Positions 1-64,000 of a stretch of 64,000 bases of DNA are shown here, in pieces; position 1 is the first letter of the stretch; every line of letters begins with the position of its first letter. The position numbers and the translations under genes are program-made. The stretch is from Heliocybe sulcata. Taxonomy: Eukaryota > Basidiomycota > Agaricomycetes > Gloeophyllales > Gloeophyllaceae. Under the pieces are notes generated by a model, which ran no database searches, was not told the origin of the DNA, and saw only the letters and a program-made list of their open reading frames with translations. Location: assembly GCA_004369045.1 (NCBI GenBank), contig ML213517.1, positions 717,008 to 781,007 on the forward strand, given 5' to 3'.

Positions 1-32
1 AAGTTGGCGCCTATGACCAGTTGCCACTCTAT

Positions 33-188
33 AGAGTGTATTCGCTAGGTTATTTACCGGAGAATTTGTGGAATACGGCTGCACGAGTTTTGGAATAAGA
101 TGACGCACCGGCTGGCTGTAACTGAATGCAAAGCCGCCACCAAGCCTTGCGACGCAACCAAACAACTTCAAAGTAACATTGCCACAGT
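33..188 (+). repeat. Left terminal inverted repeat of SWIM element
   Basis: Aligns in inverted orientation with 1332-1476. The outermost 28 bases differ at only a few positions; the middle part (about 60-125) is more diverged and has small indels, and the inner part matches well again. The match fades near GCCACA. Confidence 0.75.
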
Positions 189-275
189 TGTTCAGTAAAT
201 AAGATGTACAGTTGTATATTAGACTCAGTACAATACGGCATAGTGCATGCGATATACCCTACTGTCAGATTGCTA

Positions 276-1248
276 CTACCTCGGGTGATACCCCATTAAA
301 TTCCGTGATATCTTAGCTTCTCGACCATTGCGGGGCCAAGTGGTACCCCGTATGCGGCCCGTAATCTCGAGCCGCCGTACATCTTGCACAAGGTCGGCGA
401 CGTCCCGGCCAAGCCCAACACCGCTGTTCCGGTTTAAGATGCTATTCGTCCATATATGGTTTTTGTGAGGGATCTGTGAGCGAATAATGTCAGCGGCCTC
501 GGACAGCATGTCGGCGAGCTCTGCAAGCCGAGTTAGATCGTGCTGAATCTAGTTAAACAACTCAGAAGTTAGATGCCAGTAGAGTCAACAGAAAGTAGGC
601 GGCACTTACATCCTGCTCGTCGTCGCTGTCGAGATCCAGCTCAACGGCTGATGCCCGCCGAGCCCAGCTCTCGTCTTCGGGGTCGCGAACGACAAGAGAG
701 GGCTGTCCGCTGCTGGACCCCTCTTTCCGCTTTCCGAGCACGGCGGCGGCAACGTCAGTGATGAGAATACGCCACTCGTTGCCTACCCGTCCAGCCTTGG
801 AATCTCCCGCCCTCACCCAGACGTGGTCATCGTCGTCTGTTACATTGATCTTGGCAGTCCCGGCAGTGAGGTATTCGTCGATTGTCCCGGTAAGCTCAAC
901 GGCGGGAAGGAAGTCAGGGTGTCGATAGATCGGGGTAGTCCGTCGCCTAAAGACAGTCCTCCAGAACTTCGGATTTGGGTACGGGACCGCTTGAACTAGA
1001 TGCTTGCATAGGGCATGAGCATCGTACATCTGTCGCCCGCAGTTGCATTGCCACCGTGCGATGTCGGTCTCGTAGGGACGACTACTGACCGTGGCTGCTA
1101 GATGAGCCTTCCAACCGCGCTTGAGGTAAGTCTGGAATGAGGAGAGGGCTTTCGGGTGACCCGTACGCAGGTACGTGTTTCGCCGTCCGATCCAGTGTCG
1201 GGGAAGGTCGATGCCATACAGGGGAGGAAGGGCGTCCACAGAAGTCAC
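276..1248 (-). CDS. SWIM zinc-finger protein, two exons, start not clear
   Basis: Exons 1248-610 and 548-276 join in phase through a 61-bp intron (GTAAGT...CTAG), giving about 303 residues. Near residue 70 a CNCG...CKH pattern (C-x-C, then C-x-H about 12 residues later) is the zinc-binding core of a SWIM finger. The rest is unfamiliar: a basic N-terminal part, then an acidic DSDDEQD stretch at the splice site and a helical tail. The frame opens with GTG and no in-frame ATG precedes the finger; an upstream ATG near 1285 is in another frame. The start may lie in an unseen exon or the copy may be decaying. Its position inside inverted repeats suggests a transposon-borne gene; a function in transposition is inference. 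Confidence 0.6.
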
Positions 1249-1331
1249 AAGTGGGAGAAAAGCTCGCGAAAGAGGAAGGCAAACATCAACTTCAACACGC
1301 GCGCCAGAGCGTCGGAGTACACGTGATCGTG

Positions 1332-1476
1332 TTGTGGCGACATCACTTTGACATTATTTGGTTTGCGTCGCAAGGCTTAGTGGCGGCTTTGCATTCACTC
1401 TGGCTGTAGTTCTGGAAGAGCCTCACTCTATTCCATAACTACGAAATCCTGGTAAATAACGTAGCGAATACACTCT
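1332..1476 (-). repeat. Right terminal inverted repeat of SWIM element
   Basis: Reverse complement of this stretch matches 33-188 across its length with substitutions and short gaps. It begins about 85 bases upstream of the first sense codon of the SWIM reading frame, so the element's gene would be transcribed from inside or next to this repeat. Confidence 0.75.
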
Positions 1477-1479
1477 TAT

Positions 1480-2930
1480 GCCAATCAAATTACTGCTTTA
1501 TGTTCGTTCGACGGAACGCAATCTGAGTATGCATGTTTGGATTACTGACAGCAGCAGAGACCTCGGAATCGTAATAGATTCGCGTCGCTTAAAGTGTTGA
1601 GGACGAAAGCTAACCACAAACCGACAACAGGCGTTCGGCGGAAAGGCAAGCGACGCGACGTCGCTATAGTCGATCGACCGTGGTACTGAGGGCGTATATA
1701 TATTACAAGCACAAATTATCTATGGTTACTGTCGCGAAGTGGTGAACCGGGTAGGTAACCTCTTTTTGCGTATCAAGCCAATGCATATGTACATGTATCC
1801 CTTCAGTCGACTTTTATGTCATCTCTGATATTCACTGCCGATCTCTTTCAATTGAATATACTACATATGCATAGGACGAGCGAGCACTAGACAACGTACA
1901 GATCTAATTTGAGGGTAAAGGAAAATATCCTGGTTCAAGGAGCAGCCATCGGGCTCGAAAACGGAACCCGTTCCAATGTAAGGTATAAGCCTAATGAGGC
2001 CCCTTGCGAAGAATTAGTCTCATAACCAGCCTCCTTCTGCGATACTTGTGTTATGCTAGAATTGTACAGTATACAGTCAAGTACTTACCCCGGATCCTAT
2101 TACGCACTCTAAGGTCCCTCCGCCGTTCTTTTTCCTTCCCTGTCGTCATTAGCACCACCATCCTACAGACGCTTCCTGCCATAGAGGCTGGTCAAGAGTC
2201 TAGATAAGAGTTCTTCTTCACAGAAAGCAAGAGAAACAGATGCTGTATGTCGTTCGAGCTGTAACTGTAGGCCCTAAAAGGTGGCCTCGCTGCCACATCC
2301 GAATCGGGCAGAGCGACGCGGTCACGTGAAAGCGCGCGTTTGGTCCGGAGCGCGTCTCAGTCTCCTGTGCCGCTCTTTCTTCGAGGAACGAAAACAAGCA
2401 TCGTAACAACGCAGAGCTGCACAAATAACCAGTGTCTCCAGGACTATAGGCTATACATGCGCGCAATAGACAGACTACAACACGAGTATAGTTATATGGT
2501 ATTTCTACGACGCCTCGTCGCTGGAGACACGGATGAATTGAAGGGAACAATGAAGATTGAAACTGAGATAGAGGAATGCATAGGGCGGTTATGTACAACT
2601 ACTATACAGTATTCACAGTTAGCAATGCAGAAGGACGAGATGAGTCAAGCAAGAGGGACGGGATGCAATGATGATGCGGCCTTGAGCCACGGGAGTTGTA
2701 GATGCGAGTAGGAAAAAGCCAACTGTAGAGAAACAAACAATGAGGAGAAGAAGTGAATGGAAAGAAATAGATAGAAATAAATGCGAGACAGAAGAGCCGA
2801 AACGGTCATGTGGCATGAAGCAGTCGTTACATGCGTGCAAAACCGTGAATGTCATCCGAAACATCGGGAAGTCGGCTCGTAGTCTTGGTCATCGAAGGGT
2901 TATGTGCGAAGTAAGGGAAGAGCCTGAAGC
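1480..2930. other. Intergenic, about 1.45 kb
   Basis: No reading frame here has recognisable motifs or a convincing exon structure. Purine-rich sequence lies around 2700-2800. It holds the 3' flank of the KEN-box gene and the right flank of the SWIM element. Confidence 0.5.
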
Positions 2931-3819
2931 TTATAGCTCGAGGGCCGCCTCCTCGGGCGAGAGGCTACGCTCCCGCACGCGCCGGTACCGCTCGGCCGAC
3001 TTGGACGGCGACGAGAACGTAAAGTTGGAGTAGATCTGCTTCCTCTCTGGGGTCGAGAAGGACAGCGGTGCTTCAGGCTCGACGGAGAGGCCGCGGACGC
3101 GAGGCTTCATGCCGAACTCAAAGTCGCCGGGGATGAAAGAATCGCCAATCTCCGGCTCGAGAGACGTGTCCTGAGGAAGAGGTTAGTGATGGAGGCGATA
3201 TGATAGCTGAAGGTTTACTCACGCGGGGGAGCTTGGAAGGGGTGAGGGGCATCATGAGAGCACGGCGCTTGGTGGGCGAACCGTCCTCGTAAGCTTGCGT
3301 GACATCGGCGAGGGGAAGCACGGTCAGCTCGTAGCAGCGCGTATCCGCGTCGACGACTTCGACACGTCCCTCAGCCTCGCAGTCCTCAGCAACGACCGGG
3401 AGCGAGGGCGAGCGACTCTTGGACGCCTTCGGCTTCCGCGTCTTTGAGCCCTTAGACTTGACCGCCGACTCCTTCGACTTCACCGGCTTCTTCTTCTTCT
3501 CCACCTCCTTGATAGCCTTCACCGGCTTGCACTGAAGAGGCTGGGGTGGCTGGATCGCCTTCGGAGCGAGAGCAGCCTTTCGCTTCTTCCCCTTGACAGC
3601 GGGAGCGCCAGCGCGCAGGCCGGTCAGGGGGTCAATGTTTTCTTTCTCGTGCTCGGCAGCGAGAGATGCGAGGGTAGTAATGGTGGAGATGGAGTTGGAC
3701 GTGATGGAGGTGGTAGATGATCTCAAAACTCCACCTTTCGACGCGACTTTGGTCGTTGATGATTCGGCCACGGAGTTCTCGTCGACGAACACTGTGAAAG
3801 CAGATTTTCTCGGGGCCAT
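2931..3819 (-). CDS. Lysine-rich KEN-box protein, function unknown
   Basis: Exons 3819-3223 and 3170-2931 (52-bp intron, GTGAGT...CAG) give 278 residues. I chose the ATG of MAPRKSAF because it lies in frame and opens on a basic N-terminus; the earlier in-frame codon is not ATG. A KEN tripeptide in HEKENIDP near residue 60 is a classical APC/C degron form. A central block is extremely rich in Lys, Ser and Pro (KKKKPVKSK), several S/T-P sites occur (TPSK, SPTK, TPER), and the C-terminus is arginine-rich. This composition suggests a nuclear, cell-cycle-regulated, largely disordered protein. No domain is recognised; a securin-like role is possible but unproven. Confidence 0.7.
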
Positions 3820-5435
3820 TGTAGCTGATAGATCTGAGGGCGATGTATACAAGAAGTAGCGATGCGCTTGTCTTGAGGATGTTGTGTCCGTCGATGGCGA
3901 CCGATAAAGACAGAGAAAGGAGACGCGGATGGCTTTTGAGGTCAGTTCAAACTCCGCTAGATATTCCCACAGCGTAACCCACGCCGCACGCCGAAACGCG
4001 TCGCGTCGCGTTGACGCGTTACCTCACGTGTTTTGACGCGACCGCGTTGTGGGCGCCCGCATGCGTGGCGACCTGTTCTCCCTTTCCGTCCGCCATCTTC
4101 ACCCATGCGCGTTATTTGCTGCTGCATCCAGGTCTGCCTTTCACATCGTGAGTCTAAGGCGCTGCATCGGACTAAAAGTGTGCTGCCCGAGGAGCTGAGA
4201 CTCTTGAGAACGCCAGACCCGTCAGACCTCATCAGACGCGGATTTGCTTGAGGTGCAAGCACCTCGACTGAAAGGTAATACACTTGGCAGGGCAATATGC
4301 ACGCCTAAATTACTGCTGCCCCGCACCTACGGGATAAGTACTGGACACCCTTTTCTTAGGCTGCCCGATACGACTATGCTGACTTACAATATTGCTTAAG
4401 TGTCAGTGCAGTGCAGTGCTCCCTACTTGTCGTACCTCTTCCATCGACCCGCTTACTGCTATGCTGTCAAAGTTACCTCCAGATTTCGCCGCAGAATGGG
4501 CTTCCTATCATACACGGATCAATCACCTGTCCTGATCATCGTGGACCATGGATAGAGCCAGCCGACTGGACTGCAGGAGAGAGCTGCGCACACGTCGATC
4601 AACTTAATAGGGTTATCCGAAACTAACCTTGGAACAAGTATATTGCTGGAGCTACCGCTTCCTTCGCCCACGGACCCGTTCTCGAGGAACGTCGATTGCC
4701 TCGTTTCGTCCACCTTATTACTGGCCTGGACTCGGAACTCGGAAGTCCATTCTTGTTACGATTGCATCCTCCCATATTTCATGCAATAATTGCGGAGTGA
4801 CATCACCGCCGTCAAACATCATGTATAGCGGCTGCAGTACGTAAAATGCCCCTCTCATCACGGCTCGTTGACATCTATTGCAGTTCACGCCTTCGATGCT
4901 CAGGGCACCCGGTAATGGATTTACAAGAATGTACACAGCCTTATACAAGGCCTTTCAAACGCCCGAGGGCATTCGCTGTAGGCGGCAACGTGTATCTTTC
5001 AAGACTGCATTCGGGTTTGATCAAAGCCACGGGACTTGCCGATGGAAGCAAATGTGTCCCGCTGTCTCGGGTACGAATCTCGAGCACGATCTGGGCAGCC
5101 GATAAGATCCTAGGGCAAGCTCAAGGTCCATCCTATCCTTTCCACTAGTTCGCTCCAACCGGGACAGTGGAAGTGCTCGATATGTGCGGTACCACAGTCA
5201 TGCTCGGTCGATCACACTCAAGCTCGGAGAATATCTGACTTCTGCAGTGCGGAACTGCCGCGTCTGCTGCCTCATGCCCTACACGCTGTAACTGGACGTC
5301 AATCACGTTTATTACACCCTGTCCATTCGGTCCCCTTCTTTCGCCGGCCATATTAACCCTCAGTCTCTGAAGCGATTCGCTAGGCTCAACCTCCTCTTCG
5401 GAGCACTTTCTATTTGTCCTTACCCGTCGTCCGTC
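3820..5435. other. Intergenic, about 1.6 kb
   Basis: Upstream region shared by the KEN-box gene (leftward) and the kinase gene (rightward). Short frames on both strands around 4400-5150 and one intron-like stretch (GTACGT...TTGCAG, about 4837-4887) were examined, but no continuous coding model came out. Confidence 0.4.
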
Positions 5436-7671
5436 ATGCCGTCGAGGACTAACTCCTCCCCTTCCCCACCGGACCTCGGCACGTTCATCGATGATGGTGC
5501 CCTAGAGCTCGTCGAAGTCTTAGGCTATGGTGGTTATGGTGTCGTCTATCGCGCCGTCTCATGCGACAACACTTCCTATGCAGTCAAATGTCTTATTCAT
5601 GCTCACATGCACGACTCGTCTCGTCAGCGACAAGTCCACCTCCGCGAGATCTCTCTACACCAGCGCAGCTCTGCTCACCCCAACATCGTCACTCTGCACC
5701 GCGTGATCGAAGAGCATGATTACACGTGGATCGTCATGGACTATTGCAGCGACGGCGACTTGTTTTCTCAGATTCTTAACCACCGTCGCTATCTCGGGAG
5801 AGCGCGACTCATCAAGCGGGTCTTCCTTCAGCTGCTCGACGCAGTTGAATATTGTCACTCAGTTGGCGTCTATCATCGCGACCTGAAGCCGGAGAATGTC
5901 TTATGTTTTGACGAAGGCCTGCGCCTGACCATCACTGACTTCGGCCTCGCCACGACCGATAAGATCAGCGACGAGTTTCGCACTGGCAGTATTTATCATA
6001 TGAGTCCTGGTATGTTTTTATCTCGGCGTCATGTCGGCTTTACTGATCGTGTGTTTAGAGTGCAGGGGCGGCGCCTTTGCTCCCACTGGGACGTATTCTC
6101 CTATGTTCAATGACATATGGTCACTTGGTATCATCCTCCTTAACATCATTACTGGTCGAAACCCCTGGCGGTCCGCCGCCGACTCTGATCCAACATTCCG
6201 TGCCTACCTACAGAATCCCGCCGGATTTCTCCCGACCGTCCTTCCGATCTCCGAGGAGGTTAACGCCCTCCTGGTACGGACACTGGAGGTCGACTGGCGG
6301 AAGCGGATAACCCTTCCTGAGTTGCGCAGAGCAATCAAGGGAGTCCGATCCTTCTATTCCAACGACGTCATCTTCCAGGGCAGCATGGCTCGTTGTCCTT
6401 GGGAGGCAGACATCGATATCGAGAATGATTCGCAGGAGGAGGAGGACACTCCAGATGCGAAGTTCGTGTCGCACTGGAGCAAGGACACGGACTCGGAGAT
6501 GATTTTTGCGACCGCATCGCAGGTGGACTCCCAATGGCTGGCGAATTCACCCGCGGCTCCGTCGTGGGACGACTCGTTCATCCGTTCCGCGTCGCCCTCT
6601 CCAACATCATTGCGGAAACCTCGGTCGAGTCTCAGAACGCCGGCATCTACTCACTCCATGCCGTCGCCTGTGGGCTCGATACCTTCATTACCTGCTACAC
6701 CTCGTTATCACGACGCCGAGCTCGACGCCTCTTACGACATGGTGCCTGCAAAGCCCTTGCTCACCATCAATACCGTGTTTGGTCACACCGAATACGAAGT
6801 CGCGGACGCCAACGCTATGGTCTCTCCTGGATCATCAGCTATGCAGACGGCAATCGAGAGTGCCATCGAGAGTATGGCAGACGCTTGGGATTCGAGGTAC
6901 TTCTTTACCAGCGCCACGTCGCCCTCGAAGGAGTCGACGATGATGGAGTCTGCCATCGACGTCGGGTTGGACTTTGTCATGAACGATGAAGACGTACTCG
7001 ACACATGGACGTACTCCACGACGGAGGCGACCGAGTCTGTCGCCTACATGTCGTCTCAGTCGACGTCCTTCGGGCAGCGGAGTACCGTCACGGGCATCGG
7101 GCTCAACTTTCAGACGCGGTACTCTTCAGAGGTCGATGAAGAAGTTGTTGAGGACCGCAAGGCGCCCGTCTTCATACCCTTTCCTCAATCCGCGCGCAGC
7201 ATGTCGGTGTTCCAGTTCGATTTCACGCCGCAGCCAGTACCTCTGACGTCTCCTTCCCCGCCGTCCTCGATGAAGTCTCGAGACGGGAAGTCCAAGGGGT
7301 CCAGTATATTTAGTCCCATCAAGTCCGCTTTCCTCCGGTCCTTTTCTCCCACTTCCTTCACCGTGCAGCAGTCGTCGCGGGTGGAGAAGCAACGCCCCCT
7401 TACGCCTGGGTCCCTGTTTGATTCATCCAGCCCCTCCAGCACCGCCTTCCAGGGCTCGTCATCTCAATGCACTAACCCATTTTCTTCCCAATATCTGTCG
7501 TCGCCCTTATCGTCCCCCATGGTTACATCTCCAACATCGTCACCTCCTATGACTACAGCCATTTCGGCCAGCGTAGCTTGCCGGAAGGCTAGCACTTCAC
7601 GACTCCACAAAAGACGACGCTGGTTCTCCCTCTCTCGCGGCAGGCTCCTAGGAGCTGCTTGCGGCGCATAA
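5436..7671 (+). CDS. Ser/Thr protein kinase, Ran1/Pat1-Ksp1-like
   Basis: Exons 5436-6009 and 6059-7671 (49-bp intron) give 728 residues. The kinase domain covers about residues 22-305: glycine loop GYGGYG (30-35), AVK lysine 51, HRDLKPEN (147-154), DFG (168-170) and SPE, with the exon junction inside the SPE codons. The layout YHRDLKPENVL, the wording of the activation loop (TGSIYHMSPECRGG) and the long tail resemble fission-yeast Ran1 and budding-yeast Ksp1/Sks1 kinases, which act in nutrient and meiotic control. The C-terminal 420 residues are Ser/Pro-rich and without a domain, probably regulatory. All catalytic residues are present. Substrate and pathway are inference from the family. Confidence 0.9.
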
Positions 7672-8069
7672 TGCATTGCATTGGATTCATAATCACGCAT
7701 AACCTTATTCGATCACGGCTTGGAACGAACCTTAGATTATGACAGGCAGTCTGGCCGCTGTCCTCGCATTGCATCTACATGTCTGCATGGTTGCGTACAC
7801 TGGTGTACGATATTCAACGACTTAGGCGCATTTGTATATTAGCATAATCATCACTCAATGGATCCCATCACGTTCACGTACCTATCTGCATGTGCGTGCC
7901 GCACTATGGGCCTGAGATTGTGTGACAGGGTAAGTTAATAGCCTTCAGCCACGCGTTTTACTCGAGGCCCGGAAACGAGATTTCACTTCTGGCGTTTTTC
8001 GATCGTTGAAGGGATATCATGGGACCAGCAATAACATTCGAGAACAGCAATATCAAGTACGGGTCGAGT
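7672..8069. other. Intergenic between kinase and uS5m
   Basis: About 400 bp between two gene 3' ends that face each other. Probably holds both polyadenylation regions; nothing else seen. Confidence 0.5.
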
Positions 8070-9068
8070 TCACCAAGTCCGGAGAGGCACTAGTCTTCTG
8101 CCGCGCTCCCGCTCGACGTCACGGCTCGACCGTACACCTGAACCCTTGTCCAGCCTCCGCGCACCTCCCCCAAATCCATTGCCCATACCAAGCGGCGCGT
8201 TCCCGGAATGCAGCATCCGGAAGAGGGTCTTGATGACGTTCATCTTGTTCCGGCTCCCCCACACCTTCGCGCTGCAGTCTTTGATCCCGGCAGCCTTGAG
8301 AACCTGATGGATCTGGGACTGACAGGCCAGCCCGAAACCGACAGGTCGAGGCCGCAAGATAATTTGCGTCGCACCGAATTTCGAGTTCATCTCCGTGAAA
8401 ATGGTCCGCTCCTCGAAGCGCTCGACGAAGTCCATATTGCGTACGGCCTCCTTTAGAGCTTGCTCCTGTGCCTCGGGCACTTCCTCAGCCTTCCCCTCCC
8501 CATAGCCCACTAGGCCATTGCCATTGCCCACAACGACAAGGCACTGCATGCGCTGAATGCGCCCCTTGCCTGTTTGCTGTGTGACACGCCGCGTAACGAG
8601 GAGGTATTGGTGCAGCCGGTTAATCTCCTCCTTGGAAATTGACATCGTTATCTTCCAATCCACATCCTCCTTTCCTTGTTGTTTTTGCACATCCACGCGT
8701 TCATCGTCATCTACGTCTTCTAGCTCCCTGTTCATGCTCTCCAGAAACATGGAAGAGTCATTCCGGATAATAACTCTTGACTTGTGCTTCGCGCGTAACG
8801 GTTCGAGTTCCTCGGCCTGAAATGAATCGTAATATGGATGGTATGTCAAGAGGTTGGGGTATTCTTCCGGGTCTTCAAGCGCGTCATCTTCCTCGGGCTC
8901 TGCAGAGGCGGGCTGTGTGCTCCCGTCCTGGGACTCCGGGCTAGTGGTAGGTGGGCTAGGTGTTGAATAGGCGCGAACATATTTCGAACAAGACGACGAG
9001 GGGGAAGCTTTGCAGCTTGGGCGACTCTGTCGCAGGCCTGCCTTGCAGAGTTGGGCAAGCCTTTGCAT
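8070..9068 (-). CDS. MRPS5: Mitochondrial ribosomal protein uS5m (S5)
   Basis: An uninterrupted 332-residue frame, unusual here for having no intron. I start it at the ATG of MQRLAQLCK; the codon five triplets earlier is GTG. Residues 1-40 are Arg/Ser/Lys-rich with almost no acid, as expected of a mitochondrial presequence. An acidic spacer follows, then the S5 N-terminal RNA-binding fold (about 130-200: GNGNGLVGYGEGKA) and the C-terminal S5 domain (about 215-300: PRPVGFGL, IHQVLKAAGIKD, GSRNKMNVIKTLF). It is a component of the small mitoribosomal subunit. Its 5' end faces that of the PITH gene, with about 200 bp between them. Confidence 0.92.
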   Translation of the reverse strand: MQRLAQLCKAGLRQSRPSCKASPSSSCSKYVRAYSTPSPPTTSPESQDGSTQPASAEPEEDDALEDPEEYPNLLTYHPYYDSFQAEELEPLRAKHKSRVIIRNDSSMFLESMNRELEDVDDDERVDVQKQQGKEDVDWKITMSISKEEINRLHQYLLVTRRVTQQTGKGRIQRMQCLVVVGNGNGLVGYGEGKAEEVPEAQEQALKEAVRNMDFVERFEERTIFTEMNSKFGATQIILRPRPVGFGLACQSQIHQVLKAAGIKDCSAKVWGSRNKMNVIKTLFRMLHSGNAPLGMGNGFGGGARRLDKGSGVRSSRDVERERGRRLVPLRTW

Positions 9069-9274
9069 TCCGGCAGTGCACACAGATTAGCGTACAAGTC
9101 GAAAGTAGATTTCTCCTTCTATTGCTGTGGGAAAAGTGAGTCTAACCGCACGACTTCTCAGTCACTTTAAGCTCCGCTTCTGTAGCGTATTCCTGGTGGC
9201 TGGGCTAGTAGTCTGGTAGTGGAATGCATCACTGACCGCTTGCGAGGCCTGAGCATACTCAGTCACTTACTGTC

Positions 9275-10149
9275 ATGAACTCTAACGACAATTCCGAGAA
9301 TTCAGCCAGATCGCAACTGGTAGGCTCGGATATTGACAGCTTATATGGTGTTATCGACAAAGACAAGTAAGCTCGGCCGCAATAGGTCGCCTTACACTTG
9401 CAGACCTGTTTGTAACCAGTGAAGCCAAGGGTGTACGGGCTTAACCTGACCATTCCAGAGGACGCCAAAGCAGTCGTGAAGCCTTGGGATGAGCGCGAAG
9501 ACACAACCCTATTTGCGGAGTCGAATGTGGATGATCAAGTGCGCTTGATCACAACTCCTGATTACGCCCAACCACTGAGGCACCCGGCCGTCGTCTTGTC
9601 AGCTGATCATTCATGTACCCTTCACGCAGAACGTGAGGGTGAAGTCAATCCTAGTGAAGCTAGGTGCGTTGTCTCCTCGTCTTACTATTGCATGGTGCAG
9701 AACTCCGATTCTTACTGGTGTTCCCTCAGGCAGAGGCGACGTCGCGCCCCGCCGTTTACGGATATACGCGAACCATCCTACGATTGTCGACTTCGCGGAA
9801 GCGGAAGCAATCACTCCCCAGTTGGATCTATCGCTATTAGATGAAGCGGGCGTGACGGAGTATCCGTTACGCGTCGCTGCATTCGCCAACATCAACACGC
9901 TCTCGATATTCTTCGTAAGTATGCGACATCCTCTCACCGTGTCTCAGCGCTCACTGGACCTGTGTGCAGAGTGAGTCGACAGGAGGTGATGCCTCGAGGA
10001 TCTATTACGTTGGCTTCAAGGGGGACACGCGGACTCCTCGCAAGGAGGCGAATACGCAGATGCTCGTCCCTGCTGAGAATTCGGCGCAATCCCGGATCCT
10101 AGATAGAGTCATGGAGAAAGCTGGAGCTAAGCAGACTACAGCGCGATAG
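9275..10149 (+). CDS. PITH-domain protein (PITHD1 / TXNL1 C-terminal-like)
   Basis: Five exons (9275-9366, 9430-9538, 9603-9663, 9730-9914, 9970-10149) give 208 residues, all phases consistent. Nearly the whole protein is a PITH domain: SLYGVIDKD at the start, KPWDEREDTT and FAESNVDDQ, then RRLRIYANHPTIVDFAEAE, EYPLRVAAFANI and the C-terminal RIYYVGFKGDTR with KEANTQ. In thioredoxin-like protein 1 this module binds the 26S proteasome lid; the free-standing form (PITHD1) has no thioredoxin domain, and none is visible here. The start ATG is the first in frame, but a short upstream exon cannot be excluded, since family members often carry a His/Gly-rich leader. Cytosol or nucleus by family. Confidence 0.9.
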
Positions 10150-10943
10150 TTCTCTTTGACTAGGCAGAGCTGGTTAGGCCTCAGGCTTGGTGTATTTGCG
10201 GATATTTGCGTTAGGCTGTCGCTATAACGCTGTGCAAGATTCAGGTGAGAATATCGCGAACATGGGTGGTGACCTGCCTATGAGGTGAGGCAAATTGCCG
10301 TTCTTACTTGAAGAATGGTTACCCAAGTACAAATAATCCACACTCATGCCTCTCGACCCTATTCAGCAAGTAAGTTACTTGATATATCATGATTCAAGTT
10401 ATTTGATTTCTATGAAGCTTACATACATCTATCGTTCTCCCAACACTTCATTTACCCATAATTCTGGTCCACCCCGTCCACGAGGTTTGCGCTTTATCTG
10501 CTATGCAGCGAGCCTTGAGCTCGGCACTGCACAGGCACCAACATACTATATGGCTTATGGGCCGTCAACATTCTACTCTGCCAATCATTATTCGAGGGGC
10601 AATATTTACTGGCTTTGAAGGTATTCTCCTTACTCTTCTGAAGGAGAGTGCCTCCCTTCATCGATAAGTTGGGTCAGAGCTCTTTCGCCTTGTCATCTCT
10701 CATTCCAAGTTGACTCGGGCAGTGTCCTGACCAAGTCACGACACCTCAGGGTCATCTGCCAGCACGAACACGTACTGAAACAGCTGCCATCATGCCATTC
10801 GTCGATGTCTGAAGCCATATACCTACTGATCCGACGTTTTTCCGGGGTCCAATACATCCGCCGCTTGCGATGGAGTTCTTGCTTGCCTCTGACTGCGTAC
10901 GGATATAACTACCTCGTCTTCGAGCTTGAGGTTCAGGATCCCC
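10150..10943. other. Intergenic, about 0.8 kb
   Basis: Between the PITH and MFS genes, both rightward. Contains a short 90-codon open stretch without motifs that I do not regard as a gene. Confidence 0.45.
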
Positions 10944-12981
10944 ATGTCAGAAGCCATCGACCTCAAGACTCTTCGTAGTCCTAGCCCTAGCCGCTCGCCA
11001 CAAGTGCAAGGACAGGCGAATGTTTCGAAGGTGAATCTTGACGACGGTTCCGGTTTGACTGAGCGAGCTCGAGTACATCGGGAAGAGCAGGAAGACACCA
11101 GCGTCTCTCCAGACACGACTGATGTGCCCTCTAAATCGGCACGCACCAAAGCGCATGTCCAGTTTATCGCACTCTGCTACTCTTTATTCCTGGCCGGATG
11201 GAATGATGGCACTACTGGTCCCCTCTTACCCCGAATACAGACAGTATACCACGTAAGTGTGCCACCAATATGGATCAAACGTGGCCTTATGACTGACGTC
11301 ATAATAGGTCGGTTTCGCGGTTGTCTCTCTCATCTTCATCTCAAACTGTATCGTGAGTCGACCGGTGCCGTGTATGTCGGAGATCCTGATACTCTGGTCC
11401 AGGGATTCGTGGCCGGTGCTACCGCAAACGTCGCACTGACGCACAGATTGGGTTTCGGAAAAGTACGCGCATATACGCAGATATTTTCCGAAATTAACGC
11501 CGAGCATCCTACGCAGGTAATCGTGATAGGTATGACATTATCGAAGATACATGCAAAATGGCTTCACAACGTGGGCTCTGGCAGGTGCCTCCCTTCAGGC
11601 AATCGCCTACATCATTCAAGCACCTGGGCCACCGTTCCCCGTGTTCGTCATAGCTTTCGCGATCAATGGCTTCGGCATTGCTCTACAAGTGCGTCTCATG
11701 CAACCTTCTTTCGCCATTTACTATACTGATCACTGCGACCAACTATGCCAGGATGCACAAGCAAATGGCTTCGTAGCCAGCTTGAAGGATAGCCCCACAA
11801 CGAAGATGGGCATCATGCACGCTGTATACGGTCTGTCCCTACCCTAGCCAACTAGGCGTCCCGACAGAGAAGTCTGATAAGTGACGTGGTAAGGCGTTGG
11901 TGCTTTATGCTCGCCGCTCGTCTCGACGCAGTTCGCGCAGATGCAACATTGGTCATACCATTACTTTTGCTCCCTTGGCGTCGCGTTGTCATGCGCAGTG
12001 ATACTGGCAGTAGTATTCAGATTCAAGACGCAGGACGGTCCGTATCACCTCCCCCGCTGAACTATCGTCCTCCTAGTTTCGGTGCTTGATGCTCATACAC
12101 ATATCGCTTTCCGTTAGAGTGTTACGCGGATATCGGCCAAGCTGCGAACGAATCTGGCGAGAGTGCTGCCAGTGATTATAAGCAGATATTCAAGCTCAAG
12201 GCTGTCCACATGCTTGCGATATTCGCGCTCATATACGTCGGGGTGGAGGTCACCATTGGAGGTACGCCCTTCCTCGAAATCATTTGTGCGCGTTCACAGA
12301 TGCCGCTGTAGGCTGGACTGTGACCTACATCATCGACGTGCGGCACGGAGGAGCATCGTCCGGATACATATCTTCCGGCTTCTTTGCAGGTAAGCATTAG
12401 GCTTCTCTCACATCGCAGATATCAGTTTGACGTCGAGTCGTGATCAAAATGCAATCGCAGGGTTGACCTTCGGACGAGTGGCTCTCCTGTGGGTAAATCA
12501 CAAGGTGACCATATCTATGCTTAGATGGCCGCAGAGTCCAGTTGCTAAAGCTTCATAGGTTGGAGAACGCACAGTCCTCTTCATCTACGGCCTACTCGCC
12601 GTCGGCTTGGAGCTCGTGATTTGGTTAGTTCCCTCCCTCATCGGCGGCGCCGTCACCGTCTCCATCGTCGGCATCCTCCTCGGCCCCATGTACCCCATCA
12701 TTATGAACCACTCGGGGCGTATCCTCCCGCGGTGGCTCCTCACAGGTTGCATTGGCTGGATTGCTGGCCTAGGACAGGCAGGGTCAGCGCTCATCCCGTT
12801 CATAACCGGCGCTTTCGCGAGTAAGTTCGGGATTTCTAGTTTACAGCCCGTGTAAGTGTTCTCTCCGTTGCTGCCCAGGGTTATATTTCACTCTGACGAC
12901 ACCGGTAGGCTTGTGACGATGATGGGCTGCATGCTTGTTTTGTGGGCTATCGTGCCCAATAGTCCGCGTCGTCCTGATTAG
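10944..12981 (+). CDS. MFS transporter, 12 exons
   Basis: Exons: 10944-11252, 11308-11352, 11403-11462, 11517-11529, 11585-11688, 11752-11830, 11894-12037, 12118-12261, 12312-12389, 12461-12504, 12559-12851, 12909-12981; every junction keeps frame, total 461 residues. Exon 4 is only 13 nt. After a soluble tail of about 75 residues, hydrophobic segments follow in a 12-helix pattern: FIALCYSLFLAGWNDG with TGPLLPRIQ, then AIAYIIQAPGPPFPVFVIAF and a cytoplasmic loop, and the second half from HMLAIFALIYVGVEVTIGG to a last helix near VTMMGCMLVLWAI. Sequence style resembles fungal permeases of the fucose/Bsc6-like MFS branch. The substrate is not predictable. The gene converges on the ELYS-like gene with 170 bp between stop codons. 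Confidence 0.88.
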
Positions 12982-13151
12982 ATATAGAGGATACGCACAT
13001 AACATCGCAACGATAATGAAATAAAGATATGACAAATCATCACGATGGAAGCGTTCAACGTTCAGACATAAAGTATACCGCCAAAGCGCTGCGTCAAGTT
13101 AGATACAAGAATCTCGAACATGATAAATGCAAGTTCCTGTCTCCCATTGTC

Positions 13152-15666
13152 TCACCGTTTACGTCTCGTGCTTGTTTTCATAGTCGGTGCTGCCGTCCTT
13201 CTAGTCTGCCGCGAAACCTCCGGCGACGCCGTCAAGCCCCCGGACGAAGCCGTCGATAATCGCGACGATCTTCTAGGCTGGAAGGTCGAGTCGCCCTCCT
13301 CACTGCTCGCCCTCGACGATCTGCCCTTCCGCGTCGGCTTCACAGGCGAGGCAGGCAACGGCGGGACCTCGTCCTCGTCCTCTTCCTCATCCGTGATTAG
13401 CGTTCCAGGCAACGTCTGAGTGTCCTTCTTCTTCTTCGCCGGTGCCGGATTGCTGTCGTTTGTCCGACCTCTACTACGCTTAGGCGTTGGACTCTGACTC
13501 TGACGGCCATTGCCATTGGTGAACATGGCGGCGGCACTTGCGTTAGTGTGGGAGGACGCGAAGAAGTTGTGTTCTGGGGACGGGTCTGGCTCGGGAGACG
13601 GCGTATCAATCGACTCGTTAGGGTCGAACGCGCCTGGGACCTTTCGCTGCGACTCTGATAGAGATTTGTCGGCTTTCTGCGGTGGCGGTGCGCTGGCAAC
13701 TGGGGCAGGTGCTCTGGAGGTTCCAAAGACGGATGCTGAGAATTCAGTAGTCGGGCCATCCTCGCGCTGCATCGGCACAGGTTGCTCTTGTTGAGGTGGA
13801 CCTTGGTCTTTTGCAGGTTCCGCTACAGGCTGCTGCGTACTGGCGTCTGATGCAGGTACCATCGTAACATCCCTATCATTTTCCTTTTGTTTTTCTTTCT
13901 CCGATATGGCCAAGGAGGGCGGTGTAGGCGGCCTCTCGATATCCATAGGCGTCGGCGCAGATATCCGACGCTCAGTCAATCTGGCTGGAAGCTTGACCTG
14001 CTTCTTTGACGGGTTGAAAAAGGCGTTCGGTCTCGTGTTCGCGCTGCCCTTCTCGAAGAGCGAGCTCGCTGGCCGCTTTTGCCCAATGCCCAAGAAACCG
14101 TCGGGCATTCGAGTAGCGCTAGAGCTAGCCTGATTGCGGATCTGGGGAATAAGCGGTGGCGACGGGCCACTGGATGGCTTGATAGTGTCGAATATCGTCG
14201 TCTTCTGTACTAGCTTGGGCGCTGCCACGGCGCTATTGCGCGGGGGCGAAATATTCGTCTGCGACCTGTTGCCAGACCTACCAGGACTGCCATTCACCGG
14301 CAGTGGCGCACGATCGGGATTCCAATTCATGCTGAGCCGGGCGCTGGCAGGCCTGACTTTGCCTAAGGACAGCTGCTCCAGCTCTTCTTCGAGCATTTGG
14401 CGCTCAATCTCGGGCATGAGCGTCATGAGTTCGTCGAGCATCTTCCGCCGCTCTGCTGCCATTTTCTGGGCCACAGCGAGGCTCGAGCCATCTTGGCCGG
14501 GGTGTGTGTGGCCAAGGGTGCGCAGTGTGAACTGGCGGTCGTATTTGATGGCAGCAGTGTACTCGCCCACGCGCACGAGCCTGACACAGACGAGGTCCTG
14601 CAGGATGGGAATGGAGATCTGGGGGATGTGTTCTGGAGGGTGCAGGGCGAAGTCTTGTAAGATGTCTTCTTCAAAAGAGTTTAGCGGGAAGGAGAGGAAT
14701 TGTGTCAGGGCAAGCGGGCAAGGTTCGGCTGTACGGTGTCATATCATAAGTCAGAACATAGAGAACCTGGTCAAATTATGATGAGCGTACGCGATAACAT
14801 CCACTGCAAGATTCTTCGGATTAAGGTGGTGCGCATCTCGCTCTGCTGCAGGAAGCTTCGTTGGTATTGCCACGCCTCCCATAAACTCGACTCGGCCAGC
14901 GCAATTAGGTAGATGGTGATGTCGTGCGGAGCCATTAAATGCGGTCGCACGGTGCGCACGTACTGGCGAATGAGGCTGTTGGCGTCAGGTTCGAGACTGA
15001 GAACCTCCATGATCTTCGGTATTTCATTCCGCTTTATGCGGGGATCAGAAAGGTAGCTGATGGCTCTCTGCGTGAACAGGTCATGAAATCTGATATACCG
15101 CAAAGCATAGTATATTACTCACTGGAATATGATTTGCATTGTCCAAACACCAATACGCCGCTGCTACACCCACAAACTGCGGCGGCACCGTCTTATGCTC
15201 CACGTAGTCCTCCGCCCTATCATCAGTGTAGAATCTGAGCAAGTAATAGTATAGGCAGTCGCGCTTCAGGGTGTCATAGCTGGTGTGGTCAATGGCTTCG
15301 AGTAGACGGTGGAGAGCGTCGAGGTCCGCAGGTGGATATAGAGAGCCGGGATCCGCAACGCTGCCCATGCGCAGCAGCAGGTCAAAGAGAAGGTTATCCG
15401 ATAGTTTCGCCCGTCGCATTTCAATTTCTTCTCGTCTGGAGGGTGACCAAGGAAAGGATTCCGGTGGACAGTTGAAGTACGCCCATGGGTCGCGGGCTGT
15501 ATTCCGCTGCTGCTGCTCTGGCCCCTGCTCTTCGTCCACGTCGAAAGTCATGCTAATCTCTTCAATCTAACCCACAGATAATCTCAAACGCGTCCAACTC
15601 GCCCTGATGAAAGGGACTCACACTTGTGTCCATTCCTCCGTCAGACGCGTCGGGCTCGGGCTGCAT
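13152..15666 (-). CDS. ELYS-like nucleoporin with AT-hook-like C-terminus
   Basis: Four exons (15666-15622, 15566-15123, 15067-14791, 14728-13152) give 780 residues with consistent phases. Residues about 20-330 match the helical ELYS-like domain: DNLLFDLLLRMG, YYYLLRFYTDD, ISYLSDPRIKRNEIPKIMEVLS and the block IYLIALAESSLWEAWQYQR. In animals ELYS/MEL-28 seeds the Y-complex on chromatin; the fungal homologue is a nuclear-pore outer-ring protein. A coiled-coil-like stretch (MLDELMTLMPEIERQMLEEELEQL) follows, then a disordered Pro/Ser region and two basic AT-hook-like patches near the end (SRGRTND, TRKGRSSR). DNA or chromatin binding by the tail is inference. The tiny first exon adds 15 acidic residues before the next ATG, so a shorter start is possible. 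Confidence 0.85.
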
Positions 15667-16160
15667 TGTGAAGAATGTCTTTGAGCGCTACTTGCAGAAA
15701 GGATTCTTCGACTCGTTTTTGCTGGCGTTGGTCGCGAGGAGCTGAGTGTCTTGCCACCGCACCTTAGCAGGCGTGAGGTGGTTGAGGTCGAACGTTGAAA
15801 TCCTCGATGTGGCGCGCGTTAGGCGCGCGGACTTCGTGCGAAACAGCGTGACCCTTCTCGATCAGTCCTCTTGTTTACGCTTAAGTCTTGCAAACTCTTT
15901 GTCTCGCAATTTCGGCCTACTAGGGACTGTTCTGCCTCGGAGTTAAAGCTAAACATTGTCGCCACACTGAGCAGCTCGAGTCAAATTTCAGTTGGCTGTT
16001 GCTCTGTATACTAACGGATGCATACGCTTGCTGAAGCTCATCCGCGGGATTTAACATTGGTTTTTAGGCTCTATTTCTTAAGCAGGACTAATACGACAGA
16101 TAACACCGCTCTTGTTGTGGTGGCATCTACACTCGTTCCCTGGCCGCTGCCGCTGTGAAG
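15667..16160. other. Intergenic, about 0.5 kb
   Basis: Upstream of the ELYS-like gene and downstream of serine racemase; both genes run leftward. No further gene seen. Confidence 0.5.
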
Positions 16161-17153
16161 TTATCCCTTTATGACAGTCCATGACATGGGTGCATCCAGA
16201 TCCACGTTCCCTCCACTCCAAAGGACGCCGACATTCCCTGTAATCCCAGAACTCTTCCACTTCTCTGAAAAGAGTACGACAGCAACACCAACCGCAGCAC
16301 TGGGCTCGATAACCATCTTCATCCTTTCCCATACCAGCTTCTGTGCCATCACTATCTGTCGCTCGCTCACAGTGATCACGCCCTCCACATTCTTCCGTAT
16401 GATGTCAAAGTTTCGCACCCCAACCGGTGTCCTGAGGCCATCTGCGACGGTCGTCGTCGAGACACGCTCGACGCGCGTGCCCGATTCGAAGCCCCTGAAG
16501 CAATCATCCGCCAGCTCCGGTTCAGCAGCATAGATCGGTATGCCATGCGCCTTTGCTACGATGCTAGATCCCGCCAGCAGGCCTCCTCCCCCGACCTGGA
16601 CGACCAGTGCATCAAGAGGCTTTCCCAGCTCTTTTGCCTGCGTGATCATCTCCAGCACCGCCGTCCCTTGCCCCGTGATGATATCGTAATGATCGTATGG
16701 AGGGATGAAGTACGCCCCCGTTCTCTGTCTGACCTCCTCGCAGACACGTTCGCGGTCTTCTGCAAGGGGAGGAGAGAGGATGACTTCTGCGCCATAGCCC
16801 TTCGTCGCGTTCTTCTTGATCACTGCACTCGTCTCTGGCATGACAATGTATGCTTTGGCACCCTTCGCTTTCGCCGCGATGGCGAGCGCTTGCGCATGGT
16901 TCCCAGAGCTATGGGTGATCACACCCTTTGCCAGCTCGGACGGGGACAGCTTCGAGACTGCATAAGTCGCGCCGCGGATCTTGAAGGCCCCGCCTTTCTG
17001 CAGGTTTTCGGCTTTGAAAAGGAGCGTGGTGCCGTCTGGGGCGAGGGCGGAGAGTGACTCGGAGGTCAGAACAGGAGTCCTGTGGATAGGAGAAGCTGAC
17101 AGGACTGCAGCCGCATTTTCAATGGATTCGAGCGTCGGTATGCTGCTCTCCAT
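16161..17153 (-). CDS. Serine racemase / serine-threonine dehydratase (PLP, fold type II)
   Basis: A single-exon 330-residue frame from ATG 17153, the normal length for eukaryotic serine racemase and yeast Sry1 (threo-3-hydroxyaspartate ammonia-lyase). The PLP Schiff-base lysine is K58 in KGGAFKIRGA; SSGNHAQA (82-89) binds the cofactor carboxylate and VGGGGLLAG (187-195) cradles the phosphate. C-terminal SGGNVDL holds the usual pyridine-contacting serine. The enzyme would interconvert or deaminate serine and related beta-hydroxy amino acids in the cytosol; which activity dominates cannot be told from sequence alone. Intronless, unlike most neighbours. Confidence 0.92.
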   Translation of the reverse strand: MESSIPTLESIENAAAVLSASPIHRTPVLTSESLSALAPDGTTLLFKAENLQKGGAFKIRGATYAVSKLSPSELAKGVITHSSGNHAQALAIAAKAKGAKAYIVMPETSAVIKKNATKGYGAEVILSPPLAEDRERVCEEVRQRTGAYFIPPYDHYDIITGQGTAVLEMITQAKELGKPLDALVVQVGGGGLLAGSSIVAKAHGIPIYAAEPELADDCFRGFESGTRVERVSTTTVADGLRTPVGVRNFDIIRKNVEGVITVSERQIVMAQKLVWERMKMVIEPSAAVGVAVVLFSEKWKSSGITGNVGVLWSGGNVDLDAPMSWTVIKG

Positions 17154-18600
17154 GCCGTGTGAAGGATTTCGAGCGATCCGCGATAGATCTAGCGGAAGCC
17201 CGGCCCGGTCCTGCCGAACGCTGCTGTGGCTCAGCGTGCCACATCTCTGACCGATTATTCATGGCGCGCGGAGCAGCTACCAGCGACGTACGCCCTGAAA
17301 TGGATAAGTATCAGATCGCTACTGCATGGTACTCGACACTGTCTTCTACGCAGTCCACTCGACGGAGCAAATTCATTGACAACATTGTGGACTGAATTAA
17401 GGCGGCAGACGAGACAGGTAGGCTATACATATTCATTAGGTACACATGCGGAGAGACTTTTGGATTGACTAAGCCAATGATTAGAGGCTTTATATGCAAG
17501 ATGAACGCATTCGAACCGCTCACCATCGTACAACAGCCATCAGCTTTAAACTTCAAATATGCGTCCTAGACCAGACGCAAGAACTTCCAGTACCGAGTAT
17601 TAGGAGGCTGTCGCTATGCGTGAGCGGAGATATCATGAAACCGGGCAAGAGACAAGCATACTGCATTCCCCGGGGCGCTCGTGTCTGGTTTAGAATGACA
17701 TGTAAGTGATGCAATACATAAGTCGACGAAAAGTAAACAACTGACGTTCTTCAATACATTCGTACACTGCAACCTTGCGGTCTTTTTCAGACCACACAGA
17801 GCACGTGGAGCGCAGCTTCCATTCGTGACTCTTGTCCCATATCATTGTGGCGGTTTCCAGACCGTTAGCCTGACGGGGCCCGGGGTTGACGACTCGAGAT
17901 GCAGTAGACATGACTGTATTCTGAATGTCGAGGAGGGATGGTGGCATACTCTCAACCTGAGGGTGCTTAAATACTGACGGTTCGAGCACAAAGGAGGTGC
18001 TCGCACGTAAAGGATGCTCATGGCGACTGTGGCATTCCCTGGCTGTTCGCGGCCTGTGGCATTGATGACCCTGGTGGAAGAAGCACAGAAGGCTAGAAAA
18101 ATCACGGAATGTGATTACGATGGCGACGAGATTGCGGTGAGTTGATTTTTGGTTTCTTTGTTGGTGACTTCTGACATTTGTCATTTTGAAAGCGTCCGCC
18201 TCCTCGGTTCTCCGTCAAGCGGATTTCACCCGACGTTCCGAGGCAACATGTGGTTGCGTATCGAGCTAGCCAATGAGTGTAGGAGCGCTTGACGACTGAC
18301 CTTCTATGTGGCGTACGATAAGGTTTGTTGGGTGGCACAGCTGCCACAAAGAAGCGCATTGATGTTACATAAGCTCACCGCGTGTTCCTGTTGCTCTTGA
18401 TGACCCTGTCCCTCCGTTTCCAGCTGAACAATGGAGAAGCTTGGTTCGAACCCGATTATCTTGCCTTGCGGCTGATGCTTTTACCACCATGCCACATAAC
18501 AACGTGCCACCATCCTCTTTGCGTATAAGAGGGCCTGGTCGCACTTTTTCACCCACAACTTCGCTTTCTGTACTTCGCGCCGCTATTTGTCACTGTCATC
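17154..18600. other. Intergenic, about 1.45 kb
   Basis: Upstream of serine racemase and of the APH-like gene. A minus-strand open stretch around 17740-18110 reads like coding sequence in places (WDKSHEWKLRSTCSVW) and ends at a possible donor, but no start or partner exon could be fixed; it might be a fragment of a lost gene. Confidence 0.4.
18523..18529 (+). promoter_or_regulatory. TATA-like box of APH-like gene
   Basis: GTATAAG lies about 75 bases upstream of the ATG at 18601, at a usual distance for a fungal TATA element. Confidence 0.4.
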
Positions 18601-19845
18601 ATGTCCGACGCAGAGTCTTCCCAGTTGCTCCTCATATTGGACAAGCTGGCCGGCCACTTCTCCGACCCGTACATCCTGCCCCTTGAGGGTCTTGACCGTG
18701 GCAGCCACCACAGGGCGAGTTCTCGTTGTCCCTCGATGCCAGCGGTCGTGGTGCTGACATCGAGTCTTGCTCACAGACATACGTCGTCACCTTTGCGAGC
18801 GGCGTGAAACGTGTGGTCAGGATCAGTGACCCTTTCTTCCGTCAGTTTGGGTCGGGTATCGTGCCACCGCCAAAAATGCGTTCTGAAGTGAGATATGCCA
18901 TTTTCCATCTAAAGGCTACGGAAGTTCAGAGGCCATGTCAGATTGCTACTATCAAGTATCTCCGCGAGCATACCAAGATACCTGTGCCAGACGTGGTGTA
19001 CTACGATGATGACAAGGATGGCAGCATCGGGGCTGAGTGGATGGCCATGGAATATGTATGTGGCATGCTATTGCTTTCCTGTCCAATTATAAACCAAACA
19101 TCAGGTCGAGGGTAATCGATTGCTTGGTATCTGGGCAGACCTGTCTCCTGAACAGCGCACCGCCGCGGCAGTCTCCATCGCAGACGTCGAACGCCAACTT
19201 CTCAGTCTGCGTTTCGACAGTATCGGCAGCCTGTACGATGGCGGCCGCGTCGGGCCTATGACGTTCCTCCCGTCCAACAACAGCGGCGACACCGCACCTC
19301 CGGACGAGACCAAGTGCGGGCCCTTCGCCTCTATCCAGGAGTGGTTGGTAGCGGTGGCGCTCGGGGAGTTGGAGTACAAGACTAGCCTTGCGACGACGGC
19401 TGAGAAGGAGGCGCACCGCGCGGCTACGGTTCGGAGTCTGCGGTCGACGACTGTATTCGACGACCCTGCCGTGCAGGACCTGTGCGCTGTCGCGCTGCAC
19501 CATATCGACCTGACGCCTGGGAACATTATCGTCGACCCGCGCGACCCCGCGCGGATTGTGGGCGTCATCGACTGGGAGGGGGCAAAGACCGTGCCGCTGT
19601 TTGCTATAAGGCCGCGGTGGTACTCTCGCCTGAAGACGCTCCGGCTGGCTGGGGAGGAGGAGGTGCGCGCGCTGCAAGTCCGCACGCGCGAGGCGATTCG
19701 GGAGGGTGTGCCGGAGTGGTACGACGCGACGGATGAGCGGGGACGTGGGTTGAGGGAGGTGCTGCGCCTTGCTGAGACGAGTACTTGGGATCCTGCCGAG
19801 GTGCAGTTTGAGGCGGTTGATCGGGACGTGCGTGGGTTGAGTTAG
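18601..19845 (+). CDS. Aminoglycoside-phosphotransferase-like (APH family) kinase
   Basis: The main part is clear: about 18714-19055 and 19105-19845, joined by a 49-bp intron (GTATGT...CAG) between MEY and VEGN. N-lobe: YVVTFASGVKRVVRIS, then IKYLREHTKIPVPDV. The catalytic loop HHIDLTPGNIIVD keeps the Brenner-type H-x-D-x4-N pattern, and VIDWEGA supplies the metal-binding Asp, so the active site is intact. The first 30 or so codons from ATG 18601 lie in another frame, and I could not find a normal intron that joins them to the rest; the 5' exon is provisional or frameshifted. Substrate unknown: such fungal single-domain APH proteins are numerous and mostly uncharacterised. A paralogue lies at 30421-31695. 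Confidence 0.75.
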
Positions 19846-20029
19846 TGGGTGGATTGGGCGTAGTTGTGGCGCGAGTGAATGTGTGATGATGGAAGAACGG
19901 GGAGTGAGGCTCAATAGGTTGTCCCAGAGACGTTTTAGCAAGGAATACAGAAAGTCAACGGATCTAGCGTGTGGGACCTTGATATCGATTAAGAGGGATG
20001 ATGAGTTCGTCAGGTTTGGTGTACTATGT
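19846..20029. other. Short spacer
   Basis: 3' flank of the APH-like gene; nothing else seen. Confidence 0.4.
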
Positions 20030-20327
20030 TATCCTCATAACCGTCGTCAGCCTTGTAGGAGCAGGTGAGAGAAGTCCCAGCGCCCTGAAGTCGCGCATAG
20101 AGGACCGCCCAGGCCCGCGCACATTTACGACATCTCGTACTTCACCGGGTTCGGCGTGTCCACGGTGGTGTACTGGCTTGTGAACGTTGGGTGCCTCTAA
20201 GACATTTGAGGAGGTGCATTTGTCTGGGTTCTTCGAGAGTGAGAATGGTGACACGGAGAAGTCGAGGAGTACTGGGGATAGTAAGCGTGTGGAACAGGTC
20301 GTTTTACATGAAGTGTGGGAGTAGAGG
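20030..20327 (+). pseudogene. Eroded C-terminal piece of an NCS1-type permease
   Basis: Forward-strand codons around 20118-20198 read HIYDISYFTGFGVSTVVYWL, the last membrane helix region typical of NCS1 uracil/allantoin/thiamine permeases. A stop follows at once, and the continuation KTFEEVHLSGFFESENGD (from about 20201) is in another frame, ending in a stop near 20325. Upstream about 90 bases in yet another frame are hydrophobic. No N-terminal two thirds of a permease is present. The most economical reading is a truncated, frame-shifted remnant. Identification rests on a short stretch, so the family name is tentative. Confidence 0.45.
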
Positions 20328-20979
20328 GTCATGCCTCTTGGTCGTAGACACAGTGGCTCCGTGTGTATCTTGACTTTTGCGTGCTAGCCTGGTGAAGGGG
20401 CCTTGGGATGGCCGGCATTGCAGCATCAAGCCCCGCCAATGCAAGTTAAACCCATAGAAATTAGTTGGCAGCTAAGTAAAAGGCGCTGGACTAATGCGAT
20501 GCATACGCACTGGTCTCCATGGTGCCATCAGTGTTTGCGAGTATGATTCACTTAGCAAATGCTACATTAATATCCTATCAAACTTACTTAGAGGTAACGA
20601 GATGAGATTTTCTTAAAGATTATATCACCGGAGAAGTCGATTGAAGAAGGATGGACACGCTTGTGCCACAGACGCGAACTCACGTGATGTGTCACGGACA
20701 GCCTGCCCACGTGCTTTGGCTTCTGGCGTCACAGCTGACGCCGTCTACGCGCCCCGACGGACTCTTGTGGCAAACTATGGCGACGAGACTACCGCATGTG
20801 GCAAGCCTAGCCGATGCTAATGAAGGAGCAATCAACGTCATCGGATGCCTTCAAGCTTCAGCCTCATCGTCCTTGACGTCACTCTGCTCATATGTAGCGC
20901 GTTGATATGACCCCCAACGCAAGTCTCTGGCTTACACTCTACTACCCATACGCTCCTCTTACCAAGATATACGACTAAC
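20328..20979. other. Intergenic, about 0.65 kb
   Basis: No gene seen; upstream region of the first of two tandem small-protein genes. Confidence 0.45.
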
Positions 20980-21400
20980 ATGAGCAATACTGGAACGCGC
21001 GGTCAATCCTTTGGTGGGCGGACAGCAGGCGGCGGAAGCAAGGTGCGTGTCTCTTCTGTTGTTCTGCGCGGCATAAGCGAGTACTTACCTGAACCCGCTT
21101 GGCCGCGTAGACGCTATGGGGTGGTATTGTGGTCGTCTCAGCAGGCTGCCTGGGCTTCTGGTATTCCCTGGGTGCACATCATGAGAGTAAGCAGGCGGAT
21201 CCCGTGAACGGCGGCCGTGTGCCCACCTGTGAGTTATTCCAGAGAACCTCATCAGTTCTCGAGTCGAGACTGACTGCGCTCGTGTTCTAGGGGAATACCG
21301 TATCCAGCAGGCACAGGCACCAGCAGACAGTGCAGAGAACCCCGCAACACTCAGAACGCCTCAAGGCGACGAGAATGAGAAGGAGAGGAAGTCGCAGTGA
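20980..21400 (+). CDS. Small single-span membrane protein, tandem paralogue A
   Basis: Three exons (20980-21042, 21111-21228, 21291-21400) give 96 residues. A Gly/Ser/Thr-rich N-terminus (about 21 residues) leads into one hydrophobic helix (WGGIVVVSAGCLGFWYSLGA), a polar stretch and the junction motif PTW-EYR, where Trp is split by the second intron; the tail is acidic and polar. The gene 500 bp downstream has the same architecture, the same intron phases (0, then 1) at the same places, and the equivalent PTW-QFR motif. A small membrane protein, possibly mitochondrial by size and topology; function unknown. Confidence 0.65.
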
Positions 21401-21901
21401 GAAGGGAGAGTTGGACAGTTTGTGTGTACGATAATATGCGTGTAATATCAAAGCTATATTCTTCTGCCCTCCTGACCTGCACATCGTGCCTGACATCTCA
21501 CACCGTCCTGCCCTTGTTAGAATCCCGCCGTGGGTCCCAGCGCCATCCGATCCCGCCGTGTGATCGAAGGCCCGACGTCAGCACCCGACGCGCCTGCCAA
21601 TCGGCGCCACCGCGTCGATGCGCCTTCGCTGCCCGTCCACATCGCCCGTCTCAGCGAATCGCAGGCGAATGTCGGTTCCGGGAAGCGTGAAAGAAGCATC
21701 GGTGCCACTCCGGGAGAACCGTCGATCTCAGTCAGCCGTGGTCTCACCGTCTGTCCCGATTAATCGCGCGTCATCCCGCCAGCCACCCGTCAACGCTCGC
21801 GCATATAAGCGGCCCCTCTCCTCGCCATGGGTCTCAATCAACTTTACCTCTATCCACAGCCTTCTACTACCTTTTGAACAATCTCGAACATTTATTTTAC
21901 G
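21401..21901. other. Intergenic between tandem paralogues
   Basis: About 500 bp. Holds the 3' flank of paralogue A and the promoter of paralogue B, including CATATAA at 21802-21808, roughly 95 bases upstream of its ATG. Confidence 0.5.
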
Positions 21902-22522
21902 ATGAGTCACCATATCCCTGTCGTTCCACGCGGTGCTGAGGGCAAGGGCGGCCGGGTACGTCTATCCTATCTTCGAGTGTCTGGAGTATGTTGATGCAAG
22001 TGTGCCGCAGGCGCTAGCAGGTGGCTTTTTCCTGGTCGCATCGGGCTTCGGGCTCTTCTACGCCAACCTCCACCGGCGGCAGCGCAACAAGGAGATGTAC
22101 GACTCTTTAAAGCCCGGTGCTTGGCCAACCTGTACGTTCTCTTCCTCTGCAATACCCACGATAGCTGACGCCCGCCGTTTCAAGGGCAATTCCGGATGCG
22201 CCAAGCCGCCAACATCTCCGACGCCCCCGTGCACGAGGGCACCATCACCCTCAAAGCCTCGCGCATCGAGCCGCGCACTGTTTCGCCGCGCGCCTCCGAG
22301 CACAACAGCGGGCACTCGGTCATTGGGAAGGAAAAGGTGCCGCAGCCCGCGTTTGACGAGGAGGGGAACCTGAACCAGCTCAACCCGCACAAGAATATCA
22401 GCCAGCCGGCGCCGCAGCGGGACCGCGGGGATGGGCGGCCGTATACCAAGAGCCCGGATATGTATGATAGGGGGTTGAGGAGGGAGAAGGAGATGCAGAC
22501 GAGGGATAGGCAGGCTTTGTAG
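21902..22522 (+). CDS. Small single-span membrane protein, tandem paralogue B
   Basis: Three exons (21902-21955, 22011-22131, 22185-22522) give 170 residues. N-terminus of 18 residues (MSHHIPVVPRGAEGKGGR), one membrane helix (ALAGGFFLVASGFGLFYANL), a basic stretch RRQRNKEMYD, then PTW-QFRMRQ across the second intron, and a long polar, charged tail absent from paralogue A. Intron positions and phases match paralogue A exactly, so the two arose by tandem duplication and diverged strongly. The positive charges after the helix suggest the C-terminus stays on the side opposite translocation. No known domain; function unknown. Confidence 0.75.
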
Positions 22523-23368
22523 GCGCGCGGACGGGATGTATTGGTGATTCAGGTGTACGATATTGGACGCTGATTAGGATGTATCATTATTATAACATGA
22601 ATGTACGATATCGGCAGCGGGTCGACTCTGTGTTAGATGGCAGTGAGTTATACTTGGGAGGTGCAAGACTACTTTTCCAAAACGTTTGTCTTGTGTATTC
22701 CAGGGTGCCATCCAAGTCCAGATATATGCGTAAGTCCTGTTCTATACTTAGCCCATGGCACAAAGCTAACCATTGTCCAACGCCTAGGAGGTTGTGGATG
22801 AATAAGTGCCGAAATACTGTGAGGGCCTTCAGAAGGTCCTGGATATATGCGCGAATATGAAGCGCATCTACGAAGTACCAAGACAAGCATGGAGGGAGCG
22901 TCAGTGCCTTTCGAGCAACGGACAGGCACAGCGAGTCCGGGACTGCCAGGACGTACATGCTAATGCCACTCACCGCGAGTTAAAAAAAATTCGACTGCAG
23001 ATACTAGGGTAGAACTCTGGAAGTTCGTAGCAGTACGAAAGGAATACGGGAGGCTGACGGCGAACGCGTGTGGCTGGCCTGCGCGTGTTGTCACGCCCAC
23101 GTGAGAGGCACGCAGATATCACTGTAACGTCTTCTTTTCTCTCTATCACGTGAGTTTGTACTCGCGTGTGACTGGCCTCTTTCAGTCGAGTAGGATCGCC
23201 TGAATATAGGATTAAGGACCTATGCGGGTTGCTGGATTCGCGGCGAGGGCGTAGAACCAGACAGATGCGTTGTCCTGAAAAAACTGCTACTAGAGAGAGC
23301 CGCCAAGCCTGACTACATGGTCCACAGTCAAATCCAATGAAAGCAAGCGGTTATGAGCACTTCAAGCT
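22523..23368. other. Intergenic, about 0.85 kb
   Basis: Gap between the 3' ends of paralogue B and the beta-lactamase-like gene. A 127-codon minus-strand open stretch (22590-22973) lacks an ATG start and motifs and is not counted as a gene. Confidence 0.45.
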
Positions 23369-25277
23369 TCAAGCTCTGAACATGACGACATCAACAGAGG
23401 GAGCGTGGAGCGCACGGTCGCTTTCACCCCCTGTAAAGTAGAGCAGGTTGACTGGTGCGTCGTTACGCATACCCCAGATATCCTGACCATTCCAGTAAGG
23501 ATAGCAGCCCATATGTCTCTGACCGTTATAAAAGCCGAGGCCAGTGTCGAGTCTACACGGTGCTCAATCCCAAGCTGACCATCGTACAGGAGTTGGAAAT
23601 TCTTACCTAAACTCATCCCGCCGGCCGCTTGACCGAAGCGGCACTCTACCCGACACGTGGAGGGTCGCAAGCGCATCGGTGCCGTTCAGAACGAAGGACT
23701 CTGCGTACAGAGTGCCTTTGCGTACGCTGACGACGGCCGCGCTCTCCCCGTCTTGGCTGGACCAGGTACCGGCGTAAAGCGCAGCAGCCATGTCGGAGAG
23801 CGCTCGGTCGACGCCCGGTTGCATCATCTCGAACGCATCATACGCGAGCTTTGCTGCGTCGGGGTAGCGGGCGGCCATGAGGACGACGATACCGTAGTTC
23901 GTCCCGGGATGAAACGCCATTGCAGAATGGTAGCCAGCCATCGCACCGACTAGATGCCATGCAGTATGAGACATCAATGCTGACAGCGCGAAACAAACCG
24001 AACACCTCACGTTTCCAGTATATCTTCCTAGCCCGACCGTTGGAATCCTTTGCTTTGACGATTTCCCAAGTAAATCCCATCTGCGTCCAGTCGTCCTCTT
24101 CGAAATCATGGACAGGCCGGAGCCATTTGTCCAACGTGTGCTTTTTGATCAAACTCTTCGGATGCGCGGGGTTGAGTAGAGTCTGCAGGACCGTTATGCA
24201 GTCAGATAGGGACGAGAATTGGCCCCCAGGAGCGTCATGGCATCAAGAAAGTCTTGATCCTGCTCAATCGGTCAAGCTCAAGTACATCACGGTCTAGCAA
24301 AGTACTCACAGCTACTTCAGGAGCGACAGATGGAACAACAATGTGCTCCTTATTATCTCTAGTAGCGAGGAAATGACTCCCATTAAGGCCCAACGGATGG
24401 AAAATATCACGATGAAGCAGCTCGGCGTATGTTTTCGGCTCTTTGTCCGGGCTCTTGCTGGCAGCTCGATTCGCAGCAACCAACGCAAGACCAAGGAGCC
24501 CCGTTCCAGCGTTCGAATACGCGGGATAAGACCAAGGAGGAGATACGAGCTTGATATTCCTGATAGCTTCAAAAAGCGCTTCGTGCGACGCGAAAGGATG
24601 CCCGTTCGTGGGCGGAGGCCCGCCTCCCTTCAAATCCCGAGGCCAGTCCTTCACTGTGCCGGGCGGCCAGTCTCTGCCCAAGCCCGACATATGACTGGCC
24701 AGTTGAAACAGGGTCAAAGAGGACGGCTCGGACTTGTACGCAGGGTCAAAGCCGTCCAAGCGATATCCGAATCCTGGGAAGAATTTTTCGACTGGGTCAT
24801 CCCTGTAAAGAGGATCAGACGGTGTAGGCACGAGCTCCCGGAGAACCCATACCAAGACAACACTCCTTTCTGCTCCAGAATAAGCCCTTCAAGAGCTGTG
24901 AAGAGTTTCGCGACTGAGGCGATGCGGTAGCTCGAGTGGCTCGTGGTCAGAGGGGACTCTGATTCGTTAGCCCGCACCACTCCATAGTTTCTTTCGAGTA
25001 TAGGGCCCGTGGAGGTGACAACTGCGACGGACAGGCTGTCTATGTCGCCTTGCGCAAAACGATTCGAGAAGAATTGCTCAACGTCTTTCGTTGCTTGCGC
25101 GATTGCAGGGTCACTGATAGAAGCAGGCGTCTCGACGAATAGTTTAGGCAGAAAGGGGAGGCAACTAAACCTCTCTGTTTCCTGGTCTTGAGTGGAGAAG
25201 ATCTGGGAGCGAGAGTAGTATAGGCCTAGAGCAACTGCCACTATCCCTACGGCAATAGCTTTCACCGTAGATGCCAT
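23369..25277 (-). CDS. Class C beta-lactamase-like serine hydrolase, membrane-anchored, apparent frameshift
   Basis: Exons about 25277-24853, 24802-24310, 24259-24011, 23949-23607, 23552-23369. An N-terminal hydrophobic segment (IAVGIVAVALGLYY, residues 8-22) looks like a signal anchor. The S-x-x-K motif is SVAK in SYRIASVAKLFTALEG, the tyrosine motif is Y-S-N in PAYSNAGTG, and the C-terminal SGRRDEFR and NAPVN-like blocks match the fungal LACTB/beta-lactamase-related family. These proteins are esterases, peptidases or of unknown role rather than antibiotic-resistance enzymes. Exon 3 is one base short: the frame entering it ends at a stop, while GGQFSSLSD and what follows lie one frame away. 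Either a sequencing error near 24236 or an inactivating mutation; the rest of the gene is intact. Confidence 0.8.
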
Positions 25278-26698
25278 TCTTGCTGAAGTGATGCCGGAGG
25301 AGGAGAGCTGCCTATCAAGGTGCAACGGGAGTTGCAGTATACAGGGGAGAGGCCAGCAGTCCTACTTACAGAGATGCCGGATATCACCAGATCAAGGAGT
25401 CCTGTGTTTCGGAAAGGAAGGACTGAGTCTCCATAAAGGGAGCGCTGCGTGGGGCCACGGGCAAGTCGGCGGATTGATCTCCGTGCAGACTGGCATCGGG
25501 GCAGTCGCGTTCAGCCCATTTGGTTCTCCTATGTATGGTATGGTGTACGGTGCATCGTGATCTTCACTTACGGCGCGCGTGCAGGGACGCCCACGGAAGA
25601 AGATATCGGCGTAAGAATGTGCGTATTTGGCTTCCGGAATTAGTTTGCATTCATTCCGGCATACTTTCCCTGGGTGAGTCCTTCGTACGCTCCTTATCCG
25701 CTGTGAGCCGTGCCAACACTTCAGAAGAACAGAACACGTCCTAACCACATCCTCCGTCATGTAATTTCGCAGATGACGACGCGGCACGGCCCAAGCGTCG
25801 AGAGGATCTCAAGCGATCAAAAATCGCATACACTGGCAGAAGGTCCGCGAAGTAGACCTGGAAAGGCCGCATGGCTTGACCCTCATCACGGGATCTTTGC
25901 GCTCTGTCTCAAATGCATTGCAAGGCCCGTTGGTGCCGCGCGCCTCGGTACACCATCGCACCTCTGCGGCGGACGCCTCACTTTCCATATTTCCTGGCAC
26001 CAGGGTAGCGTGAGGTCGTTATCCCGGGGAAATGCAACAGTCCTAGCGCAAATTCTCGAGTCTCGAGGAGATGCATCTTCGCGGTCCCCCCGCTGCCATC
26101 GCCGATGTCGCTTGCACTATCACGACTCCCCGCCTCACGCCCCTCGCAGTCGGCCTGGATATAACGGAAAGAGAACTCTGTGGTCGAGCCCTAGTACCGT
26201 GGAGAACGCATACTGCGTCCGTGCGACCGGCTCACGAAGAGACAGCAGACGGAGGAACATCGATAATCTGTCAGAGTTTCTGGAGGGGATAGTCCCACGA
26301 CGGATCGGACTCGACTCTGAATACGGAGCTGCGGTCGATGACTCAGACAAGAATTGAGGCTTGACAAGCCACACACCATAGAGTAGTAAGGCACTACGGG
26401 GCGAGCAAAATAGGAAATGGCCGAAGGGCAAAGAGAGATTCGAGCCACGGGAATATTGTCAGCGCAACGCAAAGTCACCATTACGGACGCGTGTGCGGCA
26501 TTCGATCATGCGTTCTTCAGGAAACATTATCAATGCACGCACTCTGCGCCCTGCGTTGGATGCGCCGATGATCTGGCCAGCTTGCGCGTAAGTACCCAAT
26601 GCCCAGACCAAGTTAAGATGCTCGAATACTGATCCTAAAGCAGCATGACACTATTTCATCTAGTGCATACAACGGCAAGGTAAACAAGAAATTTTACC
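25278..26698. other. Intergenic, about 1.4 kb
   Basis: Upstream of the beta-lactamase-like gene; 3' flank of PWP2 at its right. Several overlapping open stretches in both strands (about 25400-26430) have no motifs, no shared splice pattern and no support; possibly old decayed sequence. Confidence 0.4.
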
Positions 26699-29686
26699 TC
26701 AGTCAGCCATCTCAGTGTCAGACACGCCATCCTGCCGTTCCCGTGCCCTTGATTGGTCGATCAGGTACTTCAGGGTCGAAGTATTCTCGTCGCATCTGGA
26801 TCAACGGCAGTGAGCTGCAGTAAGACCCTATACACACAATAGTACTCACAATTTAGCAACCACGACCTCGAACTCGCCCAACCCCTTTTGCAGACTCCTG
26901 AGAACGCTCGCATACTCTCCGCTCCTATCGCGCAAAAGTCTACCATGCGCACCCAACACCGCCCTCACCCACGTAAGCTCAAACTCCATATGCGGGCTAT
27001 TCTGGTCCATCCTCTCCGCAATAAAACGCAGCATGCGTTCCAGATACACAACCGGCATCGCCTTCGCGATGAACCGTATATCTCGCGACGGGACGGACTC
27101 GTACACACGCGAAATGAGCAGGTTTTCGTTCAGCCTGAACGCCATAACGAGTGCCTTTAGGAATTCCCTGTTCGACAAAATGGATAGGACCGATTGAGGC
27201 GTCACGTCCATGTCGAGATCGAACGGGTCGAAAGCGACATTGTCATCCACCGAATATATCAGTAAGCCCTCTGTGGACGCCGCCGCCCATGCTCGCCCCG
27301 TAGGTGCGAACCGAATGCACTTCGTTCTGGCTTCAGGACGGTACCGCCGTTTCGATAAGTCGCCCCTCTGTGCGCCAGGCAGCGTGTTATAGTCGTCCAA
27401 CCGATCCTGCAGATCGCTCTCCTCCCCGCGGTCGTCAATCAAGTCGACATTGATCCCCGCATCATTCACCCTCCGGCTGTCCAGAAGCTCCTGCGTACCA
27501 TCCAAAGAAAGGTTCTCTGATATCTGGTACTTCTTGAGCATGACGCCCTCTTGCACGTCGTACAATACGACATACTTGCTACTCCCACCAGCAAGTATAC
27601 ACCGGCCGTCCGCCGTCCATGCAAGGCTGTTGAACGACTTCCCAGACGCATTGTTGTTCGCGCTGACCCGATCGTCCGCCTTCCGGCCTCCCGAAATATC
27701 TTTCCTGCCTTCAATGATAGTCGTCTGTTTGCCCTGCGCTACATCAAAGAATGTGATCTGCCCATCGAGCGTCGACGCCGCAAGCTCCTTCCCATCCGGC
27801 CTGAACGCTACAGACAACACATCCGAATTGAGTTGGAACGGCTCGACGTTCCTCGACCTCGCAAAAATATTCCACAGACGGATCGACTTATCCCAGCTGC
27901 CGCTGGCCAATAGGTTCCCTCCGTTCGGATCGAAAGACAGCGAGCTTACCGGGCCCTCGTGGCCTGCAAGGACATCGAGCAGCTTCCCCGTCTGCACCGA
28001 CCATAGGAATATTTCGAATGAGTCTGTCGACCCTGCTGCCACCACTTCACCACTGGGATCCACGGCCAGGCAAGAGAACTGGACGGGAGTTGGGGACGTG
28101 AAGACGCGGAAGTTCCGGTACCGTACGAGGTCGAACGCACGGACGGTGCCATCCAATGAGGCAGAAAACAGCACCTGCTGACCCTGCTTCGCGAACTCGA
28201 TCGCAGACACAGCGGATGAGTGCTCGGAGAACGTGACGAAGCAGAAGCCGGAAGTCGTGTTCCACACTTTGACTTTGCCGTCGTCGCCGCCGGTTGCAAT
28301 GTACTGGCCGTCACTAGAGTATGAGAGGGTGTTCATGTCGAAGTAGTGGCCCTGTTGTTTGAGCACGTAGCTCTCGCTTTGCCACTCCCAGACAAGCAAT
28401 TGGCCGAGCTTCTTCGCGCCAAAGGCTAGCCATTCGCCCGACGGGTTGATCGCGACCGAGGAGATCTTTTCGTTGGAAATCGACAGTGTGTGGATATTGG
28501 TGAAGTCGGGCAATTCCCACAGCCCGAACACCCCTGTTGAGAAGCCGACAACAAGGAGAGACGATGTTGGGTGGAATGTAGAGCAGACGACTTTTGTGTG
28601 TGACTGATGGAAATAGTTCCTTCTAAATACTCCCCAGCGCGTATTCGCGATTTTGTTAACATCCAGTGTTGATTTTGAAGACTCGCCAGGACTATCCTCG
28701 TCGGTGTCGGACATGTCTTTCGGTGTCTTCGCCATCCATGTGAATACCGCACCGTCTCGACTAACAGTATATATCTAGACAAGACGTGAGTGACGCATAC
28801 ATTGGCTGATATGTGTACTGACCGTTTGTCCGTCAGAGGAGAAATAGGCTGCAACGATGGCATCCCTGTGACCAGCAAAGGTTTTGGGGCGGAATCCTTC
28901 TACGGGATTCAAGGTAAAGAGGCGTGCTGTCATGTCACGGGACGTTGTGATAAAGCATCTTAGGAAGTGGAACTCAGTAAGGTGGACTTCTTCAGCCACA
29001 GACTCCTGCGTACTTCGAATCCGGAGACCAGTCGATGCTTAGCACTTCGTCATGATGACCTGTGTAGGTCCTGTGCAGGACGAACGGCGCGAATTCTCGT
29101 ACGAGATGATTTGGCGTTCTCCAGACTTGTACATGTGTGTCGTGGGTTACAGCGATGTACCTACAACGCGTCGATGAAGCTGAACAATGTCGCGAGAATG
29201 CTTCAGATACGCACCTTCCATCCGGAGAGAATTTTACGGCCTTCACTGGCCTATGGAAATTGAAGTGGTGCAATACTACTCTCCTCCTGTAGTTGACGAG
29301 CAGTGCTCTTCCATCTAAGGTGAGTAAGTAGACGTAGTCTCTGGATCGTAGACAGACAGACCTTCGTCAATAGAGATCAGCACATTTGAGTCGGGACTAA
29401 GAGCAATCGCGGCAATATTCTTCCGGTTCTCAAACGGAAATGTGAATGACTTGTTACTGCATCCCTTAGTTAGTACTCTTATATGCGAAGGGCGGAGAAG
29501 ACTCACTTCACGAGGTCAAAGACAGACACCCGATTCCCAACTGGACTCAGCACCGAGTTCCCATCCGGCGTAAACACAACGTTACCTTGCCGGTATACGG
29601 TTCCGAGGATGTTCGAAAGCTGTCGACTATCAGTCACTTGGGTCGAGAGGCCTGAGGTACTTGAGTACCTTATAGTTGGCCTTCAT
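26699..29686 (-). CDS. PWP2: PWP2, U3 snoRNP / 90S pre-ribosome WD40 protein
   Basis: ATG at 29686 (MKANYK), a first exon of 18 nt, then small exons to about 28750, one long exon to 26850, and a last exon 26795-26699. Two stacked WD40 propellers fill most of the protein: VYRQGNVVFTPDG, VKAVKFSPDGR, GHHDEVLSIDWSPDS, GHEGPVSSLSFDPNG and others, followed by the C-terminal Utp12 helical domain (SILSNREFLKALVMAFRLN, LTWVRAVLGAHG). Total about 890 residues, close to yeast Pwp2 (923). It works in the nucleolar UTP-B complex during 18S rRNA maturation. The stop at 26846 is intronic: the exon ends AAATT, GTGAGT follows, and a 54-bp intron leads to a tail (CDENTSTLKYLIDQ) ending in an acidic DTEMAD. 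Confidence 0.93.
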
Positions 29687-30420
29687 AGACGGCGATCCTT
29701 CGTGTGAGTTTCAGTTACTTGGAGACGCGCTTTTTAATCCTCAAACAACAGAGATAGAGTATGCACGGGAAGGAAAGGAAGAGAGACTGGCCACTACTGC
29801 GCTCGAGTGCCGCACTCAACAAGCCAAAGACAAGCGCTTTGTCTTGCACAACATTTTCGAACCCCGCAAGTTACCCAAATGGGGCAACCAAATAGCTAAA
29901 TTGAGATTGAATGTTGAAACTGCCCTCGCTCACCACTTCCCCGAGCACCAGTGTCGTACCTCACATGATTTCATACTTAAAAATCCAAAGCCTCGGTTTT
30001 TGTGATTGGAATCGGTGTAATGGAATGTTAGGCTCGGACATCAGAATGTATGTTCTGTAACTGCAGCGTAACAAGCCGACTGCTTAATCTCGTTGTTATG
30101 AAAGCAATGGACAATATTTTTAAACCAGAAGTCCTAAACTAAGCAGCCGCGTATACCTTGGACCTACGTAGTAAGTACTGTAGTACTTTATCACAGGCGA
30201 CATTTGTCGTAGGTCACACTGTGACTTCTCACGTGATAGCTACGCTGGCCACATCTCGGCCTAAAGATTCCTCAAACGCACGTCGTACAGGGGATAAATT
30301 GATGAAAATGCTAAAATATACAAAAGAGGTGCGTAAAATATAATACATATCGTGAGATACTACAACCTGAAGAAGCGGCGCGTAGTCACTTGAGGTACAG
30401 CGTGTCAAAACCCAGCACAA
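29687..30420. other. Intergenic, about 0.73 kb
   Basis: Upstream of PWP2; 3' flank of the second APH-like gene. AT-rich around 30100-30350. No gene seen. Confidence 0.45.
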
Positions 30421-31695
30421 CTAAGCTGACAAACCTTTCGCCACCCGGTCATAGGTGTCATATTCAGCATCTGTCACGACATACCGACTATCCTGCGCCA
30501 TCTTGTGCAACTTGCGATACAGGCGCCACGGTTCTTCTTGCCCAGTGCACTGCAGCCAGTCAGGAGCGAGGCTTCCGACGGCCTCACGGATGAGCTTTTG
30601 CCAGTCCAGGATTTCTTCTCTCGTAGCTTGCGGAGGAACCAAGAAACGAGGCTGGATCGCCCATAACGGTGCGGTCCGAGCACCTTCCCAGTTGGTCACA
30701 GCGACGATGACCGACGGGTCCTCGGGATCGACGAGAATGTTACCGACATGCAGGTTGGCATGCTGGAGCCCAATTGGTAAGTGCTTGTCGGCGTTTCCAA
30801 GAGAAGGGCTGTCACGTAGACTGTCCGCAACTTGCGCCATGCAATCGTCTTCGACGGGGGTAGGAGGCACGGAAGACCTGGAGCCCAGCTGGCCACTCGC
30901 TAAGGCCACAAGCCAGTCTTCGGGGTGATAGAATGGACCGCGGTTGACATCTTGTGCGTTCAGCGCATCTGCCGAGGAAGTGGGTGCGACGGGGCCGACG
31001 CGGAAGGTATCCTGCGTCCGCCAAAGGCTGCCGATGCCGTCGAACTCTGGCTGCACAAGTTCGCTCCATATCTCAGCGATACCGGAAGCTAATTTACGAC
31101 GCTGTTCTATGGACATGTCGACCCACTTGTCCTGAAGTGAGACACCAAGCTACAAGCTACATTCAATAACTTTACTGGAGAAAAGATGGAAGACATACAT
31201 GTTCTAAGACCATCCATTCGCCTCCCACCCCTCTGTCGGCGTCGTTGTCGTACCAGAGGACGTCAAGCACAGGTACATTCGTGAAGCGCCTTAGATATCC
31301 CATTGTTGCTTCCTGATGTGGTGCAGTAGGTTGACACTCCATACTGCGAACATCGGACGACGTCTCTCACCTCTGAAGCCATGGAGGTCTGCCCCCCAGG
31401 AGTTACACCAGCTTCATGTGTGCGGAATCGAACTAGCGCCCTTCTCTCGTCTTCAAATATCACTACCACCTTGAGAGACACGATAAGTTAGGCAGCTCGT
31501 GGGTTCCGACGCATTATAAACGTACTGTATCACAATTGTCTGGGAGCGGCGACGGTTTCGGTCGGTCCAGATAGTACAGCAGGCAGCATGGACGTACTCA
31601 CCTTCGTCGAATACTTGAAAGTCCCTAACGGGACCAAAACGCACGGAGAGTCTATCAGTGAGGACTTCAGTATTGATCTGCATCGGTGAAGCCAT
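30421..31695 (-). CDS. APH-family protein with both catalytic Asp replaced by Asn
   Basis: Exons: about 31695-31590 (MASPMQINTEV...), about 31457-31370, about 31312-31199 and 31131-30421. Junctions 3-4 (67-bp intron GTATGT...CAG) are firm; the first junction needs a weak GTCCAT donor. N-lobe strands VVVIFEDERRALVRFR and MGYLRRFTNVPVLDV, then MVLEH, correspond to the paralogue at 18.6 kb. The catalytic loop reads QHANLHVGNILVD, where the family (and the paralogue) has H-x-D, and the metal site reads VTNWEGA where VIDWEGA is expected; both codons are AAC. Fold and flanking Asn/Asp are kept, so the protein looks like a pseudokinase: it may bind a ligand without phosphorylating it. Substrate unknown. 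Confidence 0.78.
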
Positions 31696-31772
31696 AGTGT
31701 GTTCGAGATAATAGTAGTTAGAATATGTTGAGGTGGGATGTGGTTGGTGGGAGATGCGTCCGTTCCTCCCGC

Positions 31773-31780
31773 TTTATATG
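31773..31780 (-). promoter_or_regulatory. TATA-like box of APH-family gene
   Basis: On the minus strand this reads CATATAAA, about 80 bases upstream of the ATG at 31695. Confidence 0.45.
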
Positions 31781-32360
31781 TTGAGGGATGTGCCACACCC
31801 AGAAAACATGTTCCCACGCTTGGCATAGCACTTGGGCCGCCTCGAGATCCAAGCGCGATGGTGTGGCGTCCAGAGCAACCGCAGAAGCCCAGAAACGCAA
31901 GGCTGTGGTCGAGGGACGGCTAAGCGAGGTATGATGTGGCACAACCAGTGGCTTCTTACCTGATGGACTGATAGCTCTTTGACCAGACTCAGGAATGCGT
32001 GGCGTCCAGTGGCCCAACTTCGACCTTCATCGCCCTGCGAAAGATCATCTACTTTTTGTCCACTGGTGGATGAAATGAACATATTATCGCAGCTCTACAC
32101 AAGAGATCAATTGCCAGTCGTCTTCCAAATTATGGGATCCGAGGCAGATGTGACGCATGAGCATGATCCCATAATTCCGAGGGCAGGGACTAACGAAGGT
32201 GTAGAGCTGTGCTCGAGATTGATATGGAAGACAGTGGATTCAGATGAATGGGCGTATCAATAGTGTGCCACTGTCTAATTTTTCATGAGCTTCAACCTCG
32301 CAATGAGAAAGGAAGAACACGAACACAACAACCAAAACTTGTGAGACCTCAAGAGTGGCA
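31781..32360. other. Intergenic with nested inverted repeat
   Basis: Upstream of the APH-family gene and downstream of the CCDC137-like gene. Apart from the TATA box at its left edge and the palindromic structure at 32091-32209 nothing is recognised. Confidence 0.5.
32091..32209. repeat. Nested inverted repeats (hairpin / MITE-like)
   Basis: An outer 11-bp pair (CAGCTCTACAC at 32091-32101; reverse complement at 32199-32209) and an inner perfect 12-bp pair (AATTATGGGATC at 32128-32139; reverse complement at 32165-32176) are nested almost symmetrically: spacer arms of 26 and 22 bases, loop of 25. Sequence between the pairs is weakly complementary as well. No target duplication is evident. Confidence 0.6.
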
Positions 32361-33222
32361 TCACGTCTCCTCTTGCTGCTCGGTCTCCTCAGTCCACAGC
32401 TTCCCATTCTCTCTCAGCTTCCTCTGCTTCATATCCCGATACCGGTTAATCGCTCTCTCCCTCTGTTCCTCCATCATCCTTTTCTGCGCCATGGACACCA
32501 CTCCATCGGACTTCTTTTCCTCTGGTGCCTTCCGCATCTTCGGCGTCTTGGCAAACTGAGGAGGCGCCTGTGCAATGTCGTTAAGGCGCTTGGGTTGCGA
32601 ACTGGATAGTGTGGCGAATTCGGTTTTCGAAGGTGGTGGCTTTGCTCGGCCCTGAACTGCGTCGGAGTCGACATCTCGTTCTCGTTTGTTCTTGTTCTGG
32701 TTGGGTTCCGCTTTCTCAGTCTTCTTTCCGAGCGTCTCCTTCCGAGCCTTCCGTTCCTGAGCTGAAGAAGTTTGCACAGCGGAGCGCACCAGGGGACGCA
32801 TCGCATCTTCCACGCGACTCCATTCAATAAAGACGTTAACAAACAAGTACCCCATCGCAAAGATATGCAGACACACCGGTTGAAATGAGCGAGACTCTCT
32901 CCCGGTAATATCTGCATCTCGGCCCTGTCCAGCTTCGCCTCTCCATCAACCTTGCGCTTCTTCTTGCCTCCGTTTGCCTGATCTTTGTCTTCGTTCTTCC
33001 GCTTCCGATAGTCACTCTGTACCTTCGCAGCATTCAGCACTCTCGTCATCGCCTTCGGGATGCCCTCCGAAGACACTCCTGCTTCACGGGGTGCCAGGTC
33101 ATTGCCTCTGAGGATTTCGTCGAATGTAAGTGCCCTTAGCGCATATATTCAATTTCCAACTCAAGCTACCTTTGATTTTTCTCCCTTTCCCTGATGGACC
33201 GTTTAGCGCGTTTGTGAGGCAT
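32361..33222 (-). CDS. Basic nucleolar protein, CCDC137-like
   Basis: Exons 33222-33170, 33107-32877 and 32817-32361 give 246 residues in consistent frame. The start MPHKRAKRSIRERE is strongly basic; a bipartite-type nuclear signal occurs at GGKKKRKVDGE. The most telling block is ILPGESLAHFNRRVED (about residues 80-95), which resembles the conserved I-P-x-x-x-GES-x-F-x-R-R-V-E core of CCDC137/nucleolar proteins. The C-terminus is a long charged helix (QKRMMEEQRERAINRYRDMKQRKLRENG). Such proteins are nucleolar and probably tied to ribosome biogenesis; the assignment to the family is moderate because similarity is confined to one block. Confidence 0.7.
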
Positions 33223-33249
33223 TTTGAGAGGATGAAAACCTGCAGCGGA

Positions 33250-34710
33250 AGCGCGCGTGGATTACACAGCCACCAGATTAAGCGGAGTTCCGACTGCAAC
33301 TCGAGGGCGGCTACTCTCGAATCTGGCGTCCTGTTCTCCCAGTCTTCTCCTTCTATGAATGGAGTTCTTTCCCATTCGCACAACTGTGTCAAACTTGTGG
33401 AGGGCGATCTACCCAAGGAAAACTCGAGTATCCGCTGAATGTACTCTTGTTTAGTCTTGTGAAGACTTTCGATAGCGCTGGCAGTGGCTCCCGAAATTGA
33501 GGATTCCCACGCAGCCACCTGCCTGATGAAGTAAGACTTGACGAATCCGGCATAAGTGAGCGATCTCTCAGATCGACTGTGGCTGAACCTCTTCGTACCC
33601 TGGCCCTAGTCTGTCTGTAAGGCTTCAAGCTTCAACATCGATAAGTTCCAAGGTGCGTCGGACTGCAAACTGATCGAGCGCTGAGTGCGTACCGACGGTA
33701 GGAGGCTTCGATCCCGTTATATGCGCCAGAATAGAAGGAGTAGGTGCATCCTTCGATGCATATTCGGGCAGTACGGCTTGCATATCCGCGGCTACCTTAT
33801 CCTTATCCTTCTCGCCGTGATGATGCTGGTGCAGGTAGCCAACAATATCTACAGGGCGGCGACCAATGGCCCCAGAGCCTGACAGGAATGATGCCAAGGA
33901 TTGATTCAAGGAGCGATTTGATGTATAGTTGGCAGTAGGGTCGAACAGCGTGGCAAGGTAGTGCCCCAGACCATCGAAGCCAGCCTCTTTCATGTTGCGA
34001 AGAGGCTCTAGAAGGCGCTCATCCAGCGGTGATTTTATGTAGCTGCCCCTTCTAGATGACTTGCTAACAGCAGAGTCCGCACGAGCGCGGAGATTTTCAC
34101 GGCTCGGTCCAGTTTCGAGTGAGATCCCGCGGAAGGTATTGTGCTGGAAGGTAATTTGGAGATCTGACCCATCCAGAGATTGCCCAGGCATAATTTCCGG
34201 AGCTGGAACAGACCCAGATAGTTCACTACTACCCCAGAATGCGCCAGGGTGGTCCGGGACATCCATCGGGACATCAGGAATGTCGTGGTGGTTATCGACA
34301 GAATCTTCTGGGGCAGCTGAAGAAGAGACCGGATACAAAGGCAGTGTCTCCAGTTCAACTTCCATAGGTGTTCCGGGACGCTGATCCAGCGATTCCCTCG
34401 GTGTTACAGGCCAAGAGCTGAAAGACGATACTGTGGGGATACTTTCGAGTTGAAAGAAGCCCGTAGACGGCGCCGAAAATGACACATGTCAAAAACTCGC
34501 TCGTCTCGTATTCTGGCCATCATATGATTGAAAATTAAGCTGGCTGAAGCGTGTTGGATTGGAAGAGAACACTCCGTGTCCATGGGATGAACTACGGTGG
34601 CGAGATGGCCCAGGAACAGGATTTTCTTCGACTGAAGGGTCAAGAGGTATACCCTGTGTCTGTAGTATAGGCCCTGGTTCCGTTGAGACAATTCTAAAGC
34701 GGTGGTACAT
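33250..34710 (-). CDS. Hypothetical protein gene, structure only partly resolved
   Basis: ATG at 34710 begins a Ser/Pro-rich stretch; an in-frame TGA at 34489-34491 can be removed by a 64-bp intron with a weak GTTTTT donor, giving TRRA-ISSFSSWPVTP. A long coding exon (to about 33640) follows, with MKEAGFDGLGHYLATLFDP, SLASFLSGSGAIGR and ALDQFAVRRTLELID. A further exon about 33560-33250 encodes FVKSYFIRQVAAWESSIS, HKTKQEYIQRILEFSLGR and ALELQSELRLIWWLCNPRALPLQ. The junction between these two parts was not found, and the last exon runs up to the start of the CCDC137-like gene on the same strand. It may be a dispersed, element-like family or a decaying gene; no domain recognised. Confidence 0.45.
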
Positions 34711-35365
34711 GTTGCCAGACGAATACTATAACCAGGGTAAAGAACTTGGACTTAGAGATTCTTGAGCTCGAGCGCGAGATCTCTCGATCAGATGCAAATT
34801 ACTCGATTAAGTAAGTCTTTACATACGGAGATGCCCGAGAAGCTGACATGCGAAGCTTTGGGGGGCCACTGCCAACGCTATCGGGACCCTACACAGGTCT
34901 CCCTGTGAACTCCCGTTGCCCGCCTACTCGGAGTCACCGAGGAGACGTCCGCCAGCAAGTCTACTCTTGTTCTGGCTGGCGCGTAAGCATACTTATCTGT
35001 TTTTCTGTGCACGGCCAGCCTGAGCGGCTCTCTTGCATGATCCATGTCTCAGCGCAGACGCGTTTGTAAAGATGCTCGCTTGAGGCGCTGACGGATGTCT
35101 TGGTAACGTGTACCGCTCAACGTGCTGGGCCCTTGCGCCTCACCGACATATTCCAGAAAGGGCATCTGAAACCATATATATTCGGACATTTCGTCGGCAT
35201 TTCGGCTGCCCACGAGGACTCACCTCTAATTTATTCTCTCTTCTCATTGGCAGGTTTCGACGGCATACAAGCCGACTGCGACGGCCCGCACACCTTTAAT
35301 AATGTTCGGTGAAATGGAGGAGCCTGCTGCGCCCTCTTTGCTCAGCAGTTCCTCTGGCCTGCAGA
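34711..35365. other. Intergenic, about 0.65 kb
   Basis: Shared upstream region of the unresolved gene and the drug transporter. An upstream ATG with a 23-codon frame (35312-35386) overlaps the transporter's start and could act as a uORF; otherwise nothing seen. Confidence 0.45.
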
Positions 35366-38001
35366 ATGACTCGCCTTCAAGCGATTGACGGTTCGGACGT
35401 CATGGCCGACGTGGATGAGACTGCGAGGAAGCAGGAGAACAGCGCGGACGACGATGCTACGATTGTAACGATGCCCGAGGCAGCCCAGACGGGCGGGCCC
35501 GACGCCCCTCTACCAACGGCGATCGAGGGGAAGAAGCCGAGCTTACCCGCCGCCGACCTCGAGGATCAGACTAACTTTCTACCGACCCGGCAAGTCATCA
35601 CGGTCTTCCTTGGTCTATCTGTAGCCTTGGCATGCTCGTTCTTGGATCAAACAATGTACGTCCGGGTTGTCTTATCAAGTCCTAACCCTACCTACCGCGA
35701 ATTCAGTGTCGCTACTGCTCTCCCTAAGATCTCGTCAGAACTACATTCCGGTAGAGAGAGCTCATGGGTTGCCACAGCGTATCTTTTGACAAGGTGCGGC
35801 AGCATCTTTTGCTGTCGAACGGGTCTATCTGATTAGATCGTATAGCTTGGCCTTTACTCCCATCTACGGGCGATGGTCAGATGTATTCGGTCGCAAAGTG
35901 GTCTTGCTTTTCTCTTTGAGCTTTTTCCTCGTCTTCTCCTTGGCATGCGCCCTGGCGAGGACCATGATCCAAGTACGTGGGAGATCACTAGGAACATTAT
36001 CTCAGAGTACCTCATCGACCGTCCCATAGCTTATCGTGTTTAGGGCATTCCAAGGAATTGGAGGTGGAGGTATGTTGTGTCGCTACAAGTCACTGTTGAA
36101 TATTTTCAAACCGTCATGATCCAGCGATCATTACTATGGTGCTCATCATGTCAGTTTCTTACCCGGTTCGTGCGTATAAGATCCTTTTACCGACTGAAGA
36201 CCAGCGTATCGGACATCGTGTCCCTCAAAGACCGGGGTAAATACCAAGGCATCCAGGAAGGAACCATTGCCATTTCCAATGGTATCGGCCCTATCCTTGG
36301 TGGTATATTCTCTCAATATACGACATGGCAAGTTGTACTTTCCACACAGAATCTTCTAGTTCATTTGACAAGGGCGTGTTACGCTAGGCGATGGTGCTTC
36401 TACATCAATCTGCCTATGGCTGGGCTTGCCATCTTCGTGTCGATCATGTTACTCCCCTTGAAAGGTGTAAAAGGGAATATGAAGGAGAAGTTTATGAAGA
36501 TCGACTATGTTGGTTCCTTTTTGACGATCTTGTCGTCGATATTGATCCTGGTATGTCCACATTACCTCTTGCCAAATGCGGTTTCTAACCGCCATGTAGA
36601 TTGCTCTCACTTGGTAAGTCGCATTTGCTCATTGTACCATTATCAACTTCTTAGACTACCGGCGTAGGGGAGGGGTCACATATCCCTGGGCATCCGCTCA
36701 GGTGCTCGTGCCCCTTTTCCTCGGTGTCCTCGTCCTAGCAGGGTTTTTTGTCTGGGAAGCGAAATACGCGGTATTGCCCATTATTCCAGGTGCGTGTGGT
36801 CCAATGATTTCCTATGCATGCCTTTTATATGCTAAACGTATATGCAGTGCATATATTCAGACATAAGACTGTCAGTGGCGTTTACATCTGTACTCTCTGC
36901 AAGTACGTCTTCTAGGGAGCTTTCGAAACTTCATAAATACTGACCCGCATCTATGGCTTAGTGGCATGACCTTCTTTGCAGTAAATATCATTTGTTCTAT
37001 GATAGGAGGTCCCCCCAAGCTGATTTCGCACTGAGATCCTGTACTACGTCCCGCAATTCTTGCAATTGGTCAAGGGGAGCTCTCCAATCTATTCCAGTTT
37101 ACTTATGCTTCCATTCCTCGCACCAATTGGTACGTCCTGCGCCGGGATGACTGCGGCTTTATTGCTGACACAGACGCCCTTAGCCATCGTTGTGTTTTTG
37201 AATGGTGAATCTCGCATTCTCCGGCATCTTATGGTCACCGCATTAACTCTGGATTACAGGAACGTTCACATCACGGACGGGACACTATAGGTACAACATC
37301 CTGATTGGTTATGTTCTGTGGAGCATCGCGCAGGGCTTGCAATCCACGATTAACGAGAACTCGTCTACTGGCAAAATAGCTGGCACATTACTCATGGGCG
37401 GCCTTGCCTCCGGATTCACCTTCCAAACGTACGTGATGGGCTTCTTTCTCTTCTATTGTGTCGTGCATAATCAAAGTAACATCGGGTACTATTTAGGACG
37501 CTCATTGCTGCGCAAGCATGCGTATCTAGGTCAGAGATGGCTGTCGTGACGGGAGTTCGTAACTTCGTCCGTCTATTCGGCTCGACGATTTCCCTAGCTA
37601 TTTGCGCCTCCATCATAGGCAACCAGCTGCGAAGCGCTCTGAATGGACTCAGCCTAAGCTCTGAAACGGTCGCAAACATATTGAACGACCCTACAGTCAT
37701 CAACTCGAGCGATTCTGGGCTAACAGAATCAGCGAAAGCCGTCATCATCCAGGGCTACACTCGCGGGTTCCAGGGCGTGTTCTACCTGACGATCGCCTGC
37801 CAGGTCCTGTCTTTCTTCTCGGCACTGTTCTTGATCCAGCAGCACGAGCTCACTAGGGCTGGTGACGCCGACATGAAGCAGGCAGCAAAGGAGAAGTTCA
37901 AGCGCGAGAAGGCTGCTAAGGGTGCTGAGGCGGATGTAGAGGCGCAGAATGAGAAGGAGGGGTGGGACGGTGAAGCTGAGTCGCAGGAAAAGAAGTCATG
38001 A
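35366..38001 (+). CDS. MFS drug transporter, DHA2-type (14 helices)
   Basis: ATG at 35366 (MTRLQAIDG) opens about ten exons separated by 45-60 bp introns. After an acidic soluble tail of about 75 residues come VITVFLGLSVALACSFLDQT, then VATALPKISSEL, SSWVATAYLLT, and the loop motif GRWSDVFGRK (MFS motif A). Motif C-like GAxxxGPxLGG appears as ISNGIGPILGGIFSQ, followed by TWRWCFYINLPMAG, the signature of 14-helix DHA2 exporters. The last exon carries SEMAVVTGVRNFVRLFGS, an extracellular loop, a final helix (TIACQVLSFFSALFLI) and a Lys/Glu-rich tail. Expected role: proton-driven efflux of toxic compounds or secondary metabolites at the plasma membrane. No biosynthetic genes lie beside it. Confidence 0.88.
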
Positions 38002-39172
38002 CTTGCGTGTTGATTCAGTACCAGTAGATCTAATGACATGTATGCCTAGACTATGCGTGATTATAGACGCCACAGTGATGAGAGGCGACAGACTGCTATT
38101 GCAAGACTAATGTCAGTTATCGCCAGTGATAAGTTAGTCTACGGCGGGGCACTCTGCTTGTCTAGGAAGTTTCCCTGATCGGGTGAGGCGACGTCGTTTG
38201 AGTTGTCGGGCTGGAACAAGGCCGTTGGGTCAAAGGCGCACCCCTGTACAGGGTACCAAGGGCAGGCAAAGGCGAGGGATAACAGTTGCCAGCTCCGCTC
38301 TGATGGTGAGGATTGAGGGGTGATTTCAAGCTATCCTGCTCCGTGGCACTATGCCACCTCTCTATCTTCAAACTGGTAGGTTGGACCCTGACAATCTGTT
38401 CCGGACCTTTGCTCAGGGATGGAGGCGCGTATGTACAGTCGGCAAGCAATTCAGAGTGATGCACGCGTGTCGAATTAAGGTCTGACCTGGTGGTACATGC
38501 ATAGGAAATGTACGACGGTGAGCCCTGTGCCGCATGGACGAAAGCCGAGTGGGTGTCTGACCTGTCTTACAGCCTCCGAAGTCGATGCATCTCCGACCAA
38601 GTCATCAAGTGGCATTGTCGCGTAGCGCTTCCACAGCTGTTCTATCTGAGGAATCGATGGTAGCCATCAGAGGATAAGGATATCGATGTTCTAGATCCTG
38701 CTGGATAAGTCGGTTTTATGTAAGTCATTGCCCCCCACCTAGTCATCACTGGCCGCGATGGCTCTTCGTGAGAAAAGGCGTTCGTCGGCTAATTGCCTTC
38801 GTGTGGCAGGAGGGTCGGAGCCAGCTCAAATAGTCTATTATACGGATCAACGGAAGCACAATGCAACGTGTACGGGCTCGATGCGTCCTGAAAGTGCGAC
38901 GCCATCAACAATTTTCGAATCACGTTGGTCTACGCCATCTGAACGGGGTATCGTCCAGGAGATAGAAGCGAGCATGCTATCTTCTCTCAATTACCGAACC
39001 TCACTCTGGACGCTGATAGGCTAGGTCGATGTGGCACGCTGCCTCGTTTCCTCGGCAACTTCGTGGGTTTTTCTCCGAGCCCGAGCAAGACTAGCATAAG
39101 AGCCACAGCACTTACTCTGTCTTCATTACTCGTATTACCAGCCACCACGCCCTTCAATACCCGCTCCTTATT
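38002..39172. other. Intergenic, about 1.2 kb
   Basis: No gene supported on either strand. Confidence 0.45.
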
Positions 39173-40222
39173 ATGGACAACAAGGCTGGCAATTCCACGT
39201 CAACCCCCACATCTCCAGATGTGATCAAAACTGTGTGGCCTCCCAAGAAGACGCAGGCCAATGGCTTAGCCGAAAATACTGATGCGTGGCACGCGAAGTA
39301 TCGCTGGATGCCAGGCTCAAACTGTGCTGAGTGGTCTCCGGAGAAAGGCAGACTGGCCACATACCAGTCTCTTTGTGAACGTATGTCACTCAGGTCTTAG
39401 CTTGCCTTGACTGCATCCTGACATTCTTTACAGACATCAGTTCAAATGACAATAAAGTGTGTAAATGTTGACGCTCCTTATTGCTCTTCAGCACTCATAG
39501 AAACTGCTCTCAGCCTCCCAACGCCGTCTGGCGATTCATTAAATACGATTGAGGGGCGCAAGGCCCTACTTACGGCGCTACAGTACTTTGGCTTTGTTGT
39601 TTCTGATATGCTTTCGCTTGTCCTGCTATCGTGTTTGCTCCCTATTGCTATTGTACGAGTCGCTTGTAATACGAAGTGAGTGATCCTGATGGAATAGCAT
39701 GCAGAAATCGTTCTCGGAAAATACCGTCCTTGCGACTTGCGACATGTGAATGGAATGTATGGAGGGCCTGAAGAGTTTGCTGCTCAGCAATTCCTAACCA
39801 TCTTATATACAGCTGTAGTCTTTGCTTATGCTTCTCTTAGCTCTTGTGCTAGTGGCTCGCGTTGTCGTAGGATCTTCTATTCCCTCTCGCGGGTGGACGA
39901 TGTGTTATCAGTCAAAGTTATAACATCTCCGGGCCGTTTTCTGGGCCCGCAAGAGGTATGAAAGCCCTAAAAACCCCTGAGCTATCTCCCAGTCCACTTT
40001 TTACTAGTTATACCTGATTCCGAGAGCTCTGGGATCTCGATAGGCCCGAAATCGCTAGTTCGCTTGCGCGCCTTGAAGTGGCAGGGCGACGAGGAGGACA
40101 GAGAGGTATTGCGTTCTCCAGCGACCGAGATGCATAAACTGGTGGATGGTATGTGTACTGTATGTTTGTCGACTGCATCCATTTCAGTCATGCTTAGACG
40201 CACAGGTGTACTAAAGCATTGA
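39173..40222 (+). CDS. Hypothetical protein, several small exons
   Basis: ATG 39173 starts MDNKAGNSTSTPTSPDV; the exon ends at a GTATGT donor near 39380. Later exons read LIETALSLPTPSGDSLNTIEG and ALLTALQYFG (about 39490-39600), EIVLGKYRPCDLRHVNGMYGG and EEFAAQQFLTILYTA (about 39705-39815), a middle part that I could not splice with certainty, RFLGPQE, ESSGISIGPKSLVRLRALKWQG with an acidic run, and a last exon 40183-40222 (VMLRRTGVLKH). No domain is recognised. The frame is kept across most junctions, so it is probably a real, lineage-restricted gene. Its downstream neighbour SEC62 runs the same way. Confidence 0.5.
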
Positions 40223-40618
40223 ACCCTGTGGCATGAACGTTGCCAGTATTCGATCATTACGATGCTCCGTGACCTCTGACCTGGACCATTATAAGTAAGT
40301 TTACAAATTCTCTGCTAGGACGCCTCACCCACCCGCCAGTATGCAAGAAACGAGCATTTTCGTGGATTTCTGTGCGAGCCAACCTGCAGCCGACGTTCTT
40401 TAGATCCAGCGGTTGTATCAATCTCGATTGCAGATCGTCCCAAATGCGCGGGCGTTCAAATAATTGTTTCCTAAAGGCAATCTGACATAAGCGGCCACGC
40501 TGTCCTTGGCCAGCGCACACGCGCGACGCGCTCCTCCTCTCCGACGTTCATAGTCTCAGGTGAGTATTCATGCCCTGTATCAGGGTGGAACACAACGTTT
40601 AGTCTACCGTGAACTAGA
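40223..40618. other. Intergenic, SEC62 upstream region
   Basis: About 400 bp between the hypothetical gene and SEC62; no further gene seen. Confidence 0.5.
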
Positions 40619-41555
40619 ATGTCAGCGACCGCCGTTGACCAGCAAAAGAAAGCACCGAAAGATCTACGAAATGTCGTGGACTTCTTGCGAAGCAGCAAGT
40701 CGGGCATGAAGATACGCGTAGGCGTATTGGGAGGAAAACGTATTGACTACTTCAAAGGTGCGCCTGAATAATAGCCTTGCTTCTAATATCACAGGACTCA
40801 AATATCAAGATCCATTCCAGGCAAATCCGCCATAAAAGCGGTCCTATCGCCTGCGTACGCTAAACTGAAGAACGTCCCGAAAGTTACTTCAGAAGAAGAA
40901 GCGCAACAACTCTTGCACTCCGTCATTCCTTTCGCATTCTTTCTACGCGTAGAACGCGGACAGCCCTCTGGCTCTTCCTCGTCCTCTCCCAAGACGCTGC
41001 AGATCATCCGAGAACAGCAGTTCAAGCCCGAGGACTATTATGCATGGTTCTACGAGGGCTCCCAGTGGACAACGTATGCCGGCGCAATCGGAATGGTTGT
41101 CGTCATGCTCGCCGGTGTCATGTTCCCGCTCTGGCCACCCACCTTCAAACTCGGTGTTTCATATCTGAGCATGGGCGTGCTCGGCCTGCTTGGTCTGTTC
41201 TTCGCGATCGCCATCGTGCGACTAATATTCTACATCATCACTGTCATTGTCGCGTCACCGGGAATCTGGATATTCCCTAATCTTTTCGCAGACGTTGGCT
41301 TCGTAAGTCCCCTCGCATGATTCCTGAGAGGATGTGGAACTGACTATTGCACGTCAGGTCGACTCGTTCATCCCTGTGTGGGAGTGGGACATCAAGAAGA
41401 AGGGCGGCAAGAAGAAGAAGGGCGAGAAGAGAGAGAAATCCGAGAAGCAAGTGGCGAACGGCGTTGTTATCGAGGAGGTGGCGGACTCCGGGGTCGATTC
41501 CTCACGTCCAGGGAGCCGGTCAGCGCGGATCGAGGAGGTACCAGAGGACTCGTGA
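40619..41555 (+). CDS. SEC62: Translocation protein Sec62
   Basis: Exons 40619-40757, 40821-41302 and 41358-41555 give 272 residues (yeast Sec62 has 274). The cytosolic N-terminal domain contains VVDFLRSSKSGMKIRVGVLGGKRIDYFKG, then SPAYAKLK and LLHSVIPFAFFLRVERG; YYAWFYEGSQW precedes two membrane helices (AGAIGMVVVMLAGVMFPLW and VLGLLGLFFAIAIVRLIFYII). The C-terminus is a Lys-rich tail (DIKKKGGKKKKGEK) ending acidic. Sec62 pairs with Sec63 at the Sec61 channel for post-translational import of secretory proteins into the ER. All diagnostic parts are present. Confidence 0.95.
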
Positions 41556-41650
41556 TCACCTTCGTAGATATTTCCCCGTCTTGTCACTTTGCATTGTTTG
41601 CGTTGAGCCGCCCTTGCTTTCCGATCGCAACATATTTATTTAATCGTGTT

Positions 41651-43405
41651 TTATGCGTCCGTAGTTTTCTTTGTAGCCTCCGCTCTATCGAGTCTCTCCA
41701 GTCGGCGTAATGCGTTTGCTGCCTCCAGCATGCCTTCCTGCGACTGTATCCGGTTTGATTGCTGGAGACTCGTTGTGAAGTAGTCCTTCGCCGCAGCGTG
41801 GTCATTGTTCATCTGGAGAAGATGATAAGTGTCAGATTGCGACGGCAAGATTGGGTGGAGCCCTGCTTACCTCTCTCAGCGAACCGAGGTTGAAGAGGAC
41901 GGCACCCAGAGCTGCTTCACATCCTGCTATCTGTTCTGGGTCACCCCGTGCAGTCTTGACTGTCTTATTAACGACTGCCAGCGCTTGCTGTGCCCATGCT
42001 TCTGCCTGGTGTAGATTCTCCGGGGTGGGCGTTCTGCGCATGATCAGCTCGGAAAGGCTGCTCATTAATTGAGCGGCTAAAGACGGGTTTGTAAGTTGTG
42101 AACCCGCCGTTGCGTAGTAATAGAGTCCCTCACCGCGACAGCTATCTTCTGCGGACGTTGTGTTACCTGAGCCTGCTGGAGGCATGAGAATTGAGATAGC
42201 CTGGAGGTAGAGCGTCATCGCATAACTGGATGATACATCCTTCAGCGCTGCAAGTCAATCTAGCAACATCAATGAACGTACTCGACTTTTCCGGTTTTTG
42301 CATAGAACGTCCCTAGCGCTTCAATGGGCGCACCGACGTCCGTTTTTGTTACCCACTTGGGTAGGCTCAACTCGGCCAGCACAAGCTGGACATCCTTCTG
42401 CTTATCCTCCCTCTTCGCATCCTCGGAAGTCTTGTGGTGCTGGCGCATATCGACCAGGGTGCGCAGCATCTCCTCGACAGCCCACGTCAGCCATTTCTCT
42501 TCCTCGGCGTCACCCAGCTGGTACCTGTCCGCCATCTCGCCGAGCTTGCACGCGATGGCCACAGCGCGCAGACGTTCAGGGCCTGTCAGCACTAGCTCAG
42601 TTTCGTGTGTTGGGGTGTTCTTCGCTGTCGGTACGCCGCTGGCGAGTTCTTGGATTTTCAGCTGCTCGCTGTAGGAGATAGCTTTCTTGAGACGATCCAA
42701 GGCGTTAGAGTGGACCTCGTACGCCTCTGAGGGCTTGTTGTTGGCTTCAAGAACTTCGGCGAGGACGATGGATATCCCCGAGAGCTTGAGGTAGGGCTCA
42801 TGGGAGAAGTCGGAGAGTGGGAGGGATTCAGCGGTGTGCAAGGCTCTGTTTAGTGTTCATGAGGTGACTGTTCCGACTACGCTGGAGGTGTCAAGCCGCA
42901 ATCCCCATGATGTGGACCGCTGACTGTGCTTCATGCGAGGCGCAATGCACCGACAACCTTCCACAGTACAAGGGAAACAACTATGAACGCCCGAGCAGAC
43001 TAGTCAACTCACCGTTTCAGATACCGCTCGCTAAGCACCAAGTCTCCTTGGTTCTTGGCTTTCATCCCGGCACGCAGGTCTGCTCGTACAGCGGGCGGCC
43101 ATAATGTGAAGGTCTGATAGAACTGGTAGCTGCAAGGTAATCATCAGCTCATTATCACTGAACTACTGTAGGACAACGTACATGCCATATCCCGCTGAGG
43201 CTATCCCAAGACCCAGGAGAATGGTGAAGATGGTCGAGAGACGCGTCTGCCCCTCTTTCTCTACAGCATTGGCGCTGGTACTGAGGCACCTACGGCTTGC
43301 ACATAGGAATGAGGACCTCGGTATACGATAGCGAGTAGGAGCCTGGTTTCTGCGTAGGACAGTACGCGACGCAGAAGGTAAACGCGCAAGTTTCTGGCTC
43401 AGCAT
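41651..43405 (-). CDS. Mitochondrial TPR protein, Mgr3-like
   Basis: ATG 43405 (MLSQKLARLPSASRTVLRRN) begins an Arg/Ser-rich presequence with no acidic residue in its first 45, followed by one membrane helix (STIFTILLGLGIASAGYGI). After the first intron come YQFYQTFTLWPPAVRADLRAGMKAKNQGD and a chain of TPR-type helices: YLKLSGISIVLAEVLEANNKPSEAYE, APIEALGTFYAKTGKVEYAM, AGCEAALGAVLFNLGSLRE and a final AAAKDYFTTSLQQSNR. The third exon is set off by an unusually long intron of about 180 bp. Layout matches yeast Mgr3, an inner-membrane adaptor of the i-AAA protease Yme1; assignment is by architecture more than by individual residues. Confidence 0.75.
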
Positions 43406-43935
43406 GCTCAAAGACGTGGTTAAGTATAGTGAAATAACAGAAGAACCACTTCAGCGTTTGGTAACGTCACGAGATATGCTGGCTCTGTTGCGCTCTTTGG
43501 CTCCCGAGCGTGGACTCATTGTCAATATTGAGAATTATGTCCCAGCCACTGATCGCGTACATCTTCCTCTTGCCTTCTTGCCATCGTCTTTCCTGCACCA
43601 TATTTTTTCCCGGGCATACAGGCCTCTGAAACATACGTCGTCCTTATAATTAAATAGATAACCCCCCGCCTGCTTCCGAGCTTCCGAGCTTCAATCCCTC
43701 GTCCTGGTGCTCACCGGCGGAACCAGAAATCAATTGTGTGCCTTATTGCCATTTAGCCGCAGGTCTCAATTATCGGGATTGGCTTGATACGGTGTCAACC
43801 TTACCGGATACGCGGACTTCGTGCATGCCGCCTCACTCGTTTAACCTTACACTCCTTTCCTCATAAGACACGAAGAATCTTGCCAGCGCCGCGAATTGAC
43901 AAGAGAGGCGCAAACCGAACCGAAACCCCCCGAAA
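43406..43935. other. Intergenic, divergent promoter region
   Basis: About 530 bp between the 5' ends of the Mgr3-like gene and the GT61 gene. A short duplicated run CTTCCGAG/CTTCCGAG lies near 43675-43695. No gene seen. Confidence 0.5.
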
Positions 43936-45883
43936 ATGTCATGGATAGCACCGCCAACTCGCCGCGAAGTCACTCTTGTGCTCTTCTGCCTCGCTGCTTT
44001 CATACTAGGCTATAATCTTGAAGTATCACTGTCAACTGTTGGGTTCGATGCGAGCAGACGGGCTGCTCTGTCGAAGAAGATGGGGATGAGCGCAGACCCG
44101 GGGCTCGAGCGGGACGGGCGGCGACCGAAGGGATGGCGGGACCAGCTCGAGATGGACATTGTGGGGGACTATGAATGGCCAGAGGGAGAGGTTATCCGGA
44201 CATGGGGAGCCGACCATGAGTGGGAGAGGTACGGGTACGACTTCAGCGACCTGCAAGACAAGGATATTACCTGGCAGCATGCGGCCAGCGTGCTCGGCCC
44301 GCAAAAGGGTCTGCAGGATGTGATGGTGGTGGGAACGACCAGCCCCGACGAGGCAAAGATTATTTGGAAGAAGAATGTGCCCGTCAGCCGGATAGTCGCC
44401 CATGTTCCAGGTGCGGGCTCTTGACAGTCCCGACAGATCATGCCTCTCGTCTTGACGTTTCGCGATTTGCACAGGTTTCACGATCTTGGATAACGTTTTC
44501 TACGCTAATGGAACAATGTACATCGTAAGCTATGGCGACTTGTCATCGTCGCTCAGTAATATCGCTTCTTCTTCGTCGGACCCGTCTCGGGCTCCGAGCG
44601 ACGCAGAATGGCAAGTTATACGACCCGAACATGCACCGGACATCCTCGGAGACCATGGGTCGAGGTATGTGGCACAGTCTAGCTCCTTCTGAAGCTCGCG
44701 CTGACGCATATCTTACAGGATAAGCGGCGTGTCTTTAATGTCGACCGACCCTCCTACACGTGAGTCCCTGTCTGCCCCCCACACATCTCTAGACTAACGG
44801 CTCGCAGTACAAGACAACAACACCCTTATCTCCCTCTGGCGCGCCTATTCGTCCCTCGACACCTCTCTCCCCCCCTCAGGCCAATCCACCCTCCCTCCCC
44901 CACTCCGGCTTATCTACCCCACCGTCCCCACCTACTCCGACCACCAACGGCACCCTGAATCGTACGACCTCCTCATCACCCGCCCACGCTCCCGCCAAGG
45001 CCTCCACCCCTTCCTCCACAAATCCGCCTTCCCCACGCTCGGCGTGTGGTACGCCGAGGACTGGGACGACCTTCGCAAGACCGCGGCGCCGTTCCTCCTC
45101 GAGCGCGTGGTGCTGATGGACAAATCCGCTGCGCAGAGAGAGGGCGTGGAGAGCGGGTTGCCGACCTGGGCCGGTGCGTTCACGAGGATGCGGGCGTCGG
45201 AGCACTGGTTCGCGCCCGTGCGCAGGACGATGGCGGGGTACCTCGGTGTGGACCTTGATGATGAGGGCATCTGGCAAGCTAAGAAGAAGGGGAAGGCGAA
45301 GCATGTGATTACGTATATTACGAGACAAGGGGAGGAGCAGGGCCCGAGGTTGCGTGCACAGGACCACCAGCTGCTGGTTGACGCGCTGCGGGGGCTCGAG
45401 AAGCACTATGGGTACGAGGTCCATGTCATCTCGAGGGAGACGGAGTGGAATGAGCGAATGTCTGCTATTTTGCGGTCGACGGTACGTGGAACCTCCTAAT
45501 CTCATTTTCTGGAGTTCATAATAATGTGACCTCGCTCTAGATACTATTGAGCGTTTACGGTGACCACCTATCCGACGCTATCTTCATGCAGCCCTCCGCA
45601 CACGCCACACTTATGGAATTCTTCCCACCGGACGTGTTCACTCGTGACCGTGAGTTACCCGCGACAAGCATTGGAGTGCAATATATGGCCTGGTGGAACG
45701 ACAGGTACCTGCTTCTTACTACATCACTTTGTCGGAGATACTGATTTATGACGCAGAAAATTCACCCCAGATTCGTTACCGTCATCAGCGCGGTTACCCG
45801 CGCCCGAGCAGTGGCAAGAGATCACCCTCGATGCTAATGCGGTCGCACAGGCCGTGCGCGAGGAGCTATTACGGCGGTCATGA
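43936..45883 (+). CDS. Glycosyltransferase family 61 (DUF563) protein
   Basis: ATG 43936; a type II membrane anchor (EVTLVLFCLAAFILGYNLEV, residues 10-29) is followed by a lumenal catalytic region over about seven exons. Recognisable blocks are FTILDNVFYANGTMYIV, the central SAFPTLGVWYAEDWDDLRK with RVVLMDKSAAQ, HVITYITRQGEEQGPRLRAQDH, and the C-terminal block YGDHLSDAIFMQPSAHATLMEFFPPDVFTRD, which corresponds to the nucleotide-sugar-binding end of GT61 enzymes, where HGNGL is more usual than the YGDHL seen here. Golgi glycan modification (for example xylosyl or N-acetylglucosaminyl transfer) is the family role; the donor cannot be told. The final exon ends at TGA 45881-45883. Confidence 0.8.
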
Positions 45884-46297
45884 TGCCCGTGATGAAGACG
45901 GCTAACTTATTCTCTAACACCTTTTTCATGCATTGGCACGCTCTTGACCGCCTTACACCTAATTCTCCCTGGGCGATGATCATCTTGGGTCAAACCCACC
46001 ACGGTGGCATGCTTGCGGACTCAGCTTGGCTACCTTAGGACTGACACCTCTTGCGCAATACGGACCATCGCATCTTGCATGTATGTTAGGCATCTCTAAT
46101 ACACATAGACAAAGCTACGTGCTTCTTTCAATTTGGCCTCACAGCGTCGCAAGATTTCATCAATTGATGATGAAGACCGCAGCGCTCACATGAACCAGAT
46201 GCCTGTCACATCGGCACTGAGAGTGGTGAACAAGCAAACCTGATGTATTAATGTACCGTAGCTACTTTCAAGGACCAGACAGCGGAGTCACGGCCAG
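45884..46297. other. Intergenic, convergent gene ends
   Basis: About 410 bp between the 3' ends of the GT61 and CHCHD2-like genes. Nothing seen. Confidence 0.5.
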
Positions 46298-46946
46298 CTA
46301 GTACGGAGCAGCAGCAGCCTGGCACTACATCCAACAGAGGTCAGCACCACCATATAGGGCAGACGGTGAAAAACTCACAGCCTTCAGCTGCTCAAGGTAC
46401 CAAGTACACGAAGGCAGGTCAGCCTTCTCTAAGCACTTGGTGAACTCTGGGATCAAAACGGTCAGACCAGGAACGTGCGAACCAAATACAGAGCAGATTA
46501 CTCACCCTTCGCTTGGCCCTCACAGCTGATGCCCGCGGCCTGCTGCTGGTTGGCGAACGGAGCAGCAGTAGCCTGCTCGCTGAGCTGCTGGGCGCTAGGC
46601 GGCTCCTCCGCCCGAGCAGATCCCCCGCCAAAGAGCATGCTCGAGATACCATGTCCGATGGTCGACCCAACTGCGACGGAGCCAGCGGTAGCGGCCATCT
46701 GGGAAAGCATACCGGGTTGGCTGGGAGGTGCCTGCGCGTGCGCATGGGGTGGCACAGGCGGTGCATGGGCCGGGTTACCGTGCGGGGCGTGAGCAGCGGA
46801 CGGGGGCATCGCGGTCGTCGCTGCACCGCGGGACTGGACGGGTGCAGCTCGCGCGGGGGCGGGTGCAGGGCGAGAACGAGATTGACGCTGTCGAATACGT
46901 GAGTTCCCTTCGTCAGTAGATGAATATTAGAAAAACATACAGGCAT
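46298..46946 (-). CDS. Twin CX9C protein, CHCHD2/Mix17-like
   Basis: The first exon carries only Met-Pro before a GTATGT donor; exon 2 (about 46897-46506) continues RQSRSRPAPAPARAAPVQS, a Pro/Ala/His-rich region and the glycine-rich helix SVAVGSTIGHGISSMLFGG typical of CHCHD2/CHCHD10. Exon 3 and a short last exon supply the CHCH fold: CEGQAKEFTKC and, nine residues apart again, CTWYLEQLKAC. Mia40 oxidises such cysteine pairs in the intermembrane space; the yeast homologue Mix17 is needed for full respiration. Both CX9C pairs are complete across the splice junctions, which supports the four-exon model. About 150 residues. Confidence 0.88.
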
Positions 46947-47337
46947 AGTGAGTTCAAGGACGTGTATGTCGAGCAAGTGGTTGGCTTAAAACCGCTGAAT
47001 TTCAGCCGTAACTTGCCGAAGCCGTACGCAAGCTCGTAAGCGCCCATAGCAAATAAAACCAAACACAGAAGTGGCTGAATAAGAACGGGAACCTTCCACA
47101 GTTCCACAGGACATCTTAGAACCAGTAAGTGGGATCACGCCTGGATATTGTTCAGGGCTCAATTACTCTAGGAGCTATACAGAAAAATAGACCGGGCTGT
47201 AAGGTACAAACGAAGGCTAGACTTGGACTATACACCGCATAGACTAGCGGATAGGCCTCTAGAAAAAGAGGAAGAAAAGCATCCGAGCCCATCCTGGCAG
47301 TGACTAGTTGTCCGCCGAAAGACTTGACACTTCTTAG
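46947..47337. other. Intergenic
   Basis: Upstream of the CHCHD2-like gene; no coding sequence recognised. Confidence 0.45.
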
Positions 47338-47535
47338 TTATGAACTCAACGGAAGGATGAACGGCGACTGGCGCGTCCCACCGCGTGCTTGGATTGCCGG
47401 TCCACCCGACATCATCTTATCTTCCGCAGACAAGCTGCGCACTCTGTCCGTGCCACCCCTGCTACGGACAGTATCCATGCCTGCCATGTCCTGCATCTCC
47501 AACTCAACGTCAAGCTGTCTAAACCTCGCCACTTG
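47338..47535 (+). pseudogene. Stray inverted copy of part of the 51.3-52.9 kb gene
   Basis: Forward-strand codons read NGDWRVPPRAWIAGPPDIILSS, then KLRTLSVPP, SMPAMS; the minus-strand gene at 51299-52876 encodes NGDWRVPPRAWIAGSPDIILSS, QLSSLSVPP, SMPAMS. DNA identity is high through about 190 bp (inspection only). The flanking parts of the parent gene are absent and the copy ends at a stop after CLNLAT. It is therefore a truncated duplicate in opposite orientation, about 4 kb away, with no promoter or start of its own. Confidence 0.75.
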
Positions 47536-47849
47536 AAGGCCAGAAGCTGCTCCTATCCACAATATCGCTCTGACGAGTTTCTGGGGCTGCGTCGGCGTGG
47601 CAGAAGCCTTCAGTGTCCGATGCTGAAATCCCCAGTCTTGCACACTACTGCATACTGAGGAGCATGCACACGAACGCCCGCCAGGATACGGGATCGTAAC
47701 CCTGCTCGACTATAATTAAATCCAATATAATCGAACCTGAGGCGGGATTGGCGTTCTGGAACCGTCTTTTCAAGATTATATTATGTGCTGATCTTCAGCA
47801 TCCTTCGCATATACGCTCACTTGAGGCGGCTCTCCGTGCATGGGCTACC
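47536..47849. other. Intergenic, upstream of coiled-coil gene
   Basis: About 310 bp with a TATAATTAAATC stretch near 47711; no gene seen. Confidence 0.4.
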
Positions 47850-49063
47850 ATGTCTGCTCCAGAATGTCCAGGGCCTGTTGACGCCTATGGGTGGGATGCT
47901 CAAATGTCTCTGGAGCTTGTCTACCCGGATAGCCTCGACGCATCATGGTCTCCAGACCAGATTCAAGCTGCTTGGGAGCCCGGTTTTTCACAGCTTAGTG
48001 GCGACATTTTACAGCCTATTCAACAACAAACAGGGCTGACAGCTGATGTCATGAGTATAATTGCCAATGCAGAACAGAGTGCTGCTCAGGCACATGCAGA
48101 GGCGCAGAATATGCGAGACGTCTTGGGAACATTGAAGGATATTCTGTCGAGTGAGTAGATGTCCACGATACTAACAAATTGTAATCCACTCTTCGTTCCA
48201 GGAGAAGCGGTGGAGGAAGATGTCACACCCTCGGATCCGGAGGACGTAGTGGCGATGCTTCAGAACCTCATTGGTCGGTCACTTTCTACTTCTGAAATTC
48301 AACAGATACCCAGCTGACTGGGACGGCTCACAGCGCGAAAATCCGGGCAACTATCTCGCTTTAGGCAAAACAAAAAGTTATGCGGGAAGCTCCAGCTCAG
48401 GTGTGAGGCCCTAGAAGAGGAGCTCAGCCGTCTGAGGTCGTGGACATTCTACAAGCCATCACCAGCGGCCCATTCAGATGTCCCACTGTGTAAGCCACCC
48501 ACGGTGAAGAAGCCCAACTTTGATAGGCCACTGATGGCCAAGGCATCAAAATACAGTATGCCGCCCACGTCACTGGCGAAGGCGAAGGCATTGAAGTGCA
48601 ATGTGCCATGCACACCATCTAAGAGACCGGCCAGGGCGGCTCGCAACTCTGACCATGACCGTGACGAAGGTGAGACTGGATTCACATCAGAAGACCCTTC
48701 TTCTGCTATGTCTGAAAACGCTGACGAAGACTATGGATGACAGACGAACTATTGCTAAAGCCGCGCTCAAAGCTCACTATCAGAATACCTCCGCTCCGAC
48801 CACCTCTCACCCCACGTTCACATCGAAAGACCATCATCACAGCGATCCCCGAGGAAGGTGATGTTGTCATGAATGAAGATCCTGAAGATGCACCGACCAG
48901 CAAGTCCGTACTATCTCGCACCACTTCGCCAGAACCCGCTCGGTTTATGGGAGGAAAGGGAAAGACTACCTACACGATACCCCGGACTCCACTATTTGAA
49001 CCAACTTCATCGGAAATAGGTAGTCCTGTGTCGGGAGGAGAAGGAGGCCGTGTCGACCCCTAG
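47850..49063 (+). CDS. Hypothetical protein with short coiled coil
   Basis: ATG 47850 (MSAPECPGPVDAYGW) opens an exon of about 100 residues rich in Ala/Gln (EQSAAQAHAEAQNMRDVLGTL). Small introns near 48151-48201 and 48274-48333 lead to LCGKLQLRCEALEEELSRLRSW, a short heptad coiled coil, then a basic Pro/Lys region (KPPTVKKPNFDRP). A 74-bp intron (48670-48743, GTGAGA...CAG) removes an in-frame stop at 48738-48740 and joins to DELLLKPRSKLTIRIPP with many S/T-P sites. No known domain; possibly nuclear by composition. Confidence 0.6.
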
Positions 49064-49310
49064 GCTTATCTGCGGCCAACTTAAGGGTCACTGACGCCAC
49101 CCATTCGCTGATGCACGGTGGGAGCGGGATGCTGATGGATGGCATACAGACTTCCGGAGACTTGGCCCAGCCTCCTTGCCGTGCGACTGAGAACTTGGTG
49201 TGGGGGACGGGGTGTCCCTCCTTACCTCTAAAAACGATAACGCACGCATAGTGCAATGGGGCCCTCTCTGGTATCGAGGAAACTGTGGCGAATAGACTGC
49301 GGAGAGTAAA
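49064..49310. other. Intergenic, convergent gene ends
   Basis: About 250 bp between two 3' ends. Nothing seen. Confidence 0.5.
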
Positions 49311-50819
49311 TTACATTGATTGCACCTTGTAGTCCGCTCCAGGGCGAAGACTGTCCCGGACGGTCCATGGTCCCTCATACCACATCCTCTTCTCAAGCAC
49401 CAGATAGTCTAGCGAGGGTTTGATCTCAGGTGCCTGATCGAGAGCAATAGCGCCTTCACGGGTGATTCTCTTATTGTCCCTATTATAGATCGAAATCGCC
49501 TACACAAAACACGAGTTACAACCGAATGCACAAGGTAAGGGAAACCCATACCTGTATCCTGCGGTACTCAACACAGACCTGCACAATCAAGCGGTTACCA
49601 ATCCTAGGCTCCTCAGCACCGACAAAGCCTGGGGCGGCTCGTATGCTACATATTTTAAGGGGCGCGACGAGGAAAACGTCCCTCCTGATTGTCTGAAAGA
49701 CGTCCGGATTGGCCAACATCATCTTGATCAGCTTGACCTGCTCGTCCTGGAACGCGCCGCTCGTCACGCGCTTCATAGCTGCGATGTCCATCCTAAGGTA
49801 GGAGGTGAGCAACGGCAATGTGCAGGAGCCTGGATCCTCACGTCGCAAGCGCCTCGTCAACCTGTTCGCACGTTCTCAGCGCCGTAGCTCGGAAAGGCGC
49901 CAGCCACTTATTTTTGAGCGAGTGAGCAGTGAACAACTGGAGCGACCACAGTCTCTTGACGTCCACGTCAGGGAACCCATTCACTTGAGCGATGTCCCAC
50001 ATGCTACGGGAGCACCCATAAACCAGAGTCCGCCATCCCCACTGGACATGCTCACCTCCTGGCAGAGCGACACCAATTCAGAAAGGACATCTTCCATTCG
50101 CGAGCATGGTCTCGCCATGTCGCGTCCGGCTTGTACGACCGTGTGCTGGGAACATGCAGGTCTGGCAAAACGGACGAATCAGTCAAACGGCTAAGCAGCC
50201 CGTGAGCTCCCGTGCGGACTGGAACAGTGCAGTGCGCACCTAGCACTCCAACGGGGCCCATCGAAATGTCAATAGTAGGATTCGCCCGTCCCATCGCGAC
50301 TATTTCTTGCAACTTCTCCAGCTGCTCCTGCGCGGACACATCCGCCTGGTCCCCGCGTTTCAAGCTGTCGACCCGCTTTCTGAGAAGACCCGGTCCATAT
50401 CGCTTCACCGCGTTCTGCTGATTCAAAGGGAGGGCAGGCGCTTTCGGACGCGGTTTTGGAGAGGGAGTCTCGTCAGGGAAGGACACCTTGAAGGGAGTCG
50501 ACACGGGCGCTTTCAAGGCGGATTGCGTTGACTTTGGAGGGGATGTCTTCGAAGGCTTTGTTGAAGTCATGGGTGGGCTGGCCTTTTTGGCAGTCGGCCT
50601 CGGAACGGTCTTTCCAGAGACATATGTTCGTGCACAGCGGGCGATACCATCATGGCACGACCCCAGGCGATGTCTTGCCGAGTCGCGCAGTAAGACCGTT
50701 TCAAGGCATTTCCGTGAAACCAGACCGTTCATCGAGTCCGAGCACGCAGCAGCAAGAAACTCGCGAGTCGCGAAACCCGATGCGCGTCGGCAACTGCGAA
50801 TTTCGTGGTTATTTGTCAT
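49311..50819 (-). CDS. Mitoribosomal mL45-like / Tim44-fold protein
   Basis: The first exon starts at ATG 50819 or, more in keeping with a mitochondrial presequence, at the in-frame ATG 50732 (MNGLVSRKCLETVLLRD). Exon 2 carries WSLQLFTAHSLKNKWLAPFR and TCEQVDEALAT; exon 3 begins MDIAAMKRVTSGAF and includes NRLIVQVCVEYRRIQ; the last exon reads ISIYNRDNKRI, YLVLEKRMWYEGPWTVRD and ends at TAA 49311-49313. The order of a helix, a MW/W-type beta block and a WxVRD-like end fits the Tim44-like fold of mL45/Mba1, which anchors mitochondrial ribosomes to the inner membrane. The junction between exons 1 and 2 is the least certain (acceptor CAAGAG). About 380-410 residues. Confidence 0.72.
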
Positions 50820-51298
50820 TATTTACTAGAACGCCACGGCCACAATTGTGGCAAGGACAAAATGAAACGAGCGCGTGTGTATTTTACTGGCGCCTCTGTC
50901 GAGGAGACTCACACTGATATATTTCTACGTGTCAGCGCAGTACTGCTACCACAAGGGAAGTGCTAGGACCTATCGCCTAGCAGACGTACTTTGGACAAGT
51001 ATCACAACCCCCGCTGTGGACTCGGGGTTCGTACATCCAAAACGATCCAATTAATATTCCTACAAGTGTATCTGATATCATGGCCTATCAAGAATGCGAA
51101 CATTCAGTGCCAAAGAGCTGGTCCATAGACGAGTGAATGAGCGTTGTCATGCGGGAATAAGTACAACAGAATCGGGTACGACCGCCATAGACCGTCGTAC
51201 GAAATAAGGAGGGGCATGCGGCTACATCCAAGTAAAGACAAATCAAGGCCAACAATTAAATTTAAGAAAGGAAGATACTCCATAGATCGCAATCCGCA
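50820..51298. other. Intergenic
   Basis: About 480 bp upstream of the mL45-like gene and downstream of the next gene, both leftward. Nothing seen. Confidence 0.5.
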
Positions 51299-52876
51299 TC
51301 ACGCAGCCCCACTCGCAGCCCTCCAGAACCGCCACCGCGCCTTGCTCTTCTTCGGCTTCCCAGTAACAACATCCTCCTCACTATCCGGTGGGGTCGGAAG
51401 CTCACTGCTTTGCCTCAGCGCCGACTCCGCGTACCCCATCACGAGCTCCGACCGCGGCGTGCTCAACGGCGTGCTATCCGCCGACGAGTACCCCTCCTCG
51501 CTCAGTCCCGAGCCGGTGTTGCAGTTGAAGCTGCGCGACATGGCAGGCATGGACAGTGATTCCGTCGGTTGCGGGGGCGGCACAGATAGAGAGCTCAGCT
51601 GGTGCGCGGAAGATAAGATGATATCCGGTGAACCGGCGATCCACGCGCGCGGCGGGACGCGCCAGTCGCCGTTGGTGCTGTTCTCAAGATCCAGCGCGCC
51701 TGACAGGACAGCCTCCGCGACGGTCGGCTCCGCCGTGGTCCCCGCAACTGGAACAGCCTCTGCGAACGTGCGGGCAGCCATGAGGTACGGGCTCGTCCGC
51801 TGCTCCGGCGGACGCGGCTGCGGGTGGTGTATTGGTGGGTAGCAGAAGGAGAGCAGGAAGGTCTCTATGCTCTGTACGAGCTGTGTGGGTTTGCGCGAGG
51901 GAAGCAGGTGCACGAGGTGTGCGTTTGTGGGCGCGGGCGTGCTCGAGGGGAAATCGACCAGGGAGGGCGAGGGCGAGGTGCCGGTGGAATACAGTGAGCT
52001 GCGGCTGCTGGGTAGGGAATAAACGGAGTTGGGGCGGAGGCTCGGACGCATGAGCGAGCGGCGGCGCACTGCGCTCGGCCGTGATCGTAATGATGAGGCT
52101 ATAGGCACGGCTGCTACGAGAAATGTGCGGCTAATTGTTGTCACGAGGATAGCGTACTTTAACAGTGCTTTGTCGGGGAGATTGGGGGGAAGGAAATTGA
52201 TGAGACCGTCGAAGGCACGCTGCGAAGGATCGACGGACGGTAGACGAGAGTCACGGCGCTCTCCCATCATTCGTGGCTTGGGGGAAGATGACCGCGAAGG
52301 GCTCGGAGGATTTAAGGGTATGAGGCTCGTCGCCGAGGCTCGCGGGGAGGGCGGGTTGCTTCTGGTGAGCGAGGACAGCAAGTCCGTTCGTGACTTCGGA
52401 CCGAGATCACTCATTGTACTGTCCTCTACTAACTCGGCTATGTCATGGTCACCGCGCCGCCTCCAGACGCGCGCAACGCGCTCCGCCCATTCGAGGACGT
52501 TGACGAAGCGTACCGAGCCAGCATTCTCGAGTCCGAGGGGTGCGGTGAGGCGCAGGACACGGATAGCTGGACGGATCGGAAGTTCGGCCGGGATTGGTAA
52601 TGGCTCATGTGTAACGACGACGAGCAGTGAATTGGATAGCTGCGTTGAGTACAGGAGGGGCTCAAGGTCCTTGGCAGACGATGCTGGTCGAGTTTATAAG
52701 TGCCAGCTGAATGTTGCAGCCGTTAAGGGCGTACCTCCAAGGACCAAAAGCACATCCCGGGCCAAGGGAGAAAATAGTCTCTCCGCATTCATTATCCATG
52801 GCTCCCTGGCGCTGTGGGGGATGGCGGCAAAGGGGTCGAGAGGAAATTTCGACCTGGGCCTGAAATCGTGGGCCAT
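51299..52876 (-). CDS. Hypothetical protein, donor of a duplicated fragment
   Basis: Exons 52876-52735 and 52683-51299 (51-bp intron GTACGC...CAG) give 508 residues. The first third looks folded: EPWIMNAERLFSPLARDVLLVLG, LYSTQLSNSLLVVVTHEPLPIPAEL and RFVNVLEWAERVARVW. A Ser/Pro-rich linker with many RS and SP pairs follows, then a hydrophobic segment (KALLKYAILVTTISRTFLVAAVPIASS) that may span a membrane, and a second disordered half with NGDWRVPPRAWIAGSPD. The C-terminus is basic and aromatic (KARWRFWRAASGAA). No domain is recognised. Part of the 3' half is repeated in inverted orientation at 47338-47535. Confidence 0.65.
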
Positions 52877-55784
52877 GGGTGTCCAGGACGAACAGAATTC
52901 CAGGGTAACGCAGAGAGGACAGGAAGTGTAAGCGGGCAAGGAGGGCGAAATGATTTAAGCTTGGTGGCCATGCCGCCGCAGGCAAACCGGGCCATGTTGT
53001 CGTCATCCGCCAGATCATTTCGGGCGTATTGAATTTCCAGATACGCAACGATTAGATTCATACGAAATCGGATCTTTCTCAATACTTAACGTAAACACAA
53101 CCCCAGCAGTCGTCTGGGTGTTCCAGGACGTGTCGAGGTGTTGCAACAACGAGTGGCGCGTGCGCCGTACCCGTCGCCAACGTCGGTCGCGCGCCACGGC
53201 CGCCGTCGACACCACAGCACGAGGTATGTGATGGAATACCAAAGGGACTCTATCGCCACCGACCGGTGATCCTCTGCTCCAGCCTCTCAGGTATCCTCTA
53301 TATTTACTTTGCGTCAACGCCTCAAAGGCCAATCTTCTGGTGCATTGATAGCGCACATGCCGGTGCGTGCCGTCGCCGAACCCACCGTCTAGCAAGGGTC
53401 GGGCAGGCTTCGGATTGCAGCAGACGGGATGTGAGCCACCAACGAACGTTTCTCTCCGTGGCGCCCAGAAGTAACCGGATTCTCAAACAGATATCGCCAA
53501 GATCATTCCAGCACGAGTATCGCGGCTAGCATGTTCGATACGACTATCAGGGTCCTCGCCTGCCCAGGAATTCAGTGGATCGTTTCCGATAAGTCAATCA
53601 AGCACAGAAGCAGAACTCTTGTTCATATCCGACATACTCACTGTCGTCGCGATTTACGTAGCCTTGGTGGGCGTCTGATTGCCTTCCCTTCAACCGTTAT
53701 TCCTTCAACCCACCATCTTGGCAGTACGTACACCTCCTCTTCAACATCTCGTTCAGACCTGTGACTCCCGAAACTGATTATCTGAGCTACAGAACATTTC
53801 CGGATAACACATGAGCACCTTGCCATGGATTACGAAGCGAGGACCCGCCTGTCGACAGTGGATGTGGCGGCGGGGACGTATCTCGCCTCCGACAGCCCGC
53901 CCCGGTTGTGCTGTCAGCCGCAAGGATCGTGAACGTCCTTGGATCACATAACACGAGCGTTTCGCGATGGCGTAGGTCACACTGAGTTCTGCTTGTAACC
54001 TTCAGATATGCTGCAGCATACCTCTGAATGACTGACGCAGAGGCTTCACAATGCCAGTGACTCTAGTGCCTCACACTGATCCGTGTCGCAGCCAAGGGCC
54101 ACTCCCAAAGAGTCTTATGCCCGCCCCCGAGTGGCACTGCACTCCATCTCACCTCTTCATCGTAGAACGATTCCCAAGTAACTGCCCAGTGCTCTCACAG
54201 CACCATACGTATTCTCCACCAAGACTGCCAAGCCATCTTCTGAAGCTTATCGGCGCCTCCGTATCCCGACCCCCCGCAGTTAGCCCCGGCTTGGGATCGT
54301 CCCTGACGCATCGCCAAGCATTCATATTGTGCTTAGGAAAGGAATACCGCCTCCCTCGGTAAGTTGTGATTGAGTCGCTATAGCTTGTGTGACGGTCGTG
54401 GACTTGGAACCTTGTCCAGACGCCATCTGGGCTAACCCGAATGGGTCGATGGGTTTCAAGAGGTCGTGGACGTAATTCTCCGAACGTTTGCACTGGGTGG
54501 TCTGGTTCATGTCTTGGACGAGTCACGCGCCTCCTACTAGAGGCCCTGCCACAACCACCCTGGAATTTCGGCACCTGAACACCTGACCCAAGTTAACCAT
54601 ATCCCGCAAGATTGCAGTACAACCGATCTCTGGCCTCCTCCCTTCTGGGCGCGCGCTTTCCCGATTGAGTGGAGACTGAACCGCTGGTATCCTAACTTCT
54701 GACTGGTTGCCTCGGCTGGACTTGTGTTCCATTTCTGCCTGGCTTAGCTCGATTTCTGTCAGCATCGCCAAGGGGGTCTCTTACCTGCATGCTTGATGTC
54801 GCTTTTTACGTTCTGCGGAGGTATGGCTGCTATGATCCGGTGCACAAACATTGCAGTGTCCGGAGTCGCCAACACACAGTACTACGAATATTCGCCCAGC
54901 TCCAATAACGAAGTCCGCCCTTTCTTATGATCTACCCACGTCGCGCAATATCTGACTCGCAGTCTCGCAATGCACTCTCTGGCCGCGTCTGGGTTAGCGG
55001 ACAAGCATTCCAAACGCCTCGTCATGCTGCGAGAACCGCAGACATGGTCTTTCTCAGGTCTGGCGCAGTGTTGTTTATAGGCAGCTCGGAGGGACCGACC
55101 GGTTGCCCACGCCTTGAAATATCGAGGGCACAATAATACTGCCAGTGCTGCGGCTCATGCCAATGCTACGACCTGTCTTCCCAGATACCTTGACTTGCCG
55201 CGGACCACGACTCAGCTAAACAACTTCTTCGCGTGTCTTGTTCTTTACACCGGCTGCTGGGGACAGGCCACGCCTCCACCTTGTACTTCTATTGTCTTTC
55301 TTGAGATTTTGAACATTGACTCCCAACAGCGCAGTAATCTTGTTTACTCAGCGCTCGACCGCCGAGTACGAGTGAATCTCAACGAAACCTTGATCAGTCG
55401 CGAGCCACTCTTAACTCGACTGCTCTTGTTCCTGTGTCGAAGCAACCGAGTGAGCTCGGATATCGGGATAGATTACTGTACAAGTCTGCGTTATCTTGTT
55501 ATGTCAAGCTATGAAAGCTTCAGTCATAGACGGCGCATAACTGGTCTGACATGGCTCGCTTATGGCAGGAGGCATACCAAATTCGGGTTTCACATTGGAA
55601 CGGAACCCGATCGTCACAAGTGGCGTCATTTCCATATACGCCCGTATGTTTTCCAGCTCGGGAGAGATATGTCAGACCCGTCAGAGGTTTTGCATCACAT
55701 ATGGAAGTCGTACAAATACATAGTACAAGGAGTGCAGGAACGAGATCACGTAGAAATGGGATATAGATGAGAACAAGCCCGTGT
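52877..55784. other. Gene-poor stretch, about 2.9 kb
   Basis: Longest region without a supported gene. A 218-codon open stretch (55114-55770, plus) has no ATG near its start and no motif. Other frames are short and overlap on both strands. Could be degraded transposon sequence, but no repeat or domain was recognised. Confidence 0.4.
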
Positions 55785-56495
55785 TTACACCTCCTGGCTG
55801 ACTTCGCCCTTCTTCCCCTTACTGTCAAAGAGGTCATGTTGAGATAAGACCGTGCATAAGGACAGATACCACGTACCTCGACTTGCTGGGCAGAAGCTCG
55901 GGCTGGATGAAGGGCACGACACCACCCTGGCTGATGACGACGTTGCCCAAGAGCTTGTGCAACCTAAGCATCGCAGGTATCAGTATGATGGACAATCATA
56001 ACAACACTTCCACGCACTCCTCATCGTTACGGATGGCGAGCTGCAGATGACGCGGCACGATACGCTGCTTCTTGTTATCTCTCGCGGCGTTACCGGCCAA
56101 CTCCAAGATCTCAGCAGCGAGGTACTCAAGAACGGCGGCCAGGTAGACTGGATCATTCCATCAGTTCGAGCATATATCTGAGTAAGAAAGCGCGTCGACG
56201 TACCTGGAGCACCGGCACCGACACGCTGCGCGTAGTTGCCCTTCTTCAAAAGACGGTGGACACGACCGACGGGGAACTGCAGACCGGCCTTTGCAGAGCG
56301 GGACTGCGTCTTGCTCTCCCCACCCGCCTTGCCGCCTGCAGAGGAAGCTTTTCCGGCCTTTCCTGATCGCTCGACAGGTCAACACCACGTCCCATCGACT
56401 CAAAAGACCGCGTCAAGTACCTTTTCCAGACTGCCATCGCTCCCAGCGTCAGTATATGGCCTCACGAAAGCAAGCAGTATGAGTGTACACACCAT
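55785..56495 (-). CDS. Histone H2A with SQE tail
   Basis: Six exons: 56495-56493 (ATG only), 56430-56421 (10 nt), 56362-56204, 56147-about 56024, then about 55970-55876 and a last short exon to TAA at 55785. Frame holds throughout: [52 protein letters not shown] (the invariant alpha1-loop1 region), [44 protein letters not shown] and the tail KKGEVSQEV. The C-terminal SQE is the damage-signalling phosphorylation site shared by fungal H2A and animal H2A.X. Intron-rich core histone genes are usual in basidiomycetes; an exon holding just the start codon is less usual. Nucleosome core component. Confidence 0.95.
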
Positions 56496-57012
56496 TTCGA
56501 GTGGTTTCTAGAGCGAGTGGGCGAGAGACGGTGGTGGTTGTTGCGAGAGAACGTTGACGCTGGGCAGTCAACAAACGCGCGCTTTATATAGCAACACGTG
56601 ACTCACTGATGATAAACGCGTCTCTTGCCCACGCTCAACTTTGCGCGGCCGGCGGCATGTTCAGACTCCGTCTCAAGTCGCCACTGGTGCTGTTTTACAT
56701 GTGGCATTATTATGTGCATTATGCTTCGGAGCGCTTCATTTGACGGCCGGTAAACCGGTAAAGTCCTGCGCATCTACTATGCTATTGTATATCGTGAATA
56801 CTTGTTGTGAATGGGCGGACACCGAGATATGTGGGAGGGTGCCGATGGTTTAGAAAATGCATAGTATCGACCAGGAAGATAAAGCGCAAGGAAATGCAGA
56901 GTCTCCAGGCGACGCCTTCCAAACGCGTGCCGCTGGCGTTGTGGCCTCGGGAGATGCCGGTACAGTGGGAAATACTCTTCGGGACCCTGCTGAAGCAGGG
57001 TCTTTGCCACCC
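56496..57012. other. Divergent promoter region H2A / ATP10
   Basis: About 520 bp between two gene starts; contains the H2A TATA box and a CACGTG-type hexamer overlap (ACACGTGAC, about 56595). No gene of its own. Confidence 0.55.
56583..56590 (-). promoter_or_regulatory. TATA box of H2A gene
   Basis: Reads TATATAAA on the minus strand, about 90 bases upstream of the ATG at 56495. Confidence 0.6.
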
Positions 57013-58091
57013 ATGTTTTCAGTCCTCCGTCAACCTGCTCGTACGCTGTACAGACCAGCTAGGGCCTACGTCACCCAGAAAAATGAGTCAGCCGAAGTAG
57101 GGACCTCAACGACTGAAGTAGCGGCGGAGGAGAGTGAGGAGAAGAAAGAGTTGCCAATGCTGCAGCGACCCTTGGGTGTAAAGGAGCCACCCAGTTCGCT
57201 CAGAAAGTCGTGGGGTGAGAGTCAGTACGAGACCATCATCGATAAGGGGAAACTCATAGATCAGCGGAAACACTTGTACGCCGTCTGAAACAGCTGAACC
57301 TATGTCTTTGAGAGCTAACGTGTGTCAGGGTCAAGCAAATCGGCAAGGGCTACTATGAGGACCTGATCAATACACGGCATTGGGGCGGCAAGACGTGGAT
57401 TGCACCAAAGACTGTCATTCGCGAAGACGTGAGTCCGATATAGTCTTACAGATGCTACGGAGAACTCATGACGGCCGGACCAGAAAGCGCTTTACTTTCC
57501 TGACATCGTTGGCAAGTCGCTAGACAAGGGAGCAGAAGTCCACACCACGGATCTCTTGAGAGGTAAGATATCCACTGTAGGGATTCTGGGGACGCAAATA
57601 TCTGATGTACGTCAACTCACTGCTTCTCTCGTTAAATGGACACTGAGATGCGTTTATTACAGGAACACATACGCTACTTTGTCTTGCCCACAAACGAAGC
57701 CTTGTTCCAGAATCCCGAATACCCCGAATACCAACATGTCTTGATCAACCTCCAAGAAAACTATCTCAGATCCATGCTCGTCAACCTCTTCACCTCTCGC
57801 CTACGGAAGAGCACCCCACCGGAGCTGCACCCGACGTACCTGTTGTCGAGTCAGGACATGGAGTATCAGCGTGAGGCGATAGGGCTCGATAATAAGCACA
57901 TTGGTTACGTGTATCTGGTGGATGAAAACTTAAAGATACGTTGGGCTGGGGGCGGGGATGCGAAAGTGGAGGAGAGCGAGGCGCTTTTGAGGTGTACGAA
58001 GGTGTTGCTAGAGAGACTACAGCAGAAGAAGGCGGGGAGTAAAAAGAGCGGCAAGCCGGCGAAGGAAAAGCCGACACCGCCAGGATCATGA
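57013..58091 (+). CDS. ATP10: ATP10, mitochondrial ATP synthase assembly factor
   Basis: ATG 57013 begins MFSVLRQPARTLYRPARAYVTQK, a typical Arg-rich presequence with an RAY-type cleavage context. After an acidic spacer come PLGVKEPP, KQIGKGYYEDLINTRHWGGKTWIAPKT and KALYFPDIVGKSL; the middle exon carries VHTTDLLRGKISTVGILG, and the last exon HIRYFVLPTNEALFQNPEY with GLDNKHIGYVYLVDENLKIRWAGGGDA, all characteristic of Atp10. Atp10 helps Atp6 enter the F0 sector in the inner membrane. The first junction uses GTACGC as donor, joining KHL to VKQIG. A Lys-rich tail ends at TGA 58089-58091. Confidence 0.93.
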
Positions 58092-58232
58092 TCTGGTGAG
58101 TGTCCCGTGGAAGAAACTCATCGCGCTCACTGAATTAGGAGCCAGGACCGGACATTATACATATGTTTGCCCACTATTTATTACTGATAATACATTCCCT
58201 TTCCACTGTGTCTTGGCGATCAGCGTCCATAC
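58092..58232. other. Short spacer between convergent genes
   Basis: About 140 bp between ATP10 and the HAD hydrolase, 3' to 3'. Nothing seen. Confidence 0.5.
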
Positions 58233-59120
58233 TCATGTCTTCGTCTTCTCTTTCGCGACAGCGTCCGCCATCTCTCCCAACGTGCCAAAGTCGAAGGCAT
58301 GGTGCACTCTCGCATCCTGCCCCATGACAGCCCCTGTTCTCCTGATCCAGCAGCTAGTGATTCCCAACGCATTCGCCGGTGCGTGGTCGTGGAAGAGGCT
58401 GTTCGCCACTACGAGGACCTCTCCCTTTTCGACCCCGAACTTCTCCTTGACCTCCCTCAAAGCATACTCGAAATTCGCCGGCGATGGCTTGTACGACCCG
58501 ATGTCTTGCGCGGTCATCACAAGATCGAACTTGAAATTCCCGGGACCTTCGAGTGCGGCTCTCGTATGGGCGAAGGACGACCGGTCGACGTTGGACAGCA
58601 CCGTCAGCTTGTACGTCTCGGACAGCTTTGCCAGCGCCTGGACGGTGTCGGGGAATATCGGCCAGTCCTTGATAGACTGTCCGAACGCGATGTGCTCCGC
58701 TTCAGCATCGCTGGTGGCGCTCTGACCCGCCCCAGACGAAGAGGTCGACGGGTCCGCGCCGGCAGCGCTCGTGCTCCCGCCCTCGGATGCGATAGCTGGG
58801 GCGACGTGTCCTCCGCCACCGCGTAATCTGCTCTCGAACTCGGCGTGCGCTTTCGCAAGCAGGTCGGCGTAGAGCATGTCGGGGTACTGGACTTGCAGGT
58901 CGGTTTCGACGGCCCCGAAGGCGGTGAGGGCTTCTTTCTTTGACCAAGGCTTCTTCGCGCGGTCGAGGATTGGCTTCAGTCTTTCGTAGATACCGGTTTC
59001 CCAGTCCTATGGGATGTTACGACGATGCGGTGTGCGTGAGTCTCGCTCCCCACGTACTGCTAACGTTCCGTAAACATCAAAGATCAGGACCTTGAACTGA
59101 GTCAATCTTGGTTCTGTCAT
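58233..59120 (-). CDS. HAD-superfamily hydrolase, haloacid-dehalogenase-like
   Basis: ATG 59120 (MTEPRLTQFKVLIFDVYGTLA) and a 50-60 bp intron lead into DWETGIYERL. Motif I is FDVYGTLADW, the D-x-Y-G-T form of type II haloacid dehalogenases; motif II is the serine/threonine in LTVLSNVD; motif III is the lysine in SYKPSPANFEYAL; motif IV GEVLVVANSLFHDHAPANALG has the acidic residues later than usual. The cap region contains a low-complexity Gly/Ser insert (about residues 105-140). About 275 residues in total. The family hydrolyses small phosphorylated or halogenated carboxylic acids; substrate unknown. Confidence 0.85.
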
Positions 59121-59959
59121 AGCTGTGAAATGTCGAGCTTCAACTAGAATCTAGGTTCCGGTCTTGAGGATACTGACGGTGAATTCGTTGAGTGAATATT
59201 GCAAGTCACCAAACGGCACCGAAATGCTCCTTATGATGTCACTACGGAGGTATGTCCGTGGTGTTGAGGGTCCCGTTTAACGGGTCCAAACTGAGATCTG
59301 AGACCTTATTCCGCTTTACGCCTGGCCTGCCTCATCAGGCAGGAGACGCGAGTCGGTATTTCCCGGATGCTTCTCGATGCGTGCCTTGTTTGCTTCAGCC
59401 ACATCTCGCGCACTCCGTCACAAGCCTGTGCTACGGTCTTCACCCCGCTCCTGTCGCCCGCTCCTCTCGTCGTTCACCGTTATCGAATCCGCCATCTGCT
59501 TCCGCTGGCTGCTTTCCGATTCCCTCCGGGCCTTTCTTTCTTGTTCTTCGTCGCAGTTCCTCTCAGTCAATAAAGCCGAGCGTGTCAGCAGTATGCTGAT
59601 CAGTAGTCAGTTTTTTTTGTAGAACAGTAGAGTAGAACAAATACAATAGGGAAAGTACTATCCTTGCAAGTCCACGCGGGGAGCTGAAGTAAATGAGCAG
59701 ACAGCCACGTTAACACAGCCAGCCTCGTATAGAGGTTGTTTGTGACGATATGCACCTAGAGAGAGGCATTAATGTGGCTGTAGCATTACTAGCAAGCTCG
59801 TAGGTACAATATGTGGTCGACTATAAATTGAGTATAGTACGAAGTAGCTAAGATGAGTATCAACGGAATTATGCAGTCAGAGTACTGTATGGCACTCGTC
59901 AGAGGCAAGCGTCCTCATCCTGTTGCAGCATCGGATGCAGCATCGGATTCAGCTTCATG
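59121..59959. other. Intergenic, about 0.84 kb
   Basis: Between the HAD gene start and the recombinase gene end. A run of eight T at about 59610 and a twice-repeated GCAGCATCGGAT near 59925-59955 are the only marks; the latter sits just beyond the recombinase stop codon. Confidence 0.5.
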
Positions 59960-62378
59960 TCAACCACGTTCTTCCGGCGTACCATACTTGCTTCTCCTCA
60001 CTGCGGCTTCTTGCCGCGCTTGACGGGCTTTCGTGATTGCGGAGATCAGATGCTTAATACCTGCTGTGGCAACCGGATACGCTTCGAGAAACACTCGGTC
60101 GTCGCGAGAAAACCTGAAGATAGATATGTAAGTCATCCTGTGAGATTCCATCGGCCGAAAGAAAGTACTGACCGATTATACTCATTAGCGATCAACTGTC
60201 GCTGACCGCGCTTTGCACCTGTAATGAGCCTCATACTGCCCGAGTACCAGTCCTTCGGCCAATCCTTAAGAGCTGGACAGCCCGTTACAGGATTCGGCTC
60301 TTCCCATTGCCTTATAGCTTCCCTCCATGCTGTTTTATTCTTGGGTAGATCTGGTATCGAAGCCTCCGGGATAGGTGGGATGTCGCGTGTTCCTTTCCCG
60401 GAGGCGCCCTTCTTCCTGGCCGAACCCTTGGAGTGAGGAGGCTCTATGATCATAGACGGTGCGTATACCTCCGCCGAGCGTATGCCTGACGGCATAGATG
60501 ACATTAATGGATTCTGCAGGACCTCTTCTGCAGTTGGCCTGACTTCCGGGACATAGTGGAGGGCCTGATGGCCATGCAGCATGGGAATGCTTGCAGTGCC
60601 ATGCAGCAACGCAAAGAACTTTGAGATGAACTCGTCAAAACGCCGATCGATCGCATCTTTGAACTCGCGATACTCCTGTGCTGTGATCGGAGCCGCCCGA
60701 GAGTCGTCGCCATTGAAGATAAGGTCATTCTGAGTTGGGATGGGGCAAAGTGCGTTACTGTGATCATTCTCCGTGTAGGTCAGGTCGTCAACTAGGTATC
60801 GGATCAATGTATCCGCCTTGTAGGATTGCAAATGTCCATGTGAGCATCTCTCGGTATATGATAAGAGTAATACGCACCTGTTCACCATCTGCCCAGCCTC
60901 CCCACCAACGTATTCTCGTAAGTGACCACCGCTGCGCAAATGGTGCGAACATGAATCGGTATTGCGCTCCTCCCCTTCGGAAGCTATGCGTGGAGAACGT
61001 CCTCGTAAGCCCGGCATCTCGTGCGAAACTGTCAATGAGCTTTTGGACAACATCGTGATTTAGCGGCTGTGATGGGTGGATCATGCCTGTGGTGCTAATA
61101 TGGGGAAATACAAACTCGTCAGGCAGCAAGGGTCGGCGAAGAACTTGGGCGCGGAAGTTCAGCCAGCGAGAAAGGTGCGTTTTCATGCAAATCTCGGGAG
61201 TCTTGCTCTGCTCATATATTCTATAGGTATGCCCTGATATCAATCGTGCTGATTAGACAATATTCCTGGCATAGTATATTGATTTACAGACCTCGGGTAT
61301 GCGCTATGTTACCATCCCGAGATTGCCACCCTTTTCGGTGCTCCAGCATTACTTCATGATGTGGGATGTAGTAGGGAGATTCTCCGGGACAGTCGAGCTG
61401 GATATGTTTGCCTTGCAAGGCGCAAAGTTCACCATTCCTGTCAACGTGCGTGCATCAGTAATACGTCATGATTTTATCGACTAATTTAATACCTTGTCCA
61501 TAGCACATAACCCGAAGGAATAAAGGCGCGCATCTCCATATGAACCAGATATGTAAAGAGCTCCGTGGGATCAGTGATCGTTGCATACTCGACAGTTGAG
61601 GGACACTTCAACTCCGACCAGGTCATGATCGCTCGGACCTCCTCAATCGTTATGGCTTCCGCGTGGTGCGTGCGTTTTCCACTGAGGGACCTGCATCGAT
61701 TTCTGATACTCTGATAAAGATCCTTCACAGCTGCTGACTCGGCAGGATTTCCCCGGACTCGGTTGGTCTCAGGGCAATAGCTATACAGACCTCGATATGT
61801 CTCGTTGTCCCTGGCATCGAAGGTGCCTGTCAATTAATATCCATCGTGTGAGTCACGATCACGTACATCAACTCCCACATCTTCTTGAAAGCTGCAAATA
61901 TTCCCTCTGCTGTCGACTCGCCCAGACTCTGGTTTATGCACTTCTCTGACAGGAACATCTCCAGGGCCAAAGCCGAATATCGATTGGGAGGCTTCTCAAA
62001 TGCCTGCGCAAGTATATCGATGTCAATCACCTCCTCTCCCGCATCGTTCGCTGCTTCCTTCTCCAGCAGCTCATCCGGGTTCGGCATCTGCATGGTCTGC
62101 TCTGCACGCCGTGTTCGGACAAGGTCCTCCAGGAAGGCTTTTCCTCGGCGAATATGGCCATCGTATGCTGCTGTCGTCTTCCCAGCCTGGAGATGCTGCG
62201 CAACATTTGACTTGATTTGATTATTCAGGTCAGTGATTGTTGGCGTCGCTTTGGATTTTGACTTCCGGGTCGATTTTGAAGTGGACGGCTGCTCCTTCTT
62301 CCGTTTGCTCGAGCTTGACTTTGTTTCCCCGTCCTGTCCAGACAATGCAGCAGCATCCCCTGACCTTTTGCGCCCCAT
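59960..62378 (-). mobile_element. Crypton-type element: tyrosine recombinase coding unit
   Basis: The recombinase gene described separately has the domain order of fungal Crypton elements (tyrosine recombinase core plus GCR1_C-like DNA-binding tail). Cryptons have no terminal inverted repeats and leave no obvious boundary marks, so the edges of the element cannot be set from a single copy; the gene limits are given instead. The adjacent XPG-nuclease gene may be cargo, part of the element, or unrelated. Confidence 0.65.
59960..62378 (-). CDS. Tyrosine recombinase with GCR1_C-like tail (Crypton)
   Basis: Six exons (62378-61867, 61810-61493, 61437-61292, 61233-60878, 60816-60173, 60113-59960) keep frame throughout and give 709 residues. 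A basic N-terminus (SSSSKRKKEQPSTSKSTRKSK) precedes a helical SAM-like region (ITDLNNQIKSNVAQHL, about 50-180). Catalytic box I is WTRNGELCALQ with Arg277; box II is THSFRRGG with His408 and Arg411; WWGGWADGE (435-443) supplies the H/W position; the nucleophile is Tyr451 in TLIRYLVDDL. Residues about 590-672 (IPDLPKNKTAWREAIRQWEEP, PALKDWPKDW) resemble the GCR1_C DNA-binding domain of Cryptons. All active-site residues are present and no stop or frameshift interrupts the gene, so it may be functional. Confidence 0.85.
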
Positions 62379-62631
62379 GGTACTGATCTCGAGAGACTGA
62401 ACTCAGAGCCAAGGGAGAGGCTCCTGGACACAGCAGCGGGGTATGTCGTACTCCATGTCGTACTCCACCTCTCACTGAATATATTAATGATCGGGCTGTT
62501 TCAGACCATCTCCGTCGGCTATGGTCACCACTAGGGGCACCCGCTCAGTCCCGGGAAATAGACAAATTCCATGTAATTACGCTCCAAATAACAATCCGCA
62601 TAGTGCAGCACGAAGTACACATCATACTGAA
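62379..62631. other. Spacer between recombinase and nuclease genes
   Basis: About 250 bp; both genes run leftward. It contains a near-duplicate GTATGTCGTACTCCA / CATGTCGTACTCCA (about 62441-62467). Confidence 0.5.
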
Positions 62632-64000
62632 TTAGTGACATAAGCCTCTTCCCGAACAAAAATCGTGTGTAAGAGCAGGGAAGGCTTCCTCAAGCACAAG
62701 GGCAGGTACCCAGCATTTCGTGCGAGTAGCGGAGAGCTGTGCCTGTCCCTCATCCACTCGCAAACCCAGCACACTTGATCTAACTATAGCTTCCAGGTCC
62801 GATGTCTCGTAGTCAACTTGATAGGCAGAGAGACCAAGGGCGACCGTGAAAGTAGATGTCAAAGTGTAGTGCTTGATCGTAAAGTTGCCATGTAGTGTGT
62901 ATCCCTGTGTTTGACTCGGTCATATAGAAAGCATTGAGAGGCAGCGGTACTACTCACAGTATGATTGCTGACAGGTCGGCCGGCTCTGCGTGCTTCATTG
63001 CGCAAGACTTCCTCGGACAAATTACGAGCAAAGACAGCCGGCCACACCTTGTCTCGGAATTGCTGAATAATGCCAGTTGGACTCCCCCATGTGAACCAGC
63101 GCTCGCAGAGCCGAGTGAGCGCCGCAATATCGATGGGCTGGGGAGCAGATGAGGGCAAGACGGTAGAGAGACTGGATGAGCGGAAAGATGTGAGCGGAAG
63201 AGCATATGCGCAGATGACATCAGGATTGGGGAAGGTATCTTTGATGTTGCTAGCGATAGATGTGTACGTTTGGCCCAGCTTGCCGAGAGGATCGCTGAGC
63301 AGAGTGAACCGAAGCATGTCGCGCCATCCCGGCAGGTACGCGATGAGGCCTTCGCGAGAGAGTGTTGTTGCTGCAGTATACAGTATGTCACCAAGACCGT
63401 ACTGCGCAAGCTTCTGTGCGATGCGCGGACCACACTTTGCAAGCCCAGTCTGACATACCAGCTCATGAATCAGTAAATAACCAGAAAACTGGGTATCGTA
63501 TATACTCACCTTATCGTAGTCTCCGCCAGCCAATACTGCGACCAGCAGCAAGCCGCCCTGCGATAACGGGTATAGCGGTGAATGTTGAATGGCTTCAGAT
63601 GTGTATGCCAAGAAGCCGTCGTGTGGGGTGTGCGAGTGCGGATTGCTTCAAATGATGTCAAAGTGTAACACAGGGAATGCCTTGCAATGGCAACATACCT
63701 GCGGAGCACCTGAAGGGCACCAAAAACCAAAGCATCGCCATCCTTGGTGAGTATAGCGTCGATGTAGCCGCGGCGGTTAAGCTCTGCCAGTTCAGCCTCA
63801 GCTTCACCCGGAGCCTCAAGATAGAGCACATCAAATATACGAAAAGATCCGATAATGGTCACATACCGTGTGATGATGAAACCCAAATGCTGTTACAAGC
63901 TCTTCCACACCTTTAGTCAGCCAATGTGGTGTTGCGACCACCTTCTTACCCCGCTTGAACCTCAGTCGTCCGGGACCGTCAAATACAATCCATAATGTCA
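62632..64000 (-). CDS. XPG/Rad2-family nuclease, Gen1/Yen1-like (5' end outside window)
   Basis: The gene enters from beyond base 64000. Reading leftward: IVFDGPGRLRFKRGKK and HWLTKGVEELVTAFGF (end of the N-domain), then the I-domain core EAPGEAEAELAELNRRGYIDAILTKDGDALVFGA, where E-A-E and D-G-D are the metal-binding acids of Rad2 nucleases. After a short intron, VLAGGDYDK and GLAKCGPRIAQKLAQYGLG form the helix-two-turn-helix. The C-terminal half (LPGWRDMLRFTLL, ALTRLCERWFTWG) resembles the Gen1/Yen1 group. An intron near 62890-62960 joins NHT to GYTLHGNFTIKHYTLT, and the tail ends at 62632. Such nucleases cut flaps or Holliday junctions. The adjacency to a recombinase is suggestive, but many fungal genomes hold solitary copies. 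Confidence 0.85.

Follow-up and report, generated by a model that had tools for sequence, protein, structure and literature searches.

MULE transposons typically have long terminal inverted repeats (TIRs), and their autonomous members encode a transposase with an RNase H-like DDE domain; MULE and IS256 elements are akin. Pack-MULEs carry a captured host gene fragment, and elements of the Ds kind are internally deleted transposon derivatives. The superfamily of a MITE is judged by the length of its target duplication together with superfamily-specific termini and partner. A MULE survey gives target site duplications of 8–11 bp and SWIM fingers in many groups, among them a sub-group with Basidiomycota (PMC6446971). 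For the agaricomycete Marasmius oreades, widespread putative non-autonomous MULE insertions are described (PMC8290104).

The DNA analyzed here (the window) is a stretch of 64,000 nucleotides, positions 717008–781007 of contig C15 in a 31.6-Mb assembly. Heliocybe sulcata, its source, is an agaricomycete of the Gloeophyllales. Near the left end of the window, the locus very probably consists of two nested elements: a non-autonomous MULE inserted within a MITE. The open-licence literature, as far as its text was accessible, yielded neither a paper on Heliocybe transposons nor an account of the inner element. The two elements are organized as follows:

30–32, no strand: left copy of the outer MITE 3-bp target site duplication (TAT on either side)
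33–120, plus strand: outer MITE left part, with its TIR at 33–58; the last 9 bases are the inner element's target site
112–120, no strand: left copy of the inner MULE 9-bp target site duplication, CTGGCTGTA
121–1399, minus strand (that of its gene): inner non-autonomous MULE, 1,279 bp long, with two more copies, on C17 and C5
121–186, plus strand: inner MULE left TIR, 86% identical to its right counterpart across 65 columns
1333–1399, plus strand: inner MULE right TIR, on the 5' side of the gene
1400–1408, no strand: right copy of the inner MULE 9-bp target site duplication, CTGGCTGTA
1400–1476, plus strand: outer MITE right part; 1400–1408 is the duplicated target and 1451–1476 the TIR
1477–1479, no strand: right copy of the outer MITE 3-bp target site duplication, TAT

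The first-pass annotation described one gene enclosed in its own unit by TIRs of ~150 bp. Inverted repeats are present where it placed them, but they are two short pairs from two elements: 33–58/1451–1476 (26 nt, 96%) and 123–162/1358–1397 (40 nt, 93%), the second pair reaching 65 columns at 86% once a single gap is allowed. Both pairs outscore all 1000 mononucleotide shuffles (83 vs. a maximum of 25; 50 vs. a maximum of 31). The search for copies proposed at that stage, run against the same genome with positions 1–1500 as the query, gave two kinds of matches, short and long, with counts that are lower bounds. The outer ends occur in at least 19 other places, and the long matches, inside 121–1399, on C17 and C5 only. 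The outer MITE and the inner MULE each recur separately, and the single unit is thereby lost.

The outer MITE measures ~156 bp (33–120 plus 1409–1476), with ends of 26 bp. At 17 of the 19 places, the listing includes both its left part (to 118–120) and its right part (from 1400), with an overlap of 6 to 9 bases; C4:1719581 and C17:229155 are each represented there by a single part. Joined without the insert, the MITE aligns in one piece across the split point of the window at all 17 fetched loci, with 86–99% identity; C17:496148 and C17:229155 were left out of this alignment, which took in 17 of the 19 places. The joined MITE contains the 9-bp target stretch once, and the 17 loci align across that stretch as well. 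The empty site is thus represented by other MITE copies, not by an allele. The alternative of one non-autonomous element bounded by ~150-bp TIRs, with a 3-bp target duplication and forming a SWIM-only family of its own, would agree with the TAT found on either side of the outermost repeats. This reading was rejected because the insert is absent from 17/17 fetched MITE loci, at which the outer ends belong to a unit of ~156 bp that has no SWIM part; C17, moreover, carries the inner element with its own ends and other flanks. It can be regarded as practically discarded in favor of the nested arrangement.

Identical 3-mers flank 12 of the 18 MITE copies that could be read in register, the window included: this 3-mer is TAT for the window copy, with AAT, ATT, ACT, AAG or TTT for others. 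The six others (L033, L034, L035, L036, L038 and L039) are truncated, diverged or have differing flanks. Copies L032–L036 and L039 have a common left flank and lie within a larger repeat, so they do not represent independent insertions; leaving them out, identical 3-mers are present in 11/12 copies. The MITE may be carried by this larger repeat or may be its shorter relative. Around bases 4,913–5,871 of L032, the larger repeat extends over 964 bp with 98.8% identity between L032 and L035, and the shared left flank is ATGCTATGCCCCTACTGTCGGCGGA.

The TAT reported at first sight as a possible duplication is indeed found on both sides, but flanks the outer MITE only; hence, it does not conflict with a MULE identity of the inner element. 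The discrepancy once seen between a 3-bp flank and the MULE family disappears, as the SWIM-containing element has its own exact duplications of 9 bp, within the MULE range. The C17 copy (1,098 bp, both ends present, other flanking sequence) is bordered by a different exact 9-bp duplication, CAAGCCACG, and the duplications are therefore exact in 2/2 inner-element copies with both flanks. The C5 copy, 528 bp long, is ended by the contig end. Different 9-bp duplications at two sites are a record of past movement only. For a local inversion, which the first-pass annotation had named as what could explain the repeats, or for an assembly artifact, no favorable point was found; further copies with different flanks on C17 and C5 contradict both, and this explanation is extremely improbable. 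The annotated protein P0001 at NCBI probably derives from the same assembly and, hence, does not count as independent evidence. Protein P0002, which resembles the C17 copy, is recorded on a contig with a length of 661,520 bases; C17 measures 657,057 bases here.

The terminus of the inner element reads TGAATGCAAAGCCGCCAC. Its exact 18-base form occurs at five genomic places, all inside the three inner-element copies. Inexact matches to the terminus pattern number 31, vs. 22 for a reversed control pattern, and look like mostly chance. The window and C17 differ by 18 substitutions (16 transitions) in 1,098 aligned bases, and C17 lacks a further 35 and 146 bp in two deletions; the window and C5 differ by four substitutions in 528 bases. 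Pooling both comparisons, 20/22 substitutions are transitions, with site 1379 counted twice. Window positions 121–307 (187 bases) are identical to the C17 copy, all 18 differences falling in the other 911 aligned bases. This uneven distribution may reflect chance or gene conversion.

Within the inner element, an open reading frame on the minus strand (565–1353, 263 residues between stops) has a visually recognizable SWIM pattern, CxC...CxH. A region of ~150 bp (about 1180–1332) separates the right TIR from the start of the transposase homology. Two longer proteins, P0044 from Arthromyces matolae and P0109 from Bondarzewia mesenterica, align with the window in order through their SWIM-like finger and tail, with 39–47% identity. 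The coding features are:

616–1179, minus strand: stretch matching P0044 residues 439–619, 39% identity
about 1000–1047, minus strand: SWIM-like finger CxC...CxH, from the cysteine positions
276–548, minus strand: second exon, transposase C-terminal tail (P0044 654–747, P0109 699–769, P0059 534–612; 45–47% identity)

In the order of P0044, residues 439–619 lie at 1179–616 and are followed by residues 654–747 at 575–288; linked, this two-exon match has an E-value of 2.8e-47 in a small local comparison. P0001 likewise spans both exons across the intron. By these alignments, the reading frame and second exon correspond to the C-terminal ~310 residues, finger and tail, of fungal MULE transposases. 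P0044 upstream of residue 439, including its MULE domain (45–140), finds no match in the inner element and, unlike P0044 and P0109, the window element is without an N-terminus and the entire catalytic region. The earlier statement that there is no DDE domain holds: PF10551 was found neither in the reading frame by the Pfam scan nor at this locus by the genome profile search. The SWIM gene proposed alongside it stands in part. Its cysteine pattern is visible and its second exon matches a transposase tail, but no Pfam model matches the frame at E<=1, and the suggested check with the SWIM model (PF04434) was accordingly negative at that threshold. NCBIfam gave no match for the window protein; for P0044 and P0109, it gave IS256 matches far below the cut-off, as would agree with the kinship of MULE and IS256 elements. 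Three matches to solved structures (E 0.25–0.51) were regarded as chance.

At E<=0.001, the search with the reading frame retrieved 11 proteins, including two from H. sulcata; as it admitted only proteins up to 1.75x the query length, full-length transposases could not show up. A profile built from nine relatives matched 532 proteins. Five long ones among the 120 matches listed were scanned with Pfam: P0014 (663 aa), P0044 (758 aa), P0109 (782 aa), P0059 and P0048. PF10551 was above the cut-off in the N-terminal half of the first three (3/5), with E-values of 3.5e-12 for P0044 and 1.9e-10 for P0109; P0059 reached it below the cut-off only, and P0048 had no family match. PF04434 was detected in 4/10 relatives in one scan and 2/5 in the other, every match being under the curated cut-off.

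Truncated transposases act as repressors in some other transposons. A SWIM-tail protein might, in the same way, still be made from the inner element and regulate MULE transposition, for example, as an end-binding repressor, which would make the element a natural self-limiting transposon derivative. The frame is uninterrupted in the window copy, as it is across the 160 residues present in the C5 copy, and two copies have gene models (P0001 and P0002). No in-frame ATG, however, occurs before residue 109, a position already past the CxC half of the finger and its first two cysteines. A narrow single-intron scan produced no model in which an ATG further upstream would be spliced into the SWIM frame; a wide scan produced 31 such models out of 446, which may be chance. 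The C17 copy is, furthermore, frame-broken by its 35-bp deletion. In the two copy comparisons, five nonsynonymous and three synonymous changes fall in the transposase-homologous codons 61–248 (11 and three over the whole frame); for transitions in codons 61–248, 67% nonsynonymous is the neutral expectation. The substitutions, few as they are, look neutral, and nothing in them suggests purifying selection. A working regulator is, consequently, very improbable, and the frame would rather be a relic; the gene model for this locus, OE88DRAFT_477680 of Heliocybe sulcata, is indicated to be a transposon relic and not a host gene.

No full-length element with the inner-element ends was found in the assembly with P0109, PF10551, PF04434 and the terminus pattern, the ends being compared for C22 only. 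For the inner-element family, P0109 recovered the SWIM and tail parts only and, beyond the three copies, one distant relative at C22:114336–115471. PF10551 gave five genomic matches (C22, C21, two on C38 and C25) and PF04434 two (C21 and C38). C22 is the sole PF10551 place whose ends were compared with the inner TIR; pieces of C21, C38 (two) and C25 were scanned for self-inverted repeats. A more complete MULE is present on C22 (L047, L043; C22:113301–116950), with inverted ends of ~45 bp, 82% identical and ~3.4 kb apart. At about 113.3–116.8 kb, it combines a PF10551 MULE region with a CSC...CKH finger, at 31–39% identity to P0044 and P0109. It was examined as a parent: its ends have no convincing match to the inner TIR, in a comparison made without a shuffled control, and the C22 MULE is therefore not an evident source. 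An autonomous parent may have diverged ends.

The inner element very probably has the following history. From the transposase of a MULE transposon, the N-terminal and catalytic portions were lost, with the TIRs, the SWIM exon and the tail exon kept. Some MULE transposase would then have moved the deleted element in trans; it landed in a pre-existing MITE, duplicating 9 bp. What seemed odd, a transposon limited to SWIM and duplicating 3 bp, resolves into two known kinds of elements, one inside the other; the nest is real but ordinary. Two Heliocybe sulcata repeat families now have boundaries.

Compared with the described systems, the inner element has the exact 9-bp duplication of the MULE range of 8–11 bp, TIRs of ~65 bp (86%) and a transposase-related C-terminus, and it does not have the DDE domain of an autonomous member. 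Since the catalytic region is absent and the C-terminus matches MULE transposases, the sequence comparison identifies it as an internally deleted non-autonomous MULE, not as a new SWIM-only family. The first-pass annotation, which considered an unusual non-autonomous element or a separate family, was right about a mobile, MULE-related, non-autonomous element, but the loss of the catalytic part makes it one of a known MULE kind. Its recognized coding part is transposase; unlike in Pack-MULEs, no captured host gene was recognized. The inner element resembles the putative non-autonomous MULEs of Marasmius oreades, as well as Ds-kind derivatives, in its MULE-type TIRs, 9-bp duplications and lack of a complete transposase of its own and differs from them in retaining a recognizable transposase C-terminus.
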